From assembly GCF_000328705.1 (NCBI RefSeq), contig NC_019673.1, positions 3,162,001 through 3,226,000 on the forward strand: a stretch of 64,000 nt of DNA. Direction: 5' to 3'. The DNA is from Saccharothrix espanaensis DSM 44229 (GTDB lineage: Bacteria; Actinomycetota; Actinomycetes; Mycobacteriales; Pseudonocardiaceae). The notes under the pieces were generated by a model that was not told where the DNA came from, did not search any database, and was given only the letters and a program-made list of their open reading frames with translations. Positions 1 to 64,000 of this stretch are shown in pieces (positions within the stretch are counted from its first letter, which is position 1; each line of letters begins with the position of its first letter). The position numbers and the translations under genes are program-made.

Positions 1-248
1 GGTTCGTGCTGGACGCGTTCCGGGGCGCGGCACCCGCCGGCCCCGACCCGGGCCTGGACCGCCTCACCCGCCGGGAGCGGGACGTGCTGCGGCTGGTCGG
101 GGCCGGGTACACGTACAAGGAGATCGGCGGCCGGCTGTCCATCTCGGCCCGCACGGTGGAGACCCACACCGCCGCTGTCCTGCGCAAGCTCCAGCTGTCG
201 AACCGCCGCGAACTGACCCGCTGGGCCGCCGACCGGCGGCTGGTCTGA
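1..248 (+). CDS. LuxR-type regulator, C-terminal part (cut by the left edge)
   Basis: Only the last 80 or so residues are visible; the reading frame is open to the window edge, so the true start lies outside. The visible part is a complete LuxR/FixJ helix-turn-helix: TRRERDVLRLVGAGYTYKEI is followed by a recognition helix around ARTVETHTAAVLRKL. The domain binds DNA as a dimer. A receiver or other sensory domain would normally precede it but cannot be seen, so whether this is a response regulator is unknown. The SARP gene follows about 100 bp downstream on the same strand, but nothing shows co-transcription. Family assignment is secure; the signal is not. Confidence 0.85.
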   Translation, partial: FVLDAFRGAAPAGPDPGLDRLTRRERDVLRLVGAGYTYKEIGGRLSISARTVETHTAAVLRKLQLSNRRELTRWAADRRLV

Positions 249-347
249 CGCCGTCCGGAGGTCCCCCGACTGGGCTATCCGGTGGAAGTGCGGCACGACC
301 ACGTGCCATCCTGATCCCGGACACGGACTGCTTCGGGGGGATGCGGG

Positions 348-1232
348 ATGTGGCTGTTCCGGTTGTTGGGCCCGCTGCGGGCCGAGCGCGACGGGCTGGA
401 AGTGCCGGTCGGCACGCCGCAGGCGCGGGCGGTGCTCGCGATGCTCGCCTGGCGCGCCAACGAGGTGGTGTCGATCGACCGGCTGTCCGACGAGCTGTGG
501 GGCTGCTCGCCGCCGGCGTCGTCCCACACGCAGGTCCACGCCATCATCTCGCGCCTGCGCCGGCTGCTCGGCCGGGACCGGATCGCGACCGCGCGGCCCG
601 GGTACCTGCTCCGGGCGTCCCCGCCGGAGCTGGAGATCGACCTGTTCCACGACGAGGTGTCGCGGGCCCGCCTGCTGGTGGCCGCCGACGAGGTCGAGTC
701 GGGTGCCGGCCGGCTGCGCGCGGCGCTGGCGCGCTGGCGCGGGCCGGCGCTGGCCGAACTGCGGTCGGCCTGCCACGCGGCGCAGGGGCTCGACGAGTTC
801 CGGGTGGTCGTGCTCGAAGACCGGATCGACGCCGACCTGCGGCTCGGCCGCGGCCGGGACCTGGTGGGCGAGCTGACCGAACTGGTCGCCGAGCACCCGC
901 TGCGGGAACGGCCGCGCGCCCAGCTCATGCGGGCGCTGGCCGGTGCCGGCCGGGTCGCCGACGCGCTGCGGGCCTACGCGGCGCTGCGCGGCGACCTGGT
1001 GCGGGAGCTGGGGGTCGAGCCGTCGCTGGAACTGCGGACCCTGCACACCCGGATCCTGCGCGGTGAGCCCGTGGTCGTGCGGCCGGGCGACGCACCGCGC
1101 CCGGCCGCACGACCGCCGCGTCAGGGGCAGACCCGCAGCGAGGTCACCCGGTTGCGGTCCTCCGGGTCGAGGTTGCCCTCGAACCCGGACGCCACCCGGA
1201 AGATCTCGTTGTTGAACCCGCCGGCGTCGTAG
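348..1232 (+). CDS. SARP-family transcriptional regulator (OmpR-like HTH plus BTAD)
   Basis: 294 residues from ATG at 348. The N-terminus (MWLFRLLGPLRAERDG) is the winged-helix DNA-binding domain of AfsR/DnrI/RedD regulators (residues about 1-95, with an SHTQVHAIISRLRRLLG recognition segment). It is followed by a bacterial transcriptional activation domain (about 100-240). There is no NB-ARC or TPR part, so it is a small, pathway-specific-type SARP. Such proteins usually activate secondary-metabolite operons by binding direct repeats near the -35 box. The last 35 or so codons run antisense into the neighbouring convergent gene, and this tail looks non-conserved, so it is probably an unconstrained read-out to the next stop. 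No obvious biosynthetic target lies immediately downstream; the decayed genes at 5.0-5.9 kb may once have been targets, which is inference. Confidence 0.85.
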   Translation: MWLFRLLGPLRAERDGLEVPVGTPQARAVLAMLAWRANEVVSIDRLSDELWGCSPPASSHTQVHAIISRLRRLLGRDRIATARPGYLLRASPPELEIDLFHDEVSRARLLVAADEVESGAGRLRAALARWRGPALAELRSACHAAQGLDEFRVVVLEDRIDADLRLGRGRDLVGELTELVAEHPLRERPRAQLMRALAGAGRVADALRAYAALRGDLVRELGVEPSLELRTLHTRILRGEPVVVRPGDAPRPAARPPRQGQTRSEVTRLRSSGSRLPSNPDATRKISLLNPPAS

Positions 1233-1528
1233 AAGCACCAGAGCTGGTTGGTGCGGTTGGACACGCTCTCGGCGTTGTTGTTCAGCCCGCGCGGGCCGTT
1301 GGAGTCGGCCAGGTCGCCGTCGCCGGTGGCGAACGAGCCGTACGGCGTGCCGCCGTTGAGGTTGTTGAAGATGCACATCCGCGCGGACGGGCAGTCGTTG
1401 AACGCCGTGATGGAGATCGCTCCGTCGGCCGGTGCCGCGTAGTCCGGCGCGGTGGCGGCGGCCGGGCCGGCGAACACCAGTGCCGAGGACGCGACGACAC
1501 CGAGCACGGCGGACAGTTTGCGAATCAT
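1121..1528 (-). CDS. Secreted peptidase-inhibitor family I36-like protein
   Basis: 135 residues, ATG at 1528 with a strong GAGGGGG ribosome-binding site. Residues 1-26 form a Sec signal peptide (KLS, then a hydrophobic run to GPAAATA). The mature part has four cysteines (NDCPSARMCIF, WCFYDAG, LRVCP), the beta/gamma-crystallin-like pattern of family I36 inhibitors and related secreted actinobacterial proteins. Known members inhibit secreted metalloproteases (SMPI of Streptomyces); many relatives have no tested activity, so the inhibitor role here is by family only. It converges on the SARP gene with a 112-bp coding overlap. The upstream gap of about 450 bp to the MFS gene probably holds promoters for both. 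Confidence 0.8.
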   Translation of the reverse strand: MIRKLSAVLGVVASSALVFAGPAAATAPDYAAPADGAISITAFNDCPSARMCIFNNLNGGTPYGSFATGDGDLADSNGPRGLNNNAESVSNRTNQLWCFYDAGGFNNEIFRVASGFEGNLDPEDRNRVTSLRVCP

Positions 1529-1986
1529 GGTTCATCCCCCTCTGTGGGTCAGGCGTTGTGCCTTGTGGTCCACAGTGGAGGAGGGCCCTAAGCAGTTTCT
1601 AACAACAACTGTTCGGCGACACGCGAACCAGCGGCTTCTCGGCGCTGTGCGCCCCTCTGTCCGGTTGTCGGACAGTCGTAATCACCGCCCTTGCCGGCAG
1701 ACGGGGAACGCGTCGGCCGCGCCCCTCCGGTCTGTCACAGGCCCGTGCGGGGTGCCGGCGGACGGCACGCACGGGCGGTCTTCCACGTGATGGGGAACAC
1801 CGGGCGTTCACGTCCTGTCCACGGTCCGCTGTGGATTCTCGGTGGCGGTCGGCTGTGCTGTCGGCGAACGTGGGCGGGTTGAGGCGAAAACAGGGATCGC
1901 CCGGCGCGGTCCCGGAGGTAGGGTGAACGACGTTCAGGGCGCTGTAGCCCTTGTCTCGCGCCCGTTTTTCCTCTGGGGGATTTCGC
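1529..1986. other. Divergent intergenic region, no gene seen
   Basis: About 460 bp separate the start of the I36-like gene (minus) from the start of the MFS transporter (plus). Codon third-position bias is weak in every frame here, and I do not recognise any translated product. It should carry the two divergent promoters. The last bases hold the MFS ribosome-binding site (CTGGGGGA). I could not confidently place -10/-35 boxes or a terminator. Confidence 0.5.
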
Positions 1987-4972
<2,986 letters not shown>

Positions 4973-4977
4973 CCGGC

Positions 4978-5019
4978 GCGGGCGCGGCGGCCGTCCCCTC
5001 GGTCGGTCGCCGCGCCCGC
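4978..5019 (+). terminator. argG terminator hairpin
   Basis: Perfect 12-bp arms GCGGGCGCGGCG (4978-4989) and CGCCGCGCCCGC (5008-5019) around an 18-base loop, starting 6 bp after the argG stop. It may also serve the remnant gene that converges from the other side. Confidence 0.7.
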
Positions 5020-5025
5020 CCGGAG

Positions 5026-5768
5026 CTACGCGGGCTTCGCCTCGATCACGCTGAAGTCGACGTGCGGGGGCAGTTCCACGACCCCGGTCACCGCGAAGCC
5101 GGCGCGGTCGCAGAGCCGCTCGAAATCGGCCCGGGTGCGTTCCTTCCCGCCCACCAGCACCATCATGTTCAGGTCGCTGAGGTACGGGTCCTCGCGCGCG
5201 TCGCCGGCCGGGTCGACGGTGTCGGGCAGGATCGGCTCGATGATCAGCAGCCGGCCGTGCTCGGGCAGCGCCTCGCGGCAGCGGGTGAGGATGGCCGCCG
5301 CCCGGTCGTCGTCCCAGTCGTGCATCACGCTCTTGATCAGGTGCAGGTCCGAGCCCGCCGGCACGGAGTCGAAGAAGTCGCCCGCGACGACCTTGCACCG
5401 GCTCGTCAGTCCGGCGGCGTCGAGGGTTCCGGCGGCCTGCGCCACGCCTTCCGCGGTGTCGAACACGACTCCTTCGAGCGTGGGGCAGTGGCTCAGCACC
5501 GACGTCAGCAGGGTTCCGTCACCACCGCCCACGTCGCGAACGTGCCCTGCTCGGGCTCGGTGCACAGGCCCAGGCAGGCCAGGGCGCGCAGCAGCCGGTC
5601 GAGCCGTTCCGGCGCGATGCCCGAGCGCGCGGCCAACTCCTCGACCGACCGCCGGTCGTCCCCGATGGCGTCGGCCAGTCGCAGCCGCGCGGTCACCCCG
5701 ACCACCTGGGTGATCATCGTGCCGAACAGCGCGGCCATCGCGGAACTGGGCCGGGACCTGGACCGCAC
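5026..5768 (-). pseudogene. Degenerate class I O-methyltransferase (internal deletion plus frameshift)
   Basis: Two pieces of one SAM-dependent O-methyltransferase lie in different frames. From the right, about 5768-5512 encodes the N-terminal dimerisation winged helix (ALFGTMITQVVGVTARLRLA, then VEELAARSGIAPERLDRLLR). About 5526-5026 encodes the catalytic domain: SAM motif I as DVGGGDGTLL, then IKSVMHDWDDDRAAAILTRC and GRLLIIEPILPDTVDP, with a normal C-terminus (VIEAKPA, TAG). Family members are about 330-350 residues, with some 70-80 residues between these pieces; that linker is missing and the frame changes at the junction. The likely start MAALFGTMI is at 5738. Such enzymes methylate polyketides or other phenolics. 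No intact partner pathway is nearby, so this is a relic. Confidence 0.8.
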
Positions 5769-5937
5769 GGTGGTGGTGATCGCCCACAGGCCGGCGGCGG
5801 ATCACGTGGTGGCGCTGGCCGGCGGCCGGGTCGCCGAACAGGGCGATCCGCAGGACCTGCTCGCCGTCGACGGCCCTTGTGCCCGCCTGCACCGCCAGTA
5901 CGAGCACGCCCGCAGCCGGCACATCGCGGCCACCTGA
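5746..5937 (+). pseudogene. C-terminal fragment of an ABC exporter ATPase
   Basis: The last 62 residues of an ABC ATPase nucleotide-binding domain survive: RTVVVIAHRPAADHVVALAG is the H-loop region, followed by GRVAEQGDPQDLLAVDGPCA, the usual end of type I exporter ATPases (AHRL..., D-V-GG-VVE-G-H-LL). No Walker A, Walker B or signature motif remains upstream. The fragment abuts the N-terminal end of the methyltransferase relic head to head. The junction near 5740-5748 therefore looks like a deletion or rearrangement point that fused two formerly separate genes. Confidence 0.7.
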
Positions 5938-5977
5938 GGAAGCGGCGGCCGGCCGGTGCGGACCGGCTGCCCCCGGC

Positions 5978-6016
5978 GCGGCACCCCGTCGCCTCCCGCG
6001 GCCGGCGGGGTGCCGC
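5978..6016. terminator. Hairpin between the ABC remnant and the DUF6463-like gene
   Basis: GCGGCACCCCG (5978-5988) pairs perfectly with CGGGGTGCCGC (6006-6016). It sits between two convergent reading frames and could stop transcription from both sides. Confidence 0.6.
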
Positions 6017-6026
6017 AGCGGGCCGG

Positions 6027-6467
6027 TCAGCCCACGTGCGCGGCCGGCGTCCGGGTTCGCGCCGGGGTCTGCTTGCGGGCGGCCAGCACGACCAGGACAC
6101 CGGCGACCGTGCCCACGAAGAACGGTGAGGGCACGAGCAGGACGCCGCCGACGAGGCACCACGCCGTGATGCCCCAGCCGATGCCGGCGGGCACGGCGAC
6201 GCCCCGGCCGGCGAGGTGCCACACCAGGCAGCCCAGCAGGACCAGCGGCACCGAGAAGCTCCCCGGGCCGGCCCAGAAGGTGGCGCTGTTGTCCAGGCCG
6301 GCCACAGTCCGCTCGGGGGCGAACAGCGGGACGGCCGCCCACCCGCCCCGGGTCACCCAGCCGGCGACGCCGTCCCAGCGGATCACGGTCAGCAGCACCA
6401 GGTGACCCGCTCCCAGCACGACCATGATGCCGCTCGCCCACCGCAGCATTCGTGTTCCCGTCATCAT
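6027..6467 (-). CDS. Small four-helix membrane protein (DUF6463-like)
   Basis: 146 residues from ATG at 6467. Four hydrophobic segments are visible: residues about 11-29 (ASGIMVVLGAGHLVLLTVI), 72-86 (SVPLVLLGCLVW), 92-111 and 114-131. A soluble loop with WDGVAGWVTRGGWAAVP and FWAGPGSFSVPLVL lies between the first two, a pattern seen in DUF6463-type proteins, which are often encoded beside TetR regulators. The function is unknown. The gene is divergent from the TetR gene at 6717, with two operator-like palindromes between them, so it is the likely target of that regulator. Confidence 0.7.
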   Translation of the reverse strand: MMTGTRMLRWASGIMVVLGAGHLVLLTVIRWDGVAGWVTRGGWAAVPLFAPERTVAGLDNSATFWAGPGSFSVPLVLLGCLVWHLAGRGVAVPAGIGWGITAWCLVGGVLLVPSPFFVGTVAGVLVVLAARKQTPARTRTPAAHVG

Positions 6468-6642
6468 CGGCCTGCTTTCATCTGCTCTGGTCGGGGACGT
6501 CACGGCGTGCACGGTCTTGTCGGCCCGTGCGGCCTCGGTGGTCGCAGCGCCGCGAGCACCGAGGCCAAAGTCGTCGGGCCCGCTCGCGGGGTGGCGAACA
6601 CGTCTTCGACCGGAAGCCGGGCGTGCACACCACCTCGCCTTC

Positions 6643-6658
6643 TGTACGCCACCGTATA
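6643..6658. promoter_or_regulatory. Second, degenerate copy of the TetR operator
   Basis: TGTACGCCACCGTATA matches the perfect palindrome at 6666-6681 at 13 of 16 positions and starts 23 bp from it, about two helical turns. The paired sites lie between the DUF6463-like gene and the tetR start. Confidence 0.55.
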
Positions 6659-6665
6659 TTTCGAC

Positions 6666-6681
6666 TGTACGGTACCGTACA
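6666..6681. promoter_or_regulatory. Perfect 16-bp palindrome, candidate TetR operator
   Basis: TGTACGGTACCGTACA is its own reverse complement. It lies 35 bp before the tetR GTG in a divergent promoter region, the standard place for a self-regulating TetR repressor site. The TGTACG half-site recurs upstream. Confidence 0.7.
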
Positions 6682-6716
6682 ACCTCGTCGTGGCACTTCC
6701 GAGAAGAGGTGGACCG

Positions 6717-7274
6717 GTGCCCCCGAACGCCCGAACGCCGAGGGCCCGCTGGATCGAGGCCGGCTTGGCGGCGCTCGCCCGGGGTGGGCCGGACGCCGTC
6801 CGGGTGGAGGTGCTGGCCGCGTCGATCGGCGTGACCAAGGGCGGCTTCTACGGGTACTTCGACGGCCGGCCGGAACTGCTCGCCGAACTCCTCGACGAGT
6901 GGGAGCGGCGCTGCACCGACGACATCATCGAGCGGGTCGAGGCGGAGAGCCCGGACCCGGCCGAGCGGATCCGGCGCGCCGGGCAGCTGACCTTCTCCGA
7001 CGACCTGCACCGGATCGACCTCGCGATCCGCGAGTGGGCCCGGCACGACCCGGCGGTCGCGGAGCGGTTGCGGCGGATCGACAACGCCCGGATGGACTTC
7101 CTGCGGGCGATGTTCGGCAGCTACCTCGCCGACCCGGACGAGGTCGAGGCCCGCTGCACGCTGGCCTTCGCGCTCGCCATCGGCCGGCACTTCATCGCCG
7201 CCGACCACCCCGGGCGCACCAAGCGCGAAGCCGTCGAGCTGGCCGGGGAATTCCTGCTGCGCAAGCGGATCTGA
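6717..7274 (+). CDS. TetR-family transcriptional regulator
   Basis: 185 residues; GTG at 6717 chosen for AGAAGAGG 7 bases upstream. Residues about 5-55 form the TetR helix-turn-helix (RWIEAGLAALARGGPDAVRV, then AASIGVTKGGFYGYFDGRPE). The C-terminal two thirds are helical ligand-binding and dimerisation domain, with the segment IREWARHDPAVAERLRRID common in TetR_C relatives. It probably represses itself and the divergent membrane-protein gene through the two palindromes at 6643-6681. The inducer is unknown. The PPOX-type gene 50 bp downstream on the same strand may be co-transcribed. Confidence 0.9.
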   Translation: MPPNARTPRARWIEAGLAALARGGPDAVRVEVLAASIGVTKGGFYGYFDGRPELLAELLDEWERRCTDDIIERVEAESPDPAERIRRAGQLTFSDDLHRIDLAIREWARHDPAVAERLRRIDNARMDFLRAMFGSYLADPDEVEARCTLAFALAIGRHFIAADHPGRTKREAVELAGEFLLRKRI

Positions 7275-7325
7275 CCCGTTCGGCGGCACGGGAATAGATC
7301 ATCGGGCGGTCGGGTTGGCCGTGAC

Positions 7326-7796
7326 ATGGCTGAAGAAGGCAACGGGCCCGCTGGGGCGACCCTGGACGACGACGCCGCGTCGGAGGTGCTGGCGACCCGG
7401 CGGATCGGCGTGCTGGCGACCACCAAGAAGAGCGGGCACCCGCACCTGACCACCATGATGTACGACTGGGACCCGGAGCGGCGGGTCCTGCGGTTCACCA
7501 CGACCCTCGACCGGGCCAAGGTGGGGCACGTCCGGCGGTCCGGCAAGGCCGCGCTGCACGTGGCCGTGGACGACTGGACCTTCGCCGTCGCCGAGGGGGA
7601 CGCGACGGTCTCCGAGGTCACCGCCACGCCCGGCGACGCCATCGGGCGCGAACTGCTGGCCATCGTGCCCGAGGAGTACAAGTCCGCCCTGGGGCTCACC
7701 GACGAGGAGTTCCTCGAACTCCAGGTCCGCGAGCGCCGGGTGATCATCCGGTTGGCGGTGACCAAGTTCTACGGCAACCGGATCAGCTTCGACTGA
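7326..7796 (+). CDS. PPOX-class F420/flavin-dependent oxidoreductase
   Basis: 156 residues with a split-barrel flavin-binding fold: ASEVLATRRIGVLATTKKSG, HPHLTTMMYDWD, then VLRFTTTLDRAKVGHVRR and a long acidic C-terminal segment. This is the Rv1155/PNPOx-like family that uses F420 or FMN to reduce small molecules. Many actinobacterial paralogues exist and the substrate cannot be inferred. ATG 7326 has no clear ribosome-binding site, so translation may be leaderless or coupled. The last 28 bp overlap the end of the convergent DUF2269 gene. Confidence 0.8.
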   Translation: MAEEGNGPAGATLDDDAASEVLATRRIGVLATTKKSGHPHLTTMMYDWDPERRVLRFTTTLDRAKVGHVRRSGKAALHVAVDDWTFAVAEGDATVSEVTATPGDAIGRELLAIVPEEYKSALGLTDEEFLELQVRERRVIIRLAVTKFYGNRISFD

Positions 7797-8386
7797 CGGC
7801 GTGCCACCGCCCGGACGACCGGGTGGGCCATCACGATCACCAGCGACAGCGCCGGGATCGACTGTCCCAGCACGAACTCGCCGAGCGCGTAGTCGACGGC
7901 CGGCACCACGAGGCACGCGGCGAACGCCCACGCCGGCGCGGTCGGCACCTTGCCCGGCCGCGCCCACGGCGTCCGCTTGAGCGGTTTGGCCACCGACAGC
8001 CACACCTGACCGGCCAGCGCGCCCGCCATGAGCAGCGACCCCAGCCGCATCAACGCCGGTGAGCCCTCCGCGTGCAGGTTGGGGCTGAGCACGAAGATCC
8101 CGACGTAGAGCTGGCTGAACGTGACCACGAACTTGGCCAGCACCCACCAGTGGCGGAAGTAGCCCCACGGTGTCAGGCCGGACAGCATCAAGCCGGTGAA
8201 CGCCGACGTCGTCGCCATGAACTGGAGCACGTCGACGTCGATCAGCAGCGCCACGTCGAAGGACGCGGCACAGGCCGGGCCCGCGGCGTCGAGCGCGTGG
8301 CTCACCACCACGAACAGCGCCAGTGCCATGCACATCCACCCCGTCGAGGTGAGGACGTGCAGCCAGACCAGCAGTTTCCTCGACAT
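7769..8386 (-). CDS. DUF2269-type integral membrane protein
   Basis: 205 residues, ATG 8386. Begins KLLVWLHVLTSTGWMCMALA, a typical DUF2269/YkoI-neighbour opening with a conserved His in the first helix. Further segments follow at about residues 55-75, 82-102, 115-135, 150-168 and 172-192. About six membrane spans are expected. No function is established for the family. The 3' end overlaps the PPOX gene by 28 bp. Upstream, CTACATGTAG (8396-8405) and repeated CTAC/GTAG half-sites form short palindromes that may be an operator or promoter element. Confidence 0.7.
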   Translation of the reverse strand: MSRKLLVWLHVLTSTGWMCMALALFVVVSHALDAAGPACAASFDVALLIDVDVLQFMATTSAFTGLMLSGLTPWGYFRHWWVLAKFVVTFSQLYVGIFVLSPNLHAEGSPALMRLGSLLMAGALAGQVWLSVAKPLKRTPWARPGKVPTAPAWAFAACLVVPAVDYALGEFVLGQSIPALSLVIVMAHPVVRAVARRQSKLIRLP

Positions 8387-8836
8387 GTCGTCCCCCTACA
8401 TGTAGCCGCGCTACCTATAGTACGGCGGCCGGTCCACGACGTCCGGCCTGCCGGTGCGCGACCCGGCCGACCTGTTCTTCCTCGACGTGATCGGCGGCGC
8501 GCAAGAGGTCGCGCGCGGGAGGCCGGGGGTGCGACCAGCGGGAGATCGCGCTGGTCACCGCGCCGCCGAACCCGGTGACCGATCCAGGCCGGCCGCACCA
8601 CTCGCGGGTCGTGACGGCGGAACCCGGCGTCCACCGGCGGGCGATCGGACGCGCGCTGATGACCCGCCTGTCCACCCCTCCGACACCGGGTGACCACCGG
8701 GAATTCGTCCAGCTGGTCGAACGGGTCTCACTGGGCCCGTTCAGCTTGACAAGCACGCGCGGCGTCGCGAATCCTCCGCACGTCTGAAACGTTCCGGTCG
8801 CTCGGAAACCCCTTGTCCACGAGGAAGGTTCGACCC
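8387..8836. other. Intergenic region with possible decayed coding sequence
   Basis: About 450 bp lie between two divergent genes. A plus-strand stretch near 8454-8520 (DPADLFFLDVIGGAQEVARG) and another in a different frame near 8530-8750 (ALVTAPPNPVTDP, RAIGRALMTRL, REFVQLVERVSLGPFSL) read like protein but are separated by frame changes and stops. I do not recognise the parent family. The right end carries the AGGAAGG ribosome-binding site of the ABC binding-protein gene. Confidence 0.4.
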
Positions 8837-9967
8837 GTGACCCACACCCGAGTCCTCCGTGCGGCCGGTCTCGGCGCCGTCGCGCTGGCGCTGGTCGCCG
8901 CGTGCGGCGCGCCGCCCGCCAAGGAGGGCGCCGCGAACGGCTCCTCCGCCGCCACCGCGAAGTCCGCCGCCGACCTCGGCGGGCTGGACAAGCTCGTCGA
9001 GGCCGCCAAGAAGGAGGGCAGGCTCAACGTCATCGCGCTGCCCCCGGACTGGGCCAACTACGGCGAGATCATCACGGCGTTCGAGGCCGAGTACGGCATC
9101 GAGGTCGACTCCGCGCAGCCCGACGCGTCCAGCCAGGACGAGATCAACGCCGCCAAGCAGCTCAAGGGCGGCGACCGCGCACCGGACGTGTTCGACCTCG
9201 GCCTGAACGTGGCCGTGGCCAACAAGGACCTCTTCGCGCCCTACCAGGTGCAGACCTGGAGCGACATCCCCGCCGAGCTCAAGGAGCCCAGCGGGCTCTA
9301 CTACGGCGACTACGGCGGCTTCATGTCCATCGGCTACGACGCCGCCAAGGTGCCCGCGCCGACGTCGGTCAAGGACCTGCTCAAGCCCGAGTACCAGGGC
9401 AAGGTCGCGCTCAACGGCGACCCGACGCAGGCCGGTGCGGCGTTCTCCGGCGTGGTGATGGCCTCGCTGGGCAACGGCGGCTCGGCCGACGACATCAAGC
9501 CCGGCGTCGAGTTCTTCAAGCAGCTCAAGGCCGCGGGCAACTTCCTGCCGGTCGACCCGTCGCCCGCGACCATCGAGTCCGGCCAGACGCCGGTCGTGCT
9601 CGACTGGGACTACACCAACGCCGCGCAGACCGCGAAGCTCGCCGGCAAGGCGGACTGGAAGGTCGTCGTGCCGCAGGGCGCGCAGGTCGGCGCGTACTAC
9701 AACCAGGCGGTCAACAAGGACGCCCCGCACCCGGCCGCCGCGCGGCTGTGGCAGGAGTTCCTGTTCTCCGACAAGGGGCAGAACCTCTACCTCAAGGGCC
9801 TGTCCCGACCGGCGCGGCTGGACGCGCTGACCAAGTCCGGCAAGGTCGACGCGGACGCGAACGCCAAGCTGCCCAAGACCGACGGCAAGCAGGCGTTCCT
9901 CACCCAGGAGCAGTCGGACCAGGCCAAGAAGGTGCTGTCCGAGACCTGGGCCCAGGCGGTGGGCTGA
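8837..9967 (+). CDS. ABC importer substrate-binding lipoprotein (family 1/POPT type)
   Basis: 376 residues from GTG 8837 (AGGAAGG 8 bases upstream). A signal peptide ends in the lipobox LVAAC, with Cys23 as the lipidated residue, so the mature protein is anchored outside the membrane. The body is a type 2 periplasmic-binding fold: NVIALPPDWANYGEIITAFE at the start, a hinge around DYGGFMSIGYDAAKVPAP, and VVLDWDYTNAAQ near the C-domain. Closest known groups bind polyamines, aminoethylphosphonate, thiamine or ferric iron. The adjacent tyrosines in GAYYNQAVNKD are reminiscent of iron binders but not proof. First gene of a four-gene operon with two permeases and an ATPase. Confidence 0.9.
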   Translation: MTHTRVLRAAGLGAVALALVAACGAPPAKEGAANGSSAATAKSAADLGGLDKLVEAAKKEGRLNVIALPPDWANYGEIITAFEAEYGIEVDSAQPDASSQDEINAAKQLKGGDRAPDVFDLGLNVAVANKDLFAPYQVQTWSDIPAELKEPSGLYYGDYGGFMSIGYDAAKVPAPTSVKDLLKPEYQGKVALNGDPTQAGAAFSGVVMASLGNGGSADDIKPGVEFFKQLKAAGNFLPVDPSPATIESGQTPVVLDWDYTNAAQTAKLAGKADWKVVVPQGAQVGAYYNQAVNKDAPHPAAARLWQEFLFSDKGQNLYLKGLSRPARLDALTKSGKVDADANAKLPKTDGKQAFLTQEQSDQAKKVLSETWAQAVG

Positions 9968-9970
9968 CCG

Positions 9971-10882
9971 GTGGTCGCACCCGTCACCACCCCGACCGGG
10001 CGCGGCACCCCCGCCGCCCCCGGTCGGGGGCCCGCCGCGAAGCCGTGGCTCGCGTGGCTGGTCGTCGTGCCGTTCCTGGCCTACGTCGGGATCTTCCTGG
10101 TCTACCCGACGGTCCTGGTGCTGGCCGGTGCGTTCCAGGACGCGAACGGCGCGTTCACCACGCAGAACCTGGTCGCGCTGGGCGAAGGCGTCCACCTCCA
10201 GGCGTTCCTGCGCAGCGTCGAGCTGTCCGCGCTGACGGCGGCGCTGGGCGCGGTGCTCGGGGCGCTGCTGTCGTGGGCGGTCGCGGTGGGCAAGCCGCGA
10301 GGGCTGCTGCGGCGGGTGGTCGTGGCCGGTTCCGGTGTGCTGGCCCAGTTCGGCGGTGTGCCGCTGGCGTTCGCGTTCCTGGCCACCGTCGGGTTCCAGG
10401 GGTTCGTCACCCAGTTCCTCGACCACCAGTTCGGGATCGACCTGTTCGCGCGGGGCGCGTGGCTGTTCGAGCTGCCCGGCCTGACGCTGGTCTACACGTT
10501 CTTCCAGATCCCGTTGATGCTCATCGTGTTCCTGCCCGCGCTGGACGGCCTCCGTCCACAGTGGAGGGAGGCGGTGGACGGCCTCGGCGGCACCACGTGG
10601 ACCTACTGGCGGCACGTCGGCGGGCCGATCCTGCTGCCCGCGTTCCTCGGCGCGCTGCTGCTGCTGTTCGCCAACGCCTTCTCCGCCTACGCCACGGCCG
10701 CCGCCCTGGTGTCGCAGGGCAGCCCGATCGTGCCGTTGCAGATCCGCGGCGCGCTGACCGGTGAAGTGCTGCTGGGCAACGAGAACCTGGGCAAGGCGCT
10801 GGGGCTGGGCATGGTCGTGGTGGTCGCGGTGGCGATGGGCCTCTACGCGCTGCTGCAACGGAGGTTCGCCCGATGGCAGTGA
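9971..10882 (+). CDS. ABC importer permease, first subunit
   Basis: 303 residues, GTG 9971, 3 bp after the binding-protein stop. A Pro/Gly-rich cytoplasmic start of about 25 residues is followed by about six membrane segments. The EAA loop that contacts the ATPase is visible as REAVDGLGGTTWTYWRHVGG. This is the spermidine/putrescine-type (PotB-like) permease fold. It overlaps the next permease by 10 bp, indicating translational coupling. Substrate as uncertain as for the binding protein. Confidence 0.9.
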   Translation: MVAPVTTPTGRGTPAAPGRGPAAKPWLAWLVVVPFLAYVGIFLVYPTVLVLAGAFQDANGAFTTQNLVALGEGVHLQAFLRSVELSALTAALGAVLGALLSWAVAVGKPRGLLRRVVVAGSGVLAQFGGVPLAFAFLATVGFQGFVTQFLDHQFGIDLFARGAWLFELPGLTLVYTFFQIPLMLIVFLPALDGLRPQWREAVDGLGGTTWTYWRHVGGPILLPAFLGALLLLFANAFSAYATAAALVSQGSPIVPLQIRGALTGEVLLGNENLGKALGLGMVVVVAVAMGLYALLQRRFARWQ

Positions 10883-11646
10883 AGGTCGTGCGGTGGCTGG
10901 TCATCGGTGTGCTCGGCGCGTTCTTCCTGCTGCCGCTGCTGGCGATGGCCGAGTTCTCCACGCGCGGCGTGAACGGCTCGCGCAGCCTCGACTCGTGGTC
11001 GGGCATCGTGTCCGACCCGGACCTGGTGTCCGCGATCCTGGCGTCCGTGCAGCTCGCGGTGGCGAGTTCGGTGGTCATGCTGGTGCTGCTGGTGCCCACC
11101 ATGACGTGGGTCCGGCTGCGGCTGCCCAGGCTGCGCCGGCTGGTGGAGTTCCTGTGCCTGCTGCCGATCACCATCCCGGCGATCGTGCTCGTGGTGGGCC
11201 TGGCGCCGCTCTACGCGTGGGTGGACTACTTCGTGGGCGACTCGCCGCTGACGCTCACCTTCGCCTACGCCGTGCTGGTGCTGCCCTTCGCGTACCGGGC
11301 GATCGACGCGGGCCTGTCCGCGATCGACCTCAAGACGCTGGCTGAGGCGGCACGCGGCCTCGGGGCGTCCTGGGCCGCGGTGCTGCTGCGGATCGTGGTG
11401 CCCAACATCCGGACCGCGCTGCTCGGCGCGGCGCTGCTGTCGGTCGCGCTGGTGCTGGGGGAGTTCACCATCGCGTCCCTGCTGAACTTCGACACGTTGC
11501 AGGTGCGGGTGAACCTGCTGGGCAAGCGCGACGCGGGCGTGTCCATCGCGGTGTCGCTGCTGAGCCTGCTGTTCGCGTTCGTGCTGCTGTTCCTGCTCTC
11601 GTTCGTCGGCGGGCGGCGGCGGGACACCGTCGCGGAGGAAGGCTGA
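10873..11646 (+). CDS. ABC importer permease, second subunit
   Basis: 257 residues, ATG 10873 inside the end of the previous gene. Six membrane segments, beginning VVRWLVIGVLGAFFLLPLLA; EAA loop LAEAARGLGASWAAVLLRIV at about residues 156-175. PotC-like partner forming a heterodimeric channel with the preceding permease. It ends 1 bp before the ATPase gene. Confidence 0.9.
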   Translation: MAVKVVRWLVIGVLGAFFLLPLLAMAEFSTRGVNGSRSLDSWSGIVSDPDLVSAILASVQLAVASSVVMLVLLVPTMTWVRLRLPRLRRLVEFLCLLPITIPAIVLVVGLAPLYAWVDYFVGDSPLTLTFAYAVLVLPFAYRAIDAGLSAIDLKTLAEAARGLGASWAAVLLRIVVPNIRTALLGAALLSVALVLGEFTIASLLNFDTLQVRVNLLGKRDAGVSIAVSLLSLLFAFVLLFLLSFVGGRRRDTVAEEG

Positions 11647-11647
11647 G

Positions 11648-12709
11648 ATGGGCTACCTGGAGTTGCACGGGCTGCGCAAGTCGTTCGGCGGGCAGCCCGC
11701 GCTGGCCGGTCTGGACCTCGACCTGGCGGAGGGCGAACTGGTCAGCCTGCTCGGCCCGAGCGGCTGCGGCAAGACCACCGCGCTGCGGATCGTGGCCGGG
11801 TTCGAGACCGCCGACGAGGGCGTCGTCCGGGTCGACGGCCGCGACGTGACGGGCGTGCCCGCCAACAAGCGCGACATGGGCATGGTCTTCCAGGCCTACA
11901 GCCTGTTCCCGAACATGACCGCGGCGCAGAACATCGCGTTCGGCCTGCGGCTGCGCAAGATGCCCGGCCGCGCCAAGCGCACCGACGAGCTGCTGGAGCT
12001 GGTCGACCTGGGCCACCTGGGCAAGCGGTACCCGCACCAGCTCTCCGGCGGCCAGCAGCAGCGGGTCGCGCTGGCCCGCGCGCTCGCGATCCAGCCGAGC
12101 GTGCTGCTGCTCGACGAGCCGCTGTCCGCGCTGGACGCCAAGGTCCGGGTCGCGCTGCGCGAGGAGATCCGGCGCATCCAGACCGAGCTGGGCATGACCA
12201 CCCTGTTCGTCACGCACGACCAGGAGGAGGCGCTGGCCGTCGCCGACCGGGTCGGCGTGATGTCGCAGGGGCGGCTGGAGCAGCTCGACACCCCTGCCGC
12301 GGTCTACCGGCAGCCCGCGTCGGCGTTCGTGGCGCAGTTCGTGGGCGTGACCAACGCGCTGTTCGGCACCGCCGAGGCCGGGGGCGTGCGCTTGGGCGCG
12401 TACCGGCTGGCGACCGACGCGGCCGAGGGCATCACGGCCGGCGCGGACGTCAAGGTCATCGTGCGGCCGGAGGACATCGGCATCGCCCAGCACAGCGGCC
12501 AGGACAACGGCGCGCTGGTCGGCAACGTGCTCACCCAGAGCTTCCTCGGACCGGTCACCAGGCTGTCGGTGCGCCTGGCCGGCGGCGAGCAGGTGGTCCG
12601 CGTCGACCAGCCCTCCAGCCGGGCCGCGGACTTCCCGCCGGGCACGCCGGTCGCCCTGGACCTCGCGGTGGGCCGGCTGATGGTCGTGGAGGGTCTGGGT
12701 CCCGTTTGA
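11648..12709 (+). CDS. ABC importer ATPase with TOBE domain
   Basis: 353 residues. All ATPase motifs are intact: Walker A GPSGCGKTT, signature LSGGQQQRVALARAL, Walker B LLLDEPLSALD and H-loop FVTHDQEEAL. Residues about 280-350 form a TOBE_2 regulatory barrel, typical of the polyamine/iron/phosphonate importers. The motif LSRYPHQLSGG is replaced by GKRYPHQLSGG. It completes a self-contained importer with 8837-11646. No enzyme gene in the operon reveals the substrate. Confidence 0.92.
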   Translation: MGYLELHGLRKSFGGQPALAGLDLDLAEGELVSLLGPSGCGKTTALRIVAGFETADEGVVRVDGRDVTGVPANKRDMGMVFQAYSLFPNMTAAQNIAFGLRLRKMPGRAKRTDELLELVDLGHLGKRYPHQLSGGQQQRVALARALAIQPSVLLLDEPLSALDAKVRVALREEIRRIQTELGMTTLFVTHDQEEALAVADRVGVMSQGRLEQLDTPAAVYRQPASAFVAQFVGVTNALFGTAEAGGVRLGAYRLATDAAEGITAGADVKVIVRPEDIGIAQHSGQDNGALVGNVLTQSFLGPVTRLSVRLAGGEQVVRVDQPSSRAADFPPGTPVALDLAVGRLMVVEGLGPV

Positions 12710-12871
12710 GAATGGATCCTGGTCGGGCCGGATCCTCCGGTGGCTCGTGGTGGTCTGACCAGTGCGCGGTGCCGCGTGCGGGCGCGAGGCGGCCTCGGTG
12801 ATCGGTGCGCGCTTCCCCGCCACGGGGGAGCTGCGGGTGCGGCCGGGGGCCCGGCTCGGCATGATCCACGC

Positions 12872-14032
12872 ATGACGAGGGCGTGGTACCGGCCGATGAC
12901 GGCCCGGCGGTCCGACGAGGAGCACCGGGTCGCCACGCCGCTGGAGCTGTTGTTCGACCTGAGCTTCGTGGTCGCGGTCGCCTCGGCCGCGACGAACCTG
13001 CACCACGCGCTGACCGAGGACCACATCGGCCACGGCATCACGGGCTACCTGACCGTGTTCTTCGCGATCTGGTGGGCGTGGCTGAACTTCACCTGGTTCG
13101 CCTCCGCCTACGACACCGACGACGTGCCGTACCGGCTCACGACGTTGGTGCAGGTCGCGGGCGTGCTGGTGGTCGCGGCCGGGGTGCCGGGGGCGTTCGA
13201 CCGGGCCGATTTCACGGTGATCACCGTCGGGTACGTGATCATGCGGCTGGCCATGGTCGTGCAGTGGCTGCGCGCGGCGCGGTCCGACGTCGAGCGGCGC
13301 GCGTGCGCCCGGCGGTACGCCCTGGGCATCACCGTCGTGCAGATCGGGTGGGTGGCCCGGCTGTGGCTGCCGGAGAGCCTGTTCTGGGTCGGGTTCCTGG
13401 TGCTGGTGGTGGCGGAGCTGGCGGTGCCGGCGTGGGCGGAACGGGTCGCGCGCACCACGTGGCACCCGCACCACATCGCCGAGCGGTACGGGCTGTTCAC
13501 GCTGATCGTGCTCGGCGAGTCGATCCTGGCGGCGACCAACGCGATCGGCTCCGGACTGGACGCCGGGCACTCGTCGGGCGCGCTGATCTCGCTGGCCGCG
13601 GCCGGTCTGGTGATCGTGTTCTCGATGTGGTGGCTGTACTTCGACCACCCGGCGGAGGGGCTGCGGACGTCCATGCGGGTCTCGCTGACCTGGGGCTACG
13701 GCCACTACCTGGTGTTCGCCTCGGTCGCGGCGGTCGGCGCGGGGCTGGCCGTGGCGGTCGACCACGACCTGCACGTGGCGCACCTGCCCGCGGTGGCCGC
13801 CGGGATGGCGACCACCGTGCCGGTCGCGGTGTTCCTGCTGGTTGTCTGGTACCTACAGGTGTACCCGCGCCAGCGGGGGCCGATCACCTGGGCGTTCCCG
13901 GCGGCGGCCGTGCTGGCGCTGCTGGCGTCGTTCGCACCCGCGCCGATCCATGTGGTCGCGGTGGTGCTCGCGGCGCTGGTGGCGGTGACGGTCGTGGTGG
14001 AGCGCGACACCGCACACCGAGAGGTTTCCTGA
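12872..14032 (+). CDS. Low temperature requirement protein A (LtrA) family membrane protein
   Basis: 386 residues from ATG 12872. The family's opening is clear: RRSDEEHRVATPLELLFDLS, then FVVAVASAATNLHH. About ten membrane segments follow, with the conserved HHIAERYGLFTLIVLGESIL and WWLYFDHPA blocks. The name comes from a Listeria gene needed for growth in the cold; the biochemical function is unknown and actinobacterial members are common. The stop overlaps the start of the VOC gene (TGATG), so the two are translationally coupled. Confidence 0.88.
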   Translation: MTRAWYRPMTARRSDEEHRVATPLELLFDLSFVVAVASAATNLHHALTEDHIGHGITGYLTVFFAIWWAWLNFTWFASAYDTDDVPYRLTTLVQVAGVLVVAAGVPGAFDRADFTVITVGYVIMRLAMVVQWLRAARSDVERRACARRYALGITVVQIGWVARLWLPESLFWVGFLVLVVAELAVPAWAERVARTTWHPHHIAERYGLFTLIVLGESILAATNAIGSGLDAGHSSGALISLAAAGLVIVFSMWWLYFDHPAEGLRTSMRVSLTWGYGHYLVFASVAAVGAGLAVAVDHDLHVAHLPAVAAGMATTVPVAVFLLVVWYLQVYPRQRGPITWAFPAAAVLALLASFAPAPIHVVAVVLAALVAVTVVVERDTAHREVS

Positions 14033-14418
14033 TGGTCCACGAACTGCGCCTGGTCGTCACGGCGGCGGACTACGACGAGGCGCTGCGCTTCTACCGGGAC
14101 GTGCTGGGGCTGCCCGAGCGGGCGGCGTTCAGCTCGCCCGGCGGCCGGGTGACGATCCTGGAGGCGGGCCGCGCCACGCTGGAGATCGCCGACCCGCCGC
14201 ACGCCGAGTACATCGACCAGGTCGAGGTGGGCCACCGGGTGGCGGGCCACGTCCGGGTGGCGTTCGAGGTCGCGGACTCGGCCGCGACGACCCGTGAGCC
14301 GGCGGCGGCGGGCGCGACCGTCGTGGCCGAGCCGGTGAAGACGCCGTGGAACTCGCTCAACGCCCGGCTGGAGGCCCCGGCGGGGTTGCAGCTGACCCTG
14401 TTCACCGAGCTGGGCTGA
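14032..14418 (+). CDS. VOC (glyoxalase/bleomycin-resistance) family protein
   Basis: 128 residues, ATG 14032 overlapping the ltrA stop. Two beta-alpha-beta-beta-beta modules: ADYDEALRFYRDVLGLPE and TILEAGRATLEIADPP in the first, HVRVAFEVADSAATTREP and TPWNSLNARLEAPAGLQLTL in the second. VOC proteins bind metals for isomerase, dioxygenase or lyase chemistry, or bind antibiotics. Possible metal ligands include His3 and Glu59, but the role cannot be specified. A good hairpin follows at 14487. Confidence 0.85.
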   Translation: MVHELRLVVTAADYDEALRFYRDVLGLPERAAFSSPGGRVTILEAGRATLEIADPPHAEYIDQVEVGHRVAGHVRVAFEVADSAATTREPAAAGATVVAEPVKTPWNSLNARLEAPAGLQLTLFTELG

Positions 14419-14486
14419 CGGCGGGACCGGGCCGCACGCCGCCCGGTACGACGGGCCGGCCAGAACGTCGAGCCGGCCGGAACGTC

Positions 14487-14520
14487 GAGGGGGCCCGCCC
14501 GTCATCGGGCAGACCCCCTC
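14487..14520. terminator. Bidirectional terminator
   Basis: GAGGGGG (14487-14493) pairs with CCCCCTC (14514-14520), and the inner GCCCG (14497-14501) pairs with CGGGC (14506-14510). It lies between the convergent VOC and LVIVD-repeat genes, 16 bp from the stop of the latter. Confidence 0.65.
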
Positions 14521-14535
14521 GGCACGCCGTGCGGA

Positions 14536-16035
<1,500 letters not shown>

Positions 16036-16180
16036 TTCAGGTCTCCCCTTCCAAACCTGTAGCAGAGACCGCAGTATTGCCCTTTTGCGAGGCTAACCAC
16101 CAGGCCCATTCGTCGGTAAGGTGCCTATTCCGGCTGGTGGGACGGCCGGGTACGGTGGCGGCGGAGCCGAGGGGGAACGT

Positions 16181-16804
16181 ATGCGGATCTTGTTCGTCGC
16201 GGTCGTCGTCGCCTTTCTTGCCGCCTGCACGCCGCAGTCGGAGGAAGCTCCGCCGGTCATCGTGCCCAAGGGGCCCGGTGAACAGGCCGAGACGATGGCG
16301 CCCGGTGATGTCGGGACCGACCGCTGGGTGGCGCCGGGCGAGGCGGACCTTAAGTACGTGGCGAGCATGATCGTGCACCACCGGCAGGCATTGGAGATGT
16401 CGGCGCTCGCGCCGGAACGGGCGCGAAATGAGACGGTGAAGGGCCTGGCGTCGCGCATTCACGACACCCAGGGGCCGGAGATCGGCGCGATGGAGCAGTG
16501 GCGGCGGCAGTTCGCCGAGAACGCCCCGGCGCACGGCCACAACGGGAGCCTGCCGGAGGTCGACCACGGGTCCATGCCCGGCATGGCGACCGACGAGCAG
16601 CTGGCGGCGCTGAAAGCCGCGAGCGGCACCGACTTCGACCGGCTGTTCCTGCGACTGATGATCGCGCACCACGAAGGTGCGCTGACGATGGCCGTCGACC
16701 TGCTGTCCTCGGGGTCGGACGTGCGGGTCGAGGAGATGGCCAACGACGTGGTCGCGTCCCAGTCGGACGAGATCGCCCGGATGAAGGCGATCTCGCTCCC
16801 GTAG
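16181..16804 (+). CDS. DUF305 lipoprotein
   Basis: 207 residues, ATG 16181 behind GAGGGGG. A short signal peptide ends in the lipobox FLAAC (Cys16). The DUF305 core has two His/Met-containing helical repeats: KYVASMIVHHRQALEMSALA and LFLRLMIAHHEGALTMAVDL. Between them lies a His/Met-rich linker (HGHNGSLPEVDHGSMPGMA). The HH and Met pattern resembles copper-binding proteins, and some family members are linked to metal handling, but this is family-level inference. It converges on the ABM gene with only 4 bp between them. Confidence 0.85.
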   Translation: MRILFVAVVVAFLAACTPQSEEAPPVIVPKGPGEQAETMAPGDVGTDRWVAPGEADLKYVASMIVHHRQALEMSALAPERARNETVKGLASRIHDTQGPEIGAMEQWRRQFAENAPAHGHNGSLPEVDHGSMPGMATDEQLAALKAASGTDFDRLFLRLMIAHHEGALTMAVDLLSSGSDVRVEEMANDVVASQSDEIARMKAISLP

Positions 16805-16808
16805 GCCG

Positions 16809-17126
16809 TCAGGACGCGATCAGCACGAGGTCCTCGGTGGGCTGGAACGTCTCCACGGCGTTGCCGGTGACGTGCCGGGCGATGCCCGCGTTGCGCTTGT
16901 GCGCTTCCTTGAACGAGTCGGAGCGGACCCACGCCGTGAAGTCCTCCTCGGTGTCGAACTCGTTCACCGAGACGTAGGGCTGGTCCGGGCGGGTGGGGCG
17001 CAGCAGCGTGCTGCGGCGCAGGCCGGGGACGCCCGGCAGGTAGGTGCGCATGTTGTCGCGGAAGTGCGCCTCGAACTCCTCGGCCCGGTCCTCGGGCACG
17101 AACAAACGGTTGGTCGCGACGAACAT
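16809..17126 (-). CDS. Antibiotic-biosynthesis-monooxygenase (ABM) domain protein
   Basis: 105 residues, ATG 17126. A single dimeric alpha-beta barrel: MFVATNRLFVPEDRAEEFEA, then GVPGLRRSTLLRPT and VSVNEFDTEEDFTAWVRSDS, FKEAHKRN. The fold serves quinone-forming monooxygenases and haem-degrading enzymes such as IsdG; the N-terminal Asn (ATNRL) and the HKRNAG segment leave haem binding possible but unproven. It is divergent from a TetR gene across 82 bp, so it is probably that regulator's target. Confidence 0.78.
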   Translation of the reverse strand: MFVATNRLFVPEDRAEEFEAHFRDNMRTYLPGVPGLRRSTLLRPTRPDQPYVSVNEFDTEEDFTAWVRSDSFKEAHKRNAGIARHVTGNAVETFQPTEDLVLIAS

Positions 17127-17208
17127 GCGGCACCCTCCAGGTTCCCGACGCTACGTAGGGAACTATTCCAACGCGGCGTCGGGAAAGCAAGGGGCTACTA
17201 TCTGACGA

Positions 17209-17796
17209 GTGCCGAGGATCAGCGCCGAGACCGTCGCGCAACACCGCGCGAACCGGCTGCGCGATCTGCTCGCCGCGGGTCGCGCGATCGTGGCCGAGGA
17301 AGGCCCGGACGCCCTGACGCTGGCCGCGCTGGCCCGCCGGGTGGGTCTGTCCCGGCCGTCGCTCTACGAGTACTTCCGGTCCCGCGAGGAGCTGGTCGCG
17401 GCCATCGTGACCGACGAACTGCCTGATCAGGCCCGTCGCCTGGCGGCGGCGGTGCACGCGGTCGAGGGGGTGGCCGCGAAGCTGGAGGCCTACCTGCGGA
17501 CCGTGCTGGAGATCATCGTGGACGGCAGCCACGGCGCGGTGGTGGCCCTCTCGGCGCACGCCCTCCCGGAAGCCAGCCGCCGCCAGATCCGCGCCGAGCA
17601 CGAGAAGCTCCTGGCCCCGCTGGTGGGTGTGCTGGTCGAAGCCCGCGTGCCCCAGCCGGGTCTGCGCGCCCTGCTCGTCCACGGTTCGGTGGAGGCCGCG
17701 GCGCGCACCGTGCGGCCGGGCGACGTGGAGCAGAGCGAGAACGTCCTGCGGGCGTTGCTGGAACAGACCCTGCACGGCCTGAACGGCCCGTCGTAA
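17209..17796 (+). CDS. TetR-family transcriptional regulator
   Basis: 195 residues, GTG 17209. The helix-turn-helix is at about residues 15-62 (RLRDLLAAGRAIVAEEGPDA, LTLAALARRVGLSRPSLYEY, FRSREEL). The remainder is a divergent helical effector domain. It faces the ABM gene; the shared 82-bp region contains CTACGTAG at 17151-17158, a short palindrome that could be an operator. The nearest purine-rich stretch (AAGCAAGGGG) is rather far from the start, so the translation start is only moderately certain. Confidence 0.85.
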   Translation: MPRISAETVAQHRANRLRDLLAAGRAIVAEEGPDALTLAALARRVGLSRPSLYEYFRSREELVAAIVTDELPDQARRLAAAVHAVEGVAAKLEAYLRTVLEIIVDGSHGAVVALSAHALPEASRRQIRAEHEKLLAPLVGVLVEARVPQPGLRALLVHGSVEAAARTVRPGDVEQSENVLRALLEQTLHGLNGPS

Positions 17797-17850
17797 CGCT
17801 CGACCGGTTGTTCGGACGCCGACCACTGCACCTGGTCGGCGGACACCCGG

Positions 17851-19007
17851 GTGGACCGGTCGTTCGGCATCGATTTCGCGGTGCGGGTCGTGGACGACGA
17901 CGCGATCCGGCAGTTGACCCGGTGGGCGTTGAGATCGAAGGCGCGGGTCGACCGCAACATCGTGCCCGGTGGGCAGGGTCTGTGGGCGTTCGGGCTGCGA
18001 GAGCACGCCGAGTTGGTGAAGGAACTCGTCGCCAAGGCACGCGCCGACCTGGCGGTGAGCCTCACCCACCTGCGCCCCAAGTCGCACCGGCCCAACCCCG
18101 GGCCGGGCCTGGAGTGCCGCGACGGCCTCAGGCTCCCGCTCGGTGTGGAAGGCGCGGGCCTGGTCGCGGACCTCCGTGAGATCAACCGGGTACTGGCCGA
18201 ATTCCCGGTGGTACCGGCGCTCGAACCGCTCCAGTGGGTCCGTCGCGTACCCGCGTGCGACCCCCGGCGCGACGACTTGGAGCGCGCTGTGGCACACCTG
18301 CTCGCCGACGCCGACGCCGACGTCGCTTGCGGCGAGATCGGCATCTCCTACCCGGCCAAGTACTTCGAGGGCCCCGACGTGCACCGCTACCGCGGTTCGC
18401 TCAACGCGACGGCTGTCGACACCTCGGAACTCATGCTCGACACGATCGGCGATGTTCTCAGGCCGATCCCGGCGGAGGAACGCCTGCGTGCGCTTCGGGC
18501 CGGACACATCGACGGCTACTACGAGAACGACGAGAGCCGGAGCGACGGCATGTCCGCGTTGCAGTGGATAGCGGCCGAGGTCGACCTGGAAGGGACGCGG
18601 CACATCCTGCTCGACGGGAGTGATTCGCGCTCGGCGACGAATACCTGCGCCATGTCGACCGGGTGGTGCGCAGGGCATTCGACAGCCCGCCACCGTGGGC
18701 GTCCGCCCCGCCGCCGGCCACCGGGTCCAGTCCGCTGAGCCACCTGTTCGCCCAAGGGCTGGTCGCCGCCGAGAGCTTCACCGATCCCGCGACGTGGGAG
18801 AAGTTTCGCGAGCTGGTGGCCGAGCAGGACGAGGAGCGGGCCGCGGGTCTGGCCGGCCGTCCCGGCAGCGTGGTGTTCGCGATCCACCGCGCCGACCGCC
18901 CGCTCACGGTGGACGGGCTGTTCACCTTCGCCCGGTCGGCGCTGGTCTCGGCGTGGACCTCGCTCACCACCTACAGGATCCCCGTCCAGCTCGCCGTGAT
19001 CGCCTGA
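17851..19007 (+). pseudogene. Unrecognised two-part gene broken by a -1 frameshift
   Basis: From GTG 17851 a strongly GC3-biased frame runs to about 18622 (SFGIDFAVRVVDDDAIRQLT; NIVPGGQGLWAFGLREHAEL; VACGEIGISYPAKYFEG; GHIDGYYENDESRSDG). The bias then moves to the next frame: FALGDEYLRHVDRVVRRAFD, SHLFAQGLVAAESF and FAIHRADRPLTVDGLFTFAR, up to the stop at 19007. Losing one base near 18622 (GAT-TCGCG for GAT-TTCGCG) would explain it. Intact length would be about 385 residues. I do not recognise the family. Either the gene is mutated, the assembly lacks a base, or two genes overlap; the second could start at GTG 18663. Confidence 0.6.
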
Positions 19008-19033
19008 TCGCCTGATCGGCGGTTGAGCGCCGG

Positions 19034-19049
19034 TCAACCGATCGGTTGA
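19034..19049. promoter_or_regulatory. Perfect 16-bp palindrome before the ABC/two-component operon
   Basis: TCAACCGATCGGTTGA is its own reverse complement and lies 58 bp before the ATPase gene start. A related half-site (GGTTGA at 19021-19026) is just upstream. It probably binds a dimeric regulator, perhaps the operon's own LuxR-type response regulator; that link is inference. Confidence 0.6.
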
Positions 19050-19107
19050 TCCGGGGTGTGGCTCGCCGTGTGATCCACCGGCCGCGGGATCCGGTGAGGC
19101 TGGGGGC

Positions 19108-20016
19108 ATGGCAATCATCGAGGTGGTCGACCTCGTCAAGTCCTACGACGAGAAGGTCGCGGTGGGCGGGGTGTCGTTCACCGTCGACGAGGGGGAGATC
19201 TTCGGCATCCTCGGCCCGAACGGGGCGGGCAAGACGACGACCGTCGAGTGCGTCGAGGGGTTGCGCGCGGCGGATTCCGGGACGATCCGGGTCGGCGGGC
19301 TCGACCCGCGGCGGGACCGGGCGAAGGTCAGGGAGATCCTCGGGGCGCAGTTGCAGCAGAGCGAGCTGCCCGAGCGGATCCGGGTGGGCGAGGCGCTGGA
19401 GCTCTACGCGTCGTTCTACCGCGAGCCCGCCGACTGGCGCGAGCTGCTCGGCCTGCTCGGCATCGCCGACCGGGTCGACACCCAGTACCGCAAGCTGTCC
19501 GGCGGTCAGAAGCAGCGCGTCTCCATCGCGCTCGCCCTGGTCGGCCGGCCCAGGATCGCGGTGCTGGACGAGCTGACCACGGGACTGGACCCGCAGGCCC
19601 GGCGGGACACCTGGAGCCTGGTCGAACGGGTCCGCGACTCCGGGGTGACCGTCGTGCTGGTCACCCACTTCATGGAGGAGGCCGAGCGGTTGTGCGACCG
19701 GCTCGCGCTGATCGACGCCGGGAAGCTCGTCGCGGTGGACAGCCCGGCCGGGCTGGTGGCCCGGCTGGGCGGGGAGCAGACCGTGCGGTTCCGGCCGACC
19801 ACGCCGATCGGCACCGAGCTGTTCGACGTGCTGCCCGAGGTCTCCTCGGTCCAGCGGCACGGCTCGCAGGTCGTGGTCACCGGCACCGGCAACCTGCTGC
19901 ACGCCGTCACGTCCGTGCTGGCGCGCAACCAGGTCGTCGCCGCCGACCTGCGGATCGAGCAGGCCGGCCTGGACGACGCCTTCATCCGACTCACCGGCAA
20001 AGCCCTTTCGGAGTGA
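19108..20016 (+). CDS. ABC-2 exporter ATPase (DrrA-like)
   Basis: 302 residues, ATG 19108. Walker A GPNGAGKTTTVE, signature LSGGQKQRVSIAL, H-loop VTHFMEEAERL. Walker B reads IAVLDELTTGLDP, with Leu where most relatives have Pro (DEP/DEPT); this occurs in some exporters and need not impair activity. The C-terminal 80 residues (GGEQTVRFRPTTPIG and onward) resemble the DrrA-type extension. It pairs with the permease 5 bp downstream to export drugs, lipids or peptides. The two genes after that form a two-component system, an arrangement typical of self-sensing resistance operons. Confidence 0.92.
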   Translation: MAIIEVVDLVKSYDEKVAVGGVSFTVDEGEIFGILGPNGAGKTTTVECVEGLRAADSGTIRVGGLDPRRDRAKVREILGAQLQQSELPERIRVGEALELYASFYREPADWRELLGLLGIADRVDTQYRKLSGGQKQRVSIALALVGRPRIAVLDELTTGLDPQARRDTWSLVERVRDSGVTVVLVTHFMEEAERLCDRLALIDAGKLVAVDSPAGLVARLGGEQTVRFRPTTPIGTELFDVLPEVSSVQRHGSQVVVTGTGNLLHAVTSVLARNQVVAADLRIEQAGLDDAFIRLTGKALSE

Positions 20017-20021
20017 CCGCC

Positions 20022-20747
20022 ATGACGAAGATCATCTCGACCGAGTGGAAGCTGTTCCTGCGCGAGCCCGCCATGGTGGCGTTCTCGGTCTTCTTCCCGA
20101 CCGTGCTGATGCTGGTGCTGGGCGCGATCCCGGCGCTGCGCACGCCCGACCCCAAGTTCGACGACCTCCGGTTCGTCGACGCCTACGGGCCCACGCTCGT
20201 CGTGATCGCGCTCGCGTTCCTGGGTCTCAACCGGCTGCCCACCGCGGTCGCCTCCTACCGGGAGAAGGGCGTGCTGCGCCGGTTCTCCACCACCCCGGTG
20301 CACCCGAGCCGCCTGCTCGTCGCGCAGGTCGCGGTGAACCTCATCGCGGGCGTGGTGTCGATCGGGCTGGTGCTGGTGGTGGGCAAGGCCGTGTTCGACA
20401 TCGACCTGCCGCACAGCCCGCTGGGGTTCCTGGCCGCCTGCCTGCTCGGGATGCTGTCGCTGTCCGCGCTCGGCCTGCTGGTCGCCGCCTGGGCACCGGG
20501 CGCGGCCTCGGCCGGCGGCTGGGCGACGGTGGTGTTCATGCTGGTGATGTTCTTCGGCGGGGCCTACCTGCCGAGGTTCCTGATGCCGGACTTCCTGGTC
20601 CGCGTCGGCGAGCACCTGCCGCCGGGCGTGGGCGCGTTGCAGGCCGCGTGGCTGGGCACCGCGCCGAGCCTCGTGCACCTGGGCATCCTCGCCCTGATCA
20701 CGCTGGTGGCGGGTACCGTCGCGGCGAAGTCGTTCCGCTGGGAGTAG
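20022..20747 (+). CDS. ABC-2 type exporter permease
   Basis: 241 residues, ATG 20022. Six hydrophobic segments with the ABC-2 layout: SVFFPTVLMLVLGAIPAL first, then LVVIALAFLGLNRLPTAV, a cytoplasmic REKGVLRRFSTTPVHPSRLL stretch before helix 3 (a hallmark of the family), and FFGGAYLPRFLMPDFL before the last loop. Works with the ATPase at 19108. The substrate is unknown. Confidence 0.9.
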   Translation: MTKIISTEWKLFLREPAMVAFSVFFPTVLMLVLGAIPALRTPDPKFDDLRFVDAYGPTLVVIALAFLGLNRLPTAVASYREKGVLRRFSTTPVHPSRLLVAQVAVNLIAGVVSIGLVLVVGKAVFDIDLPHSPLGFLAACLLGMLSLSALGLLVAAWAPGAASAGGWATVVFMLVMFFGGAYLPRFLMPDFLVRVGEHLPPGVGALQAAWLGTAPSLVHLGILALITLVAGTVAAKSFRWE

Positions 20748-20752
20748 GGGTC

Positions 20753-21955
20753 GTGGTGGCAGACAAGCTCGACGTGTGGGAACGCCGGCTCGGCGTCCTG
20801 GCGAACCTCATCCCGTACCTCGCCCTGCTGCTGCCCACCCTGATGTACCTGGTCCTGGTGCCCGATCCGCCGGAGCAGCGCCTGGTCACGCTCTCGATCG
20901 TCGCGGGCGCGGTCGCGTGGATGCTGTGGTGGCACACGTTGCACCCCGCCTGGCGCGCGCGGTCCGGGCTGATGGTCGTGTTCTTCCTGGGTGTCCTGGT
21001 CTTCTACGCGGTGCTGGGCCTCGACGACCCGATCTTCGGGTTCTACTCCTTCGCCGGGTACGTGTACGCGATCGACTGCCTGCACGGCCGCATGAAGTTC
21101 GTCGGGGTGCTGATCAACGCGCTGATCGCCTCCGCCTCGCTCTACGGCGGTTTCCCGTCCACCGAACCACTGGCGATCTTCACCTACGTCGTGATCACGT
21201 TCTTCATCGTGATGGTCGCGATGACGTTCACGACGCTGGGGTTCATCACCGCCGAGCAGTCCCGGCGGCGCAAGGAGATGGTGGCCGAGATGGCCGCGAT
21301 GATGGAGGAGAACGCGGGCCTGCACGCCCAACTGCTCATCCAGGCGCGGGAAGCGGGCGTGCTGGACGAGCGGCAGCGGCTGGCGGGAGAGATCCACGAC
21401 ACCCTCGCCCAGGGGTTCACCGGCATCATCACCCAGCTCCAGGCCGTGGACGAGCCGTCCCGGCGGGTGGACACGGCGCTGCGGCTGGCCCGGGAGAACC
21501 TCGCCGAGGCCCGCCGCTCGGTGCACGCGCTGCGCCCACCCGCGCTGGAGGACGCCAACCTGCCGGACGCGCTGGTCGAGGTCGCGTCGGGCTGGACCGA
21601 CCAGACCGGCGTGCCCGCCTCGGTCGCCACGACCGGCGCGGCCCGCCCGTTGCACCCCGAGGTGGAGGTGGCCCTGTTGCGCACCGCGCAGGAAGCACTG
21701 TCCAACGTGGCCAAGCACGCGTCCGCGTCACGGGTCGGGCTCACGTTGTCCTACATGGAGGACGTGGTGACGCTCGACGTGCGCGACGACGGCACCGGGT
21801 TCGACCCCGGCCGCGAGACCGAGGGCTACGGTCTGGTCGGGATGCGCCAGCGGGTGTCCCGGCTGGCCGGGGCGCTCGCCGTCGAGTCGGAACCCGGTGC
21901 GGGCACCGCGGTGTCGGCGTCGGTGCCCGCGATCCCGGCAGAGGTGGCCCGGTGA
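20753..21955 (+). CDS. DesK/NarL-type sensor histidine kinase
   Basis: 400 residues, GTG 20753 (GGAGTAGGGG upstream; GTG 20756 is equally possible). Residues 1-165 contain about five or six membrane segments, with little extracellular sequence, so it probably senses something in the membrane. A coiled segment (SRRRKEMVAEMAAMMEENAG) leads to the HisKA_3 domain, where His215 in LAGEIHDTLAQGFTGIITQL is the phosphorylated residue. The ATPase domain has EALSNVAKHASASRV (N box) and DDGTGFDP plus GYGLVGMRQR (G boxes). It overlaps the regulator gene by 4 bp. Confidence 0.92.
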   Translation: MVADKLDVWERRLGVLANLIPYLALLLPTLMYLVLVPDPPEQRLVTLSIVAGAVAWMLWWHTLHPAWRARSGLMVVFFLGVLVFYAVLGLDDPIFGFYSFAGYVYAIDCLHGRMKFVGVLINALIASASLYGGFPSTEPLAIFTYVVITFFIVMVAMTFTTLGFITAEQSRRRKEMVAEMAAMMEENAGLHAQLLIQAREAGVLDERQRLAGEIHDTLAQGFTGIITQLQAVDEPSRRVDTALRLARENLAEARRSVHALRPPALEDANLPDALVEVASGWTDQTGVPASVATTGAARPLHPEVEVALLRTAQEALSNVAKHASASRVGLTLSYMEDVVTLDVRDDGTGFDPGRETEGYGLVGMRQRVSRLAGALAVESEPGAGTAVSASVPAIPAEVAR

Positions 21956-22572
21956 TCCGGGTGGTGATCGTGGACGACCACCCGGTGGTGCGCGACGGGC
22001 TGCGCGGGATGCTCGCCGCGGCCGGCGACGTGGACGTGGTGGGCGAGGCGGCGGACGGCGCGGAGGCCGAAGCCGTGGTGCGGGCCAAGAACCCGGACGT
22101 CGTGCTGATGGACCTGCGGATGCCGGGCGTGGACGGGGTGACCGCGATCGGCCGGCTGCGCGACTTCCCGGCGCGGGTGCTGGTGCTCACCACCTACGAC
22201 ACCGACAGCGACGTGCTGCCCGCGATCAAGGCCGGCGCGACCGGGTACCTGCTCAAGGACACGCCGCGCGAGGAGCTGTTCCGGGCGGTGCGGTCGGCTG
22301 CGCGCGGCGAGGCGGTGCTGTCGCCGTCGGTGGCCACCAGGCTGGTCGGGCAGGTGCGGGCGCCGACCGCGGAACCGTTGAGCGAGCGGGAGGTCGAGGT
22401 GCTCGGCCTGATCGCGCGCGGCTGCACGAACCGGGAGGCGGCGGTGCGGCTGTTCATCAGCGAGGCCACCGTGAAGACGCACCTGGTGCACGTCTACGCG
22501 AAACTCGGCGTGAAGGACCGAGCGTCGGCGGTGGCCGAGGCGTACGAACGGGGCTTGCTGGGCGGCGTGTGA
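21952..22572 (+). CDS. NarL/LuxR-type response regulator
   Basis: 206 residues; GTG 21952 overlaps the kinase stop (GTGA). Receiver domain at 1-120 with acidic pocket VDDHP and phospho-acceptor Asp54 in VVLMDLRMPG, Thr in LVLTTYD and Lys in YLLKDTP. The C-terminal HTH (SEREVEVLGLIARGCTNREA, then ISEATVKTHLVHVYAKLGV) binds DNA. Cognate partner of the kinase, likely controlling the exporter ahead of it; the palindrome at 19034 is a candidate site. Confidence 0.93.
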   Translation: MIRVVIVDDHPVVRDGLRGMLAAAGDVDVVGEAADGAEAEAVVRAKNPDVVLMDLRMPGVDGVTAIGRLRDFPARVLVLTTYDTDSDVLPAIKAGATGYLLKDTPREELFRAVRSAARGEAVLSPSVATRLVGQVRAPTAEPLSEREVEVLGLIARGCTNREAAVRLFISEATVKTHLVHVYAKLGVKDRASAVAEAYERGLLGGV

Positions 22573-22938
22573 CGTACCCTCCACGTCGTGATCGAGTCCG
22601 TTGTCCAGCCGGATCTGGTGCTGGCGCTGCACGACGCCGTCCGGCGCGGAGCTGCCGGACGAGGTGGACCACGCAGCGGCGATCGCGTCCTGCGTGTCGA
22701 AGGAGCCGCGCCGGTCGGACTACGCGATCCCGGACGAGCAGGGCGACACGTACGTGGCCGAACGCGCCGGGCCCGAACCGGTCTGGACGGAGCTGTCCAC
22801 CGACGACACCGTGCGCCCGGTGTACGAAGCGGGCCCGGAGCACGACGAGCCGAGCCCCACCGACCTGGTCCGCGGCACGAGCCCGTGCGGCCGGCTGACC
22901 CCCTGTCGCCGGCGGAGAAGTAGCAGTACTGCGACGCG
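22573..22938. other. Region with a possible small decayed gene
   Basis: About 365 bp between the response regulator and the convergent xdhC gene. From GTG 22588 one frame reads VIESVVQPDLVLALHDAVRR. The bias then moves to another frame (ELPDEVDHAAAIASCVSKEP, YAIPDEQGDTYVAERAGPEP) and may return at the end (ADPLSPAEK, TAG at 22921). This would be about 110 residues with two frame changes. I recognise no family. It is either a relic or chance bias. Confidence 0.35.
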
Positions 22939-23997
22939 CTACGCGCCACACACAGCCGGCGTGTTCCCTGGAGTTGTTGGCGCAACGGGCCGCCACGCAT
23001 CCCGCCGCCGTTGAGGAAGATCAGCGCCAGGGGGGTCCTCCTTGTGGATCGGGGTGTCGGTGGCCGACAGCGGCAGGCCGGCGCCGCCGCGCCGCGCGGC
23101 GATCAGTTCGGCGACGATGGACACCGCCGTCTCCTCGGGTGTGCGCGCGCCGAGGTCCAGGCCGATCGGTGACCGCAGGCGGGCGATCTCGGTGTCCGAC
23201 AAGCCTTCCTCGCGCAGCCGGGCCAGGCGCTCCAGATGGGTGCGCCGGGATCCCAGCGCGCCGACGAAACCCAGCGGCCGGCGCAGTGCCTCGGCCAGCA
23301 GCGGGATGTCGAACTTCGGGTCGTGGGTCAACACGCACACCGCCGTGGACGGGTCGGTGCGGGTCGCCGCCAGGTACCGGTGCGGCCAGTCGACCACGAC
23401 CTCGTCGGCGGCCGGGAACCGTTGCGGGGTGGCGAAGACGGGCCGCGCGTCGCACACCGTGACGTGGTAGCCGAGGAACTTGCCCTGCTGGGCCAGCGCC
23501 GCCGCGAAGTCGATCGCGCCGAACACCAGCATCCGCGGTGCCGCACCCCACGCCTCCACGAACACACCACCCACAATGGACGAGCGGGAAACCGCGTGCT
23601 CCGGCAGCGAGATCGAGCACGTTCCCGTCGCGAGGTCCCGGCTCAACACCACGGGACGGCCACGCGCCGCCGCCCGCAGCGCCGCCCGGATCTCCGGCGT
23701 CACGACCTGGACGAACACCTCCAGCTCACCGCCACACGTCAAGCCGACCGCGAACGCGTCCTGCGCCGAATACCCGAACCGGGCGCGCTGCGGCCGCCCG
23801 TCGGCCAGCACGGACAGCGCCAGCTCGTACACCGCGCCCTCGACGCACCCGCCGGACACGCTGCCCACCACGCGCCCGTCCGGGTGCACGGCCAACGCCG
23901 CACCGACCTCGCGGGGCGCGCTGCCCCGCACGGCCACGACCGACGCCACCGCGTACGGCCCGTTCCAGTCCGCCACCGCGGACGCCAGATCGCGCAC
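22939..23997 (-). CDS. XdhC-family molybdenum cofactor chaperone
   Basis: 352 residues, GTG 23997 with GGGAGG 8 bases upstream. N-terminal XdhC_CoxI part: AVASVVAVRGSAPREVGAAL, VHPDGRVVGSVSGGCVEGAV, then GLTCGGELEVFVQ. A Rossmann-like C-domain follows: RMLVFGAIDFAAALAQQGKF, VLTHDPKFDIPLLAEAL and FVGALGSRRTHLERL. XdhC proteins bind and sulfurate the Mo cofactor and insert it into xanthine dehydrogenase. The family motif GGGHV is replaced by GAID here, a noticeable deviation. It is the last gene of the purine operon, downstream of the guanine deaminase. Confidence 0.88.
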   Translation of the reverse strand: MRDLASAVADWNGPYAVASVVAVRGSAPREVGAALAVHPDGRVVGSVSGGCVEGAVYELALSVLADGRPQRARFGYSAQDAFAVGLTCGGELEVFVQVVTPEIRAALRAAARGRPVVLSRDLATGTCSISLPEHAVSRSSIVGGVFVEAWGAAPRMLVFGAIDFAAALAQQGKFLGYHVTVCDARPVFATPQRFPAADEVVVDWPHRYLAATRTDPSTAVCVLTHDPKFDIPLLAEALRRPLGFVGALGSRRTHLERLARLREEGLSDTEIARLRSPIGLDLGARTPEETAVSIVAELIAARRGGAGLPLSATDTPIHKEDPPGADLPQRRRDAWRPVAPTTPGNTPAVCGA

Positions 23998-24008
23998 CGA
24001 ACACCTCC

Positions 24009-24077
24009 CTAGCGCAGGACCGCGGTGACGCCCTCGACCTCGAAGCAGAGTACGAACATCCCCACGATGACCGTCAT
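24009..24077 (-). CDS. Possible 22-residue peptide between guanine deaminase and xdhC
   Basis: ATG 24077 to TAG at 24011-24009 encodes 22 residues ending VEGVTAVLR, with almost every third base G or C. It lies in the same frame as, and 10 codons after, the guanine deaminase stop. Its own stop directly precedes the GGGAGG site of xdhC. It could be a coupling or leader peptide, or a leftover C-terminus exposed by a new upstream stop codon. No homologue is recognised. Confidence 0.3.
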   Translation of the reverse strand: MTVIVGMFVLCFEVEGVTAVLR

Positions 24078-24107
24078 CCGCCGGTCGCCGCCGCCCGTCC
24101 CGCGCGA

Positions 24108-24590
24108 CTAGTAGTCGACCCGGTCGGCCCGGGAGAGCCACGCCGTGAACGGCGCGTTGTCGGCACCGGTGGAGATCTGGTGCACGGGCAGGCTCCACTG
24201 GTCGCGGGGCTTGCCGAACAGCTCGTAGAACTCGCGGTCGTCGAACCCGGCCGACGCGGCGTCGTGCCGGTCGGCGGCGTAGACGACGCGGTCCACCCGC
24301 GCCCACAGCGCGGCGGACAGGCACAGCGGGCACGGCTCGCAGGACGACACCAGCACGCACCCGGGCAGCTTGAAGTCGCCGACCGCCCGGCAGGCCGCCC
24401 GGATCGCGACCACCTCGGCGTGCGCGGTCGGGTCGAGCGTGGTGGTGACCTGGTTGGTGCCGGTGGCGATCACCTGGCCGGCCCGGACGATCACCGCGCC
24501 GAACGGGCCGCCGCCGGCGGCGACGTTGCGGGTGGCCAGCTCGATCGACTCGCGCAGCCAGGTGTGGTCGGGGGACCCGGACGTGGTCAT
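24108..24590 (-). CDS. Guanine deaminase (cytidine-deaminase fold)
   Basis: 160 residues, ATG 24590. Zinc-dependent nucleobase deaminase motifs are intact: HAEVVAIRAA (His ligand and catalytic Glu) and CEPCPLCLSA (two Cys ligands). Length and the C-terminal DDREFYELFGKPRDQWSLP segment match the small bacterial guanine deaminase (GuaD of Bacillus type) rather than tRNA adenosine deaminase. It would turn guanine into xanthine, the substrate of the dehydrogenase encoded just upstream in the operon. Cytosolic. Confidence 0.85.
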   Translation of the reverse strand: MTTSGSPDHTWLRESIELATRNVAAGGGPFGAVIVRAGQVIATGTNQVTTTLDPTAHAEVVAIRAACRAVGDFKLPGCVLVSSCEPCPLCLSAALWARVDRVVYAADRHDAASAGFDDREFYELFGKPRDQWSLPVHQISTGADNAPFTAWLSRADRVDY

Positions 24591-24646
24591 CTTCGGTTGC
24601 TCCTCTGGGGCTGCGCCTCTGGGTCTGCTCCTCCGGCGGGGCCGGG

Positions 24647-26866
24647 TCAGGTGCCGGTGATGTGCTCGGGCCGGACCGGCACGCGGGTCAGGGCGAGGCC
24701 GGTGGCGGCGCGGATGGCCGCCACGATCGCCGGGGTGGACGAGATGGTGGGCGGCTCGCCGACGCCGCGCACACCGTACGGGGCGTGCGGGTCGGCCAGT
24801 TCCAGCACGTCGATGCTCATCGGCGGCATGTCCAGCACGGTCGGGATCAGGTAGTCGGTGAACGACGGGTTGCGCACCTCGCCGCCGGTGGTCTGGATCT
24901 CCTCCATCACCGCCAGGCCGAGCCCCTGCGCCGAGCCGCCCTGGATCTGACCGAGCACGGCCTGCGGGTTGAGCGCCTTGCCGACGTCCTGCGCGCAGTC
25001 CAGCCCGACCACCTTGACCAGGCCCAGCTCCACGTCCACGTCGACCACCGCGCGGTGCGCGGCGAAGCCGTACTGGACGTGCGCGTCGCCCTGGCCGGTC
25101 TCCGGGTCGATCGGCTGGGTCGCCCGGTGCCGCCACTCCACGGTCTCGTCGATGACCTCGTCGCCGAGCACCGCCACCAGGTCGGAGGTGTCCCTCCCGC
25201 CGGCCAGCTTCGCCAGCTCGGCGCGCACCGCCGCGCACGCGGCCTTCACCGCGCCGCCGGTCACGTAGGTCTGGCGGGACGCCGACGTCGAGCCGCCGTT
25301 GCCGATGCTGGTGTCCATGGGCAGGATCGTCACCCGCTCCACGCCCAGTTCGGTGCGCACGATCTGCTGCATGATCGTCACCAGCCCCTGGCCGACCTCG
25401 CACGCCGCGGTGTGGGCGAGCGCGGCGGGCTCGCCGTTGATGACCTGGAGCCGGACGCGGGCCGTGGAGTAGTCGTCGTAGCCCTCGGAGAAGCAGACGT
25501 TCTTGATCCCCACCGCGTACCCGACCCCGCGCACCACGCCTTCGCCGTGCGTGGTGTTGGAGACGCCGCCGGGCATGTCCCGCAGGTCCAGCGCGGCCGG
25601 TGCCGGCGGCAAAGGCTTGTCCTTGACCAGTTTCAGCAACTGCGCGACCGGCGCGGCCGAGTCGACCACCTGCCCGGTCGGCAGCACCGAACCCTCGGCC
25701 ATCGCGTTCACGACCCGCACGTCCACCGGGTCCATGCCCAGCGCCTCGGCCAGTCTGTCCATTTGGGACTCGTAGGCGAAAGCCGCCTGCACCGCGCCGA
25801 ACCCGCGCATCGCGCCGCACGGCGGGTTGTTCGTGTAGACGCCCCACGCGTCGATCGACACGTTGTCCACGTCGTACGGGCCGACGCCGAGCGTGGCCGC
25901 GTTCGCCACCACGGCGGGTGTGCTGGACGCGTACGCGCCGCCGTCGAGGTAGATCTTCGCCTTGACGTACACCAGCTTCCCGGTGCGGTCCGCGCCGTGC
26001 TCGTAGTACAGCACGGCCGGGTGCCGGTGCACGTGGCCGTAGAACGACTCCTCGCGGTTGTAGACCATCTTGGTGGGCTTGCCGGTGTGCACCGCGAGCA
26101 GGCACGCGTGCACCTGCATCGACAGGTCCTCGCGCCCGCCGAACGCCCCGCCGACACCGGACAGCGTCAGCCGCACCTTCTCCAGCGGCAGCCCCAGCGC
26201 GGACGCCACCTGCGCCTGGTCGACGTGCAGCCACTGGGTGGCGATGTAGAGGTCGACGCCGCCGTCCTCGGCGGGTACCGCCAACCCCGACTCCGGCCCG
26301 AGGAACGCCTGGTCCTGCATACCGACCTCGTACCGGCCGGTGACCACGACCTCGGCCGTCGCGGAGGTGTCGCCGCGCCGGATCGGCACGTGCCGCACCA
26401 GGTTCCCGCCGGGGTGCAGCGGGGTGTCGTCCTGCGCGGTCTCCATGTCCACCACGGGCGTCAGCACGTCGTACTCGACCTTGATGCGCTTCATGGCCCG
26501 CAGCGCGGTCTCCGGGTGGTCCGCGCCGACCAGCGCGACCGGTTCCCCCTGGTAGCGCACGAGGTCCACGGCGAGCACGGGCTGGTCCTTGTGCTCCAGG
26601 CCGTACAGGTTGCGCCCCGGCACGTCCTGGTGGGTCAGCACCGCGTACACGCCGGGCACCTTGAGCGCCTCGGTCAGGTCGACGGAGAGGATCCGCGCGT
26701 GCGGGTGCGGGCTGCGCAGGGTCGCGCCCCAGATCATGTCCTCGTGCCACAGGTCCGAGGCGTAGGCGTACTCGCCGCGCACCTTGAGGTTGCCGTCCGG
26801 GCGCTGCGGGCTCGTGCCGACACCGCCGGACACGGACGAGGTGAGTTCGGCCGGGGTCAGGCTCAT
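24647..26866 (-). CDS. Xanthine dehydrogenase, molybdopterin-binding subunit
   Basis: 739 residues, ATG 26866 with GGAGG, overlapping the preceding stop by 4 bp. Ald_Xan_dh_C domain at about 25-135 (GEYAYASDLWHEDMIWGATL), then the large Mo-binding domain: GVGGAFGGREDL, GAMRGFGAVQAAFAYESQMD, GQGLVTIMQQIVRTELG and the end motif GVRGVGEPP, whose Glu is the catalytic base. Length fits the three-subunit bacterial enzyme with separate Fe-S and FAD subunits, both encoded upstream. It oxidises hypoxanthine and xanthine to urate. Confidence 0.93.
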   Translation of the reverse strand: MSLTPAELTSSVSGGVGTSPQRPDGNLKVRGEYAYASDLWHEDMIWGATLRSPHPHARILSVDLTEALKVPGVYAVLTHQDVPGRNLYGLEHKDQPVLAVDLVRYQGEPVALVGADHPETALRAMKRIKVEYDVLTPVVDMETAQDDTPLHPGGNLVRHVPIRRGDTSATAEVVVTGRYEVGMQDQAFLGPESGLAVPAEDGGVDLYIATQWLHVDQAQVASALGLPLEKVRLTLSGVGGAFGGREDLSMQVHACLLAVHTGKPTKMVYNREESFYGHVHRHPAVLYYEHGADRTGKLVYVKAKIYLDGGAYASSTPAVVANAATLGVGPYDVDNVSIDAWGVYTNNPPCGAMRGFGAVQAAFAYESQMDRLAEALGMDPVDVRVVNAMAEGSVLPTGQVVDSAAPVAQLLKLVKDKPLPPAPAALDLRDMPGGVSNTTHGEGVVRGVGYAVGIKNVCFSEGYDDYSTARVRLQVINGEPAALAHTAACEVGQGLVTIMQQIVRTELGVERVTILPMDTSIGNGGSTSASRQTYVTGGAVKAACAAVRAELAKLAGGRDTSDLVAVLGDEVIDETVEWRHRATQPIDPETGQGDAHVQYGFAAHRAVVDVDVELGLVKVVGLDCAQDVGKALNPQAVLGQIQGGSAQGLGLAVMEEIQTTGGEVRNPSFTDYLIPTVLDMPPMSIDVLELADPHAPYGVRGVGEPPTISSTPAIVAAIRAATGLALTRVPVRPEHITGT

Positions 26867-28221
26867 CGGGCCGCCTCCTTCAGTCGGGTGCTCGCGGCCC
26901 GCAGCTCGCGGGCCAGTTCGGCGTCGGCCGCGGTGCGCAACTCGCCGTCCGCCACCACGGTCCGGCCGCCGACCAGCAGCAGCTTCAGCTCCGGCGTCGG
27001 CCCGAGCACCAGCGCGGCCACCGGGTCGTCGATGCCGGCGTGCGCCAGGCCGTCCAGCCGCCACACGGCCAGGTCGGCGAGCTTGCCCGGCTCGACCGAG
27101 CCGATCTCGGCCGCCCGGCCCAGGCACCGCGCCCCGCCCATGGTGCCCAGCCACAGCGCGCGCCGGACGTCCAGCGCGCGCGGCCCGCCGCGCTGCCGGG
27201 CCTGGAGCAGCGCCTGGCGCAGCTCCTCGACCAGGCCGCCGGACTCGTTGGACGCCGCGCCGTCCACGCCCAGCCCGACCGGCGCGCCCGCGTCGAGCAG
27301 GTCGCGGACCGGGGCGGTGCCGGTGCCCAGCCGGCCGTTGGACGTGGGGCAGTGCGCCGAGCCGGTGCCGGTCGCGCCGAGCTTGCGCACCGCGTCCTGG
27401 CTCAGGTGCACGGTGTGCGCGAGCCAGACGTCCTCGCCCAGCCAGCCGGTGCGCTCGGCGTACTCGGTCGGCGAGCAGCCGTGCTCGGCCTGGCACTGGT
27501 CCTCCTCGTCGAGCGTCTCGGCGAGGTGGGTGTGCAGCCGGACGCCCTTGCGCCGGGCCAGTTCCGCCGCGCCGGACATCAGCTCGGGGCTGACCGAGAA
27601 CGGCGAGCACGGCCCGACCGCGACCCGCAGGACCGAGTCCGGCGACGGGTCGTGGTGCGCGTCGATCGCCTTCTCCGTCGCGACCAGCGCGGTGTCGGTG
27701 TCCTCGACGAGGTCGTCCGGCGGCAGCCCGCCGTGCGAGCGGCCCCGGTCCATCGAGCCGCGCACGGCGTGCAGCCGGAGGCCGATCCGGCGGCCCGCGC
27801 CCACCAGCGCCTCGAACTGGTCGCCGCCGGCCCGCGGGAAGACGTAGTGGTGGTCGGCGGCGGTCGTGCAGCCGGTGGTGGCCAGCCGCGCCAGGCCCGC
27901 CGACGCGGCGGCGTGCGTGATCTCCGCGTCCAGGCCGCGCCACACCGGGTACAGCGTGGTCAGCCACTCGAACAGGGTGGCGTCCTGGGCCAGGCCGCGG
28001 GTCGCCCACTGGTAGAGGTGGTGGTGGGTGTTGACCAGGCCGGGCGTGACCAGGCAGCCGCTGCCGTCGACCCAGGTGTGCGGACCGGTCGGCCGGGGGG
28101 CCTGGCCGGGGCCGACGGCGGTGATCCGGCCGTGCTCGAACACCACGTGGCCGAACGCGTGCTCGGTGCCGGCTTCGTCCATCGTGGACACCGCGACGCC
28201 GTCGAGGACGGTGGGGGTCAC
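26863..28221 (-). CDS. 8-oxoguanine deaminase (amidohydrolase)
   Basis: 452 residues; GTG 28221 overlaps the stop of the Fe-S subunit gene. Amidohydrolase metal site: TPGLVNTHHHLYQWATRGLA, then TTAADHHYVFPR, LHTHLAET, AHCPTSNGRLG and GVDGAASNE. These blocks match the 8-oxoguanine deaminase/hydroxydechloroatrazine hydrolase group of cog0402. The enzyme hydrolyses 8-oxoguanine to urate and ammonia. Being translationally locked between two xanthine dehydrogenase subunit genes supports a purine role over triazine hydrolysis. Cytosine or isocytosine activity cannot be excluded. Confidence 0.83.
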   Translation of the reverse strand: MTPTVLDGVAVSTMDEAGTEHAFGHVVFEHGRITAVGPGQAPRPTGPHTWVDGSGCLVTPGLVNTHHHLYQWATRGLAQDATLFEWLTTLYPVWRGLDAEITHAAASAGLARLATTGCTTAADHHYVFPRAGGDQFEALVGAGRRIGLRLHAVRGSMDRGRSHGGLPPDDLVEDTDTALVATEKAIDAHHDPSPDSVLRVAVGPCSPFSVSPELMSGAAELARRKGVRLHTHLAETLDEEDQCQAEHGCSPTEYAERTGWLGEDVWLAHTVHLSQDAVRKLGATGTGSAHCPTSNGRLGTGTAPVRDLLDAGAPVGLGVDGAASNESGGLVEELRQALLQARQRGGPRALDVRRALWLGTMGGARCLGRAAEIGSVEPGKLADLAVWRLDGLAHAGIDDPVAALVLGPTPELKLLLVGGRTVVADGELRTAADAELARELRAASTRLKEAAR

Positions 28222-28685
28222 CGCCGCGCCTTCCGCGCCGCGAGCCGCACCGCGTCCAGGATCTTCTCGTAACCGGTGCAGCGGCACAGGTTCCCGGCCA
28301 GCGCCTCCCGGATCTCCGGGTCGCTCGGCTCGGGCACCCGCTCGACCAGGTCGTGCGCCGCGACCACCAGGCCGGGCGTGCAGAACCCGCACTGCACCGC
28401 GCCCGCCTCGACGAACGCCTCCTGCACCGGGTCGAGCCCGCCGGCCGGTGCGAGGCCCTCGACCGTGCGCACCTCGCGGTCCTGCGCCTGGCCCGCGGCG
28501 ACCAGGCAGGAGCACACCGGCACGCCGTCGAGGTAGACCGTGCACGAGCCGCACTCGCCCTGCTCGCAGGCGTTCTTGGAGCCGGGCAGGCCCAGCCGCT
28601 CGCGCAGCACGAACAGCAGGCTCTCGCCCTCCCAGACGTCGTCGGCCCGGCGCTGCTCCCCGTTGACCGTCACGTTCACGCGCAT
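28218..28685 (-). CDS. Xanthine dehydrogenase, 2Fe-2S subunit
   Basis: 155 residues, ATG 28685. Ferredoxin-like domain with CEQGECGSCTVYLDG and VCSC ligands, then the [2Fe-2S]-binding helical domain with CGFCTPG and NLCRCTGY. Transfers electrons from the Mo site to the FAD subunit. Placed between the FAD-subunit gene (4 bp away) and the 8-oxoguanine deaminase gene (4-bp overlap). Confidence 0.93.
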   Translation of the reverse strand: MRVNVTVNGEQRRADDVWEGESLLFVLRERLGLPGSKNACEQGECGSCTVYLDGVPVCSCLVAAGQAQDREVRTVEGLAPAGGLDPVQEAFVEAGAVQCGFCTPGLVVAAHDLVERVPEPSDPEIREALAGNLCRCTGYEKILDAVRLAARKARR

Positions 28686-28689
28686 GGCT

Positions 28690-29562
28690 TCAGGCGACCT
28701 TCCCGGTGTAGTCCTGCCACGCCCAGCCCAGCGTGCGGCGGGCCAGCACGGCCAGGGCGTGCCTGCGGTACGCGGCGGACCCGCGCACGTCGTCGATCGG
28801 GCTCGCGGCCCGTGCCGCCAGCTCCCCGAACCGCCGTTTGACCGAGTCGAGCAGCGGTCTGGGCGATTCCCACTGGTCGGTGGCGGTCAGCTCGCCGGAG
28901 AGGAACTCCTCGGCCTCGGCGGCCCGGCGCGGCGTCGGCGCGGAACTGCCCACGGCCGCCCTGACCAGGCCCTGACCGGGGTGCAGGGCGACCGCGAAGG
29001 AGCACACCGCGATCACCATCGCGTTGCGCGTGCCCACCTTGGCGAACTGCTGCGGGGCTCCGGTCTCGGGCAGGTGGACGGCCGCGATCAGCTCGTCCGG
29101 TTCCAGCGCGCTGCGCTTCACGCCGAGGTAGAAGCCGGTGGCCGGGATCAGCCGCCGGCCCCGGGCGGACACCACCTCGACCACGGCGTCCGAGGTCAGC
29201 AGCACCGGGTGGGTGTCACCGGCGGGTGAGGCCGCGCCCAGGTTGCCGCCGACCGTGCCGCGGTTGCGGATCTGCGGCGAGCCGACCGTGCGCGACGCCA
29301 TCGCCAGGCCCGGCAGGCGGTCGCCCAGCTCGGTGATGATCCGGGTGTACGGCACGCCCGCGCCGATCCGCACCACGCCGTCGGCCACCGACCACTCGCG
29401 CAGCTCGGCGATCCGGGTCAGGTCCAGCAGCGCGTCCGGGCGTCGGTGGTCGAAGTTCAGCTCCACCATCACGTCCGTGCCGCCCGCGATCGGCACGGCA
29501 GCCGGCCGCTCGGCCTTGAGCGCCACCGCCTCGGCGAGGGTGTCGGGTCGAAGGAAGTCCAT
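28690..29562 (-). CDS. Xanthine dehydrogenase, FAD-binding subunit
   Basis: 290 residues, ATG 29562, overlapping the uraH stop by ATGA. FAD-binding motifs AVPIAGGTDVMVELNFD and RNRGTVGGNLGAASPAGDTH are clear, with a CO_deh_flav_C domain after about residue 175 (FAKVGTRNAMVIAVCSFAVA). Passes electrons to NAD+. The subunit order FAD, Fe-S, Mo is split by the deaminase gene. Confidence 0.92.
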   Translation of the reverse strand: MDFLRPDTLAEAVALKAERPAAVPIAGGTDVMVELNFDHRRPDALLDLTRIAELREWSVADGVVRIGAGVPYTRIITELGDRLPGLAMASRTVGSPQIRNRGTVGGNLGAASPAGDTHPVLLTSDAVVEVVSARGRRLIPATGFYLGVKRSALEPDELIAAVHLPETGAPQQFAKVGTRNAMVIAVCSFAVALHPGQGLVRAAVGSSAPTPRRAAEAEEFLSGELTATDQWESPRPLLDSVKRRFGELAARAASPIDDVRGSAAYRRHALAVLARRTLGWAWQDYTGKVA

Positions 29563-29858
29563 CAGCTACCTCGGTAGGTGGAGTACGCGAACGGGGACAG
29601 CAGCAGCGGCACGTGGTGGTGCTCGCCGGGGTCGGTGACCCGGAAGGTCAGCACCACCTCCGGGAAGAACGGGGCCACCTCCCCGGTGTCGAACACCAGC
29701 CGGTAGACCCCGGCGGCGTCGGACGGCCAGCCGGTGATCCGGCCGTCCGGCCCGGTGACGTCCCGCGCGACGGTCGCGCCGCCGTGCTCCAGGCGGACCC
29801 GCAGGCCGGCGGCGGGCCGACCCCGCGCGGCGTCGAGCACGTGGGTGCTGATCGTCAC
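29562..29858 (-). CDS. uraH: 5-hydroxyisourate hydrolase (transthyretin-like)
   Basis: 98 residues, GTG 29858 with GGAGG. Transthyretin fold with the N-terminal STHVLDAARGRPAAGLRVRL, the middle TVLT-type strand replaced by VVLTFRV, HHHVPLLLSPFAYSTYRGS at the end; the C-terminal YRGS is the family signature and His in HVL and HHHV form the active site. Hydrolyses 5-hydroxyisourate made by uricase. It is the first gene of the operon, facing pucR. Uricase and OHCU decarboxylase are not in the window. Confidence 0.93.
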   Translation of the reverse strand: MTISTHVLDAARGRPAAGLRVRLEHGGATVARDVTGPDGRITGWPSDAAGVYRLVFDTGEVAPFFPEVVLTFRVTDPGEHHHVPLLLSPFAYSTYRGS

Positions 29859-29872
29859 TCGTCCTCCCTCGG

Positions 29873-29971
29873 TGTGTGAGCCAGTACACAGAGCGGGCCG
29901 GCTGTTCGGCTACGGCTGCGGCGCATGAATCCCAGGCTCCTCCGGCGAGTGGATTTGTGCTTTCCTACAAA
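29873..29971. promoter_or_regulatory. Candidate operators in the uraH-pucR divergent region
   Basis: Two short inverted repeats lie between the divergent starts: TGTGT/ACACA at 29873-29890 (8-base spacer) and TTTGT/ACAAA at 29954-29971 (8-base spacer). The matching geometry suggests one dimeric regulator, plausibly PucR, acting on the purine operon and itself. No experimental consensus is claimed. Confidence 0.35.
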
Positions 29972-30020
29972 CACGATCGGACGAAGGTGGACCGCCCGGA
30001 CGACGTCGAGGAGGTGCGCT

Positions 30021-31664
30021 GTGCTGGTTCGCGATCTGCTGCGGATGCCCGAGCTGCGGCTGCGCCTCACCGTCGGCGAGCAGTGGCTGGACCGGCCCGT
30101 GACCAGGCTCTACGGCACCGAGCTGCCCAACCCGGCGCGCTACCTGGCCGGCGGTGAGCTGGTCGTGTCCGGGCTGCTGTGGTACCGCTCGGCGGCCGAC
30201 TGCGAGACGTTCGCGGCGGCGCTCGCGGAAGGTGGCGCGGCCGGGCTCGCGGCCAGCACGCCGGTCGTCGGCAAGCTGCCCGAGGCCCTGGTCGAGGCGT
30301 GCCGGCGACACCGGATCCCGCTGCTGGAGGTGCCGGTCGACCTGTCGTTCGCGCTGATCACCGAGCGGGTCGTGCTGGAACTGGCCGCCGAGCGGGTCGG
30401 CGACGCGGGCGCGCAGCTCGGCCGGCACCGGCGGCTGCTGACCGTGGTCGCCGGCGGCGGCGGCCTGGACGAACTGCTCGCCGCCGGCTCCGCCGAACTG
30501 GGCGCGGCCTGCCGGGTGCTGTCCACCACCGGCCACGTCGTGGCCGGCCCAGCCCTGCCCGGCCCAGCCCTGCCCGGTGCTGCCCCGTCCGGCGCCGCCC
30601 TGCCCGGTGCCGGCCCGTCCGGTGCCGTCCCGTCCGACGCCGCCGCGCTGGTCCGGGAATTCCTCCAGGCCGACCGGCTGCCCAAGGTCGCCCGCCGCAC
30701 CACCCTGCTCCCCGTGGCCGAGCGCGGCGGGTCGCGGCTGGCCACCTGGATCCTGGCCGTCGAGGGCGACCGGGCGCACGACGAGGTCGCGGCCGAGCTG
30801 GCCAGCCTGGTCGGCGTCGAGCGGGCCCGGGTCGTACAGGGCAGGCGGATCGAGAACCGCGCCGCCGGCCCCCTGCTGCGCGAGCTGCTCAGCGGCACCG
30901 GTGACCTCACCGCCCGCACCGCCGCCGTCGGCTGGGACGCCGACACGGCGCTGCGGGTCCTCGTCGCCTCCGCCTCGGACGGCCGGGTGGACGCGCTGGC
31001 GGCACTGGTCGCCGAGGTGCTGGCCCCCGTGACCCCGCACGCCCTGGTCGGCGCGGTCGACGGCGAGGTGTACGCGGTCGCGCCCTCGGCGGCGATCGCC
31101 CCCACGGCGATGGGCGTTTCGTCGGCGGCGGACGGATCTTCGCCGGCCGGTGGGTCGCTGGCCGGTGGGTCTCCGCCGGTGGGCTGGGCCGAGCCGGTGC
31201 GGGCCGCGTTGCGGGCCGTCGAACCCGGTCTGGGCGGTACGCGGGTGCTGGTGGGCATCTCGTCGCCGGTCGCCGCGACCGGTCTGCGCGGTGCGGCGGA
31301 GGAAGCGGCGCACGCGCGTCGGTTGGGCGAGCGGCGGGCCGGGCGCACGTGCGTGGTGGCGGGGGAGGAGATCGCGCTGCACCAGCTCCTGCTCGCGGGC
31401 GTCCCCGAGGAGCTGCGCGGCTCGTTGCGCCGGCGGGTGCTCGGGCCGGTGCTGGACTACGACGCCGAACACGGCACCGACCTGGTCGGCACGCTCCGGG
31501 TGTTCCTCGACCGCTCCGGCTCGTGGACGGCCGCCGCCGGCCAGTTGCACGTGCACGTCAACACGTTGCGCTACCGGATGGGCCGGGTGGAGGACCTGCT
31601 GGGCGTGGACCTGGCGGACTTCACCGTCCGCGTGGACCTGTACCTGGCCCTGCAAGCGGGGTGA
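30021..31664 (+). CDS. PucR-family purine catabolism regulator
   Basis: 547 residues; GTG 30021 with GAGGAGG 6 bases upstream. N-terminal PucR domain (VRDLLRMPELRLRLTVGEQW, GGELVVSGLLWYRS), a GGDEF-like middle region, and a C-terminal helix-turn-helix (LRVFLDRSGSWTAAAGQLHV, HVNTLRYRMGRVEDLLGVDL). Divergent from the purine operon, so it is the likely controller in response to purine availability. Unusual: residues about 176-205 are six tandem pentapeptides (GPALP, GPALP, GAAPS, GAALP, GAGPS, GAVPS), and a second Gly/Ser/Pro-rich linker lies near residue 370. These look like flexible hinges. Confidence 0.9.
   Translation: MLVRDLLRMPELRLRLTVGEQWLDRPVTRLYGTELPNPARYLAGGELVVSGLLWYRSAADCETFAAALAEGGAAGLAASTPVVGKLPEALVEACRRHRIPLLEVPVDLSFALITERVVLELAAERVGDAGAQLGRHRRLLTVVAGGGGLDELLAAGSAELGAACRVLSTTGHVVAGPALPGPALPGAAPSGAALPGAGPSGAVPSDAAALVREFLQADRLPKVARRTTLLPVAERGGSRLATWILAVEGDRAHDEVAAELASLVGVERARVVQGRRIENRAAGPLLRELLSGTGDLTARTAAVGWDADTALRVLVASASDGRVDALAALVAEVLAPVTPHALVGAVDGEVYAVAPSAAIAPTAMGVSSAADGSSPAGGSLAGGSPPVGWAEPVRAALRAVEPGLGGTRVLVGISSPVAATGLRGAAEEAAHARRLGERRAGRTCVVAGEEIALHQLLLAGVPEELRGSLRRRVLGPVLDYDAEHGTDLVGTLRVFLDRSGSWTAAAGQLHVHVNTLRYRMGRVEDLLGVDLADFTVRVDLYLALQAG
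30546..30635 (+). repeat. Six tandem 15-bp units inside pucR
   Basis: Units start at 30546, 30561, 30576, 30591, 30606 and 30621. The first two are identical (GGCCCAGCCCTGCCC); the others follow GGYGCYGNCCYGYCC. Each encodes one G-x-x-x-P/S pentapeptide, so copy-number change would lengthen the linker without shifting the frame. Confidence 0.85.
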
Positions 31665-31674
31665 TACTGGAGCC

Positions 31675-32049
31675 ATGGCCCCCTGGGGCAACCTCGCGCT
31701 GTTCGCGGCCGCCGCCCTCGCGCCGTCCGCGCTGTACTGGGCCGCGCTCCGGGTCCCCCGCGTCGTCGGCCGGCTCCGCCGAGAACCCGCTGCGCCGCAG
31801 GGGCTTCCCATCGAACGCCTGGCAGCGGACCTGAGGCGGGTGCGCGCGGCGCTCGCGCGAGTCGAGCCGGGCACGCCGCAGGCCCGCCGTGCGGGGGCGC
31901 GGCAGGCGTACGACGCCCTGTTGGCACAGGCTTGTGCAGCGCTCGACGTGACGCACCGGCTGGACGTCGTCCCGGAGGGCGTCGACCGCGAGATCGAGCG
32001 GCTGAGGGTCGAGGAGTCGTTGCGGCAAGCCGGTGTGGTGGTCTCCTGA
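31675..32049 (+). CDS. Small membrane-anchored protein, unknown function
   Basis: 124 residues, ATG 31675, 10 bp after pucR. One N-terminal membrane helix (NLALFAAAALAPSALYWAAL) is followed by a charged, helical cytoplasmic part: AADLRRVRAALARVEPG, ARQAYDALLAQACAALDVTH and PEGVDREIERLRVEESLR. The layout resembles short conserved actinobacterial hypotheticals, but I recognise no named domain. The stop codon is embedded in a strong inverted repeat that ends transcription. Possibly co-transcribed with pucR. Confidence 0.65.
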   Translation: MAPWGNLALFAAAALAPSALYWAALRVPRVVGRLRREPAAPQGLPIERLAADLRRVRAALARVEPGTPQARRAGARQAYDALLAQACAALDVTHRLDVVPEGVDREIERLRVEESLRQAGVVVS

Positions 32050-32074
32050 CCCCGCCGTGGGCCAGGAGACCACC
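32037..32074. terminator. Inverted repeat spanning the stop codon
   Basis: GGTGGTCTCCTG (32037-32048) and CAGGAGACCACC (32063-32074) are perfect 12-bp arms with a 14-base loop; the upstream gene's TGA (32047-32049) lies in the left arm. It separates convergent genes and probably works in both directions. Confidence 0.7.
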
Positions 32075-32112
32075 GGAGTGTCAGCGCACCGGCGCGAACG
32101 CGTCCACCGCCG

Positions 32113-33522
32113 TCACTCCCGGCACTTCTTGCCGCTGTTGATGCAGTTCACCACCCGCTGCATGATCTCGTCGGACATCACGTTCGCGAAGTCGTCGTGG
32201 TCGGAGAACGGGTTGTGCTCCTCCTCGGGGAACGCGTCGACCGCGTACTGGCCGTTGGCCTGCACGTCGCGCGGGATGTTGTAGGTCAGGCTGATCCGGA
32301 GCTGCGGCACGGCCCGGAAACCCTTGGGGCAGCGCCCGTTCTGGTCCGGGTAGACGATGTGGTCGCGGTGGTTGGCGCTGTCGGTGTTCTTGCCGTCCCA
32401 GCAGCTCGCGAAGTCGTGCACGCGCTTGACCTTGCTGCCCTGCGGGCAGATCGGGTACTTGTTGATCAGCACCTTGTCCTCGAAACCGGTGCAGGTCCAG
32501 GAGTTGCGGGCGTTCTTGGTGCCGTTGGTGGAGACCTTGGCGTCGCCGTAGAGCACGCGCAGGAACTGCGGCATCGCGGTGACCTTGCCGACCGGGCTGC
32601 CCCGGAAGGAGATGTCGACGACCTCGGGGCGCTGGATGTCGCCCTCGTTGCCGGGCAGTTCGTTCTCGTCGCTCGCGCTCTTGCCGTCGCCCTTCTCCGG
32701 TGCGTCCGGCTCGGCCTCGCGCTGCTCGTCGGCCACCTTCACGTCCTCGGCGTCACCGTCCTTCACCGTGCACGGGGCGAGCCGTTGCAGCCCGCGCGGC
32801 CGTTGCGCGACCCGGTCGATGGCGTCGGCGATCCGGTTGATGGTCGCGGACCGCTTGTCCCGCAACGGCTTGAGCACCTGGTTGTTGACCGCGCCCGGGT
32901 CGTCCACGTTGATCGACTTGAGCTTGGTGTTCGCCTCGGCGACCTGGTCCTTGAGCGCCGTGAGGTTGCGGTCCACCTCGGCCCTGGCCTGGCGCGGGAC
33001 CTCGCGCAGCTTGCGCTTGACGTCCGGGCACTCGACCTGGGCGTTCGCGGGCTGTCCGGGCTCCCCGCCCTCGTCCTCGGTGTCGATCCGCACCACGGGC
33101 CAGAAGTAGGTGGACTTGTCGCCGTTCTTGCAGGTGGTGTCGCCTTCGAGCAGGCTCTCGTCGGTCGAGTCGGCGTCCGTGGTCACGTTGCCCACGTAGT
33201 CGTGCAGGTGCTGCGCGCCGTTGCGGACACCGGGCTGGGCGATGAAGTTGTCCGGGTTGAAGTGACCGTTCTCGTTGCGACCGCAGTCCACGCCGAACGT
33301 GCCGGTCGTCGCGTCCCGCTCCGGCCTGGGCGCCTTGACGTTGCGGCCCTGCTTGGTGATGTCGACGAACAGGGACTTGTCGGCCCCGTCCGCCTGGGCC
33401 GTGCCCTGGTCGCCGGTGGTGGAGATCGCGACCGCCAGGCCGGTCGCCAGGGCCAGTCCGGCGAGCCCGGCGGTGAGCTTGGTGCGCCGGGAGAACCGGT
33501 GGCGCCCCTGGTTTCGCGTCAT
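32113..33522 (-). CDS. Secreted DUF1996 protein
   Basis: 469 residues, ATG 33522. A signal peptide follows a basic start (RRTKLTAGLAGLALATGLAV). The DUF1996 core is recognisable by RNENGHFNPDNFIAQPG, NGAQHLHDYVGN, STYFWPVVR and, late, CWDGKNTDSANHRDHIVYPD, CPKGFRAVPQLRISLTYNI. A helical, charged insertion of about 150 residues (KRKLREVPRQARAEVDRNLT to the acidic SASDENELPGNEGDI) separates the two halves, which is unusual for this domain. Related proteins are secreted by fungi and actinomycetes; no activity is established. The C-terminus has a Cys pair (VNCINSGKKCRE). Confidence 0.82.
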   Translation of the reverse strand: MTRNQGRHRFSRRTKLTAGLAGLALATGLAVAISTTGDQGTAQADGADKSLFVDITKQGRNVKAPRPERDATTGTFGVDCGRNENGHFNPDNFIAQPGVRNGAQHLHDYVGNVTTDADSTDESLLEGDTTCKNGDKSTYFWPVVRIDTEDEGGEPGQPANAQVECPDVKRKLREVPRQARAEVDRNLTALKDQVAEANTKLKSINVDDPGAVNNQVLKPLRDKRSATINRIADAIDRVAQRPRGLQRLAPCTVKDGDAEDVKVADEQREAEPDAPEKGDGKSASDENELPGNEGDIQRPEVVDISFRGSPVGKVTAMPQFLRVLYGDAKVSTNGTKNARNSWTCTGFEDKVLINKYPICPQGSKVKRVHDFASCWDGKNTDSANHRDHIVYPDQNGRCPKGFRAVPQLRISLTYNIPRDVQANGQYAVDAFPEEEHNPFSDHDDFANVMSDEIMQRVVNCINSGKKCRE

Positions 33523-33801
33523 GGATGTGTCACCTCGTCGTAGGTACGCGCATGAGCTTCGAACCCCGACCGCCGGTGGGCGGCGGACACCGTGGCATAC
33601 GTACCACTCCCGGTCCGCGACCTGTTCGTTACCCGTTCGTTACCAGGTTCCGCCCCCTAACTTCCGGCCGGCGTGCCTCGTTCGGGTGCGACCGCTCGGC
33701 ACAACCCGCGCGGCGGTTGGATTCGGATGCCGTTCTGTGACACTCGAATCACGCGGGGTGGAACGGGGAGGTCACGCGTGAGGCGAGGCGGGGAGAACGT
33801 G

Positions 33802-35850
33802 GTGTCCGGCACGGCCCAAGGCCCCGTGGTGCAGGCGGGCAGCGTTGGGGAGGTGCACTTCCACAGCGGCACACCCCAACCCCTCATCCCCTACCAACTC
33901 CCACCACCGCCCAGGCTGTTCACCAGCAGACACCGCGAACTCGCCGACCTCGACCACTGGCTGACCGCCGCCGAACCGCTGGTCGCCGTCGTGAGCGGAC
34001 CCGGCGGCGTCGGCAAGACGTCACTGGCGCTGCGCTGGCTGCACGGGTCCAGAACCCAGTTCCCGGACGGCCAGCTCTACGTCGACCTCGGCGCGCACGC
34101 ACCGGAGGGCCCCGCCGTCCCGGAGGAGGTCCTGGAGTGGTTCCTGCTCGCGCTCGGCGTGCCAGGTGCCGACGTCCCGCCGGGGTTGGCTCGACGACAG
34201 GCCCTGTTCCGGTCGCTCACGGCAGACCGCGCGCTGTCGTTGCTGCTGGACAACGCGGTGTCGGCCGCCCAGGTCCGGTCGCTGCTGCCCACCTCGACCC
34301 GCAGCGCGGTGTTGGCCACCAGCCGGTGGCGGCTCGGCGGGCTGGCCGTGGACGGGGCCCGGTTCGTGGAGGTGGAGTCCTTCGACGTCGACTCGTCACT
34401 GGAGCTGCTCGAACGCGCCGTCGGTCGGCGCGTCGCCTCGGAGCCCGACGCGGCCCGGGAACTCGCCCATCTGTGCGGCGGCCTCCCGATCGCGCTGTCG
34501 GTGGTGGGCGCGCGGCTGTCCACCCACCCGAGGCGCACGCTGTCCGGGGAGGTCGGCTCGCTGCGGACCGAGCGGCTGGCCAAGCTGGCGCTTGACGACG
34601 ACGTTTCCGTGGAAGCCGTGTTCGACCTGTCCTACGTGGACCTCCCCGCACGGCACGCAAGGGTCTACCGGTTGTGCGCACTGCACCCCGGCCACTCCTT
34701 CGGCGTCGAGGCGGCGGCCGCCGCAGCCGGTGAACCCCCGGGCGACGTGGCACCCGTGCTCGCAGATCTGGTGGAGAAGAACCTCTTGGCCGAGGTGGCG
34801 GACGAGCGATTCCGCTTCCACGACCTGTTGCGGCTGCACGCGCGCCAGCACGCGGACCGGGACTCCGCTGCGCAGCGCGACGCGGCGTCCCGGCGCGTGG
34901 TCGAGTGGTACCTGGACCGGCTGGTCGGCGCGGACCTGGCGCTGCGGCCCACCCGGCACCGGGTCGGTCCGCGCTACCACGGTGACGTCGTCGCGTCGTC
35001 CGGCCCGCGCGCCGCACTGAACTGGCTGGAGGGCGAACGGGCCAACCTCCGCGAGTCCTGCCGGGTCGCCGCCGAGATGGGCTGGGACGACCTGGTGTGG
35101 CAGTTCTGCGAGGCGATGTGGGGGTTCTACCTGCACGCCAGGCATTCCGACGACTGGTTCGCCCTGCACGCGCTGGGCGTCCCGGCGGCGGTGCGGCTGG
35201 GCGACCGCGTCGCGGAGGCGAAGCTGCGCGCGCAGCTCACCTACTCCTACAGCTCACTGGGGTACTTCGCCGACGCGGAACGGGAGGGCGTGCGCGCGCT
35301 GGAGATCGCGGAGGAGGACGGCGACCGGCAAGGCGTCGCGGTGGCGCTGACCGAACTCGGCGGCGTGGCCCAGGGCTCGGGCGATCTGCCGCGGGCGCTG
35401 CGGTGGCTGACCCGGGCCCGGGACGTCCGGCGCGGCATCGGACCGCGCCGCGCCGAGGCCCTGTGCGGGCGGCGGATCGGGGAGGTGCTCGCCGCACTCG
35501 GCCGGGACGACGAGGGCCTGGCCGAACTGGCCGCCGCCGCCGAGTCGATGGCGGCCGTGGGCGACCACGTCGGCCAGGCGCGGTGCCTGATGTCCACCGG
35601 CGGCCTCCACCTGCGCCGCGGACGCCCGGCGCGGGCCGTGAGCCACCTGGAGTCGGCGCTGGACGTGGTCCGCCGAGTGGGTTCGCCGTTCTACGAGGCC
35701 GAGATCCGGGCGTCGCTTGGGGAGGCCGCCGAAGGTGTCGGCGACCTCCCCACCGCCCGGCGGCACTACGCGCTGGCTCTCGCGCTGCTGCCGACCGGGA
35801 ACCCGAAGGCCGCCACGATCAGCGCCCGGCTGGCCGCGCTGGACCGCTGA
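33802..35850 (+). CDS. STAND NTPase with NB-ARC and TPR repeats
   Basis: 682 residues; GTG 33802 chosen for GGGGAG 6 bases upstream (GTG 33778 also possible). A short N-terminal motif (GPVVQAGSVGEVHFHSG) is found before the NTPase in many actinobacterial STAND proteins. The P-loop GPGGVGKTS is at residues 66-74, sensor blocks are ALSLLLDNAVSAAQVRSLLP and ATSRWRLGGLAVDGAR, and the GxP motif is LCGGLPIALSVVGARL. From about residue 430 the protein is TPR-like helical repeats (ADAEREGVRALEIAEEDGDR, GDLPRALRWLTRARDVRR). No DNA-binding, TIR or other effector domain is visible. It could be a signalling switch or a defence protein. Confidence 0.82.
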   Translation: MSGTAQGPVVQAGSVGEVHFHSGTPQPLIPYQLPPPPRLFTSRHRELADLDHWLTAAEPLVAVVSGPGGVGKTSLALRWLHGSRTQFPDGQLYVDLGAHAPEGPAVPEEVLEWFLLALGVPGADVPPGLARRQALFRSLTADRALSLLLDNAVSAAQVRSLLPTSTRSAVLATSRWRLGGLAVDGARFVEVESFDVDSSLELLERAVGRRVASEPDAARELAHLCGGLPIALSVVGARLSTHPRRTLSGEVGSLRTERLAKLALDDDVSVEAVFDLSYVDLPARHARVYRLCALHPGHSFGVEAAAAAAGEPPGDVAPVLADLVEKNLLAEVADERFRFHDLLRLHARQHADRDSAAQRDAASRRVVEWYLDRLVGADLALRPTRHRVGPRYHGDVVASSGPRAALNWLEGERANLRESCRVAAEMGWDDLVWQFCEAMWGFYLHARHSDDWFALHALGVPAAVRLGDRVAEAKLRAQLTYSYSSLGYFADAEREGVRALEIAEEDGDRQGVAVALTELGGVAQGSGDLPRALRWLTRARDVRRGIGPRRAEALCGRRIGEVLAALGRDDEGLAELAAAAESMAAVGDHVGQARCLMSTGGLHLRRGRPARAVSHLESALDVVRRVGSPFYEAEIRASLGEAAEGVGDLPTARRHYALALALLPTGNPKAATISARLAALDR

Positions 35851-36008
35851 CCACACTCGACCAGCACGTCGGCCAGCGCGAGCCGGGCGGGCGCGGCCCG
35901 ACCCACCTCGCCGATCACGACCTGGTCGACCCGGCCGTCACCGGTGGCGACGACCAGTCGGTGCAGCCCCGCACCCAGGCCGTCCACCACCAGACACACC
36001 CTCACACC
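35766..36008 (-). CDS. Possible 80-residue protein after the GT-B gene
   Basis: GTG 36008 lies two bases into the end of the preceding gene (GTG-TGA-GGG context). The first 50 residues look coding (CLVVDGLGAGLHRLVVATGD, VDQVVIGEVGRAAP). The last 28 codons run antisense through the STAND gene's 3' end. It may be a truncated gene rather than a functional one. No family recognised. Confidence 0.3.
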   Translation of the reverse strand, partial: GVRVCLVVDGLGAGLHRLVVATGDGRVDQVVIGEVGRAAPARLALADVLVECGQRSSAASRALIVAAFGFPVGSSARASA

Positions 36009-37210
36009 CGCTCCGGGCGCAGGGGCAGCGGCACCGGCACCGGCACCCGCTCGGTGACCGCCGGGACGTCCGGCTCCGGCAGGTCCATCAGGCGGTACAT
36101 CACCGCGCGCAGGGCGGACGCCGCCTGCCCCGGCCGCGACGACACCAACCCGGCGATGGCCGCGGCGTCCCCGCGCGCGACGAGCTGCGGCGCGACCGGC
36201 CGGTCGGGGTCGAGTTCGGCGAACCGGCCGCGCACGGCGTCGGCGAGGCTGCCCCGGCGGACGTTGCCCTCCGGGAACGACGCCAAGGTGACCGGCGTGC
36301 CGACCGCCGCGGCGTACTGGGTGGTGGACCCGTGGTCGCCCAGCACGTGGTCGCTGGCCACCGCGGCCGCCCGCCACCCCTCCTCCGGCGGGATCACCAG
36401 CAGCCCGGCTTCGATGCAGTCGTGCAGCCAGGCCCGGATCTGCCAGCGCCCGTGGACGCTCCACGCGTTCGGGTGCAGCACCAGCGCGACCCGGTCGTCG
36501 GGCAGCTCGTCGAGCAGCGACCGGCACAGCGCGAACCGCCGCCCGAAGGTCGAGTCCGGCGCCCAGGTGGAGCTCACCGTGATGAGCCGCCGGCCGGCCG
36601 GCACGCCCAGCGCCGCCCGGTACCGGTCCCGGGCCGGCAGGCTCGCGACCATCCGGTCCAGGCAGAGGTCGCCCACCACTACGGCGGTGTGCGCAGCCTC
36701 GGGGCACGACGACCGCAGCCCGGCCAGCTCGTCGTCGTGGGTGAGCCCGATCGCGGCTGGCAGCACCCGCCCGCGCCGAGTCAGCGACTCGCGGCTGAGC
36801 CCGGCGTGCGGCATGCCATGCGGACCTGTGTGCCTGCTGAACTTCCGCGACGCGAGGTGCCCGGCCCCGTGCGGCAGCAGCAGCACCGGCCCGCGCGCCT
36901 GGTCGATGTCGTTGTACCCGGCTGCCAGCACCAGGTCGAACTCGTGGTTCACTGCCTGCTGCCACGGCACGACCACGGCCTCCTGCCGCCGGACGAGGTC
37001 TTGCGTGCCCTGCCACCACTGCCCGGTGTCGGTCACCGAGAACACCACCTGTATGCGGGGATCGTTGCGCAGCAGCGGAACCACGTCCGCGATCAACCGG
37101 ATCCCGGCCGCCGGGTGCGGCACCATGACCAGCACGGTCCGGCGGACCGGGACGGTGACCCGCCGGTCGGCGTCCGGCCCGATCGGTCCCCGGATCCAGT
37201 GCCCGCTCAC
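36002..37210 (-). CDS. GT-B-fold transferase, CDP-glycerol glycerophosphotransferase-like
   Basis: 402 residues; GTG 37210 overlaps the dehydrogenase stop. The order of motifs fits the GT-B fold: TVLVMVPHPAAGIRLIADVV, FDLVLAAGYNDI, VLLLPHGAGHLASRKFSRHT, AVVVGDLCLDRM, LITVSSTWAPDSTFG, VALVLHPNAWSVHG and VLGDHGSTTQYAAAVGTPV. The H-G-AGH and GDHGSTTQYAAAVGTP blocks resemble teichoic-acid and UDP-sugar transferases/epimerases. Such actinobacterial proteins are often labelled only hypothetical. Coupled to the nucleotide-sugar dehydrogenase, so it probably uses or transfers its product onto an envelope glycan. Specific reaction unknown. Confidence 0.6.
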   Translation of the reverse strand: MSGHWIRGPIGPDADRRVTVPVRRTVLVMVPHPAAGIRLIADVVPLLRNDPRIQVVFSVTDTGQWWQGTQDLVRRQEAVVVPWQQAVNHEFDLVLAAGYNDIDQARGPVLLLPHGAGHLASRKFSRHTGPHGMPHAGLSRESLTRRGRVLPAAIGLTHDDELAGLRSSCPEAAHTAVVVGDLCLDRMVASLPARDRYRAALGVPAGRRLITVSSTWAPDSTFGRRFALCRSLLDELPDDRVALVLHPNAWSVHGRWQIRAWLHDCIEAGLLVIPPEEGWRAAAVASDHVLGDHGSTTQYAAAVGTPVTLASFPEGNVRRGSLADAVRGRFAELDPDRPVAPQLVARGDAAAIAGLVSSRPGQAASALRAVMYRLMDLPEPDVPAVTERVPVPVPLPLRPERV

Positions 37211-38478
37211 GCCGCCGCCTCGATCGCGGACCCGCTGCCCGACGGCTCGCCCGACGAGCAGTCGTACACCGGCACCCCGAGGTCCGGCAGGTCGCGGAAG
37301 ACCCGGTGCGGCGTCATCAGGACCACCAGGTCGGCCTCGCGGACGTCGCGGAAGTCCCTGCCCTTCAACAAGGTCCCGTCGGACAACAGCAACTCCGGCA
37401 CGTACGGGTCGTGGTACTCGACGGCTGCCTCCCGGCGCAGCTCCTCCAGCACGGCGACCGAGGCGGACTGCCGTACGTTCGGGGTGTCCGGCTTGTAGGT
37501 GACCCCGAGCACGAGGATCCGCGCCCCGCGCAACGACCTCCCGACAGTGTGCAACGCCTCGCGCAGTCGGTGCACGGTGTGCGCGGGCATCGCCTCGTTC
37601 ACCGCGAGCGCCGCGTCCACCAGAGGGCTCAGCATCCCCTTCCGCCGCGCCGCCGCCGCGAAGAACCGCGCCGACACCGGCACGCAGTCCCCGCCCGCGC
37701 CCGCGCTGGGCTGGTGTCGGAGGAAGCCGAACGGCTTGGTGCCCGCCGCCCGCAACACCTCGGCCACGTCGACGCCGTAGGCCCGGCACACCGCGCCGAG
37801 TTCGTTCACCAGCGAGATGTTGACCAGCCGGAACGTGTTCTCGAAGATCTTGGTCACCTCGGCGGCGCAGGTCGTGGCCACCTCTGCGACCTCGTCGGTC
37901 ATGGCGGACAGGAACCGGACCGCCCGCTGTGCGCACCGGGCGGTGTGGCCGCCGACCACCCGCGGCAACGAGGCGAACGTGTGCGAGCCGTTGCCGGGGT
38001 CGATCCGCATCGGCGCGCACGCCACGTGAAAGTCGACGCCGGCGCGCAGCCCGGCGCTGTTCTCCAGTGCCGGCACCAGCGATTGCGCCACCGTGCCCGG
38101 CGGGCAGGTGCTCTGCACCAGCACCAGGTCGCCCCGCCGCAGCACCCGCCCCACCGCCCGGCACGCGGTGGTCAGCGGGCCCAGATCGGCCCCGCCCCGC
38201 CGGCCATCCGGCGTCGGCAGGCACAGCACGTGCACCCCGGCTGCCGGTGTCCCGGCCGCCGCGTCGCGCACCACCAGCCGGCCGTCGGTGAGCACGGCCC
38301 GCAGGGCGTCCTCCGACACCGTGCCCAGACCGCACCCTCGCCGGACCGCGACGACCTCGCGGACCCGGCCTGGCGAACTGTCCACCCCCACCACCCGCAG
38401 TCCCGCACGTGCCGCGGCGACGGCGGTCGGCAGGCCGGTGAACCCGAGCCCCACCACGACCACATCGACAGCATCCAT
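37207..38478 (-). CDS. UDP-sugar (UDP-ManNAc-type) 6-dehydrogenase
   Basis: 423 residues, ATG 38478 with GGAGGG upstream. NAD-binding VVVVGLGFTGLPTAVAAARA; catalytic Lys210 in CAAEVTKIFENTFRLVNIS; catalytic Cys265 in AGGDCVPV; UDP-binding end domain with RILVLGVTYKPDTPNVRQSA. The GGxCxPV form of the Cys motif is closer to UDP-N-acetylmannosamine dehydrogenases (WecC) than to UDP-glucose dehydrogenases (GGxCFPKD). It makes a uronic acid nucleotide sugar with two NAD+. No epimerase or other sugar gene is adjacent, so the true substrate remains open. Confidence 0.85.
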   Translation of the reverse strand: MDAVDVVVVGLGFTGLPTAVAAARAGLRVVGVDSSPGRVREVVAVRRGCGLGTVSEDALRAVLTDGRLVVRDAAAGTPAAGVHVLCLPTPDGRRGGADLGPLTTACRAVGRVLRRGDLVLVQSTCPPGTVAQSLVPALENSAGLRAGVDFHVACAPMRIDPGNGSHTFASLPRVVGGHTARCAQRAVRFLSAMTDEVAEVATTCAAEVTKIFENTFRLVNISLVNELGAVCRAYGVDVAEVLRAAGTKPFGFLRHQPSAGAGGDCVPVSARFFAAAARRKGMLSPLVDAALAVNEAMPAHTVHRLREALHTVGRSLRGARILVLGVTYKPDTPNVRQSASVAVLEELRREAAVEYHDPYVPELLLSDGTLLKGRDFRDVREADLVVLMTPHRVFRDLPDLGVPVYDCSSGEPSGSGSAIEAAA

Positions 38479-38836
38479 CGAACCCTCCCGTGTGCCGCCC
38501 ACGCCCGAGCCCCTCCCGGCGGTGCGGCTGGTCCGAGTCTCGGGGCGGTTCCTGTCGGATCCCGGTCAGTGAGCGGCCGGCGGGCCGAACCCGGTGCTCA
38601 CCGGCGGCGTGGAGATCAGGTTTTCCGGCGGTGCCCGCCGAACCCGACCGGCGGTTCGGCGAGCCGGATTTCACGCACCTTTCAGGGGCCTTTCGAGTGG
38701 TTACCGGCGCGTACTGGTCCGACCGGGCCACCGGTTGTCACAGCGAGGTCTCGGAACGTGACAAACGCGTGTAACGAACGCCGGTTCCGGGGCACACTCT
38801 GACCCGAATCATCGCGTCCGGTGAGGGGTGGCGCTG
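38479..38836. other. Divergent promoter region, no gene
   Basis: About 360 bp between the dehydrogenase gene and the SARP-STAND gene. GC content falls and codon bias disappears toward the right half. GAGGGG at 38823-38828 is the ribosome-binding site of the right-hand gene. I cannot place promoters with confidence and see no clear repeat. Confidence 0.5.
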
Positions 38837-41812
38837 GTGAACACTTATTTCAAGATCCTCGGGCAGACCCGTGTCCTGGTGAACGGAGCTTTCACCGATG
38901 AATGGGGCACGCTGAAAGAGCGCGGCGTGTTCGCCGTGCTCTTGCTGCACATCGGCAGAGCGGTTCCGGCCCGCATTTTGGCGGAATGGGTGTGGCCGGT
39001 CGACAAGTCGCCCCAGGATATCGCGGCGACGTTGTCCACTTATTCGACCCGAATACGCAACGCCCTGAAGCGGCTCGGGCTGCCGGGGCAACTGCGCACG
39101 GAGGACGGCGGATACCGATTCGTCGCCGATCCGGAGACCGTCGACTACCACGCCTTCCAACGCGCCGTGCGCGACGCCCGCCGGCACGGCAAAGCGGGTG
39201 ACCACGAGCACGCCTGCGAGATCATGGAGGCCGCGCTCGGGCTCTGGGAGGATCGGCCGCTGGCCGACCTGGACACCGACCGCGCCGACAACTGGCGGCG
39301 GGTCGCGATCCGCGACGAGTGGCTCTCCGCCACCGACGGCCTGCTCTACGGCCTGTACAAGCGGGCCGAGTTCGAGGAGATGCTGCGGGTGGCCAAGTCC
39401 GCCCAGTTCGAGCACGACGGGGACGTGCTGCTGGCCAAGCGCCGCCTGCAGGCGCTGTACTCGCTGGGCCGCGGCGAGGAGGGCGTGCAGTACTTCTTCG
39501 ACTTCTACCGCCGCGCCAAGGACGAGGACCGGCCCGAGCAGGCCGACGAGCTCCGGCGCTTCCACGACCGCCTGGTCGCCGACGACGCGCGTCCGGCGGC
39601 GGGGTCGGCGGCAGCGGCGCCCGACGGCGTGCTGTCGCCCCGGCACCTGCCCTACGACGTCGACGGGTTCGCCGGGCGCCACGACCTGCTGGCCAGGATG
39701 GACGACCTGGTTCCCGCCCCACCCCGGCCCCGGCTGGTCGCGCTGGACGGCCCGCCCGGCGTGGGCAAGACCGCCCTGGCGGTGCACTGGGCGCACCGCG
39801 TGGCCGACCGGTTCCCGCACGGCGTGTGGTTCGTCAACCTCAACGGCTTCGGCGAGGGCGTGCCGGTGGCCGACGAGGAGGTGGTCACCCGCCTGCTGGA
39901 GTCGCTGAGCGTGTCGGCGGACTGCCTGCCCACGGCCGACGCGCGCCGTCGCAAGCTGGTCGACGTGCTGTCCACCCGGCGGCTGCTGGTGATCCTCGAC
40001 AACGCTGTCGACGGCCGGCACGTGGGCGGACTGCTGCCGCTGTTGTCCGGCTGCGTCGTGGTGGTCACCAGCCGGGTCCGGCTCAGCGACCTGAGCCTGA
40101 GGCACGGGGCGCGCTGCTTCACCGTCACCCCGCTGGAACCGGAGCTGGCCACCGGGTGGCTGTGCGACCGGCTGGGGGCCCGCGCGGACGTCGAGCCTGG
40201 TGCCGTGGACGACCTGGCCTCGCTCGCGTGCGGTCTGCCGCTGGCGCTCGGCATCATCGGCGAGTACGTCGCGGCGCAGCCCGGCAAATCGCTCGGCGAG
40301 TTCGTGACCCGGCTGCGCGAGCGCGGTGCCGTGCTGCGGTTGGGTTCCGACAGCACCCACGCGATCCGCTCGGTCCGCGCGGCCATCGACTGCTCTTACC
40401 TGGCGCTGAGGCCGGGCGTGCGGCGCCTGTTCCGGCTGCTCGGCAGCTACCCGGGCCTGGTGATCCAGCACGGCGTCGCCGCGTCGCTGGCCGGCCTGCC
40501 CGAGTCGGAGGTGCACGACCAGCTGGAGGCCCTGGTGTGGGCCCGGCTGCTGGAGGCCCGGGAGGGGGACCGGTACGCCTTCCACGACCTGCTGCGCAAC
40601 TACGCGGCCGAGCGCGTGGAGGAGGACGAGGAGTTCGAGGAGCGCGAGTGGGCGGCCCGCCGCATGATCGACTGGTTCCTGCACAGCTGCAACAACGCCG
40701 ACCGGCTCATCTTCGCCTCGAAGCTCAGCGTGCCGATGTTCGAGCCGTCGGCCGGCGTGACGCCGTTGACCTTCCCGGACGCCGAGACCGCCATGGACTG
40801 GTACGCCCGCGAGCGCGGGGAACTGGTGGCCCTGGTCGACTTCGCGGTGGAGAACAGCTTCGACGAGCACCTGTGGCGGCTGATCAACTGCATCGGCGAG
40901 GTCATGATGCGGCTCGGGTTCAAGGACGAGGTCCTGCGCAGCATGGGCGTCGCCGTGCGGGCGACGCGGTCGGTCGGCGACCGGTTCGCCGAGGGGGGGT
41001 CGCTGTGCAACCTCGGGCTCGCCCACTCGCGGTTCTACGACTACGACGAGGCGGAGCGGTGCTACCGCGCGGCGCACGGGATCTTCCTGGAGATCGACCA
41101 CCGGATGGGGCTTGCGACCGTCCTGCGCAACATGGGGGAGCGGCGCGGTGCCATCGGCGACACCGCCGGCGCGCTGGAGCACCTGGAGCAGGCCCTGGCC
41201 CTCGCCCGGCGCGAGGGCGACCCGCACCTGGAAGCGAGCGTGCTCCAGCGGATCGGCGAAGCTCTGCGGATCGGTGGCCGGGTGGACGAGGCGATCACGC
41301 AGTTGCGGCTGGGTTGGATGCTGTGGGAGCGCCTGGGCGACGCCGGTGACATCGGGGTCTCGTTGTCCTCGCTCGCCGCGGCCCACTACGAGCAGGGCGA
41401 CCACTTCGGGGCGCTCAGCTTCGCCCACCGCGCCATCGTGATGCTGGGCCAGGCCCGGGACTTCGCCTTGGAGGGGCAGACCTGCACCACGCTCGCGACC
41501 GTCCACCGTGACCTCGGCGATCTGGAGAAGGCCGAGTTCTACGCGGCGCGGGCCGTGCTGCTGACCCGGCAGGCGCAGGACCCGAAGCGGCAGGCGGGCG
41601 CACAGGACCTGCTCGGCCAGGTGCGGTGGCGCCAGGGCCGGCACCGCGAGGCGCGGGAGTGCTGGGGCCTCGCGCTCGGCCTTTACTCCGGACTCGGTGA
41701 TTCCAGAGCCGATGGAATTCGGGCGCAGTTGGCGGAATGGGCCGAGCCGGACGTACCACGCCGACGTGCCTCTGGTGAGGGGTCATCCATCTGGGGAGTT
41801 GAGAAACTCTGA
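38837..41812 (+). CDS. AfsR-type SARP regulator: HTH-BTAD-NB-ARC-TPR
   Basis: 991 residues; GTG 38837 chosen for GAGGGG 8 bases upstream. Domains in order: OmpR-like DNA-binding domain (about 1-95, ending LRTEDGGYRFVADPE), BTAD (about 98-250, YHAFQRAVRDARRHGKAGDH), NB-ARC ATPase with P-loop GPPGVGKTA at 305-313, LLVILDNAVDGRHVGGLLPL, TSRVRLSDLSL and CGLPLALGIIGEYVAA, then eight or so TPR units (LCNLGLAHSRFYDYDEAERC, GDTAGALEHLEQALALARRE, GDLEKAEFYAARAVLLTRQA). AfsR-class proteins activate genes when the ATPase is switched on. Local targets are unknown; the small exported peptide gene directly downstream is the prime candidate. Confidence 0.9.
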   Translation: MNTYFKILGQTRVLVNGAFTDEWGTLKERGVFAVLLLHIGRAVPARILAEWVWPVDKSPQDIAATLSTYSTRIRNALKRLGLPGQLRTEDGGYRFVADPETVDYHAFQRAVRDARRHGKAGDHEHACEIMEAALGLWEDRPLADLDTDRADNWRRVAIRDEWLSATDGLLYGLYKRAEFEEMLRVAKSAQFEHDGDVLLAKRRLQALYSLGRGEEGVQYFFDFYRRAKDEDRPEQADELRRFHDRLVADDARPAAGSAAAAPDGVLSPRHLPYDVDGFAGRHDLLARMDDLVPAPPRPRLVALDGPPGVGKTALAVHWAHRVADRFPHGVWFVNLNGFGEGVPVADEEVVTRLLESLSVSADCLPTADARRRKLVDVLSTRRLLVILDNAVDGRHVGGLLPLLSGCVVVVTSRVRLSDLSLRHGARCFTVTPLEPELATGWLCDRLGARADVEPGAVDDLASLACGLPLALGIIGEYVAAQPGKSLGEFVTRLRERGAVLRLGSDSTHAIRSVRAAIDCSYLALRPGVRRLFRLLGSYPGLVIQHGVAASLAGLPESEVHDQLEALVWARLLEAREGDRYAFHDLLRNYAAERVEEDEEFEEREWAARRMIDWFLHSCNNADRLIFASKLSVPMFEPSAGVTPLTFPDAETAMDWYARERGELVALVDFAVENSFDEHLWRLINCIGEVMMRLGFKDEVLRSMGVAVRATRSVGDRFAEGGSLCNLGLAHSRFYDYDEAERCYRAAHGIFLEIDHRMGLATVLRNMGERRGAIGDTAGALEHLEQALALARREGDPHLEASVLQRIGEALRIGGRVDEAITQLRLGWMLWERLGDAGDIGVSLSSLAAAHYEQGDHFGALSFAHRAIVMLGQARDFALEGQTCTTLATVHRDLGDLEKAEFYAARAVLLTRQAQDPKRQAGAQDLLGQVRWRQGRHREARECWGLALGLYSGLGDSRADGIRAQLAEWAEPDVPRRRASGEGSSIWGVEKL

Positions 41813-41862
41813 CCACTGCTTTTGCGCAGATCGTGGCCACCTTGCACTCAAGTGGGGAGAAA

Positions 41863-41880
41863 GACTACCCAAAAGTAGTC
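41863..41880. promoter_or_regulatory. Inverted repeat upstream of the small exported peptide
   Basis: GACTAC, six bases, GTAGTC: perfect 6-bp arms, 67 bp before the peptide ATG in a locally AT-richer stretch. It could be an operator in the peptide promoter or a weak hairpin after the regulator gene. Confidence 0.4.
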
Positions 41881-41946
41881 AATCTGGCTCACGTCTGGTC
41901 GAGACCCGTGTGACGGGCCGCCGACCAGGTTTGAGAGTATCCTCGC

Positions 41947-42156
41947 ATGATCAAAGCGAAACACCTCCCCGCCGTGGTCGCCCGTGCAGCCGCAGGTACG
42001 GCCTTCATCGCGGCTTCCGTCGGAATTGCGCCGGTCGCGGTGGCCGCGCCCGCTGGGACGGCCACCGCGACCGTCGAACCGACCGCGACGACGATGACCC
42101 TCGCGGAGGGCACCGTGCGCGGCGATTCGATGTTGTGGGGAATTCCCAACCGCTGA
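41947..42156 (+). CDS. Small exported peptide precursor (69 residues)
   Basis: ATG 41947. Basic start (IKAKHLPAVVAR), hydrophobic core (AAAGTAFIAASVGIAPVAVA) and a likely AxA cleavage site near residue 34 leave a mature peptide of about 35 residues, rich in Thr/Ala and ending RGDSMLWGIPNR. There are no cysteines and no recognisable lanthipeptide or lasso features. The 3' end uses unusually AT-rich codons (GAT TCG ATG TTG TGG GGA ATT). It has its own upstream gap and a terminator after it, and follows the TPR-containing SARP regulator by 134 bp. It could be a signal peptide hormone or simply a small secreted protein; no homologue is recognised. Confidence 0.65.
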   Translation: MIKAKHLPAVVARAAAGTAFIAASVGIAPVAVAAPAGTATATVEPTATTMTLAEGTVRGDSMLWGIPNR

Positions 42157-42206
42157 TCTTCCGGCTATCAGTCGAAAGATAAGTGATCCCTCCCCACTTC
42201 CGCACT

Positions 42207-42238
42207 GTGCCCGGTTCGGCGGCTACCGAGCCGGGCAC
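42207..42238 (+). terminator. Terminator after the exported peptide gene
   Basis: GTGCCCGGTTCGG (42207-42219) pairs with CCGAGCCGGGCAC (42226-42238): 13 pairs including one G-U, six-base loop, 50 bp after the stop. Confidence 0.75.
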
Positions 42239-42580
42239 ATTCATGTGCGGACCAAGCATGGCGGTGCCCGCGGAGTTCCGCAGGGCGGCGCGCGAAGAGT
42301 CACTCTACCGTGTCCGACTATTCTCCGGTGGGGCCCGGGTAAATTGACGGAATAGCTGGAAATGGTCAATTACGGCCGTGTCCCGATTGGTGCGAATTCC
42401 GCGATTGTGCGGCGTCGGCGGCCCGGTCGGCGGTGGACCGGAAACGGTGGCCGGCACAGGACCAGTTCCGGCATTGGTCTCGTGCGGGCGCGATCGGCCG
42501 TCTCTGTTGGCCGCCGAGCCTTCCCGGTGGGGGTGCGGGCGCGGAAGACTCGCGGAACGGACAACCCGAAGGAGTTGGTC
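42239..42580. promoter_or_regulatory. Long untranslated region before the propeller gene, with an inverted repeat
   Basis: About 340 bp without a supported gene. AATTGAC (42342-42348) and GTCAATT (42365-42371) form perfect 7-bp arms with a 16-base spacer in the most AT-rich stretch of the neighbourhood, plausibly an operator or promoter element. AAGGAG precedes the downstream ATG. Confidence 0.4.
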
Positions 42581-43498
42581 ATGGCTCGCATGTCCGGTGT
42601 GCTGGCTGCTGTCGTGGTCGGGCTCTCGCTCGTCACCGCCGCGCCCGCCACCGCCGAGAGGGCGCACCCGTTCCCCACCGAGTTCGCGCTGCCCGACGGC
42701 TTCCGGCCCGAGGGGATCGCCATCGGCGACGCGCCCACCGCCTACCTCGGGTCCCTCGCCGACGGGGACCTGTTCCGGGTGGACCTGCGCAGCGGCAAGG
42801 GGGAGGTGTTCAGCCAGGGGCCCGGGACGCCGTCGGTCGGGTTGAAGGTCGATCGGCGGGGGCGGCTGTTCGTGGCCGGCGGCGCGGGTGGGGACGCCCG
42901 GGTCGTGGACGCCCGGAGTGGAGCGATCCTCAAGTCCTACAAATTCGCCGAGTCCGGTGCTTTCGTCAACGACGTGGTGATCACCGATGACGCCGCCTAC
43001 TTCACCGACTCCAGCCGGGCGGTGCTCTACAAGATCGCCTTCGGTCGGCACGGGAAGCTGCCCGAGACGTTCACCGCGGTGCCGTTGACCGGTGATTTCG
43101 TGCTCACCCCCGGCTTCAACGGCAACGGGATCGCCGAGACGCCCGACCGGAAGGCCCTGCTCGTGGTGCAGAGCAGCACCGGCCAACTGCACCGCGTGGT
43201 CGACGGGGTCAGCAAGATCGTCGACCTCGGCGGCGAGGTGCTGACCGCCGGTGACGGGTTGCTGGTGCGCGGACGCACCTTGCACGTGGTGCAGAACCGG
43301 CTCAACACGGTCTCCGTGTTCACCCTCGACAGGGCCGGTACCAGCGGAAAGCTGGTGACCAAGATCACCGACCCGCGATTCGACGTGCCGACCACGGTCG
43401 CCGCGTTCGGCAATCGGCTGTACCTGCCCAACGCCCGGTTCACCACACCGCCGACCCCGACGACCGCTTATAACGTCATCGGCACGCCCAACAGGTGA
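42581..43498 (+). CDS. Secreted NHL/SMP-30-like beta-propeller
   Basis: 305 residues, ATG 42581 behind AAGGAG. Signal peptide (SGVLAAVVVGLSLVTAAPATA, cleavage after ATA). Six repeated blades can be followed: LPDGFRPEGIAIGDAPTAYL, GDLFRVDLRSGKGEVFSQGP, KVDRRGRLFVAGGAGGDARV, FVNDVVITDDAAYFTDSSRA, GFNGNGIAETPDRKALLVVQ and LLVRGRTLHVVQNRLNTVSV. These proteins are often mislabelled superoxide dismutase in actinomycetes. A hydrolase or lactonase role like SMP-30 is possible; metal ligands are not certain. A hairpin follows at 43504. Confidence 0.78.
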   Translation: MARMSGVLAAVVVGLSLVTAAPATAERAHPFPTEFALPDGFRPEGIAIGDAPTAYLGSLADGDLFRVDLRSGKGEVFSQGPGTPSVGLKVDRRGRLFVAGGAGGDARVVDARSGAILKSYKFAESGAFVNDVVITDDAAYFTDSSRAVLYKIAFGRHGKLPETFTAVPLTGDFVLTPGFNGNGIAETPDRKALLVVQSSTGQLHRVVDGVSKIVDLGGEVLTAGDGLLVRGRTLHVVQNRLNTVSVFTLDRAGTSGKLVTKITDPRFDVPTTVAAFGNRLYLPNARFTTPPTPTTAYNVIGTPNR

Positions 43499-43503
43499 AA
43501 CGC

Positions 43504-43540
43504 AGGGGGCCGATGGGCGCAAAGTTCACATCAGCCCCCT
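43504..43540 (+). terminator. Terminator after the propeller gene
   Basis: AGGGGGCCGATG (43504-43515) pairs with CATCAGCCCCCT (43529-43540) at 11 of 12 positions, just after the stop codon. Confidence 0.6.
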
Positions 43541-43714
43541 GTTCGGGGCATCACTCGACTGGGTAACCTCAGCGTCGCGCCGCGCAAGTGATCGCTGTCT
43601 CTTCGTAATGATGATCTTCTAGTGTTACCGTTCCGTGGCCGATCGGGTGACGAGGAGGCAGCGCTCCTAGTGCTGCGCCGACCAGGCGACTAGTTCACGA
43701 GGCTGCGGAGCACT

Positions 43715-46219
43715 GTGAAGCAGAAGAACAAGGCGGAGACCAACCAGAAGACGATCCGCTCCCGGCTCACCGGCGTGGTGGTGGTGCCGAGCGTGGTTCT
43801 GCTGGTGATGTGGTTGGCGTTCTCGTCTTACACCGTGTTCGACGGCTTCTACACCCGCGCCGTTGCGGTCAGCGTCAAGGACGCCTCCATCCCGGCGGTC
43901 AACGCGTTCGTCGCCATCCAGCGGGAACGCCAGCTCGCGATGACGGCGCTGAGCCAGAAGAACCCGGACCTGGGCGCCCTGCACGAGCAGCAGCGGGTCG
44001 TGGACGACACGACCGGCACCATGAAGGCCGCGTTCGACGCCGTCTCGGGCAACGCCCCGGACGAGGTGACCGTCAAGATCACCGACCTCAACGCGCTGCT
44101 CGGCGAGCTGCCGCAGCGCCGGGCCGGCATCGAGTCCGGCAAGACCGACAAGAACTCGGTCTACAAGTACTACAACAGCGTGGTGGACGCGGGCACCGCG
44201 CTGTTCGGCACGCAGGCCCGGGTGGTCCCGGACGCGGTCGCCTCCCAGGGCGGCCTCAACGCGACCGACCTGTTCCGCGCCGCCGACTGGATGTCTCGGG
44301 CCTCCTCCATCGCCTCCGGCGCGCTCACCTCGGGCCGGCCCAGCCCCGACGACCTGCTGGAGTTCGTGCACCTGGTCGGCTCCTACCGGTCCCAGCTCGT
44401 CACCACCACGCCGTTCGCCGCCGAGCGGGTCCGCCGCGACTACCGGGCGCTGACCGAGTCCGACACCTGGCGCCGGCTCTCCACGCTGGAGAACGAGCTG
44501 ATCGCCACCCCCAGCGCCACCGTCGCGCTGGAGGAGTGGCAGTCCGCCGCCGGCCCGGTCTCCGAGCGGCTCGTCGACCTCGCGACCGGCCAGGCATCCA
44601 ACGCCGCCGACATCGGGCTGGAACGCGGCAACAACCGGTTCGTCACCGTGCTGATCGGCGCGCTCATCGCGCTGGTCGTGGTGCTCGGCGGCATCGTGTT
44701 CGCGGTCCGCATCTCCAACCGGCTGGTCAACCGCGCGCTGATCACCCGCCTCGCCGCGCTGAAGAAGGACTCGCTGAACCTGGCGCACGAGCGGCTGCCC
44801 GACATCGTCGACCGGCTGCGCGAGGGCAAGCACGTCGACGTCGAGGTCGAGGTGCCGCCGCTGGACTACGGCAGCGACGAGATCGGCCAGGTGGCCGACG
44901 CGTTCAACGCCGCCCAGTACACCGCCGTCGCCGCCGCGGTGAAGGAGAGCCAGGCGCGCGAGGGCGTGAACCGGGTCTTCCTCGACATCGCGCACCGCAA
45001 CCAGGGCCTGGTGCACCGCCAGCTCAAGATCCTGGACAAGCTGGAGCGCGAGGAGGAGAACCCGGAGCAGCTCGACGCGCTGTTCCAGCTCGACCACCTC
45101 GCCACCCGGGCCCGGCGCAACGCGGAGAACCTGATCATCCTCGCCGGCGAGCAGCCGGGCCGGCAGTGGCGCAAGCCGGTGCGGCTGCTGGACGTGCTGC
45201 GCGCCGCCGTCGCCGAGACCGAGCAGTACGTGCGGGTCAAGGTGAACCCGGTGCCGGAGACCGCGCTGGTGGGCGCGGCCGTCGCGGACACCATCCACCT
45301 GGTGGCCGAGCTGGTGGACAACGCGACCGCGTTCTCCTCGCCGCGCTCCCAGGTCCAGGTGCACGCCAGCGAGGTGCCCCAGGGCATCGTGGTGGAGATC
45401 GAGGACCACGGCCTGGGCATCAACCCCGAGGACCGCGAGCAGCACAACGCGATGCTCGCCGATCCGCCCGAGTTCGACGCCATGCGGCTGCGCGGCGAGT
45501 CCCGGCTGGGCCTGTTCGTGGTCGCCCGGCTCGCGGCCCGCCGCGGCATCCACGTCGAGCTGCGCGACTCGCCGTACGGCGGCACGCTCGCGCTGGTGCT
45601 CATCCCGTCGGCGATCGTGGCGGGGCCCAACTCCGCCGTGGAGCCGGCCGAGACCCGCGAGCTGCCCCGCCGCACCTTCCCAGACGACCACGTGATCCCG
45701 GAGCAGGGCGACGACTCAGTGCGAGACGCCAGGTTTCCCGACACTTCCCGAGAGCTGGAAGGCTTCTGGGCACAGGCCGAGGCCGCGGCCAACCAGCATT
45801 CCCTTCCAGCGGACGACCGACTGAAGGACCGGCTGGACGACCGGCCCGCCGACCGGGTCGGCGACCGGCCCGCCGACCGGTCGGGCAACCTGCTGACCGA
45901 GCGGCCGGAGCCCAGACCGGACGACGACCACGACCTGCCCCAGCACAGCGGCGACCTCCAGCTGCCGCAGCGCAAGCGGACCACCGACTGGCCGGCCGAC
46001 GAGCCGGCCGCCGGGGCCGCCGACCGGCCGGAGCTGCCCCGCCGCCGCAGGCAGCAGAACCTCGCGCCGCAGTTGGTGCGCAACGATTTCCACCCCACGC
46101 CCGAACCGCTCGCCGAGGTCGACGTCGAGCAGTCCGCCGAACGGGTCCGGGAGGGCCTGTCGGCGTTCCAGCGGGGCACGAAGGACGCCCGCCGCTCCGA
46201 CGACGCCCTAGAACCCTGA
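43715..46219 (+). CDS. cvnA: Conservon sensor kinase-like protein with nitrate-sensing (NIT) domain
   Basis: 834 residues, GTG 43715. First membrane helix at about 19-42 (VVVVPSVVLLVMWLAF), an extracellular NIT domain (about 45-305, FVAIQRERQLAMTALSQ), second helix at about 311-334 (VLIGALIALVVVLGGIVFAV), HAMP, a dimerisation segment (RVFLDIAHRNQGLVHRQLKI) and an ATPase domain (LVAELVDNATAFSSP, EDHGLGI, RLGLFVVARLAARRGI). The disordered tail of 220 residues contains a charged repeat (DRPADRVG, DRPADRSG). CvnA acts with the Roadblock, DUF742 and GTPase proteins that follow, a membrane switch resembling eukaryotic G-protein modules. Confidence 0.9.
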   Translation: MKQKNKAETNQKTIRSRLTGVVVVPSVVLLVMWLAFSSYTVFDGFYTRAVAVSVKDASIPAVNAFVAIQRERQLAMTALSQKNPDLGALHEQQRVVDDTTGTMKAAFDAVSGNAPDEVTVKITDLNALLGELPQRRAGIESGKTDKNSVYKYYNSVVDAGTALFGTQARVVPDAVASQGGLNATDLFRAADWMSRASSIASGALTSGRPSPDDLLEFVHLVGSYRSQLVTTTPFAAERVRRDYRALTESDTWRRLSTLENELIATPSATVALEEWQSAAGPVSERLVDLATGQASNAADIGLERGNNRFVTVLIGALIALVVVLGGIVFAVRISNRLVNRALITRLAALKKDSLNLAHERLPDIVDRLREGKHVDVEVEVPPLDYGSDEIGQVADAFNAAQYTAVAAAVKESQAREGVNRVFLDIAHRNQGLVHRQLKILDKLEREEENPEQLDALFQLDHLATRARRNAENLIILAGEQPGRQWRKPVRLLDVLRAAVAETEQYVRVKVNPVPETALVGAAVADTIHLVAELVDNATAFSSPRSQVQVHASEVPQGIVVEIEDHGLGINPEDREQHNAMLADPPEFDAMRLRGESRLGLFVVARLAARRGIHVELRDSPYGGTLALVLIPSAIVAGPNSAVEPAETRELPRRTFPDDHVIPEQGDDSVRDARFPDTSRELEGFWAQAEAAANQHSLPADDRLKDRLDDRPADRVGDRPADRSGNLLTERPEPRPDDDHDLPQHSGDLQLPQRKRTTDWPADEPAAGAADRPELPRRRRQQNLAPQLVRNDFHPTPEPLAEVDVEQSAERVREGLSAFQRGTKDARRSDDALEP
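45839..45886 (+). repeat. 24-bp tandem repeat in the cvnA tail
   Basis: Two units, 45839-45862 and 45863-45886, encode DRPADRVG and DRPADRSG, preceded by the related DRLKDRLD. The tail is hydrophilic and probably unstructured. Confidence 0.8.
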
Positions 46220-46265
46220 CCAGAGCAGCAGTGCCGGACGACTGGAAACCGGAAAGGCAACGGCG

Positions 46266-46700
46266 ATGAACGACATGACCAGCCAGCACAACGAACTCAA
46301 CTGGTTGTTGGAGGACCTGGTCGGCCGTGTGGTGGGTGCTCGGCACGCGGTGGTGCTGTCCGCGGACGGTCTGCTGCTGGGCCGCTCACCCGGACTGTCC
46401 AAGGACGACTCCGACCACCTCTCGGCCATGGCGTCGGCGTTCCAGAGCCTGGCCCGCGGCACCGGGCGGCACTTCGGCGGCGGGGCGGTGCGCCAGACCA
46501 TCGTGGAGATGGAGCACGCCTACCTCTTCGTCACCGCGGCGGGGCACGGCGCGTGCCTGGCCGTCCTGGGCGAAGAGGACTCCGACATGGGGATGATCGC
46601 CTACGAGATGAACATGCTCGTCAAGCGGGTCGGCAGCTACCTGTCCTCGGCACCGCGCGGGACGTCGGCCGCCTTGCCCACGGCGCGCAGGTCGTCCTGA
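46266..46700 (+). CDS. cvnB: Roadblock/LC7 domain protein
   Basis: 144 residues, ATG 46266. Begins SQHNELNWLLEDLVGRVVGA, then HAVVLSADGLLLGRSPGL, QTIVEMEHAYLFVTAAGHGA and CLAVLGEEDSDMGMIAYEMN, the standard Roadblock fold of conservon B proteins. It is thought to regulate the partner GTPase. The stop overlaps the cvnC start (TGATG). Confidence 0.92.
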   Translation: MNDMTSQHNELNWLLEDLVGRVVGARHAVVLSADGLLLGRSPGLSKDDSDHLSAMASAFQSLARGTGRHFGGGAVRQTIVEMEHAYLFVTAAGHGACLAVLGEEDSDMGMIAYEMNMLVKRVGSYLSSAPRGTSAALPTARRSS

Positions 46701-47071
46701 TGAAGGGCCGCGAGGACTGGTGGTACGACGAGGCGGCGGGCCCGCTGGTCCGCCCGTACGCGATGGTGCGCGGCCGGACCCGTCCGCTGCGCCCGGAGCT
46801 GCACCTGGTGACCCAGGTGCGCGCGATGCCGTCGCCGGCCGACCCGGACGCGCTGTCGGTCGAGCACCTGGAGATCATGGAGCTGTGCCGGCGGCCGCTG
46901 TCGGTGGCGGAGGTCGCGGCGTACCTGGACGTGCCGCTCGTGGTCGTCAAGGTGCTGTTGAGCGACCTCATCCAGCGCGGTGACGTCGTGATCCGAGACC
47001 CGTCCCGGGTCCCGCAAGTGCCGGACCGGAACCTGTTGCAGGCTGTGCTGGATGGTGTCCGTGGAATCTGA
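46700..47071 (+). CDS. cvnC: DUF742 protein
   Basis: 123 residues, ATG 46700 overlapping the cvnB stop. Contains the DUF742 sequence WWYDEAAGPLVRPYAMVRGR, then a winged-helix-like part (HLEIMELCRRPLSVAEVAAY, DVPLVVVKVLLSDLIQRGDV). Conservon C proteins have no known catalytic role and may bind nucleic acid or bridge partners. Overlaps cvnD by 20 bp. Confidence 0.92.
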   Translation: MKGREDWWYDEAAGPLVRPYAMVRGRTRPLRPELHLVTQVRAMPSPADPDALSVEHLEIMELCRRPLSVAEVAAYLDVPLVVVKVLLSDLIQRGDVVIRDPSRVPQVPDRNLLQAVLDGVRGI

Positions 47072-47645
47072 GCGACCGGGTGGGGAACTGCTGGTCCCCA
47101 CCCCAGTCAAGATCGTCATCGCCGGCGGCTTCGGCACCGGCAAGACGACGATGGTCAACTCGGTCAGCGAGATCCCGCCGCTGCACACCGAGGAGTTGCT
47201 GACCGAGGCGGGCGTCGGCGTGGACGACGTGCTGGGCCTGGAGCAGAAGGAGACCACCACGGTCGCCCTCGACTTCGGGCGCATCACGATCAACCCCGAG
47301 GTGGTGCTGTACCTGTTCGGCACCCCGGGGCAGAACCGCTTCTGGTTCATGTGGGACGAGCTGGCCTACGGCGCGATCGGCGCGGTGATCCTGGTCGACA
47401 CCCGCCGGCTGGACTCCAGCTTCCCGTCGATCGACTTCTTCGAGCGCCGGGGCATCCCGTTCGTGATAGCGGTCAACTGCTTCGAGGGCGCGCACGCCTA
47501 CGAGGTGGCCGAGGTGCGCCGCGCGCTGGACGTGGACGAGGCGATCCCGCTCGTGCTGTGCGACGCGCGGGACCGCGAGTCGTCCAAGACGGTCCTGGTG
47601 AGCCTGATCCAGCACACCATGGACCGCCTCGACGCGATGGCCTGA
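47052..47645 (+). CDS. cvnD: Conservon GTPase (Ras-like)
   Basis: 197 residues, ATG 47052. GTPase motifs: P-loop GGFGTGKTT, switch region VALDFGRITINPEVVLYLFG, G3 TPGQNRFWFMWDELAYG, VLVDTRRLDSSFPSIDFFER and G4-like AVNCFEGAHAYEV. G4 reads VNCF in place of NKxD, as in other conservon GTPases. Works with CvnA-C at the membrane. In Streptomyces conservons a P450 often follows; here the next gene is a convergent flavin monooxygenase. Confidence 0.92.
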   Translation: MVSVESERPGGELLVPTPVKIVIAGGFGTGKTTMVNSVSEIPPLHTEELLTEAGVGVDDVLGLEQKETTTVALDFGRITINPEVVLYLFGTPGQNRFWFMWDELAYGAIGAVILVDTRRLDSSFPSIDFFERRGIPFVIAVNCFEGAHAYEVAEVRRALDVDEAIPLVLCDARDRESSKTVLVSLIQHTMDRLDAMA

Positions 47646-47658
47646 CCACGTGCCGGGT

Positions 47659-47680
47659 GGTGATCGCCCGCGTGATCACC
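47659..47680. terminator. Hairpin between cvnD and the FMO gene
   Basis: GGTGATC (47659-47665) pairs with GATCACC (47674-47680) around an eight-base loop, at the junction of convergent genes; the right arm includes the FMO stop codon. Confidence 0.45.
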
Positions 47681-49049
47681 CTCGGCGGGTGGTGAGCACC
47701 GACGTGCGGCGCTGCTTGACCAGTGCCGCCAGGTAGGTGCCGAAATCCACCTGGACCGAATCCGCCGCCGACGGGCCGTAGCGCGCGTGGGCGGCTTTGA
47801 GGTGCGCGGCGACCTCGCGGCGCATCGCGGCCGGCGACGGCAGTTCCGCGACGCCCTCGACCAGGTCGGCGATCCACTCCGCCTGCTCCCGCACCAGCCG
47901 GGTGATCGCGCCGAACGGCCGGATCAGCCCGGTGAAGTAGAGGTCGGGGACGGCCAGGGACACCACCCGCTGGAAGAGTGCGATCCGCCCGCCGGGTTCG
48001 AACACCCATTCGGATGGCAGGAACGGGAATTCGATCCGATACCCGGTGCAGTACAGCAGGTCGTCCGCGTCCGTCGCCGTGCCGTCGGCAAAATGTAGGG
48101 TCGAGTTCACGATGCGCCGCACCGCGGGCTTGACAACGAGGCTGCCGTGGTTTATCCGGCTGAGCAGTTCGTCGGATATCGTGAGCGCCCCGCCGAACAC
48201 CCGGTGGTCCGGTTCGGCCAACCCGTAGTCGGTCAGCCGGCCGCGCATGATCCGCAACAGCGTTTCGATCAACCGGCGCTGTTCGGGAAAGGCCAGGCGG
48301 GCCCACCAGGGTGCCGACGCGATTTCGTCGATCGGTATCCCGAGCATTGTCTTGGGCACCACGTGAACGCCCCGGCGTTGCACCACGGTGGTTTCCGCGG
48401 CCACTCGGGACAATTCCACCGAGAGATCTGCGGCGGAGTTCCCGAAACCGATGACGACCACCCGGCGGCCGGCGTGCGGGGCCGGTCCGGAGTAGTCGAA
48501 CGAATGCAGCCGGCGACCGGGGAACGTCTCATCCCCCGGGATGGCGGGCAGCCGGGGGGACCAGTGGTGGCCGGTCGCGACGACTACGTGCCCGAACCTC
48601 CGTCGGCGGTGCACCCCGTTGCGGTCACGGGTGGTCACCAGCCAGGTGGAATCGGTCTCACGGACGAGTGACACGACCTCCACGCCCAGTTCGACGTGTT
48701 CGGTGACACCCTTGTGATCCGCGTAACGTTGCAGGTAGGAGGCCACCTGGTCGTGCCGCGGGTAGCGCGGGAAGTGGTCGGGCATGGGGAAGTCGGGGTA
48801 GCCGGTGATCTTCGCCGAGGTGTTCAGGTGCAGCGATGGGTAGGCCGGGCCGGGCTCGGCCGGGTCGGGGTGGCGCCACAGCCCGCCGATGCCGTTGGAA
48901 CGTTCCAGGACGGTCACCGGCAAGTCCCGGGCGCGGAGCGTTCCGGCGACCGCGAGCCCGGACAGCCCCGCGCCGATCACGCACGTGTGATCATGAATGG
49001 GACGTTCGGGGTATTGACTATCCGGAAATTCACCCACAAGTGTCGCCAC
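47676..49049 (-). CDS. Flavin-containing monooxygenase, probable indole/tryptophan oxidase
   Basis: 457 residues, GTG 49049. FAD site VIGAGLSGLAVAG at about 24-36, FMO fingerprint FPGRRLHSFDY, NADPH site VVVIGFGNSAADLSVELSRV, and the late LLYCTGYRIEFPFLP. The encoded gene is less GC-biased than its neighbours in places (for example GGAATTCGATCC). It is divergent from an indole prenyltransferase across 124 bp. In Streptomyces coelicolor a comparable pair (SCO7468 and SCO7467) turns tryptophan into 5-dimethylallylindole-3-acetonitrile, with the FMO oxidising the amino group. The same role here is inference. Confidence 0.82.
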   Translation of the reverse strand: MATLVGEFPDSQYPERPIHDHTCVIGAGLSGLAVAGTLRARDLPVTVLERSNGIGGLWRHPDPAEPGPAYPSLHLNTSAKITGYPDFPMPDHFPRYPRHDQVASYLQRYADHKGVTEHVELGVEVVSLVRETDSTWLVTTRDRNGVHRRRRFGHVVVATGHHWSPRLPAIPGDETFPGRRLHSFDYSGPAPHAGRRVVVIGFGNSAADLSVELSRVAAETTVVQRRGVHVVPKTMLGIPIDEIASAPWWARLAFPEQRRLIETLLRIMRGRLTDYGLAEPDHRVFGGALTISDELLSRINHGSLVVKPAVRRIVNSTLHFADGTATDADDLLYCTGYRIEFPFLPSEWVFEPGGRIALFQRVVSLAVPDLYFTGLIRPFGAITRLVREQAEWIADLVEGVAELPSPAAMRREVAAHLKAAHARYGPSAADSVQVDFGTYLAALVKQRRTSVLTTRRG

Positions 49050-49173
49050 CCTTTCGGCGCAATTTCGTCACGCAGCGTGCCCGGTCACCGGGGAGTGTGA
49101 TGTTCGCCAACCGCCCGATCCTCCATTGCGTGCGCCCTGTCCACCGGGTAAGCCTTGCGCCCGGAGGTGCCTA

Positions 49174-50301
49174 GTGTCCAGTTCCACCGCTGTGGCTCAG
49201 GCCTCACGACGTGAGGGCCTGTTCGACGCGACGCTGTCGACGTACCGCGATTTCGCCTGTGCCAAATGGCTCGCCATCGGCACCGCACTGGGATTCTCCG
49301 ACCACCACCGGAACACCTCCGCGGCCGCCCTCGACGCCTTGTTGGGAGAATGGTCCGACCGCCCGGTCGGGGCCGCCTGCGAATACCCGTCGTTCGTTTC
49401 CCGGGACGGTTTCCCGCTGGAGTTCTCGGTGAGCTGGCGGGCCGGCGTGCCGGAGGTCCGGGTGTTGTTCGAATCGCTCGGGCCGGTTCCGTCGGCGCGC
49501 GCCGCGCAGGACGCCGGGCGGGCGCTGACCCGGTCGCTGGCCGACCGGCCGGGCGTCTCGCTGGACCGCTACCTCGCGATCGAGGACCTGTTCGTGGTGG
49601 ACGACCCGCGGCCGTTCCGCCCGACCGTGTGGCACTCGCTGGCGTACCGCCCCGGCGAGCCGCCGCGCTACAAGGTCTACCTCAACCCGCAGGCGCGCGG
49701 CCGGGACGCCGTGCCCGAGGTGATGGCGGCGGCGATGGGCCGGCTCGGGCTCGCCCCGGCGTGGTCCGGCGTCGCCGCGCGGTACGCCGAACTCGCCGCC
49801 GAGGGGCACGAAGTGGAGTTCGTGGCACTGGACCTGGCCGACGCCCCGGGCGCGCGGGTGAAGGTCTACTTCCGGCACACCGGGCTGGTCGACCTGGACC
49901 GGGTGGCCGCGCTGGCCCGCACCCACGACCCGGTGCTGGCCGGACCGGCCTACCGGGACGTCTACGGCTCGCCCGCACTGCCCGACAACGAGCCCATGAC
50001 GTGCCTGGCGTTCCGCGCGGGCGCGCCGGGGCCCGAGGAGGCGAACGTCTACCTGCGACTGCCCAGCGAGGTCGCGTCCGAAGCGGACGCCACCGAACGG
50101 GTCGCGTCCGTGCTGCGCCGCTTCGGCGCGGACCACCTCCGGTACCGGGCGGTGGTGGCGGCGCTCGCGCCCCGCCCGCTGGAGTCCATGGTCGGCATGC
50201 AGGAGCTGCTCAGCTTCCGCACGGCGTCCGGCCGCCCCGATCTGGGGGTGTACTTCCGGTTCGCGGTCTACGACGCCGCCGTGGACGGCGTGCACGCCTG
50301 A
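49174..50301 (+). CDS. DMATS-type indole prenyltransferase
   Basis: 375 residues; GTG 49174 with GGAGG 6 bases upstream. The ABBA/DMATS barrel shows the repeated basic-Tyr strand motifs that bind the prenyl diphosphate: PPRYKVYLNPQARG (Lys167), GARVKVYFRHTGLVDL (Lys230), EEANVYLRLPSEV (Asn291) and DLGVYFRFAVYDA. The opening FACAKWLAIGTALGFS and the ALLGEWS segment match bacterial tryptophan dimethylallyltransferases. It attaches a dimethylallyl group to the indole ring of tryptophan or a relative; position (C4-C7, N1) cannot be read from sequence. Soluble, metal-independent family. Confidence 0.85.
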   Translation: MSSSTAVAQASRREGLFDATLSTYRDFACAKWLAIGTALGFSDHHRNTSAAALDALLGEWSDRPVGAACEYPSFVSRDGFPLEFSVSWRAGVPEVRVLFESLGPVPSARAAQDAGRALTRSLADRPGVSLDRYLAIEDLFVVDDPRPFRPTVWHSLAYRPGEPPRYKVYLNPQARGRDAVPEVMAAAMGRLGLAPAWSGVAARYAELAAEGHEVEFVALDLADAPGARVKVYFRHTGLVDLDRVAALARTHDPVLAGPAYRDVYGSPALPDNEPMTCLAFRAGAPGPEEANVYLRLPSEVASEADATERVASVLRRFGADHLRYRAVVAALAPRPLESMVGMQELLSFRTASGRPDLGVYFRFAVYDAAVDGVHA

Positions 50302-50339
50302 CGGGCCCGGGTCTCCGCACGGCCGCGGAGACCCGTCAG
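50298..50339. terminator. Bidirectional terminator after the prenyltransferase
   Basis: GGGTCTCCGC (50309-50318) pairs perfectly with GCGGAGACCC (50325-50334), loop six bases. The outer CTGACGGG/CCCGTCAG (50298-50305, 50332-50339) offers an alternative pairing. It lies between convergent genes. Confidence 0.7.
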
Positions 50340-50356
50340 CGGGCCGCGCAGCGGCG

Positions 50357-51220
50357 TCAGGCGGCGTAGTTGTGGAACCCGCGGCCGCTCTTCTTGCCCA
50401 GCAGCCCCGCGTCGACCATGCGCAGCAGCAGCGGCGGCGGCGAGTACAGCGGCTCCTTGAACTCCTCGTACATCGACTCGGCGATCGCCTTGGTGGTGTC
50501 CAGGCCGATCAGGTCGGCCAGGCGCAGCGGCCCCATCGGGTGCGCGCAGCCCAGGACCATGCCGTTGTCGATGTCCTCGGCGCTCGCGAAGCCCGACTCC
50601 AGCATCCGGATCGAGGACAGCAGGTAGGGGATGAGCAGGGCGTTGACCACGAAGCCCGCCCGGTCCTGGGACCGGATGACCTGCTTGCCCAGCGCGCCGG
50701 TGACGAACTCCTCGGCCCGGACCCGGGTCTGCTCGCCGGTCAGCAGCGAGGGCACCAGCTCCACCAGCTTGAGCACCGGCACGGGGTTGAAGAAGTGCAC
50801 CCCGATCACCTGCTCCGGCCGCCCGGTCGCCATGCCCAGCTTCATGATCGGGATGGAGGACGTGTTCGAGGCGAAGATCGCCTCCGGGTCCTCCACGACC
50901 TTGTCCAGGGCGGTGAAGACGTCCGTCTTGACCTGCTCGTTCTCCGCGACCGCCTCGACGACCAGGTTCCGGTCGGCGAAGTCGGCGAGGTCGGTGGTGA
51001 ACCGGATCCGCTCCAGTGCGGCGTCCCGGTCCTCGGCGCTGAGCTTGCCGCTGCGCACACCCTTGCCCAACGAGGAGGCGATCCGCCCCCGCGCGGCCTC
51101 GGCGGCGTCCGGGTCCACCTCGGCGACCAGCACGTCCAGGCCCGCTCGTGCGCAGACCTCGGCGATGCCGGAGCCCATCAGCCCGGACCCCACCACTCCA
51201 ACACGTTGAATGTCACTCAC
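50357..51220 (-). CDS. 3-hydroxybutyryl-CoA dehydrogenase
   Basis: 287 residues; GTG 51220. NAD-binding RVGVVGSGLMGSGIAEVCAR, catalytic region EAIFASNTSSIPIMKL, IGVHFFNPVPVLKLVELVP and the C-domain NALLIPYLLSSIRMLESGFA, GPLRLADLIGLDTTKAIAES. Length and layout match the single-function enzyme (PaaH/Hbd/FadB2 type). It interconverts 3-hydroxyacyl-CoA and 3-oxoacyl-CoA in fatty-acid or polyhydroxybutyrate metabolism. No thiolase or crotonase gene is adjacent. It lies 196 bp downstream of the ethanolamine permease on the same strand, probably a separate unit. Confidence 0.93.
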   Translation of the reverse strand: MSDIQRVGVVGSGLMGSGIAEVCARAGLDVLVAEVDPDAAEAARGRIASSLGKGVRSGKLSAEDRDAALERIRFTTDLADFADRNLVVEAVAENEQVKTDVFTALDKVVEDPEAIFASNTSSIPIMKLGMATGRPEQVIGVHFFNPVPVLKLVELVPSLLTGEQTRVRAEEFVTGALGKQVIRSQDRAGFVVNALLIPYLLSSIRMLESGFASAEDIDNGMVLGCAHPMGPLRLADLIGLDTTKAIAESMYEEFKEPLYSPPPLLLRMVDAGLLGKKSGRGFHNYAA

Positions 51221-51416
51221 GCCCCGATCCTGCCAGGGCCGCCACCCGCCGGCGCAACCTCGACCAGTGGATTCCCCGCCGGGTGCGCGCCGGGTCACAC
51301 CCCGGCGGACCGTTCGCGGCCCTCCGGGCACCGGGCGGCAGGACGAACGCACCGGCCAGGACGTGACCGGGTCGTGCCGTCGCCGCAACCCGTCGAGCTG
51401 CGTGAACGCGAAGTCC

Positions 51417-52832
51417 TCAGTCCAGTTCGCGCTCCGCTTGGGCGATCGCGGCGAACTCCTCCTCGGGCGCGGACGCGACCAGGTGGTGCCTGCTGTAGAA
51501 CCAGAAGTAGGCCAGCGCCACGACGACGATCCCGGCGGTGATCCCGGCCGCCAGCTCGTCCACGAAGAACGTCGCCACGACCGCCGCCAGCGCGAGCACC
51601 AGCGCGATGCCGGTGGTCACCGCGCCGCCGGGCGTCCGGTACGGGCGCTCCAGCTCCGGTTCGCGGATCCGCAGCACGATGTGCGACACCATCATCAGCA
51701 CGTAGGACAGGGCCGCGCCGAACACCGCGATGTTGATCAGCAACGCCCCGTCGCGGGTGATCGACGCCAGCGTGAACCCGATCGCGCCCGGCACGATCAG
51801 CGCCAGGTACGGCGTCTTGCGCTTGCCGGTGCGGGACAGCCAGCGCGGCAGGTACCCCGCGCGGGACAGCGCGAACAGCTGCCGGGAGTAGGCGAAGATG
51901 ATCGAGAAGAAGCTGGCCACCAGCCCGGCCAGGCCGACGTAGTTGACGATCTGCGCGAGCAGGGTGTCGCCGCCGTAGGCCGCGCGCACCGCGTCCGGCA
52001 ACGGGTTGTTGGAGCCCTTGAGCACTTCGGAGCCCGCGCCGCCGGGCGCGAGCACCAGGATCGAGCCGGCGAACAGCAGCAGCGCCACCATCGCGCCGAT
52101 GATCCCGCGCGGCATGTCCCGCTTCGGGTCGCGGGCCTCCTCGGCGGCCAGCGGGACGCCCTCCACCGCCAGGAAGAACCAGATCCCGTACACCAGCGCG
52201 CCCAGCGCCCCGGTGATCCCGAACGGCAGGAACCCGTCGTTCCCGGCGAGGTCGAACAGCTTGTCGGCGTCGAACTTCGGGATCATGCCGATCACGAACG
52301 CCAGCAGCGCCACCACCGCGACGCCGGTGATCACGAACATCAGCCGCAGCGCCTCGCCCACGCCGTACAGGTGCACGCCGACGAAGACCAGGAAGCACAC
52401 CAGGTAGACCGGCCACGAGTTGGTGAGCCCGAACAGCCCGAGCGTCTCCACGTACCCGCCGATGAACACCGAGATGGCGGCGGGCGCGATGGCGTACTCG
52501 ATGAGGATCGCGATCCCGGTGGCGAACCCGCCCAGCGGCCCGAGCGCGCGCCGCGCGAAGCCGTACCCCGCGCCCGCGACAGGCAGGGCGGCGGCCAGTT
52601 CCGCGAGGCCGAACACCATGCAGGTGTACATGGTGGCCATCAGCACGGTCGCGACCAGCAGCCCGCCCCAGCCGCCCTGGGCGATGCCGAAGTTCCACCC
52701 GGCGAAGTCGCCGGAGATCACGTAGGAGACCCCCAGCCCGGCCAGCAGCACCCAGCCCGCCGCGCCCCGTTTCAGCTGCCGGTGCTCCAGGTAGTCGTGG
52801 CCGACCTTCTCGTACTCGACGTGCTTGGCCAT
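51417..52832 (-). CDS. Ethanolamine/amino-acid permease (APC family)
   Basis: 471 residues; ATG 52832 (GGAG six bases upstream) preferred to TTG 52844. Twelve hydrophobic segments. The opening HRQLKRGAAGWVLLAGLGVS, YVISGDFAGWNFGIAQGGWG is typical of ethanolamine permeases. Others: GVPLAAEEARDPKRDMPRGI and FSIIFAYSRQLFALSRAGYL. Imports ethanolamine as carbon and nitrogen source. It is divergent from a GlnA-like ligase; each start has a copy of the same motif about 50 bp upstream. The pairing supports ethanolamine rather than other amines. Confidence 0.87.
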   Translation of the reverse strand: MAKHVEYEKVGHDYLEHRQLKRGAAGWVLLAGLGVSYVISGDFAGWNFGIAQGGWGGLLVATVLMATMYTCMVFGLAELAAALPVAGAGYGFARRALGPLGGFATGIAILIEYAIAPAAISVFIGGYVETLGLFGLTNSWPVYLVCFLVFVGVHLYGVGEALRLMFVITGVAVVALLAFVIGMIPKFDADKLFDLAGNDGFLPFGITGALGALVYGIWFFLAVEGVPLAAEEARDPKRDMPRGIIGAMVALLLFAGSILVLAPGGAGSEVLKGSNNPLPDAVRAAYGGDTLLAQIVNYVGLAGLVASFFSIIFAYSRQLFALSRAGYLPRWLSRTGKRKTPYLALIVPGAIGFTLASITRDGALLINIAVFGAALSYVLMMVSHIVLRIREPELERPYRTPGGAVTTGIALVLALAAVVATFFVDELAAGITAGIVVVALAYFWFYSRHHLVASAPEEEFAAIAQAERELD

Positions 52833-52888
52833 CCGTGGCTCCAATGGGTCAGCGACGCTCCTTTGGAAGGTGGTTGAGAGTGGCCCGC

Positions 52889-52905
52889 GTCACCTGATGG
52901 TGTCA
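52889..52905. promoter_or_regulatory. Operator-like motif, copy 1 (permease side)
   Basis: GTCACCTGATGGTGTCA, an imperfect palindrome centred on CACC-TGAT-GGTG, ends 57 bp before the permease start. It is 16 of 17 bases identical to copy 2 at 53191. Confidence 0.6.
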
Positions 52906-53190
52906 ACTGGGGGTGCGCAGGTCACCCCGCGCGGCGGATACCCGAGCCGGCGCAGCGCCGGGTGTGCGGCGACCGGCCCGGCCGAACAGAGGGCGCCGTC
53001 GTGGGGCGGCGGGGGCAGCGTCCCTGCGCGAAGGTGGGCCAAGTGCTCAAGGCCGAACGCGCCCAACCCGATCGCGGCCCAGCCGAGAAACCGCTGACCA
53101 CGAATACGTCGCCGGCTCGGATGCCTTCTGCGCGTGACGCGTCGGATCGAAACTTCGTGCGGCGATCAAGGCGTCCGGGAGGGTGGTGCT
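52906..53190. other. Spacer between the two operator-like motifs
   Basis: About 285 bp inside the divergent promoter region. Some frames show weak GC3 bias on the minus strand (VFVVSGFSAGPRSGWARSAL), but no start, ribosome-binding site or recognisable product. It may be a relic. I see no gene. Confidence 0.4.
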
Positions 53191-53207
53191 GGTCACCTGA
53201 TGGTGCC
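53191..53207. promoter_or_regulatory. Operator-like motif, copy 2 (ligase side)
   Basis: GTCACCTGATGGTGCCA starts 67 bp and ends 51 bp before the ligase start. Same orientation and near-identical to copy 1; the CACC/GGTG core makes orientation irrelevant to a dimeric regulator such as the GntR protein encoded at 57441. Confidence 0.6.
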
Positions 53208-53257
53208 AGGATGGGGCCGTTCAATGGCTCGCTGTCATACCTTTGGAGGCACTGCGG

Positions 53258-54598
53258 ATGCTGACCGTCGAGGAGTTGCGCGAGCTGGTGGACAGCGGCG
53301 AGATCGACACCGTGCTGATCGCGATCGTGGACATGCAAGGCCGGTTGCAGGGCAAGCGCTGCGCCGCCCGGTACTTCCTGGACGAGGTGCTGCCGCACGC
53401 CGCCGAGGGCTGCAACTACCTGCTCGCGGTCGACACCGAGATGAACCCGGTCGGCGGGTACGCCATGTCCTCGTGGGACACCGGCTACGGCGACTTCGTG
53501 ATGAAGCCCGACCTGGCCACCCTGCGCCGGGTGCCGTGGCACGAGGGCACCGCGCTGGTCATGTGCGACATCGAGTGGGAGGGCGGCGAGCCGGTGCCCG
53601 CCTCGCCCCGGCAGATCCTGCGCCGCCAGCTCGACCGGCTCGCCGAGCGCGGCCTGCGCGCGTACGTCGGCACCGAGCTGGAGTTCATCGTCTTCGACAA
53701 CACCTTCGAGGACGCCTGGAACCGGGGCTACCGCGACCTCACCCCCGCCAACCAGTACAACGTCGACTACTCGCTGCTGGGCACCGCCCGGATCGAGCCG
53801 CTGCTGCGCGCCATCCGCAACCACATGACCGGCGCGGGGCTGGAGGTCGAGTCGGCCAAGGGCGAGTGCAACCCCGGCCAGCACGAGATCGCGTTCCGCT
53901 TCACCGAAGCGCTGGCCACCTGCGACAACCACAGCATCTACAAGACCGGGGCCAAGGAGATTGCCGCCCAGCAGGGCCGGTCGCTGACCTTCATGGCCAA
54001 GTACAACGAGCGCGAGGGCAACTCGTGCCACATCCACCTGAGCCTGCGCTCGGCCGACGGCGAGCCGGTGTTCGCCCAGGGGCGCGGGATGTCGGCGCTG
54101 ATGGAGTCCTTCCTCGCCGGCCAGCTCGTCGCGCTGCGCGAGCTCACCTACTTCCTCGCGCCGAACGTCAACTCCTACAAGCGGTTCGTCGAGGGCAGCT
54201 TCGCGCCGACCGCCGTGGCGTGGGGCCGGGACAACCGGACGTGCGCCCTGCGCGTGGTCGGGCACGGCCCGTCGCTGCGGTTCGAGAACCGGGTGCCCGG
54301 CGGCGACGTGAACCCCTACCTCGCGGTCGCCGCGCTGATCGCGGCCGGGCTGCACGGCGTGGACGACGGCCTGACCCTGGAAGAGGAGTTCGTCGGCAAC
54401 GCCTACGCCTCCGGCCGCGAGACCGTGCCGACCACCCTGCGCGACGCCGCGGACCTGTTGCGGGGCAGCGTGATCGCGCGCGAGGCGTTCGGCCAGGACG
54501 TGGTGGACCACTACCTCAACGCGGCCCGGGTGGAACTGGCCGCGTACGACTCGACGGTGACCGACTGGGAGCGAATCCGTGGTTTCGAACGGCTCTAG
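53258..54598 (+). CDS. Gamma-glutamyl-ethanolamide/polyamine synthetase (GlnA-like)
   Basis: 446 residues; ATG 53258 with GGAGG nine bases upstream. A glutamine-synthetase fold: short beta-grasp N-domain (ELVDSGEIDTVLIAIVDMQG), then GTELEFIVFDNTFEDAW, AKGECNPGQHEIAFR, CHIHLSLRSADGEP, APNVNSYKRFVEGSFAPT and RFENRVPGGDVNPYLAVAAL. It ligates glutamate to an amine with ATP. In Streptomyces the GlnA3 and GlnA4 relatives act on polyamines and ethanolamine. The divergent ethanolamine permease and the SDR in this operon favour ethanolamine. Overlaps the hydrolase gene by 20 bp. Confidence 0.85.
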   Translation: MLTVEELRELVDSGEIDTVLIAIVDMQGRLQGKRCAARYFLDEVLPHAAEGCNYLLAVDTEMNPVGGYAMSSWDTGYGDFVMKPDLATLRRVPWHEGTALVMCDIEWEGGEPVPASPRQILRRQLDRLAERGLRAYVGTELEFIVFDNTFEDAWNRGYRDLTPANQYNVDYSLLGTARIEPLLRAIRNHMTGAGLEVESAKGECNPGQHEIAFRFTEALATCDNHSIYKTGAKEIAAQQGRSLTFMAKYNEREGNSCHIHLSLRSADGEPVFAQGRGMSALMESFLAGQLVALRELTYFLAPNVNSYKRFVEGSFAPTAVAWGRDNRTCALRVVGHGPSLRFENRVPGGDVNPYLAVAALIAAGLHGVDDGLTLEEEFVGNAYASGRETVPTTLRDAADLLRGSVIAREAFGQDVVDHYLNAARVELAAYDSTVTDWERIRGFERL

Positions 54599-55283
54599 GC
54601 CGCTGATCGGCGTCAGCACCTACCTCGAACGCGCCCGGTTCGGCGTGTGGGACGTGGAAGCGGCGGTGCTGCACCGCGACTACCTCGACTCGGTGGTGCG
54701 CGCCGGCGGCAACCCGGTGCTGCTGCCGCCGGTCGGGGCGTGGGACACGGACTCGATCGGCTTCCTGGACGGGCTGGTGCTCTCCGGCGGTGCGGACGTC
54801 GACCCCGCGCGCTACGGCCGTGCGCGCGACCCCCGCACCGGCCCGCCCCGCACCGACCGCGACACCGCCGAGCTGACGCTGGTCCGCGCCGCGCTCGAAC
54901 TGGACCTGCCGCTGCTCGGCGTGTGCCGGGGGATGCAGGTGCTCAACGTCGCCCTGGGCGGCACGCTGCACCAGCACGTCGAGGGCCACAACCCCGCGCC
55001 GGCGGTGTTCGAGCACACCGGCATCGCGGTCGCGCCCGGCACCCGGCTGGCCCGGATCGTCGGCCCGGCCACCACCGTGCACTGCCACCACCACCAGTCC
55101 CTGGACGTGGTCGGCGACGGCCTCGCGGTCGTCGCGAGCGCGCCGGACGGCACCGTGGAGGCCGTGGAACTACCGGGCGCGCGGTTCGTGCTCGGCGTGC
55201 AGTCACACCCGGAAGCCGACAGCGAGGACGACCGCCTGTTCGCCGCGCTGGTCGACGCCACGAGGAAGGGGTACGCGCGGTGA
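54579..55283 (+). CDS. Class I glutamine amidotransferase-like gamma-glutamyl hydrolase (PuuD-like)
   Basis: 234 residues, GTG 54579 inside the end of the ligase gene. Peptidase C26: LVLSGGADVDPARYG, nucleophile Cys116 in LLGVCRGMQVLNVALGGTLH, and the His/Glu pair in GVQSHPEADSEDD. By family it cleaves the gamma-glutamyl bond at the end of the pathway, releasing glutamate and the oxidised product. Overlaps the aldehyde dehydrogenase start by GTGA. Confidence 0.88.
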   Translation: MVSNGSRPLIGVSTYLERARFGVWDVEAAVLHRDYLDSVVRAGGNPVLLPPVGAWDTDSIGFLDGLVLSGGADVDPARYGRARDPRTGPPRTDRDTAELTLVRAALELDLPLLGVCRGMQVLNVALGGTLHQHVEGHNPAPAVFEHTGIAVAPGTRLARIVGPATTVHCHHHQSLDVVGDGLAVVASAPDGTVEAVELPGARFVLGVQSHPEADSEDDRLFAALVDATRKGYAR

Positions 55284-56638
55284 CCACGTTCGACGTCATC
55301 GACCCGGCCACCGAGGAGCTGATCCGCCCGGTCACCCTCGCATCGGTAGAGGAGACCGACGCCGCGATCGCCCGCGCCCACGCGGCGTTCCCGGCGTGGC
55401 GGGCCGTCGCGCCCGCCGACCGGGCCCGGCTGCTGCGCCGGTTCGCCGACGCGGTGGACGGCGCACGCGAGGAGCTGGCCCTGCTGGAGGTGCGCAACGC
55501 CGGGCACACCATCGGCAACGCGCGGTGGGAGGCGGGCAACGTCCGCGACGTCCTGCACTACTACTCGGCCGCGCCGGAACGCCTGTTCGGCCGGCAGCTC
55601 CCGGTGGCCGGCGGGCTGGACGTGACGTTCCAGGAGCCGCTGGGCGTGGTGGGCGTGATCGTGCCGTGGAACTTCCCGATGCCGATCGCGGCCTGGGGCT
55701 TCGCGCCCGCGCTGGCCGCCGGCAACGCCGTGGTGCTCAAGCCCGCCGAGCTGACCCCGCTGACCGCGCTGCGGTTGGCGGAACTGGCCCGCGAGGCGGG
55801 CATCCCGCCGGCGGTCTTCCAGGTGCTGCCCGGCGCGGGACCCGTCGTGGGGCAGCGCTTCGTGACGCACCCGGCGGTGCGCAAGGTGGTCTTCACCGGG
55901 TCGTCGAAGGTCGGCAAGCAGGTCATGGCGGGCTGCGCGGACCAGGTCAAGCGGGTGACGCTGGAGCTGGGCGGCAAGTCGGCCAACATCGTGTTCGCCG
56001 ACGCCGACCTCGACCAGGCCGCGGCCACCGCGCCGTACGGGGTGTTCGACAACGCCGGCCAGGACTGCTGCGCGCGGTCCCGGATCCTGGTCCAGGCCTC
56101 GGTCTACGACCGGTTCATGGAACTGCTGGAACCGGCGGTGCGGGGCGTCGTGGTCGGCGCGCCGGGCGACGAGGCCACCGAGATGGGGCCGCTGATCTCC
56201 GCCGCGCACCGGGCCAAGGTCGCCTCCTACGTGCCCGACGGCGCGCCCGTCGCGTTCCGGGGCTCCGCGCCGTCCGGGCCCGGGTTCTGGTTCCCGCCGA
56301 CGGTTCTCGCGCCGGTGTCGCCCGGCGACCCGGCGGCCGTGGACGAGATCTTCGGTCCCGTCGTGGCGGTCCTGCCCTTCGCCGACGAGGACGAGGCGGT
56401 GCGGCTGGCCAACGACAGCGACTACGGGCTGTCCGGCTCGATCTGGACCCGGGACGTGGGCCGGGCGCTGCGCGTCTCGCGGGCCGTCGACGCCGGGAAC
56501 CTGTCGGTCAACTCGCACTCGTCGGTGCGGTACTCGACGCCGTTCGGCGGGTTCAAGCAGTCCGGGCTGGGGCGCGAGCTCGGCCCGGACGCGCTCGCCT
56601 CGTTCACCGAGACCAAGAACGTCTTCATCGCCCACTGA
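55280..56638 (+). CDS. NAD(P)-dependent aldehyde dehydrogenase (PuuC-like)
   Basis: 452 residues, GTG 55280. VIVPWNFPMPIAAWGFAPAL, general base in RVTLELGGKSANIVF, nucleophile Cys263 in DNAGQDCCARSRILVQ and EIFGPVVAVLPF. Would oxidise the gamma-glutamyl aldehyde to the acid. It is a little shorter than the usual 480-500 residues, mainly through a compact N-terminus and linker, with all catalytic residues present. Confidence 0.92.
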   Translation: MTTFDVIDPATEELIRPVTLASVEETDAAIARAHAAFPAWRAVAPADRARLLRRFADAVDGAREELALLEVRNAGHTIGNARWEAGNVRDVLHYYSAAPERLFGRQLPVAGGLDVTFQEPLGVVGVIVPWNFPMPIAAWGFAPALAAGNAVVLKPAELTPLTALRLAELAREAGIPPAVFQVLPGAGPVVGQRFVTHPAVRKVVFTGSSKVGKQVMAGCADQVKRVTLELGGKSANIVFADADLDQAAATAPYGVFDNAGQDCCARSRILVQASVYDRFMELLEPAVRGVVVGAPGDEATEMGPLISAAHRAKVASYVPDGAPVAFRGSAPSGPGFWFPPTVLAPVSPGDPAAVDEIFGPVVAVLPFADEDEAVRLANDSDYGLSGSIWTRDVGRALRVSRAVDAGNLSVNSHSSVRYSTPFGGFKQSGLGRELGPDALASFTETKNVFIAH

Positions 56639-56668
56639 TCCGCACGCGATCCATCGATTGGGAGAGAC

Positions 56669-57436
56669 ATGGCACAGCGACTGGAAGGCCGGGTGGCCGT
56701 CGTGACCGGCGGCGGCAGCGGCATCGGCCTGGCCTCGGTGCGCCGGCTGGCGAGCGAGGGCGCGCGGGTCGTCGTCGCGGACGTCGACGCCGGCGCGGGC
56801 AAGGCCGCCGCCGACGAGGTGGACGGCCTGTTCGTGCAGGTGGACGTGACAGATGAGGAGCAGGTCTCGGCGCTCTACCGGACCACGGCGGACACCTTCG
56901 GCTCGGTGGACATCGCGTTCAACAACGCGGGCATCTCGCCGCCCGAGGACGACTCGATCCTGACCACCGGCATCGAGGCGTGGGACCGGGTGCAGAAGGT
57001 CAACCTGACCTCGGTGTACCTGTGCTGCAAGTACTCCATCCCGCACATGCTGGAGCAGGGCCGGGGATCGGTCATCAACACGGCGTCGTTCGTGGCCACC
57101 ATGGGCGCGGCCACCTCGCAGATCTCCTACACCGCGTCGAAGGGCGGCGTGCTCGCCATGAGCCGGGAGCTGGGCGTGCAGTTCGCCCGACAGGGCGTGC
57201 GGGTCAACGCCCTCTCGCCCGGACCGGTCAACACGCCGCTGCTGCGCGAGCTGTTCGCCAAGGACCCGGAGCGCGCCGCGCGGCGGCTGGTGCACGTGCC
57301 GCTCGGGCGGTTCGCCGAGCCGTCCGAGATCGCCGCCGCCGTGGCGTTCCTGGCCAGCGACGACTCCTCGTTCATCACCGCGTCGAACTTCCTGGTCGAC
57401 GGCGGGATCGCGGGCGCCTACGTGACACCGCTCTAG
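56669..57436 (+). CDS. Short-chain dehydrogenase/reductase
   Basis: 255 residues, ATG 56669 with GGGAGAG. Classical SDR: TGGGSGIGLASVRRLA, NNAGISPPEDD, and SFVATMGAATSQISYTASKG with catalytic Ser, Tyr and Lys. Most relatives are labelled 3-oxoacyl-ACP reductase. Its position in an ethanolamine gamma-glutamylation operon suggests it oxidises the alcohol of gamma-glutamyl-ethanolamide to the aldehyde taken by the neighbouring dehydrogenase; this is inference from context. Confidence 0.9.
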   Translation: MAQRLEGRVAVVTGGGSGIGLASVRRLASEGARVVVADVDAGAGKAAADEVDGLFVQVDVTDEEQVSALYRTTADTFGSVDIAFNNAGISPPEDDSILTTGIEAWDRVQKVNLTSVYLCCKYSIPHMLEQGRGSVINTASFVATMGAATSQISYTASKGGVLAMSRELGVQFARQGVRVNALSPGPVNTPLLRELFAKDPERAARRLVHVPLGRFAEPSEIAAAVAFLASDDSSFITASNFLVDGGIAGAYVTPL

Positions 57437-57440
57437 GCCG

Positions 57441-58142
57441 ATGATGCCCTTGCAGGACGCGTTGTTCCGCCCCGTGCGGGCGGGCAACGCGTTCGAGGAG
57501 ACCGTGGAACGGCTCATGCAGGCCATCCGGCTCGGCGTCGTGCCGCCGGGGGAGCGGCTGCCCGCCGAGCGGGAGCTGGCGACCCGGCTCGGGGTGAGCC
57601 GGGTGACGCTGCGCGAGGCGATCCGGTCGTTGCAGGACGCCGGGTACGTCGAGTCGCGGCGCGGTCGCTACGGCGGCACGTTCGTCAACGACCCGCTGCC
57701 CGCCACCCGGCCGGGACGGCTCGTGGAGGCCCCCGAGCTGCTCGACGCGCTGACGTTGCGCGCGGTGCTGGAGGCCGGTGCCGCGGAGTCTGCGGCCGGG
57801 CGCGCGCTGGGCCCCGCCGAGCGGCGCGACCTGCGGGCGCGGCTGGCCGAGTGCTCCGGCGCGTCGCTGGACGAGTACCGGCGCAAGGACTCCCGGCTGC
57901 ACCTGGCGATCGCCGAGGCGACCGGCTCGGCGTCGCTCACCGCGGCCCTCGCCGACGTCCGGATGCGGGTCAACGAGCTGCTGGACCGGATCCCGCTGCT
58001 GCCGCCGAACCTGGCGCACTCCAACGACCAGCACGACCTGGTCGTGGACCGGATCCTGGGCGGCGACCCGGACGGGGCCCGGCGGGCGATGGCCGAGCAC
58101 CTGGCCGGCACCGCGTCCCTGCTGCGCGGATTCCTGTCCTGA
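57441..58142 (+). CDS. GntR-family regulator, FadR subfamily
   Basis: 233 residues, ATG 57441, 4 bp after the SDR gene. Winged helix at about 15-80 (AIRLGVVPPGERLPAERELA, TRLGVSRVTLREAIRSLQDA), then an FCD helical ligand domain with metal-binding type residues (RKDSRLHLAIAEATGS; RMRVNELLDRIPL; DQHDLVVDRILGGD). Likely represses the operon that ends with it and the divergent permease until the substrate appears, using the paired motifs at 52889 and 53191. Confidence 0.9.
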   Translation: MMPLQDALFRPVRAGNAFEETVERLMQAIRLGVVPPGERLPAERELATRLGVSRVTLREAIRSLQDAGYVESRRGRYGGTFVNDPLPATRPGRLVEAPELLDALTLRAVLEAGAAESAAGRALGPAERRDLRARLAECSGASLDEYRRKDSRLHLAIAEATGSASLTAALADVRMRVNELLDRIPLLPPNLAHSNDQHDLVVDRILGGDPDGARRAMAEHLAGTASLLRGFLS

Positions 58143-58159
58143 CCCGGGCCGGCCGCCCG

Positions 58160-58192
58160 AAAAGCGGTGCCGCACTCGGCGACACCGCTCTT
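58160..58192. terminator. Terminator between convergent genes
   Basis: AGCGGTG (58163-58169) pairs with CACCGCT (58183-58189), with inner CCG/CGG pairing and flanking A-run and TT that extend the stem imperfectly. Follows the GntR gene and precedes the stop of the minus-strand lamin-tail protein. Confidence 0.55.
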
Positions 58193-58210
58193 CGAATCAC
58201 TTCGGACGGC

Positions 58211-59074
58211 TCACGGAGTGGGCTGCGCGGCCTTTCCGTAGCCGAACTGCGAAATCAGGTTGCCGTTCGTGTCCCGCAATTTCGCGGTGTCGCCCTGGTC
58301 GTTCCAGATCGGCCGGCCGCTGCCGTAGGAGAACCCGCCCGACTCCGGGTGGACCTCGTTCGTGTAGATCCGGATCCGCTGTCCCGGCTGGAGCACGGTG
58401 CCGGCCGGGAACCGGAAGTCCTGGCCCGCGTCGTCCGCGCCGAGAACCCAGTCGGAAATGTCGGCCGGGGCCGTGCCGCGATTGATGACCTCGACGTACT
58501 CGTCGGCCTGGGTGCGCTTCACCTGGCCCTTGTTGAGGACCGTCGTGATGACCACGTCCGGGCGGCCGACGCGGTTGAACAGGGCGACCACGTCGGCGCT
58601 GTTCGCGCTGTTCTCGGCGCTGATGAACTTGCGGACGATCTGGCCGTTCTGCTTGAAACCGCTGATCACGACGGCGTACTGCTCGCCGTTGACGGTCACC
58701 GACTCCGGCGAGACGAAGGTGGGCAGGTCGACCTCGTCCTCCGGGTTCGGACCCACGTTCGGGGTCTCGTTGTGCCGGAACTTGAAGCTGAAGTCGCTCT
58801 CCGTACCGTCCTCGAACGCGACCTTCACGGTCAGGTCGACCTCGAACTGCGGCACCGGCATGGCCTGGATCGGGAAGTTCTCGTGGGTGAACGTGCCGAG
58901 GGTGAACTCGGTGCCGTCCAACTTCACGTCCACGGTGCCGCCGCTGAAGACGTACCCGCTCTTCCCCGAACCGGCCGGAACACCCCACTTGACGTGGGGC
59001 GTGCCCAGACCTTCCAGGTCGGGCGGGTTGGTGCTGATCGTGGGCCAGTTGCCGGAGGTAGTCGCAGTGCTCAT
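58211..59074 (-). CDS. Choice-of-anchor K plus lamin-tail domain protein
   Basis: 287 residues, ATG 59074. Residues about 5-180 look like a beta-sandwich of choice-of-anchor K type (GNWPTISTNPPDLEGLGTPH, VKWGVPAGSGKSGYVFSGGT, FTHENFPIQAMP, SDFSFKFRHNETPN). Residues about 195-285 form a lamin-tail domain (DEYVEVINRGTAPADISDWV, GQDFRFPAGTVLQPGQRIRI, RPIWNDQGDTAKLRDTNGN). No signal peptide or anchor is visible, which is odd for domains usually found outside the cell. Function unknown; lamin-tail domains often accompany nucleases or surface proteins. Confidence 0.75.
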   Translation of the reverse strand: MSTATTSGNWPTISTNPPDLEGLGTPHVKWGVPAGSGKSGYVFSGGTVDVKLDGTEFTLGTFTHENFPIQAMPVPQFEVDLTVKVAFEDGTESDFSFKFRHNETPNVGPNPEDEVDLPTFVSPESVTVNGEQYAVVISGFKQNGQIVRKFISAENSANSADVVALFNRVGRPDVVITTVLNKGQVKRTQADEYVEVINRGTAPADISDWVLGADDAGQDFRFPAGTVLQPGQRIRIYTNEVHPESGGFSYGSGRPIWNDQGDTAKLRDTNGNLISQFGYGKAAQPTP

Positions 59075-59299
59075 GCGTTGATCATGCTCCCCGCGGCCGG
59101 GCGGCGTTAAGCCGCTGTGCGGGGGAAGCGCGAATCGGCCGGTATTTGCTTGAGTGGACTTTCGTTCACACTTGTCGGGTCCGTTCGAGTGCGCCGAATT
59201 CTCGAACAGGCTATTCCCCGCCGAAGTGCGCCCTCGCCGGCGTCCGTTGGCGCACGCCCGTTGGGCCGAGTGGATCACCGCGGCCCACGGGCGTCCGGG

Positions 59300-59695
59300 T
59301 CACCGCGGGAAGTCGCGGAACTCCCGCCCGCCGGGGTGCCGGTCGTCCATCCGCGACAACCCCGGCCGGTCGCCCGGCCGGTGCCCGTCGCGGTCGGACA
59401 ACGCGACCAGCCCACCGCCGAGCACCAGGCCGATCACCCCGACGGCGACGAGCTGGGTCGCCTTGTTCCGGGCGAACCGCCCGAACCCCCCACCGGGCGC
59501 GGAGCTCGCGGCCCCGGCGGGCGGCGGCACGTACGGCGGTCCGGCGGGCTGCTCGGCGGCGGGCTCCTCGGCCGCAGGTGGTGGGGTGGCCGGTGGGGTG
59601 TCGGGTGTGGGCGGTGTCGGGCCGGCCGGGGGTTCGGGGGTCGCGCCGGTGGGCAGTGGGCGATTGGGCTGGTTGCCTTCGGGCTGGTCGGCCAT
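59300..59695 (-). CDS. Proline-rich single-pass membrane protein
   Basis: 131 residues, ATG 59695. The first 70 residues are Pro/Ala/Glu/Thr-rich and disordered (TPPTPDTPPATPPPAAEEPA). A membrane segment follows a basic patch (FARNKATQLVAVGVIGLVLG, about 75-98), then a short charged external tail (DRDGHRPGDRPGLSRMDD). Common actinobacterial layout with no assigned function. It is divergent from thrS across about 270 bp. Confidence 0.7.
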   Translation of the reverse strand: MADQPEGNQPNRPLPTGATPEPPAGPTPPTPDTPPATPPPAAEEPAAEQPAGPPYVPPPAGAASSAPGGGFGRFARNKATQLVAVGVIGLVLGGGLVALSDRDGHRPGDRPGLSRMDDRHPGGREFRDFPR

Positions 59696-59762
59696 GGCGG
59701 GCTCCGGTCGTCAAGGGTCTGCGTCCTCAGGGTGCGCCGCGGACCTGAGCCCACGCTGATGG

Positions 59763-59847
59763 TGAGCTGTGAATGAGCTGTTCGCGCCCCATGTCCGGTG
59801 CCGGCCGCTGTCTCGGCCGGGCCCGGTGTGGTCGGGCCCGGCGTGGT
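59763..59847 (+). repeat. Short direct repeats upstream of thrS
   Basis: TGAGCTGT occurs at 59763-59770 and 59774-59781, 11 bp apart. Then CGGGCCCGGTGTGGT (59818-59832) is followed immediately by CGGGCCCGGCGTGGT (59833-59847), differing at one base. All lie in the thrS upstream region; whether they regulate it is unknown. Confidence 0.6.
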
Positions 59848-59968
59848 CGGCGGCGAAGGGGCCGGGTCGAGGGCGGCGTTGGCGGGGTGTCGGACGTGTC
59901 GGGGGATATCGGTTCGGTGAGCACCGATAACATCTCCACCGAAGGTCCGTCCAACCGGAGGAGTCATC

Positions 59969-61984
59969 GTGTCCCAGCCACGTCCCGCAGCCGCTCTTGC
60001 CCCACCGCGCGTGGTGGTGCCGGCGGGGACTACCGCGGGCACGGCGGTCCGGGAGGCCGGGCTGCCCGGCAAGGGACCGGACGCCGTCGTGGTCGTGCGC
60101 GACGCCGAGGGCCACCTGCGCGACCTGTCGTGGGTGCCGCGGGTCGAGGTCGAGGTGGAGGCCGTCGCCGCCGACACCCCCGAGGGCCGCAGCGTCATCC
60201 GGCACTCCGCCGCCCACGTGCTCGCGCAGGCCGTGCAGCAGCAGTTCCCGGACGCCAAGCTGGGCATCGGCCCGCCGGTCGAGGACGGGTTCTACTACGA
60301 CTTCCAGGTCGACAAGCCGTTCACGCCCGAGGACCTCCAGGCGCTGGAGAAGCGCATGAAGCAGATCATCAAGGGCGCGCAGCGGTTCGACCGGCGCGTG
60401 GTCGAGTCGGTCGAGGCCGCCAAGGACGAGCTGGCCGCCGAGCCGTTCAAGCTCGAACTGGTCGACCTCAAGTCCGACGTCGACACCGCCGAGGTGATGG
60501 AGGTCGGCGGCGGCGAGCTGACGATCTACGACAACCTCGACCCGCGCACCGGCGACCGCGTCTGGGGCGACCTGTGCCGCGGCCCGCACGTGCCGACGAC
60601 CAAGCACATCCCGGCGTTCAAGCTGACCAGGGTGGCCGCCGCCTACTGGCGCGGCAACGAGAACAACCCGCAGCTCCAGCGGATCTACGGCACGGCGTGG
60701 GAGTCCCCGGAGGCGCTCGACGCCCACCTGGAGCTGCTCGCCGAGGCCGAGCGCCGCGACCACCGCAAGCTCGGCGTCGAGCTGGACCTGTTCAGCTTCC
60801 CGGACGAGCTGGGCTCGGGCCTGGCGGTGTTCCACCCCAAGGGCGGCATCGTCCGGCGCGAGCTGGAGAACTACTCGCGCCGCCGGCACGAGGAGTCGGA
60901 CTACGAGTTCGTCTACACGCCGCACATCAGCAAGGCCGGCCTGTTCCACACCTCGGGCCACCTGCCGCACTACGCCGACACCATGTTCCCGCCCATCCAG
61001 TTCGAGGGCGAGGACTACTACCTCAAGGCCATGAACTGCCCGATGCACAACCTGGTCTTCAGGTCGCGCGGGCGGTCCTACCGCGAGCTGCCGCTGCGGC
61101 TGTTCGAGTTCGGCACGGTCTACCGGTACGAGAAGTCCGGCGTGGTGCACGGCCTGACCCGGGTGCGCGGCCTGACGATGGACGACTCGCACATCTACTG
61201 CACCAAGGAGCAGATGCCCGGCGAGCTCCGGTCGCTGCTCAAGTTCGTGCTGGACCTGCTCGCCGACTACGGCCTGAGCGACTTCTACCTGGAGCTGTCC
61301 ACCAGGGACGACTCGCCCAAGTTCATCGGCGAGCCGGCGGAGTGGGAAGAGGCCACCGAGACGCTGCGGCAGGCCGCGATCGACTCCGGGCTCGAACTGG
61401 TGCCCGACCCGGGCGGCGCGGCCTACTACGGGCCGAAGATCTCGGTGCAGGCCAAGGACGCGATCGGCCGGTCCTGGCAGATGTCGACCATCCAGCTCGA
61501 CTTCAACATGCCCAAGCGGTTCCAGCTGGAGTACACCGCGCCCGACGGGTCGCGGCAGCAGCCGATCATGATCCACCGGGCGCTGTTCGGCTCGATCGAG
61601 CGGTTCTTCGGCGTGCTGACCGAGCACTACGCGGGCGCGTTCCCGGCGTGGCTGGCCCCGGTGCAGGTGGTCGGCATCCCGATCGCCGACGAGCACGTCG
61701 AGCACCTGGAGCAGGTCGCGGCGGCGCTGCGCGAGCACAAGGTCCGGGTGGACGTGGACGCCTCCGACGACCGGATGCAGAAGAAGATCCGCAACCACAC
61801 CACGCAGAAGGTGCCGTTCATGCTGCTCGCGGGCGGCAACGACGTGGAGTCCGGCGCGGTGTCGTTCCGGTTCCGCGACGGCACCCAGGTCAACGGCGTG
61901 CCGGTGGCCAAGGCGGTCGAGACGATCGTCGGCTGGGTCGCCCGCCGCGAGAACGCCTCGCCCACGGCGGAACTCGTCCAGTGA
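59969..61984 (+). CDS. thrS: Threonyl-tRNA synthetase
   Basis: 671 residues; GTG 59969 with GGAGGAG. Domains: TGS-like N-domain ([18 protein letters not shown]), editing domain ([20 protein letters not shown], with the [11 protein letters not shown] end), class II catalytic core with motif 1 around [20 protein letters not shown], zinc-site Cys in [13 protein letters not shown], motif 2 [20 protein letters not shown] and motif 3 region [20 protein letters not shown], then an anticodon-binding domain ([20 protein letters not shown]). Essential charging of tRNA-Thr. A candidate -10 (GATAAC, 59926-59931) implies a short leader. Overlaps the HIT gene by GTGA. Confidence 0.97.
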
Positions 61985-62526
61985 CGACCGAGTACGAGGA
62001 GCAGGACGGGGTCGGGGTCCACGACGCGTTGCAGCGGCTGTGGACCCCGCACCGCCTCTCGTACGTGCGCGGCGAGGGCAAGGCCGACGGCGACGAGCCC
62101 GCGGGCTGCCCGTTCTGCCGGGTGATCGGCCTCGACGACCCGGACGGCCTGCTGCTGGCCCGCGGCGAGCGGGTGTTCGCCGTGCTCAACCTGTACCCGT
62201 ACAACCCGGGCCACCTGATGGTGCTGCCCTACCGGCACGTCCCGGACTACACCGACCTCGACCCGGCCGAGGTGGCGGAGTTCGCCGAGTTCACCCAGCG
62301 GGCGATGCGGGTGATCCGGGCGGTCGCCCAGCCGCACGGCTTCAACATCGGGATGAACCAGGGCGTCGTCGCCGGTGCCGGCATCGCCGCCCACCTGCAC
62401 CAGCACGTGGTGCCGCGGTGGGGCGGCGACGCCAACTTCATGCCGGTCGTCGGCCACACGAAGGTCATCCCCCAATTGCTGCGCGAGACCCGGCAGCTGC
62501 TGTCCGAAGCCTGGCCCGCGCACTAG
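61981..62526 (+). CDS. HIT-family nucleotide phosphorylase/hydrolase
   Basis: 181 residues; GTG 61981 overlaps the thrS stop. N-terminal Zn-type CPFCRVIGL, then [19 protein letters not shown] and the HIT triad [15 protein letters not shown]. Matches the actinobacterial Ap4A phosphorylase-like (Rv2613c-type) proteins, usually encoded right after thrS. Cleaves diadenosine tetraphosphate, a side product of synthetases. A hairpin follows. Confidence 0.93.
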
Positions 62527-62545
62527 GCGCCCGCCCGCGCGCCCT

Positions 62546-62577
62546 CGTCCGACCGACTACCGCGCGCCGGTCGGACG
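62546..62577 (+). terminator. Terminator of the thrS-HIT operon
   Basis: CGTCCGACCG (62546-62555) pairs perfectly with CGGTCGGACG (62568-62577), 12-base loop, 20 bp after the HIT stop. Confidence 0.7.
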
Positions 62578-63061
62578 GCTCTCGCACCGAGCCGCCGGGT
62601 CGCTGCCCGCGTCGAATGGTTGCGTCGCCGCACGCGCCGGGTCGCTGCTCGCGTCGAGCCGCCGGGTCGCCGTGCGCGTAGAGCGGCCGGGGCCGCCCGC
62701 TTGCGTGACCCTGCCGCGCCCGCCAGACCGGGCGGGTGCGCGTCTCAGCCGGCGCGTCGCCGGTGATCCACCCGGGTGGTCGCGCTCCGTCGCCGAAGTC
62801 ACGGCCCGACGGTCGGGTCCGGTCGGCCTTACCCTCGGTTCGGGGGTGGCGCGGTGGCCGGGAACGATCGGGAGACGGGGGCCGAGCGGCCGCAATCGGT
62901 CGAAAAGCGGTTTCGCAAGAGCGACTGCACGCGCAAATGCACGTGCAACCCGAATACACACTGTGAGCGTGCGCTAGATCACCATGGAGTGATGGGTCAA
63001 CGCCCGGTATTCCCTGTGTGGCCGATCGTCACGGGCACCGGTCATCGATAACGTGCGTTTC
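62578..63061. other. Intergenic region with imperfect direct repeats
   Basis: About 480 bp with no supported gene. GCCGGGTCGCTGC-CGCGTCGA occurs near 62598-62618 and again near 62637-62658, with a partial third copy (GCCGGGTCGCCGTGCGCGTAGA) next to it, about 40 and 22 bp apart. GC bias falls at the right end, where the promoter of the XRE-type gene must lie. Confidence 0.45.
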
Positions 63062-63901
63062 ATGACCGCACCTGAGCGTTCGCGGCTGGCCCGAGAACGG
63101 CTCTCGCGCGAGTTACGCAGGCTGCGCACGGAAGCCAAGATGACCGGCACGGCCACCGCGCGGGCTACCGGGATGAGCCAGTCGAAGCTGTCGAAGATCG
63201 AGAACGGCATGCTCCTCCCGTCCGTGACCGACGTGGAGCGCCTGGTGGCCGAGCTGTCGGCGACCAGGGAGACCAGGGTCGAGCTGGTGGAGTTGGCGCG
63301 CCAGCTGCACGCCGAGGCGGAGACCCGCCGGGTGGTGCTGCACCGGGGTGCCCACCGGCACCAGCAGACCGTGGCCCGAATAGAGGCCAGGGCGACCACG
63401 AGTCGCTTTTTCCAGAACGCCGGGGTTCCGGCGTTGTTGCAGAGCGAGAACTACCTGCGGGTCGTGCTGAATGCGACTCCTGCTCATGAACAGGACACGG
63501 CTATCGCGACCTTGCGGAGTCGTCGGGCGCGGATGGACGATCTCGGCAAGAGGTTCGTTTTCCTGCTCGCCGAGGGTGCTTTGCGGTGGCGGTTGGGGTC
63601 GGCGGACCTGATGTGCGAGCAGATCGACCACCTGGTGCAGACGATGCGCCGGCCGAACGTCCAGCTGGGTGTCGTGCCGTGGACGGCGGACGCGAACCTG
63701 GTGGCGTTGCACGGGTTCCAGGTCTACGACGAGCGGGTGGTGACGTTGAGCGTGCTGACCGGCAACGCGACCATCACCGACCCGCACGACGTGCGCGAGT
63801 ACCTGACCCTGTTCGGCCGGCTGGAGCGGCTGGCGATGCGCGGCGAACAGCTGGAGGACCTGCTGGAGGGGATCTCCAGGGACCACCGCAAGCTCGGCTG
63901 A
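63062..63901 (+). CDS. XRE-family regulator with DUF5753
   Basis: 279 residues; ATG 63062 preferred, GTG 63053 possible; no clear ribosome-binding site, so it may be nearly leaderless. HTH at about 15-70 (GTATARATGMSQSKLSKIEN, GMLLPSVTDVERLVAEL). The DUF5753 domain follows (ARIEARATTSRFFQNAGVPA, LLQSENYLRVVL; VFLLAEGALRWRLGSADLMC; MRRPNVQLGVVPWTADANLV). These proteins are typical of Streptomyces and relatives, often next to a small DUF397 gene and linked to development (BldB/WhiJ-type systems). No DUF397 gene is visible before the window ends. Confidence 0.9.
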   Translation: MTAPERSRLARERLSRELRRLRTEAKMTGTATARATGMSQSKLSKIENGMLLPSVTDVERLVAELSATRETRVELVELARQLHAEAETRRVVLHRGAHRHQQTVARIEARATTSRFFQNAGVPALLQSENYLRVVLNATPAHEQDTAIATLRSRRARMDDLGKRFVFLLAEGALRWRLGSADLMCEQIDHLVQTMRRPNVQLGVVPWTADANLVALHGFQVYDERVVTLSVLTGNATITDPHDVREYLTLFGRLERLAMRGEQLEDLLEGISRDHRKLG

Positions 63902-63910
63902 ACTGGGCCG

Positions 63911-64000
63911 TTAGGCTGCTCTGGACCAGTCGTCCTCCCGCCGGTAGGTGCAGTCGCCGCCCCATGCTGAACATCTTCGCCCGCGCGTCGGTCTCGCGCG
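63911..64000 (-). CDS. Possible C-terminal end of a gene cut by the right edge
   Basis: On the minus strand the frame ending in TAA at 63913-63911 reads GGDCTYRREDDWSRAA with strong GC3 bias. Toward the window edge the bias is better in another frame (RETDARAKMFSMG). If this is one gene there is a frame change near 63960 in the run GGGGCGGCG. Too little is visible to name it. Confidence 0.3.
   Translation of the reverse strand, partial: RARPTRGRRCSAWGGDCTYRREDDWSRAA

What the first reader, a model, noticed from the sequence alone, without database searches (positions are those of the whole stretch)
38837..42238. TPR-containing SARP regulator followed by a small exported peptide: possible peptide signalling pair
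The sequence shows a 991-residue HTH-BTAD-NB-ARC-TPR regulator and, 134 bp behind it on the same strand, a 69-residue precursor with a signal peptide, a cysteine-free mature part ending RGDSMLWGIPNR, its own upstream inverted repeat (GACTAC-6-GTAGTC) and its own terminator. In Firmicutes, RRNPP systems pair a TPR regulator with an adjacent exported propeptide that returns to the cell and binds the TPR. AfsR-type proteins have the same TPR element plus an ATPase switch. Peptide control of an AfsR-like protein through a neighbouring precursor is, as far as I know, not an established mechanism. The functional link is inference.
Basis: partly seen in the sequence, partly recalled or inferred. Interest (0 to 1): 0.72.

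Follow-up and report, generated by a model that had tools for sequence, protein, structure and literature searches.

The report
Regulator paired with exported tryptophan peptide
A large ATPase-switch gene regulator of a soil actinomycete is followed, also in its closest relatives that we found, by a tiny gene for a probably exported peptide with the same short tryptophan- or phenylalanine-containing core, which looks like a peptide signalling pair that we have not found described.

Summary
In detail: a 991-aa SARP/BTAD-NB-ARC-TPR regulator (38837-41812 +) is followed 134 bp on by a 69-aa ORF with an export-type N-terminus (41947-42156 +). A peptide profile searched over 390 Pseudonocardiaceae genomes gives 13 strong matches, each directly behind one of the 13 regulators of one clade; no other match is better than E 2e-5 (12 of the 13 were in the profile; 15 candidates scored per genome). 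The conserved part is a five-residue core S-M-x-[W/F]-G; the window's terminal IPNR and the inverted repeat are not conserved. More widely, 63 of 113 related regulators have a short hydrophobic-headed ORF behind them with one of six Trp-motif classes (7 changes on the regulator tree, shuffled minimum 33); antisense gives 0 of 113, but the motifs were written from these data. A nucleotide-sugar dehydrogenase or an unclassified 402-aa protein lies divergently upstream in 45 of 53 loci. Best reading: the processed peptide is the TPR ligand that switches the STAND activator, working like RRNPP without its receptor architecture. Export, maturation, uptake and binding are inferred. Ten searches of the open library found no description. 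Structure prediction did not finish.

The parts
38837..41812 (+). large SARP regulator, 991 aa: SARP/BTAD (about 1-250), NB-ARC (298-499), TPR (about 720-950)
   Evidence: profile of 12 relatives matches solved AfsR 8k60/8jke best
41947..42156 (+). probable exported peptide precursor, 69 aa; hydrophobic signal-like segment about residues 14-33 (hydropathy, by eye); conserved core S61-M62-L63-W64-G65, tail IPNR peculiar to this copy
42127..42141 (+). codons of the conserved core SMLWG
   Evidence: MAFFT alignment of 12 peptides: S61, M62 and G65 nearly invariant
42200..42250 (+). GC-rich hairpin behind the peptide, possible terminator (no T-run)
   Evidence: dG -38, z -6.6; same stem pattern in 3 of 13 class A loci; terminator scan negative
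38737..38762 (+). 26-bp conserved element in the divergent promoter, candidate operator
   Evidence: 18-26 of 26 bases match the consensus in 6 of 6 Saccharothrix-genus and Umezawaea loci; its 20-bp core has one other match, at two mismatches, in the genome
37207..38502 (-). nucleotide-sugar dehydrogenase (UGD), divergent, candidate target
   Evidence: TIGR03026 317 bits over cut-off 189.8; within 1.5 kb upstream in 19 of 53 loci
36002..37210 (-). G2, 402-aa protein of no recognised family, overlapping the end of UGD by four bases; candidate target or modifier
   Evidence: no Pfam or NCBIfam match; within 1.5 kb upstream of the regulator in 26 of 53 loci, those without UGD there
33673..35850 (+). 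second NB-ARC-TPR protein without a SARP domain, conserved in this locus in three named relatives

Best explanation
A cognate signal-receptor pair. The precursor is exported through its N-terminal hydrophobic segment and trimmed; the C-terminal S-M-x-W-G piece returns to the cytoplasm (or is met at the membrane) and binds the C-terminal TPR superhelix of the regulator. Binding releases the STAND (NB-ARC) switch so that the SARP domain activates the divergent UGD-G2 operon, and possibly its own gene. Shown here: the gene pair, its co-occurrence, the conserved core, clade-specific cores in related pairs, the conserved divergent genes, and a conserved promoter element next to them. Inferred: export, maturation, uptake, binding, the ATPase switch and the target genes. 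That the pair is real and functionally linked I put at about 0.95; the ligand mechanism at 0.58.
For: The 13 regulators of the clade all carry the peptide, and the 13 peptide matches below E 1e-9 in 390 genomes all lie behind one of them (12 of 13 were in the profile). Core conserved while the precursors are 16-37% identical to the window's. Leave-one-out profiles find 9 of 12 left-out peptides at E 1.3e-5 or better, L034 at 0.001, L067 only at 0.17, L065 not at all. Pooled pN 0.24 against pS 0.41 over 20 overlapping pairs of related precursors. 63 of 113 regulators have one of six Trp-core classes; class follows the regulator tree, 7 changes against a minimum of 33 in 200 shuffles; class D is also one side of a branch, 15 of 15. 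[quoted passage not shown] kinesin light chains with tryptophan-acidic and other short peptides (PMC5450233 and PMC6214655, abstract starts in listing). STAND proteins are presumed to be released by an inducer, and it 'remains elusive' whether one binds AfsR's sensor domain (PMC10936776, passages). One SARP, NosP, is reported to respond to peptidyl ligands of a precursor peptide (PMC10972967, passage and a reference title). The genome has 20 matches to oligopeptide-binding proteins.
Against: No binding, expression or peptidomic data. The promoter element is not found upstream of the peptide gene in 11 loci scanned, so feedback on the peptide is unsupported. Signal peptides were judged by hydropathy and eye only. 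Fifty of 113 related regulators got no class label; with relaxed criteria a few of them (L039, L080, L092, perhaps L081 and L145) show a Trp-peptide, but clades such as L083/L088/L093/L099/L100 show nothing; distant paralogues in this genome have none, 0 of 5. Positions that separate class A from class D regulators are not enriched in the TPR part: 2 of 391, against 9 of 350 in the NB-ARC part and 2 of 254 in the SARP part. Class C is not clearly clustered on the tree (46 of 500 shuffles as low). Two of the 20 codon comparisons have pN above pS.
Confidence: 0.58

Rival explanations
1. The peptide is an output, not an input: a secreted effector (antimicrobial, surface or developmental peptide) whose gene is switched on by the regulator beside it, as AfsR switches on afsS.
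For: AfsR activates afsS in Streptomyces (PMC10936776, passages). The peptide gene stands 134 bp apart with a hairpin behind it.
Against: AfsS is not exported (recalled). The candidate operator is not upstream of the peptide. The conserved part is only five residues in a fast-evolving precursor, as expected for a ligand rather than a folded effector, and its class follows the regulator tree.
Confidence: 0.2
2. The peptide is a precursor of a modified peptide (RiPP): G2, with nucleotide sugar from UGD, modifies the Trp core, and the regulator is the cluster activator. A modified pheromone would join this with the best explanation.
For: G2 or UGD lies upstream of the regulator in 45 of 53 loci; a Streptomyces relative of G2 matches glycerophosphotransferases weakly, E 0.008, under the cut-off. 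The regulator resembles HaaT, a RiPP-associated TPR protein, far below its cut-off.
Against: The precursors have export-type hydrophobic heads; UGD is absent within 1.5 kb in 34 of 53 loci; G2 belongs to no recognised family, so nothing shows that it acts on peptides. A search of the whole neighbourhood for RiPP enzymes was not made.
Confidence: 0.12
3. The small protein is not exported but stays as a membrane-anchored partner that tethers or inhibits the regulator from inside.
For: Several relatives are only 28-50 aa with one hydrophobic segment and a short tail (classes E and F).
Against: In class A the segment is followed by A-x-A-like sites and a longer tail, as in cleaved export substrates (judged by eye); the core lies at the C-terminus.
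Confidence: 0.08
4. The ORF is a chance reading frame.
For: Short, no recognised family, no clear ribosome-binding site in the window copy (by eye).
Confidence: 0.02

Closest known systems
RRNPP/RRNPPA peptide receptors, especially Rgg/ComR with SHP/XIP
   Same: TPR regulator with an adjacent small precursor whose C-terminus is the conserved part (RRNPPA rule: PMC9765709, passages); Trp core like the WW motif of type II XIP
   Different: the regulator is a SARP-NB-ARC-TPR STAND protein of about 1000 aa, outside the 250-500 aa receptor range of RRNPP_detector (PMC10075063, passages); actinobacterial; uptake and binding untested
Streptomyces AfsR/AfsS
   Same: same domain architecture; NF053617 match 309 bits, PDB 8k60 E 8e-105 with a profile; AfsR acts on the small gene afsS
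   Different: far below the AfsR equivalog cut-off of 1430 bits; AfsS is not exported and has no Trp core (recalled)
NosP, a SARP of nosiheptide biosynthesis
   Same: SARP reported to respond to peptidyl ligands from a precursor peptide (PMC10972967, passage and reference title)
   Different: the ligand comes from the antibiotic's precursor peptide, not from a dedicated small gene behind the regulator (inference; the paper itself was not seen)
HaaT and FxSxx-COOH system TPR proteins
   Same: TPR proteins named for ribosomal peptide systems; partial matches of 258 and 87 bits
   Different: below cut-offs 1125 and 300; no such precursor recognised here
MalT/GutR-type STAND activators
   Same: STAND activators switched by inducer and ATP (PMC10936776, passages)
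   Different: their inducers are maltotriose and glucitol; SARP domain here

Membership tests
large SARP (AfsR-like) regulators | BTAD, NB-ARC and TPR in one chain of about 1000 aa | tested here: met
   profile match over nearly the whole AfsR chain
AfsR proper | NF053617 equivalog score over 1430 bits | tested here: not met
   309 bits
RRNPP | adjacent small propeptide gene | tested here: met
   13 of 13 regulators in the clade
RRNPP | mature part at the C-terminus of the propeptide | tested here: inconclusive
   the conserved core SMx[WF]G is C-terminal, but 4 of the 12 aligned copies have 4-7 residues behind it and no mature peptide has been seen
RRNPP | propeptide with an export signal | tested here: inconclusive
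   hydropathy and visual reading only; no signal peptide predictor at hand
RRNPP | receptor of 250-500 aa (size range of RRNPP_detector, PMC10075063, passages) | tested here: not met
   991 aa with NB-ARC and SARP
RRNPP | uptake by oligopeptide permease | tested here: inconclusive
   20 SBP_bac_5 matches in the genome, none shown to act on this peptide
RRNPP | peptide binds the TPR domain and changes regulation | not testable with these tools
   needs binding and transcription assays
AfsR-AfsS type pair | operator of the regulator upstream of the small gene | tested here: inconclusive
   the candidate operator is absent there, but that this element is the regulator's operator is itself inferred; an unrecognised site is possible
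HaaT / FxSxx TPR protein | curated NCBIfam cut-off | tested here: not met
   258 of 1125 and 87 of 300 bits

The most novel reading that the evidence does not exclude
A large undescribed family of peptide signalling systems in actinomycetes: each AfsR-like STAND activator of these clades has its own exported Trp-core peptide, encoded directly behind it, as the inducer of its TPR sensor, with diversified cores (SMxWG, YWN/S, S[KR]HW, WPxxI, terminal WW, WVxIY) giving private channels. This would be an NLR-like ATPase switch used for peptide quorum sensing and would name a missing ligand class of large SARPs.
Probability: 0.5. Interest if true: 0.92.

Novelty: new variant of a known kind. Interest (0 to 1): 0.8.

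Why it matters
Whether an inducer binds the sensor domain of AfsR is stated as open (PMC10936776, passages), and communication signals in Actinobacteria are described as typically enzyme-made small molecules (PMC10075063, passages). If these peptides are the ligands, short synthetic peptides could switch on genes that stand under large SARPs, and peptide quorum sensing would have a second, independent form built on a STAND ATPase. The pairs are short, named by sequence and directly testable.

Tried and rejected
Inverted repeat as conserved regulatory site: found behind 1 of 113 regulators, this one. SARP-type heptamer repeats at 11-bp pitch upstream of the peptide: none in 10 of 11 loci. Divergent-promoter element as a shared operator of the peptide: no convincing match in 11 loci. 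Sigma-70-type promoter and T-run terminator scans near the peptide: none. Naming G2 by sequence: failed. Positions that separate class A from class D regulators: 13 found, only 2 in the TPR part, so no help. Class-wide search, three candidates scored per genome: at E 1e-90, 4 of 246 genomes match, the own one included; none of L148-L152 (L152 repeats paralogue L128) shows a short Trp-peptide, though L149 is followed by a 138-aa exported-looking protein; Kitasatospora locus L064 listed none.

Counting notes: the 113 loci are L031-L060 and L065-L147, chosen as good matches to this regulator, so not a random sample, and some are near-copies (for example L054 and L136). L061-L063 were left out because they are the same contigs as L032, L035 and L065 (equal contig lengths), L064 as a distant one. 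L041, L077, L140 and L142 have broken regulator frames and were left out of the tree (109 rows); none of them bears a class label. The six class motifs were written after looking at the sequences, and the Trp criterion too, so both controls are partly circular; 52 loci meet both, 7 the criterion only (L045, L048, L070, L077, L079, L120, L127; some look spurious) and 11 the class motif only. Regulator searches scored at most 14 or 2 candidates per genome and the peptide search 15, so members can have been missed. The codon comparison used the first start codon, so a few pairs include stretches that may not be coding. Literature: ten searches of the open PMC library only.
Full report
What is there. 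The window holds a 991-aa regulator at 38837-41812 (+) with BTAD, NB-ARC and TPR domains over the Pfam cut-offs. A 69-aa ORF at 41947-42156 (+) follows 134 bp later. The window lies in a 9.36-Mb single-contig genome. Named relatives that carry the regulator are Saccharothrix sp. NRRL B-16314 and S. deserti, then Umezawaea endophytica. The regulator is AfsR-like along its length (PDB 8k60, E 8e-105 with a profile of 12 relatives) but scores 309 bits against the AfsR equivalog cut-off of 1430.

Regulators with 56-68% identity were found in four further genomes of the genus and one of another genus (identities). The five have a short export-type ORF starting 42-234 bp behind the regulator's stop, ending SMLWG, SMRWG, TMRWG, SMWWD and SSWRWG. 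A next tier at 39-43% identity in another genus ends SMKFG, SMQFG and SMKFG, or carries SMRWG or SMKWG followed by seven more residues. One regulator in that identity range, L070 (39%), has no recognisable peptide of the kind and falls outside the clade on the tree. In an alignment of 12 precursors S61, M62 and G65 of the window peptide are nearly invariant, while the precursors are only 16-37% identical to it. The window's last four residues, IPNR, have no counterpart.

Independence from the regulator. The window peptide alone, used as query over 60 genomes, had its best non-self match (E 8.7e-4) directly behind the G008 regulator; the G015 and G012 partners (E 0.018 and 0.14) were hit among chance matches and the G016 partner was not listed. 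A profile of the 12 peptides run over 390 genomes of the family gave 13 hits between E 6.7e-25 and 1.9e-10, each directly behind one of the 13 regulators of the clade; the next hit was E 2e-5, inside a 602-aa frame. Twelve of the 13 were in the profile; the thirteenth (G268, E 2.5e-12) was not. Leave-one-out profiles recovered 9 of 12 at E 1.3e-5 or better, one at 0.001, one at 0.17 and one not at all; the left-out row had still shaped the alignment.

A wider pattern. Among 113 related loci, 59 have a sense ORF of 25-120 aa starting within 400 bp behind the regulator with a basic residue before a hydrophobic segment and a Trp near its end; the antisense strand of the same regions gives 2 of 113 and shuffles 1.2%. 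Of 47 long, GC3-rich ORFs used as control only this regulator scored. By C-terminal motif 63 of 113 fall in six classes: A S-M-x-[WF]-G (13), B YW[SN] (8), C S[KR]HW-like (6), D WPxxI-like (15), E terminal WW (16), F WVxIY-like (5). The antisense strand gives 0 of 113 and shuffles 1 of 1130, but the motifs were written from these data. On the regulator tree of 109 rows (FastTree) the 63 labels need 7 changes; 200 shuffles needed at least 33. Classes A (13 rows) and D (15 rows) are each one side of a branch with local support 100 and the peptide in every row. Classes B, C, E and F are less tidy, and class C is not clearly clustered (46 of 500 shuffles as low). Twenty precursor pairs pooled give pN 0.24 and pS 0.41; the pairs overlap, and in two of the 20 pN exceeds pS.

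Neighbours. In 53 loci with 1.5 kb upstream DNA, a divergent relative of the nucleotide-sugar dehydrogenase is found there in 19 and a divergent relative of the window's 402-aa G2 in 26, so 45 of 53. In the window the order is G2, dehydrogenase, divergent promoter, regulator, peptide. The promoter holds a 26-bp element, GTCACAkCGAGGTmTCGGAAcGTGAC, matched at 18-26 of 26 bases in six of six close loci; its first 20 bases have only one other match in the genome, at two mismatches, and the reversed-pattern control also gives one match. The element is not seen in the six loci of the 40%-identity tier, and there is no convincing match upstream of the 11 peptide genes scanned. I take it as the probable operator of the dehydrogenase-G2 operon. 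A second NB-ARC-TPR protein without SARP (33673-35850) is conserved in the three named loci. G2 has no recognised family.

Mechanism. AfsR-type proteins are STAND proteins, presumed to be held inactive until an inducer meets the sensor; whether one binds AfsR's sensor domain 'remains elusive' (PMC10936776, passages). A co-inherited, probably exported peptide with a short clade-specific aromatic core is what one would expect of that inducer. ComR of streptococci, with its pheromone site in a TPR domain, responds to Trp-containing XIP peptides encoded directly downstream of it (PMC5131902, passages), and kinesin light chains recognise tryptophan-acidic and other short peptides (PMC5450233 and PMC6214655, abstract starts only), so TPR folds can read such cores. 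I therefore propose export, trimming, return, binding to the TPR, release of the NB-ARC switch and activation of the divergent operon. Only the genomic part is shown.

Comparison. It works like RRNPP in arrangement but fails the receptor size and architecture test, so I do not file it there. It is a member of the large SARPs. It differs from AfsR-AfsS in that the small protein looks exported (AfsS recalled). NosP shows that a SARP can answer to a peptide (PMC10972967, passage and reference title). The RRNPP_detector study covered Firmicutes and viruses (PMC10075063, passages). My ten searches of the open library listed no paper whose title or abstract start describes an exported peptide beside a large SARP; subscription papers and most preprints are not covered.

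Noticed in passing
window 33673-35850 +: Second NB-ARC-TPR protein (725 aa) without a SARP domain, convergent to G2, 73%, 73% and 53% identical in L061, L062 and L063.
   Followed up: partly
window 36002-37210 -: G2, a 402-aa protein of no Pfam or NCBIfam family, upstream of large SARPs across the family; a Streptomyces plasmid relative weakly matches glycerophosphotransferases and stands beside an ATP-binding protein with a sub-cut-off TPR match.
   Followed up: partly
window 38737-38762: 26-bp element conserved in the divergent promoter of six loci; its core is nearly unique in the genome.
   Followed up: yes
G000:C1:244260-248489: An oligopeptide-binding protein gene lies next to a distant large-SARP paralogue in the same genome.
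   Followed up: no
window 43715-47645 +: NIT-domain, kinase-like protein followed by small proteins conserved at 96-97% in S. deserti; looks like a conservon (name recalled).
   Followed up: no
loci L103, L106, L126, L147: 28-50 aa ORFs ending DWWRTY, TWWKYY or DWWRC behind large SARPs, strikingly like streptococcal WW-motif pheromone precursors.
   Followed up: partly
window 42581-43498 +: Exported-looking protein with a weak SMP-30-like match behind the peptide, conserved behind several related regulators, also with class B peptides.
   Followed up: no
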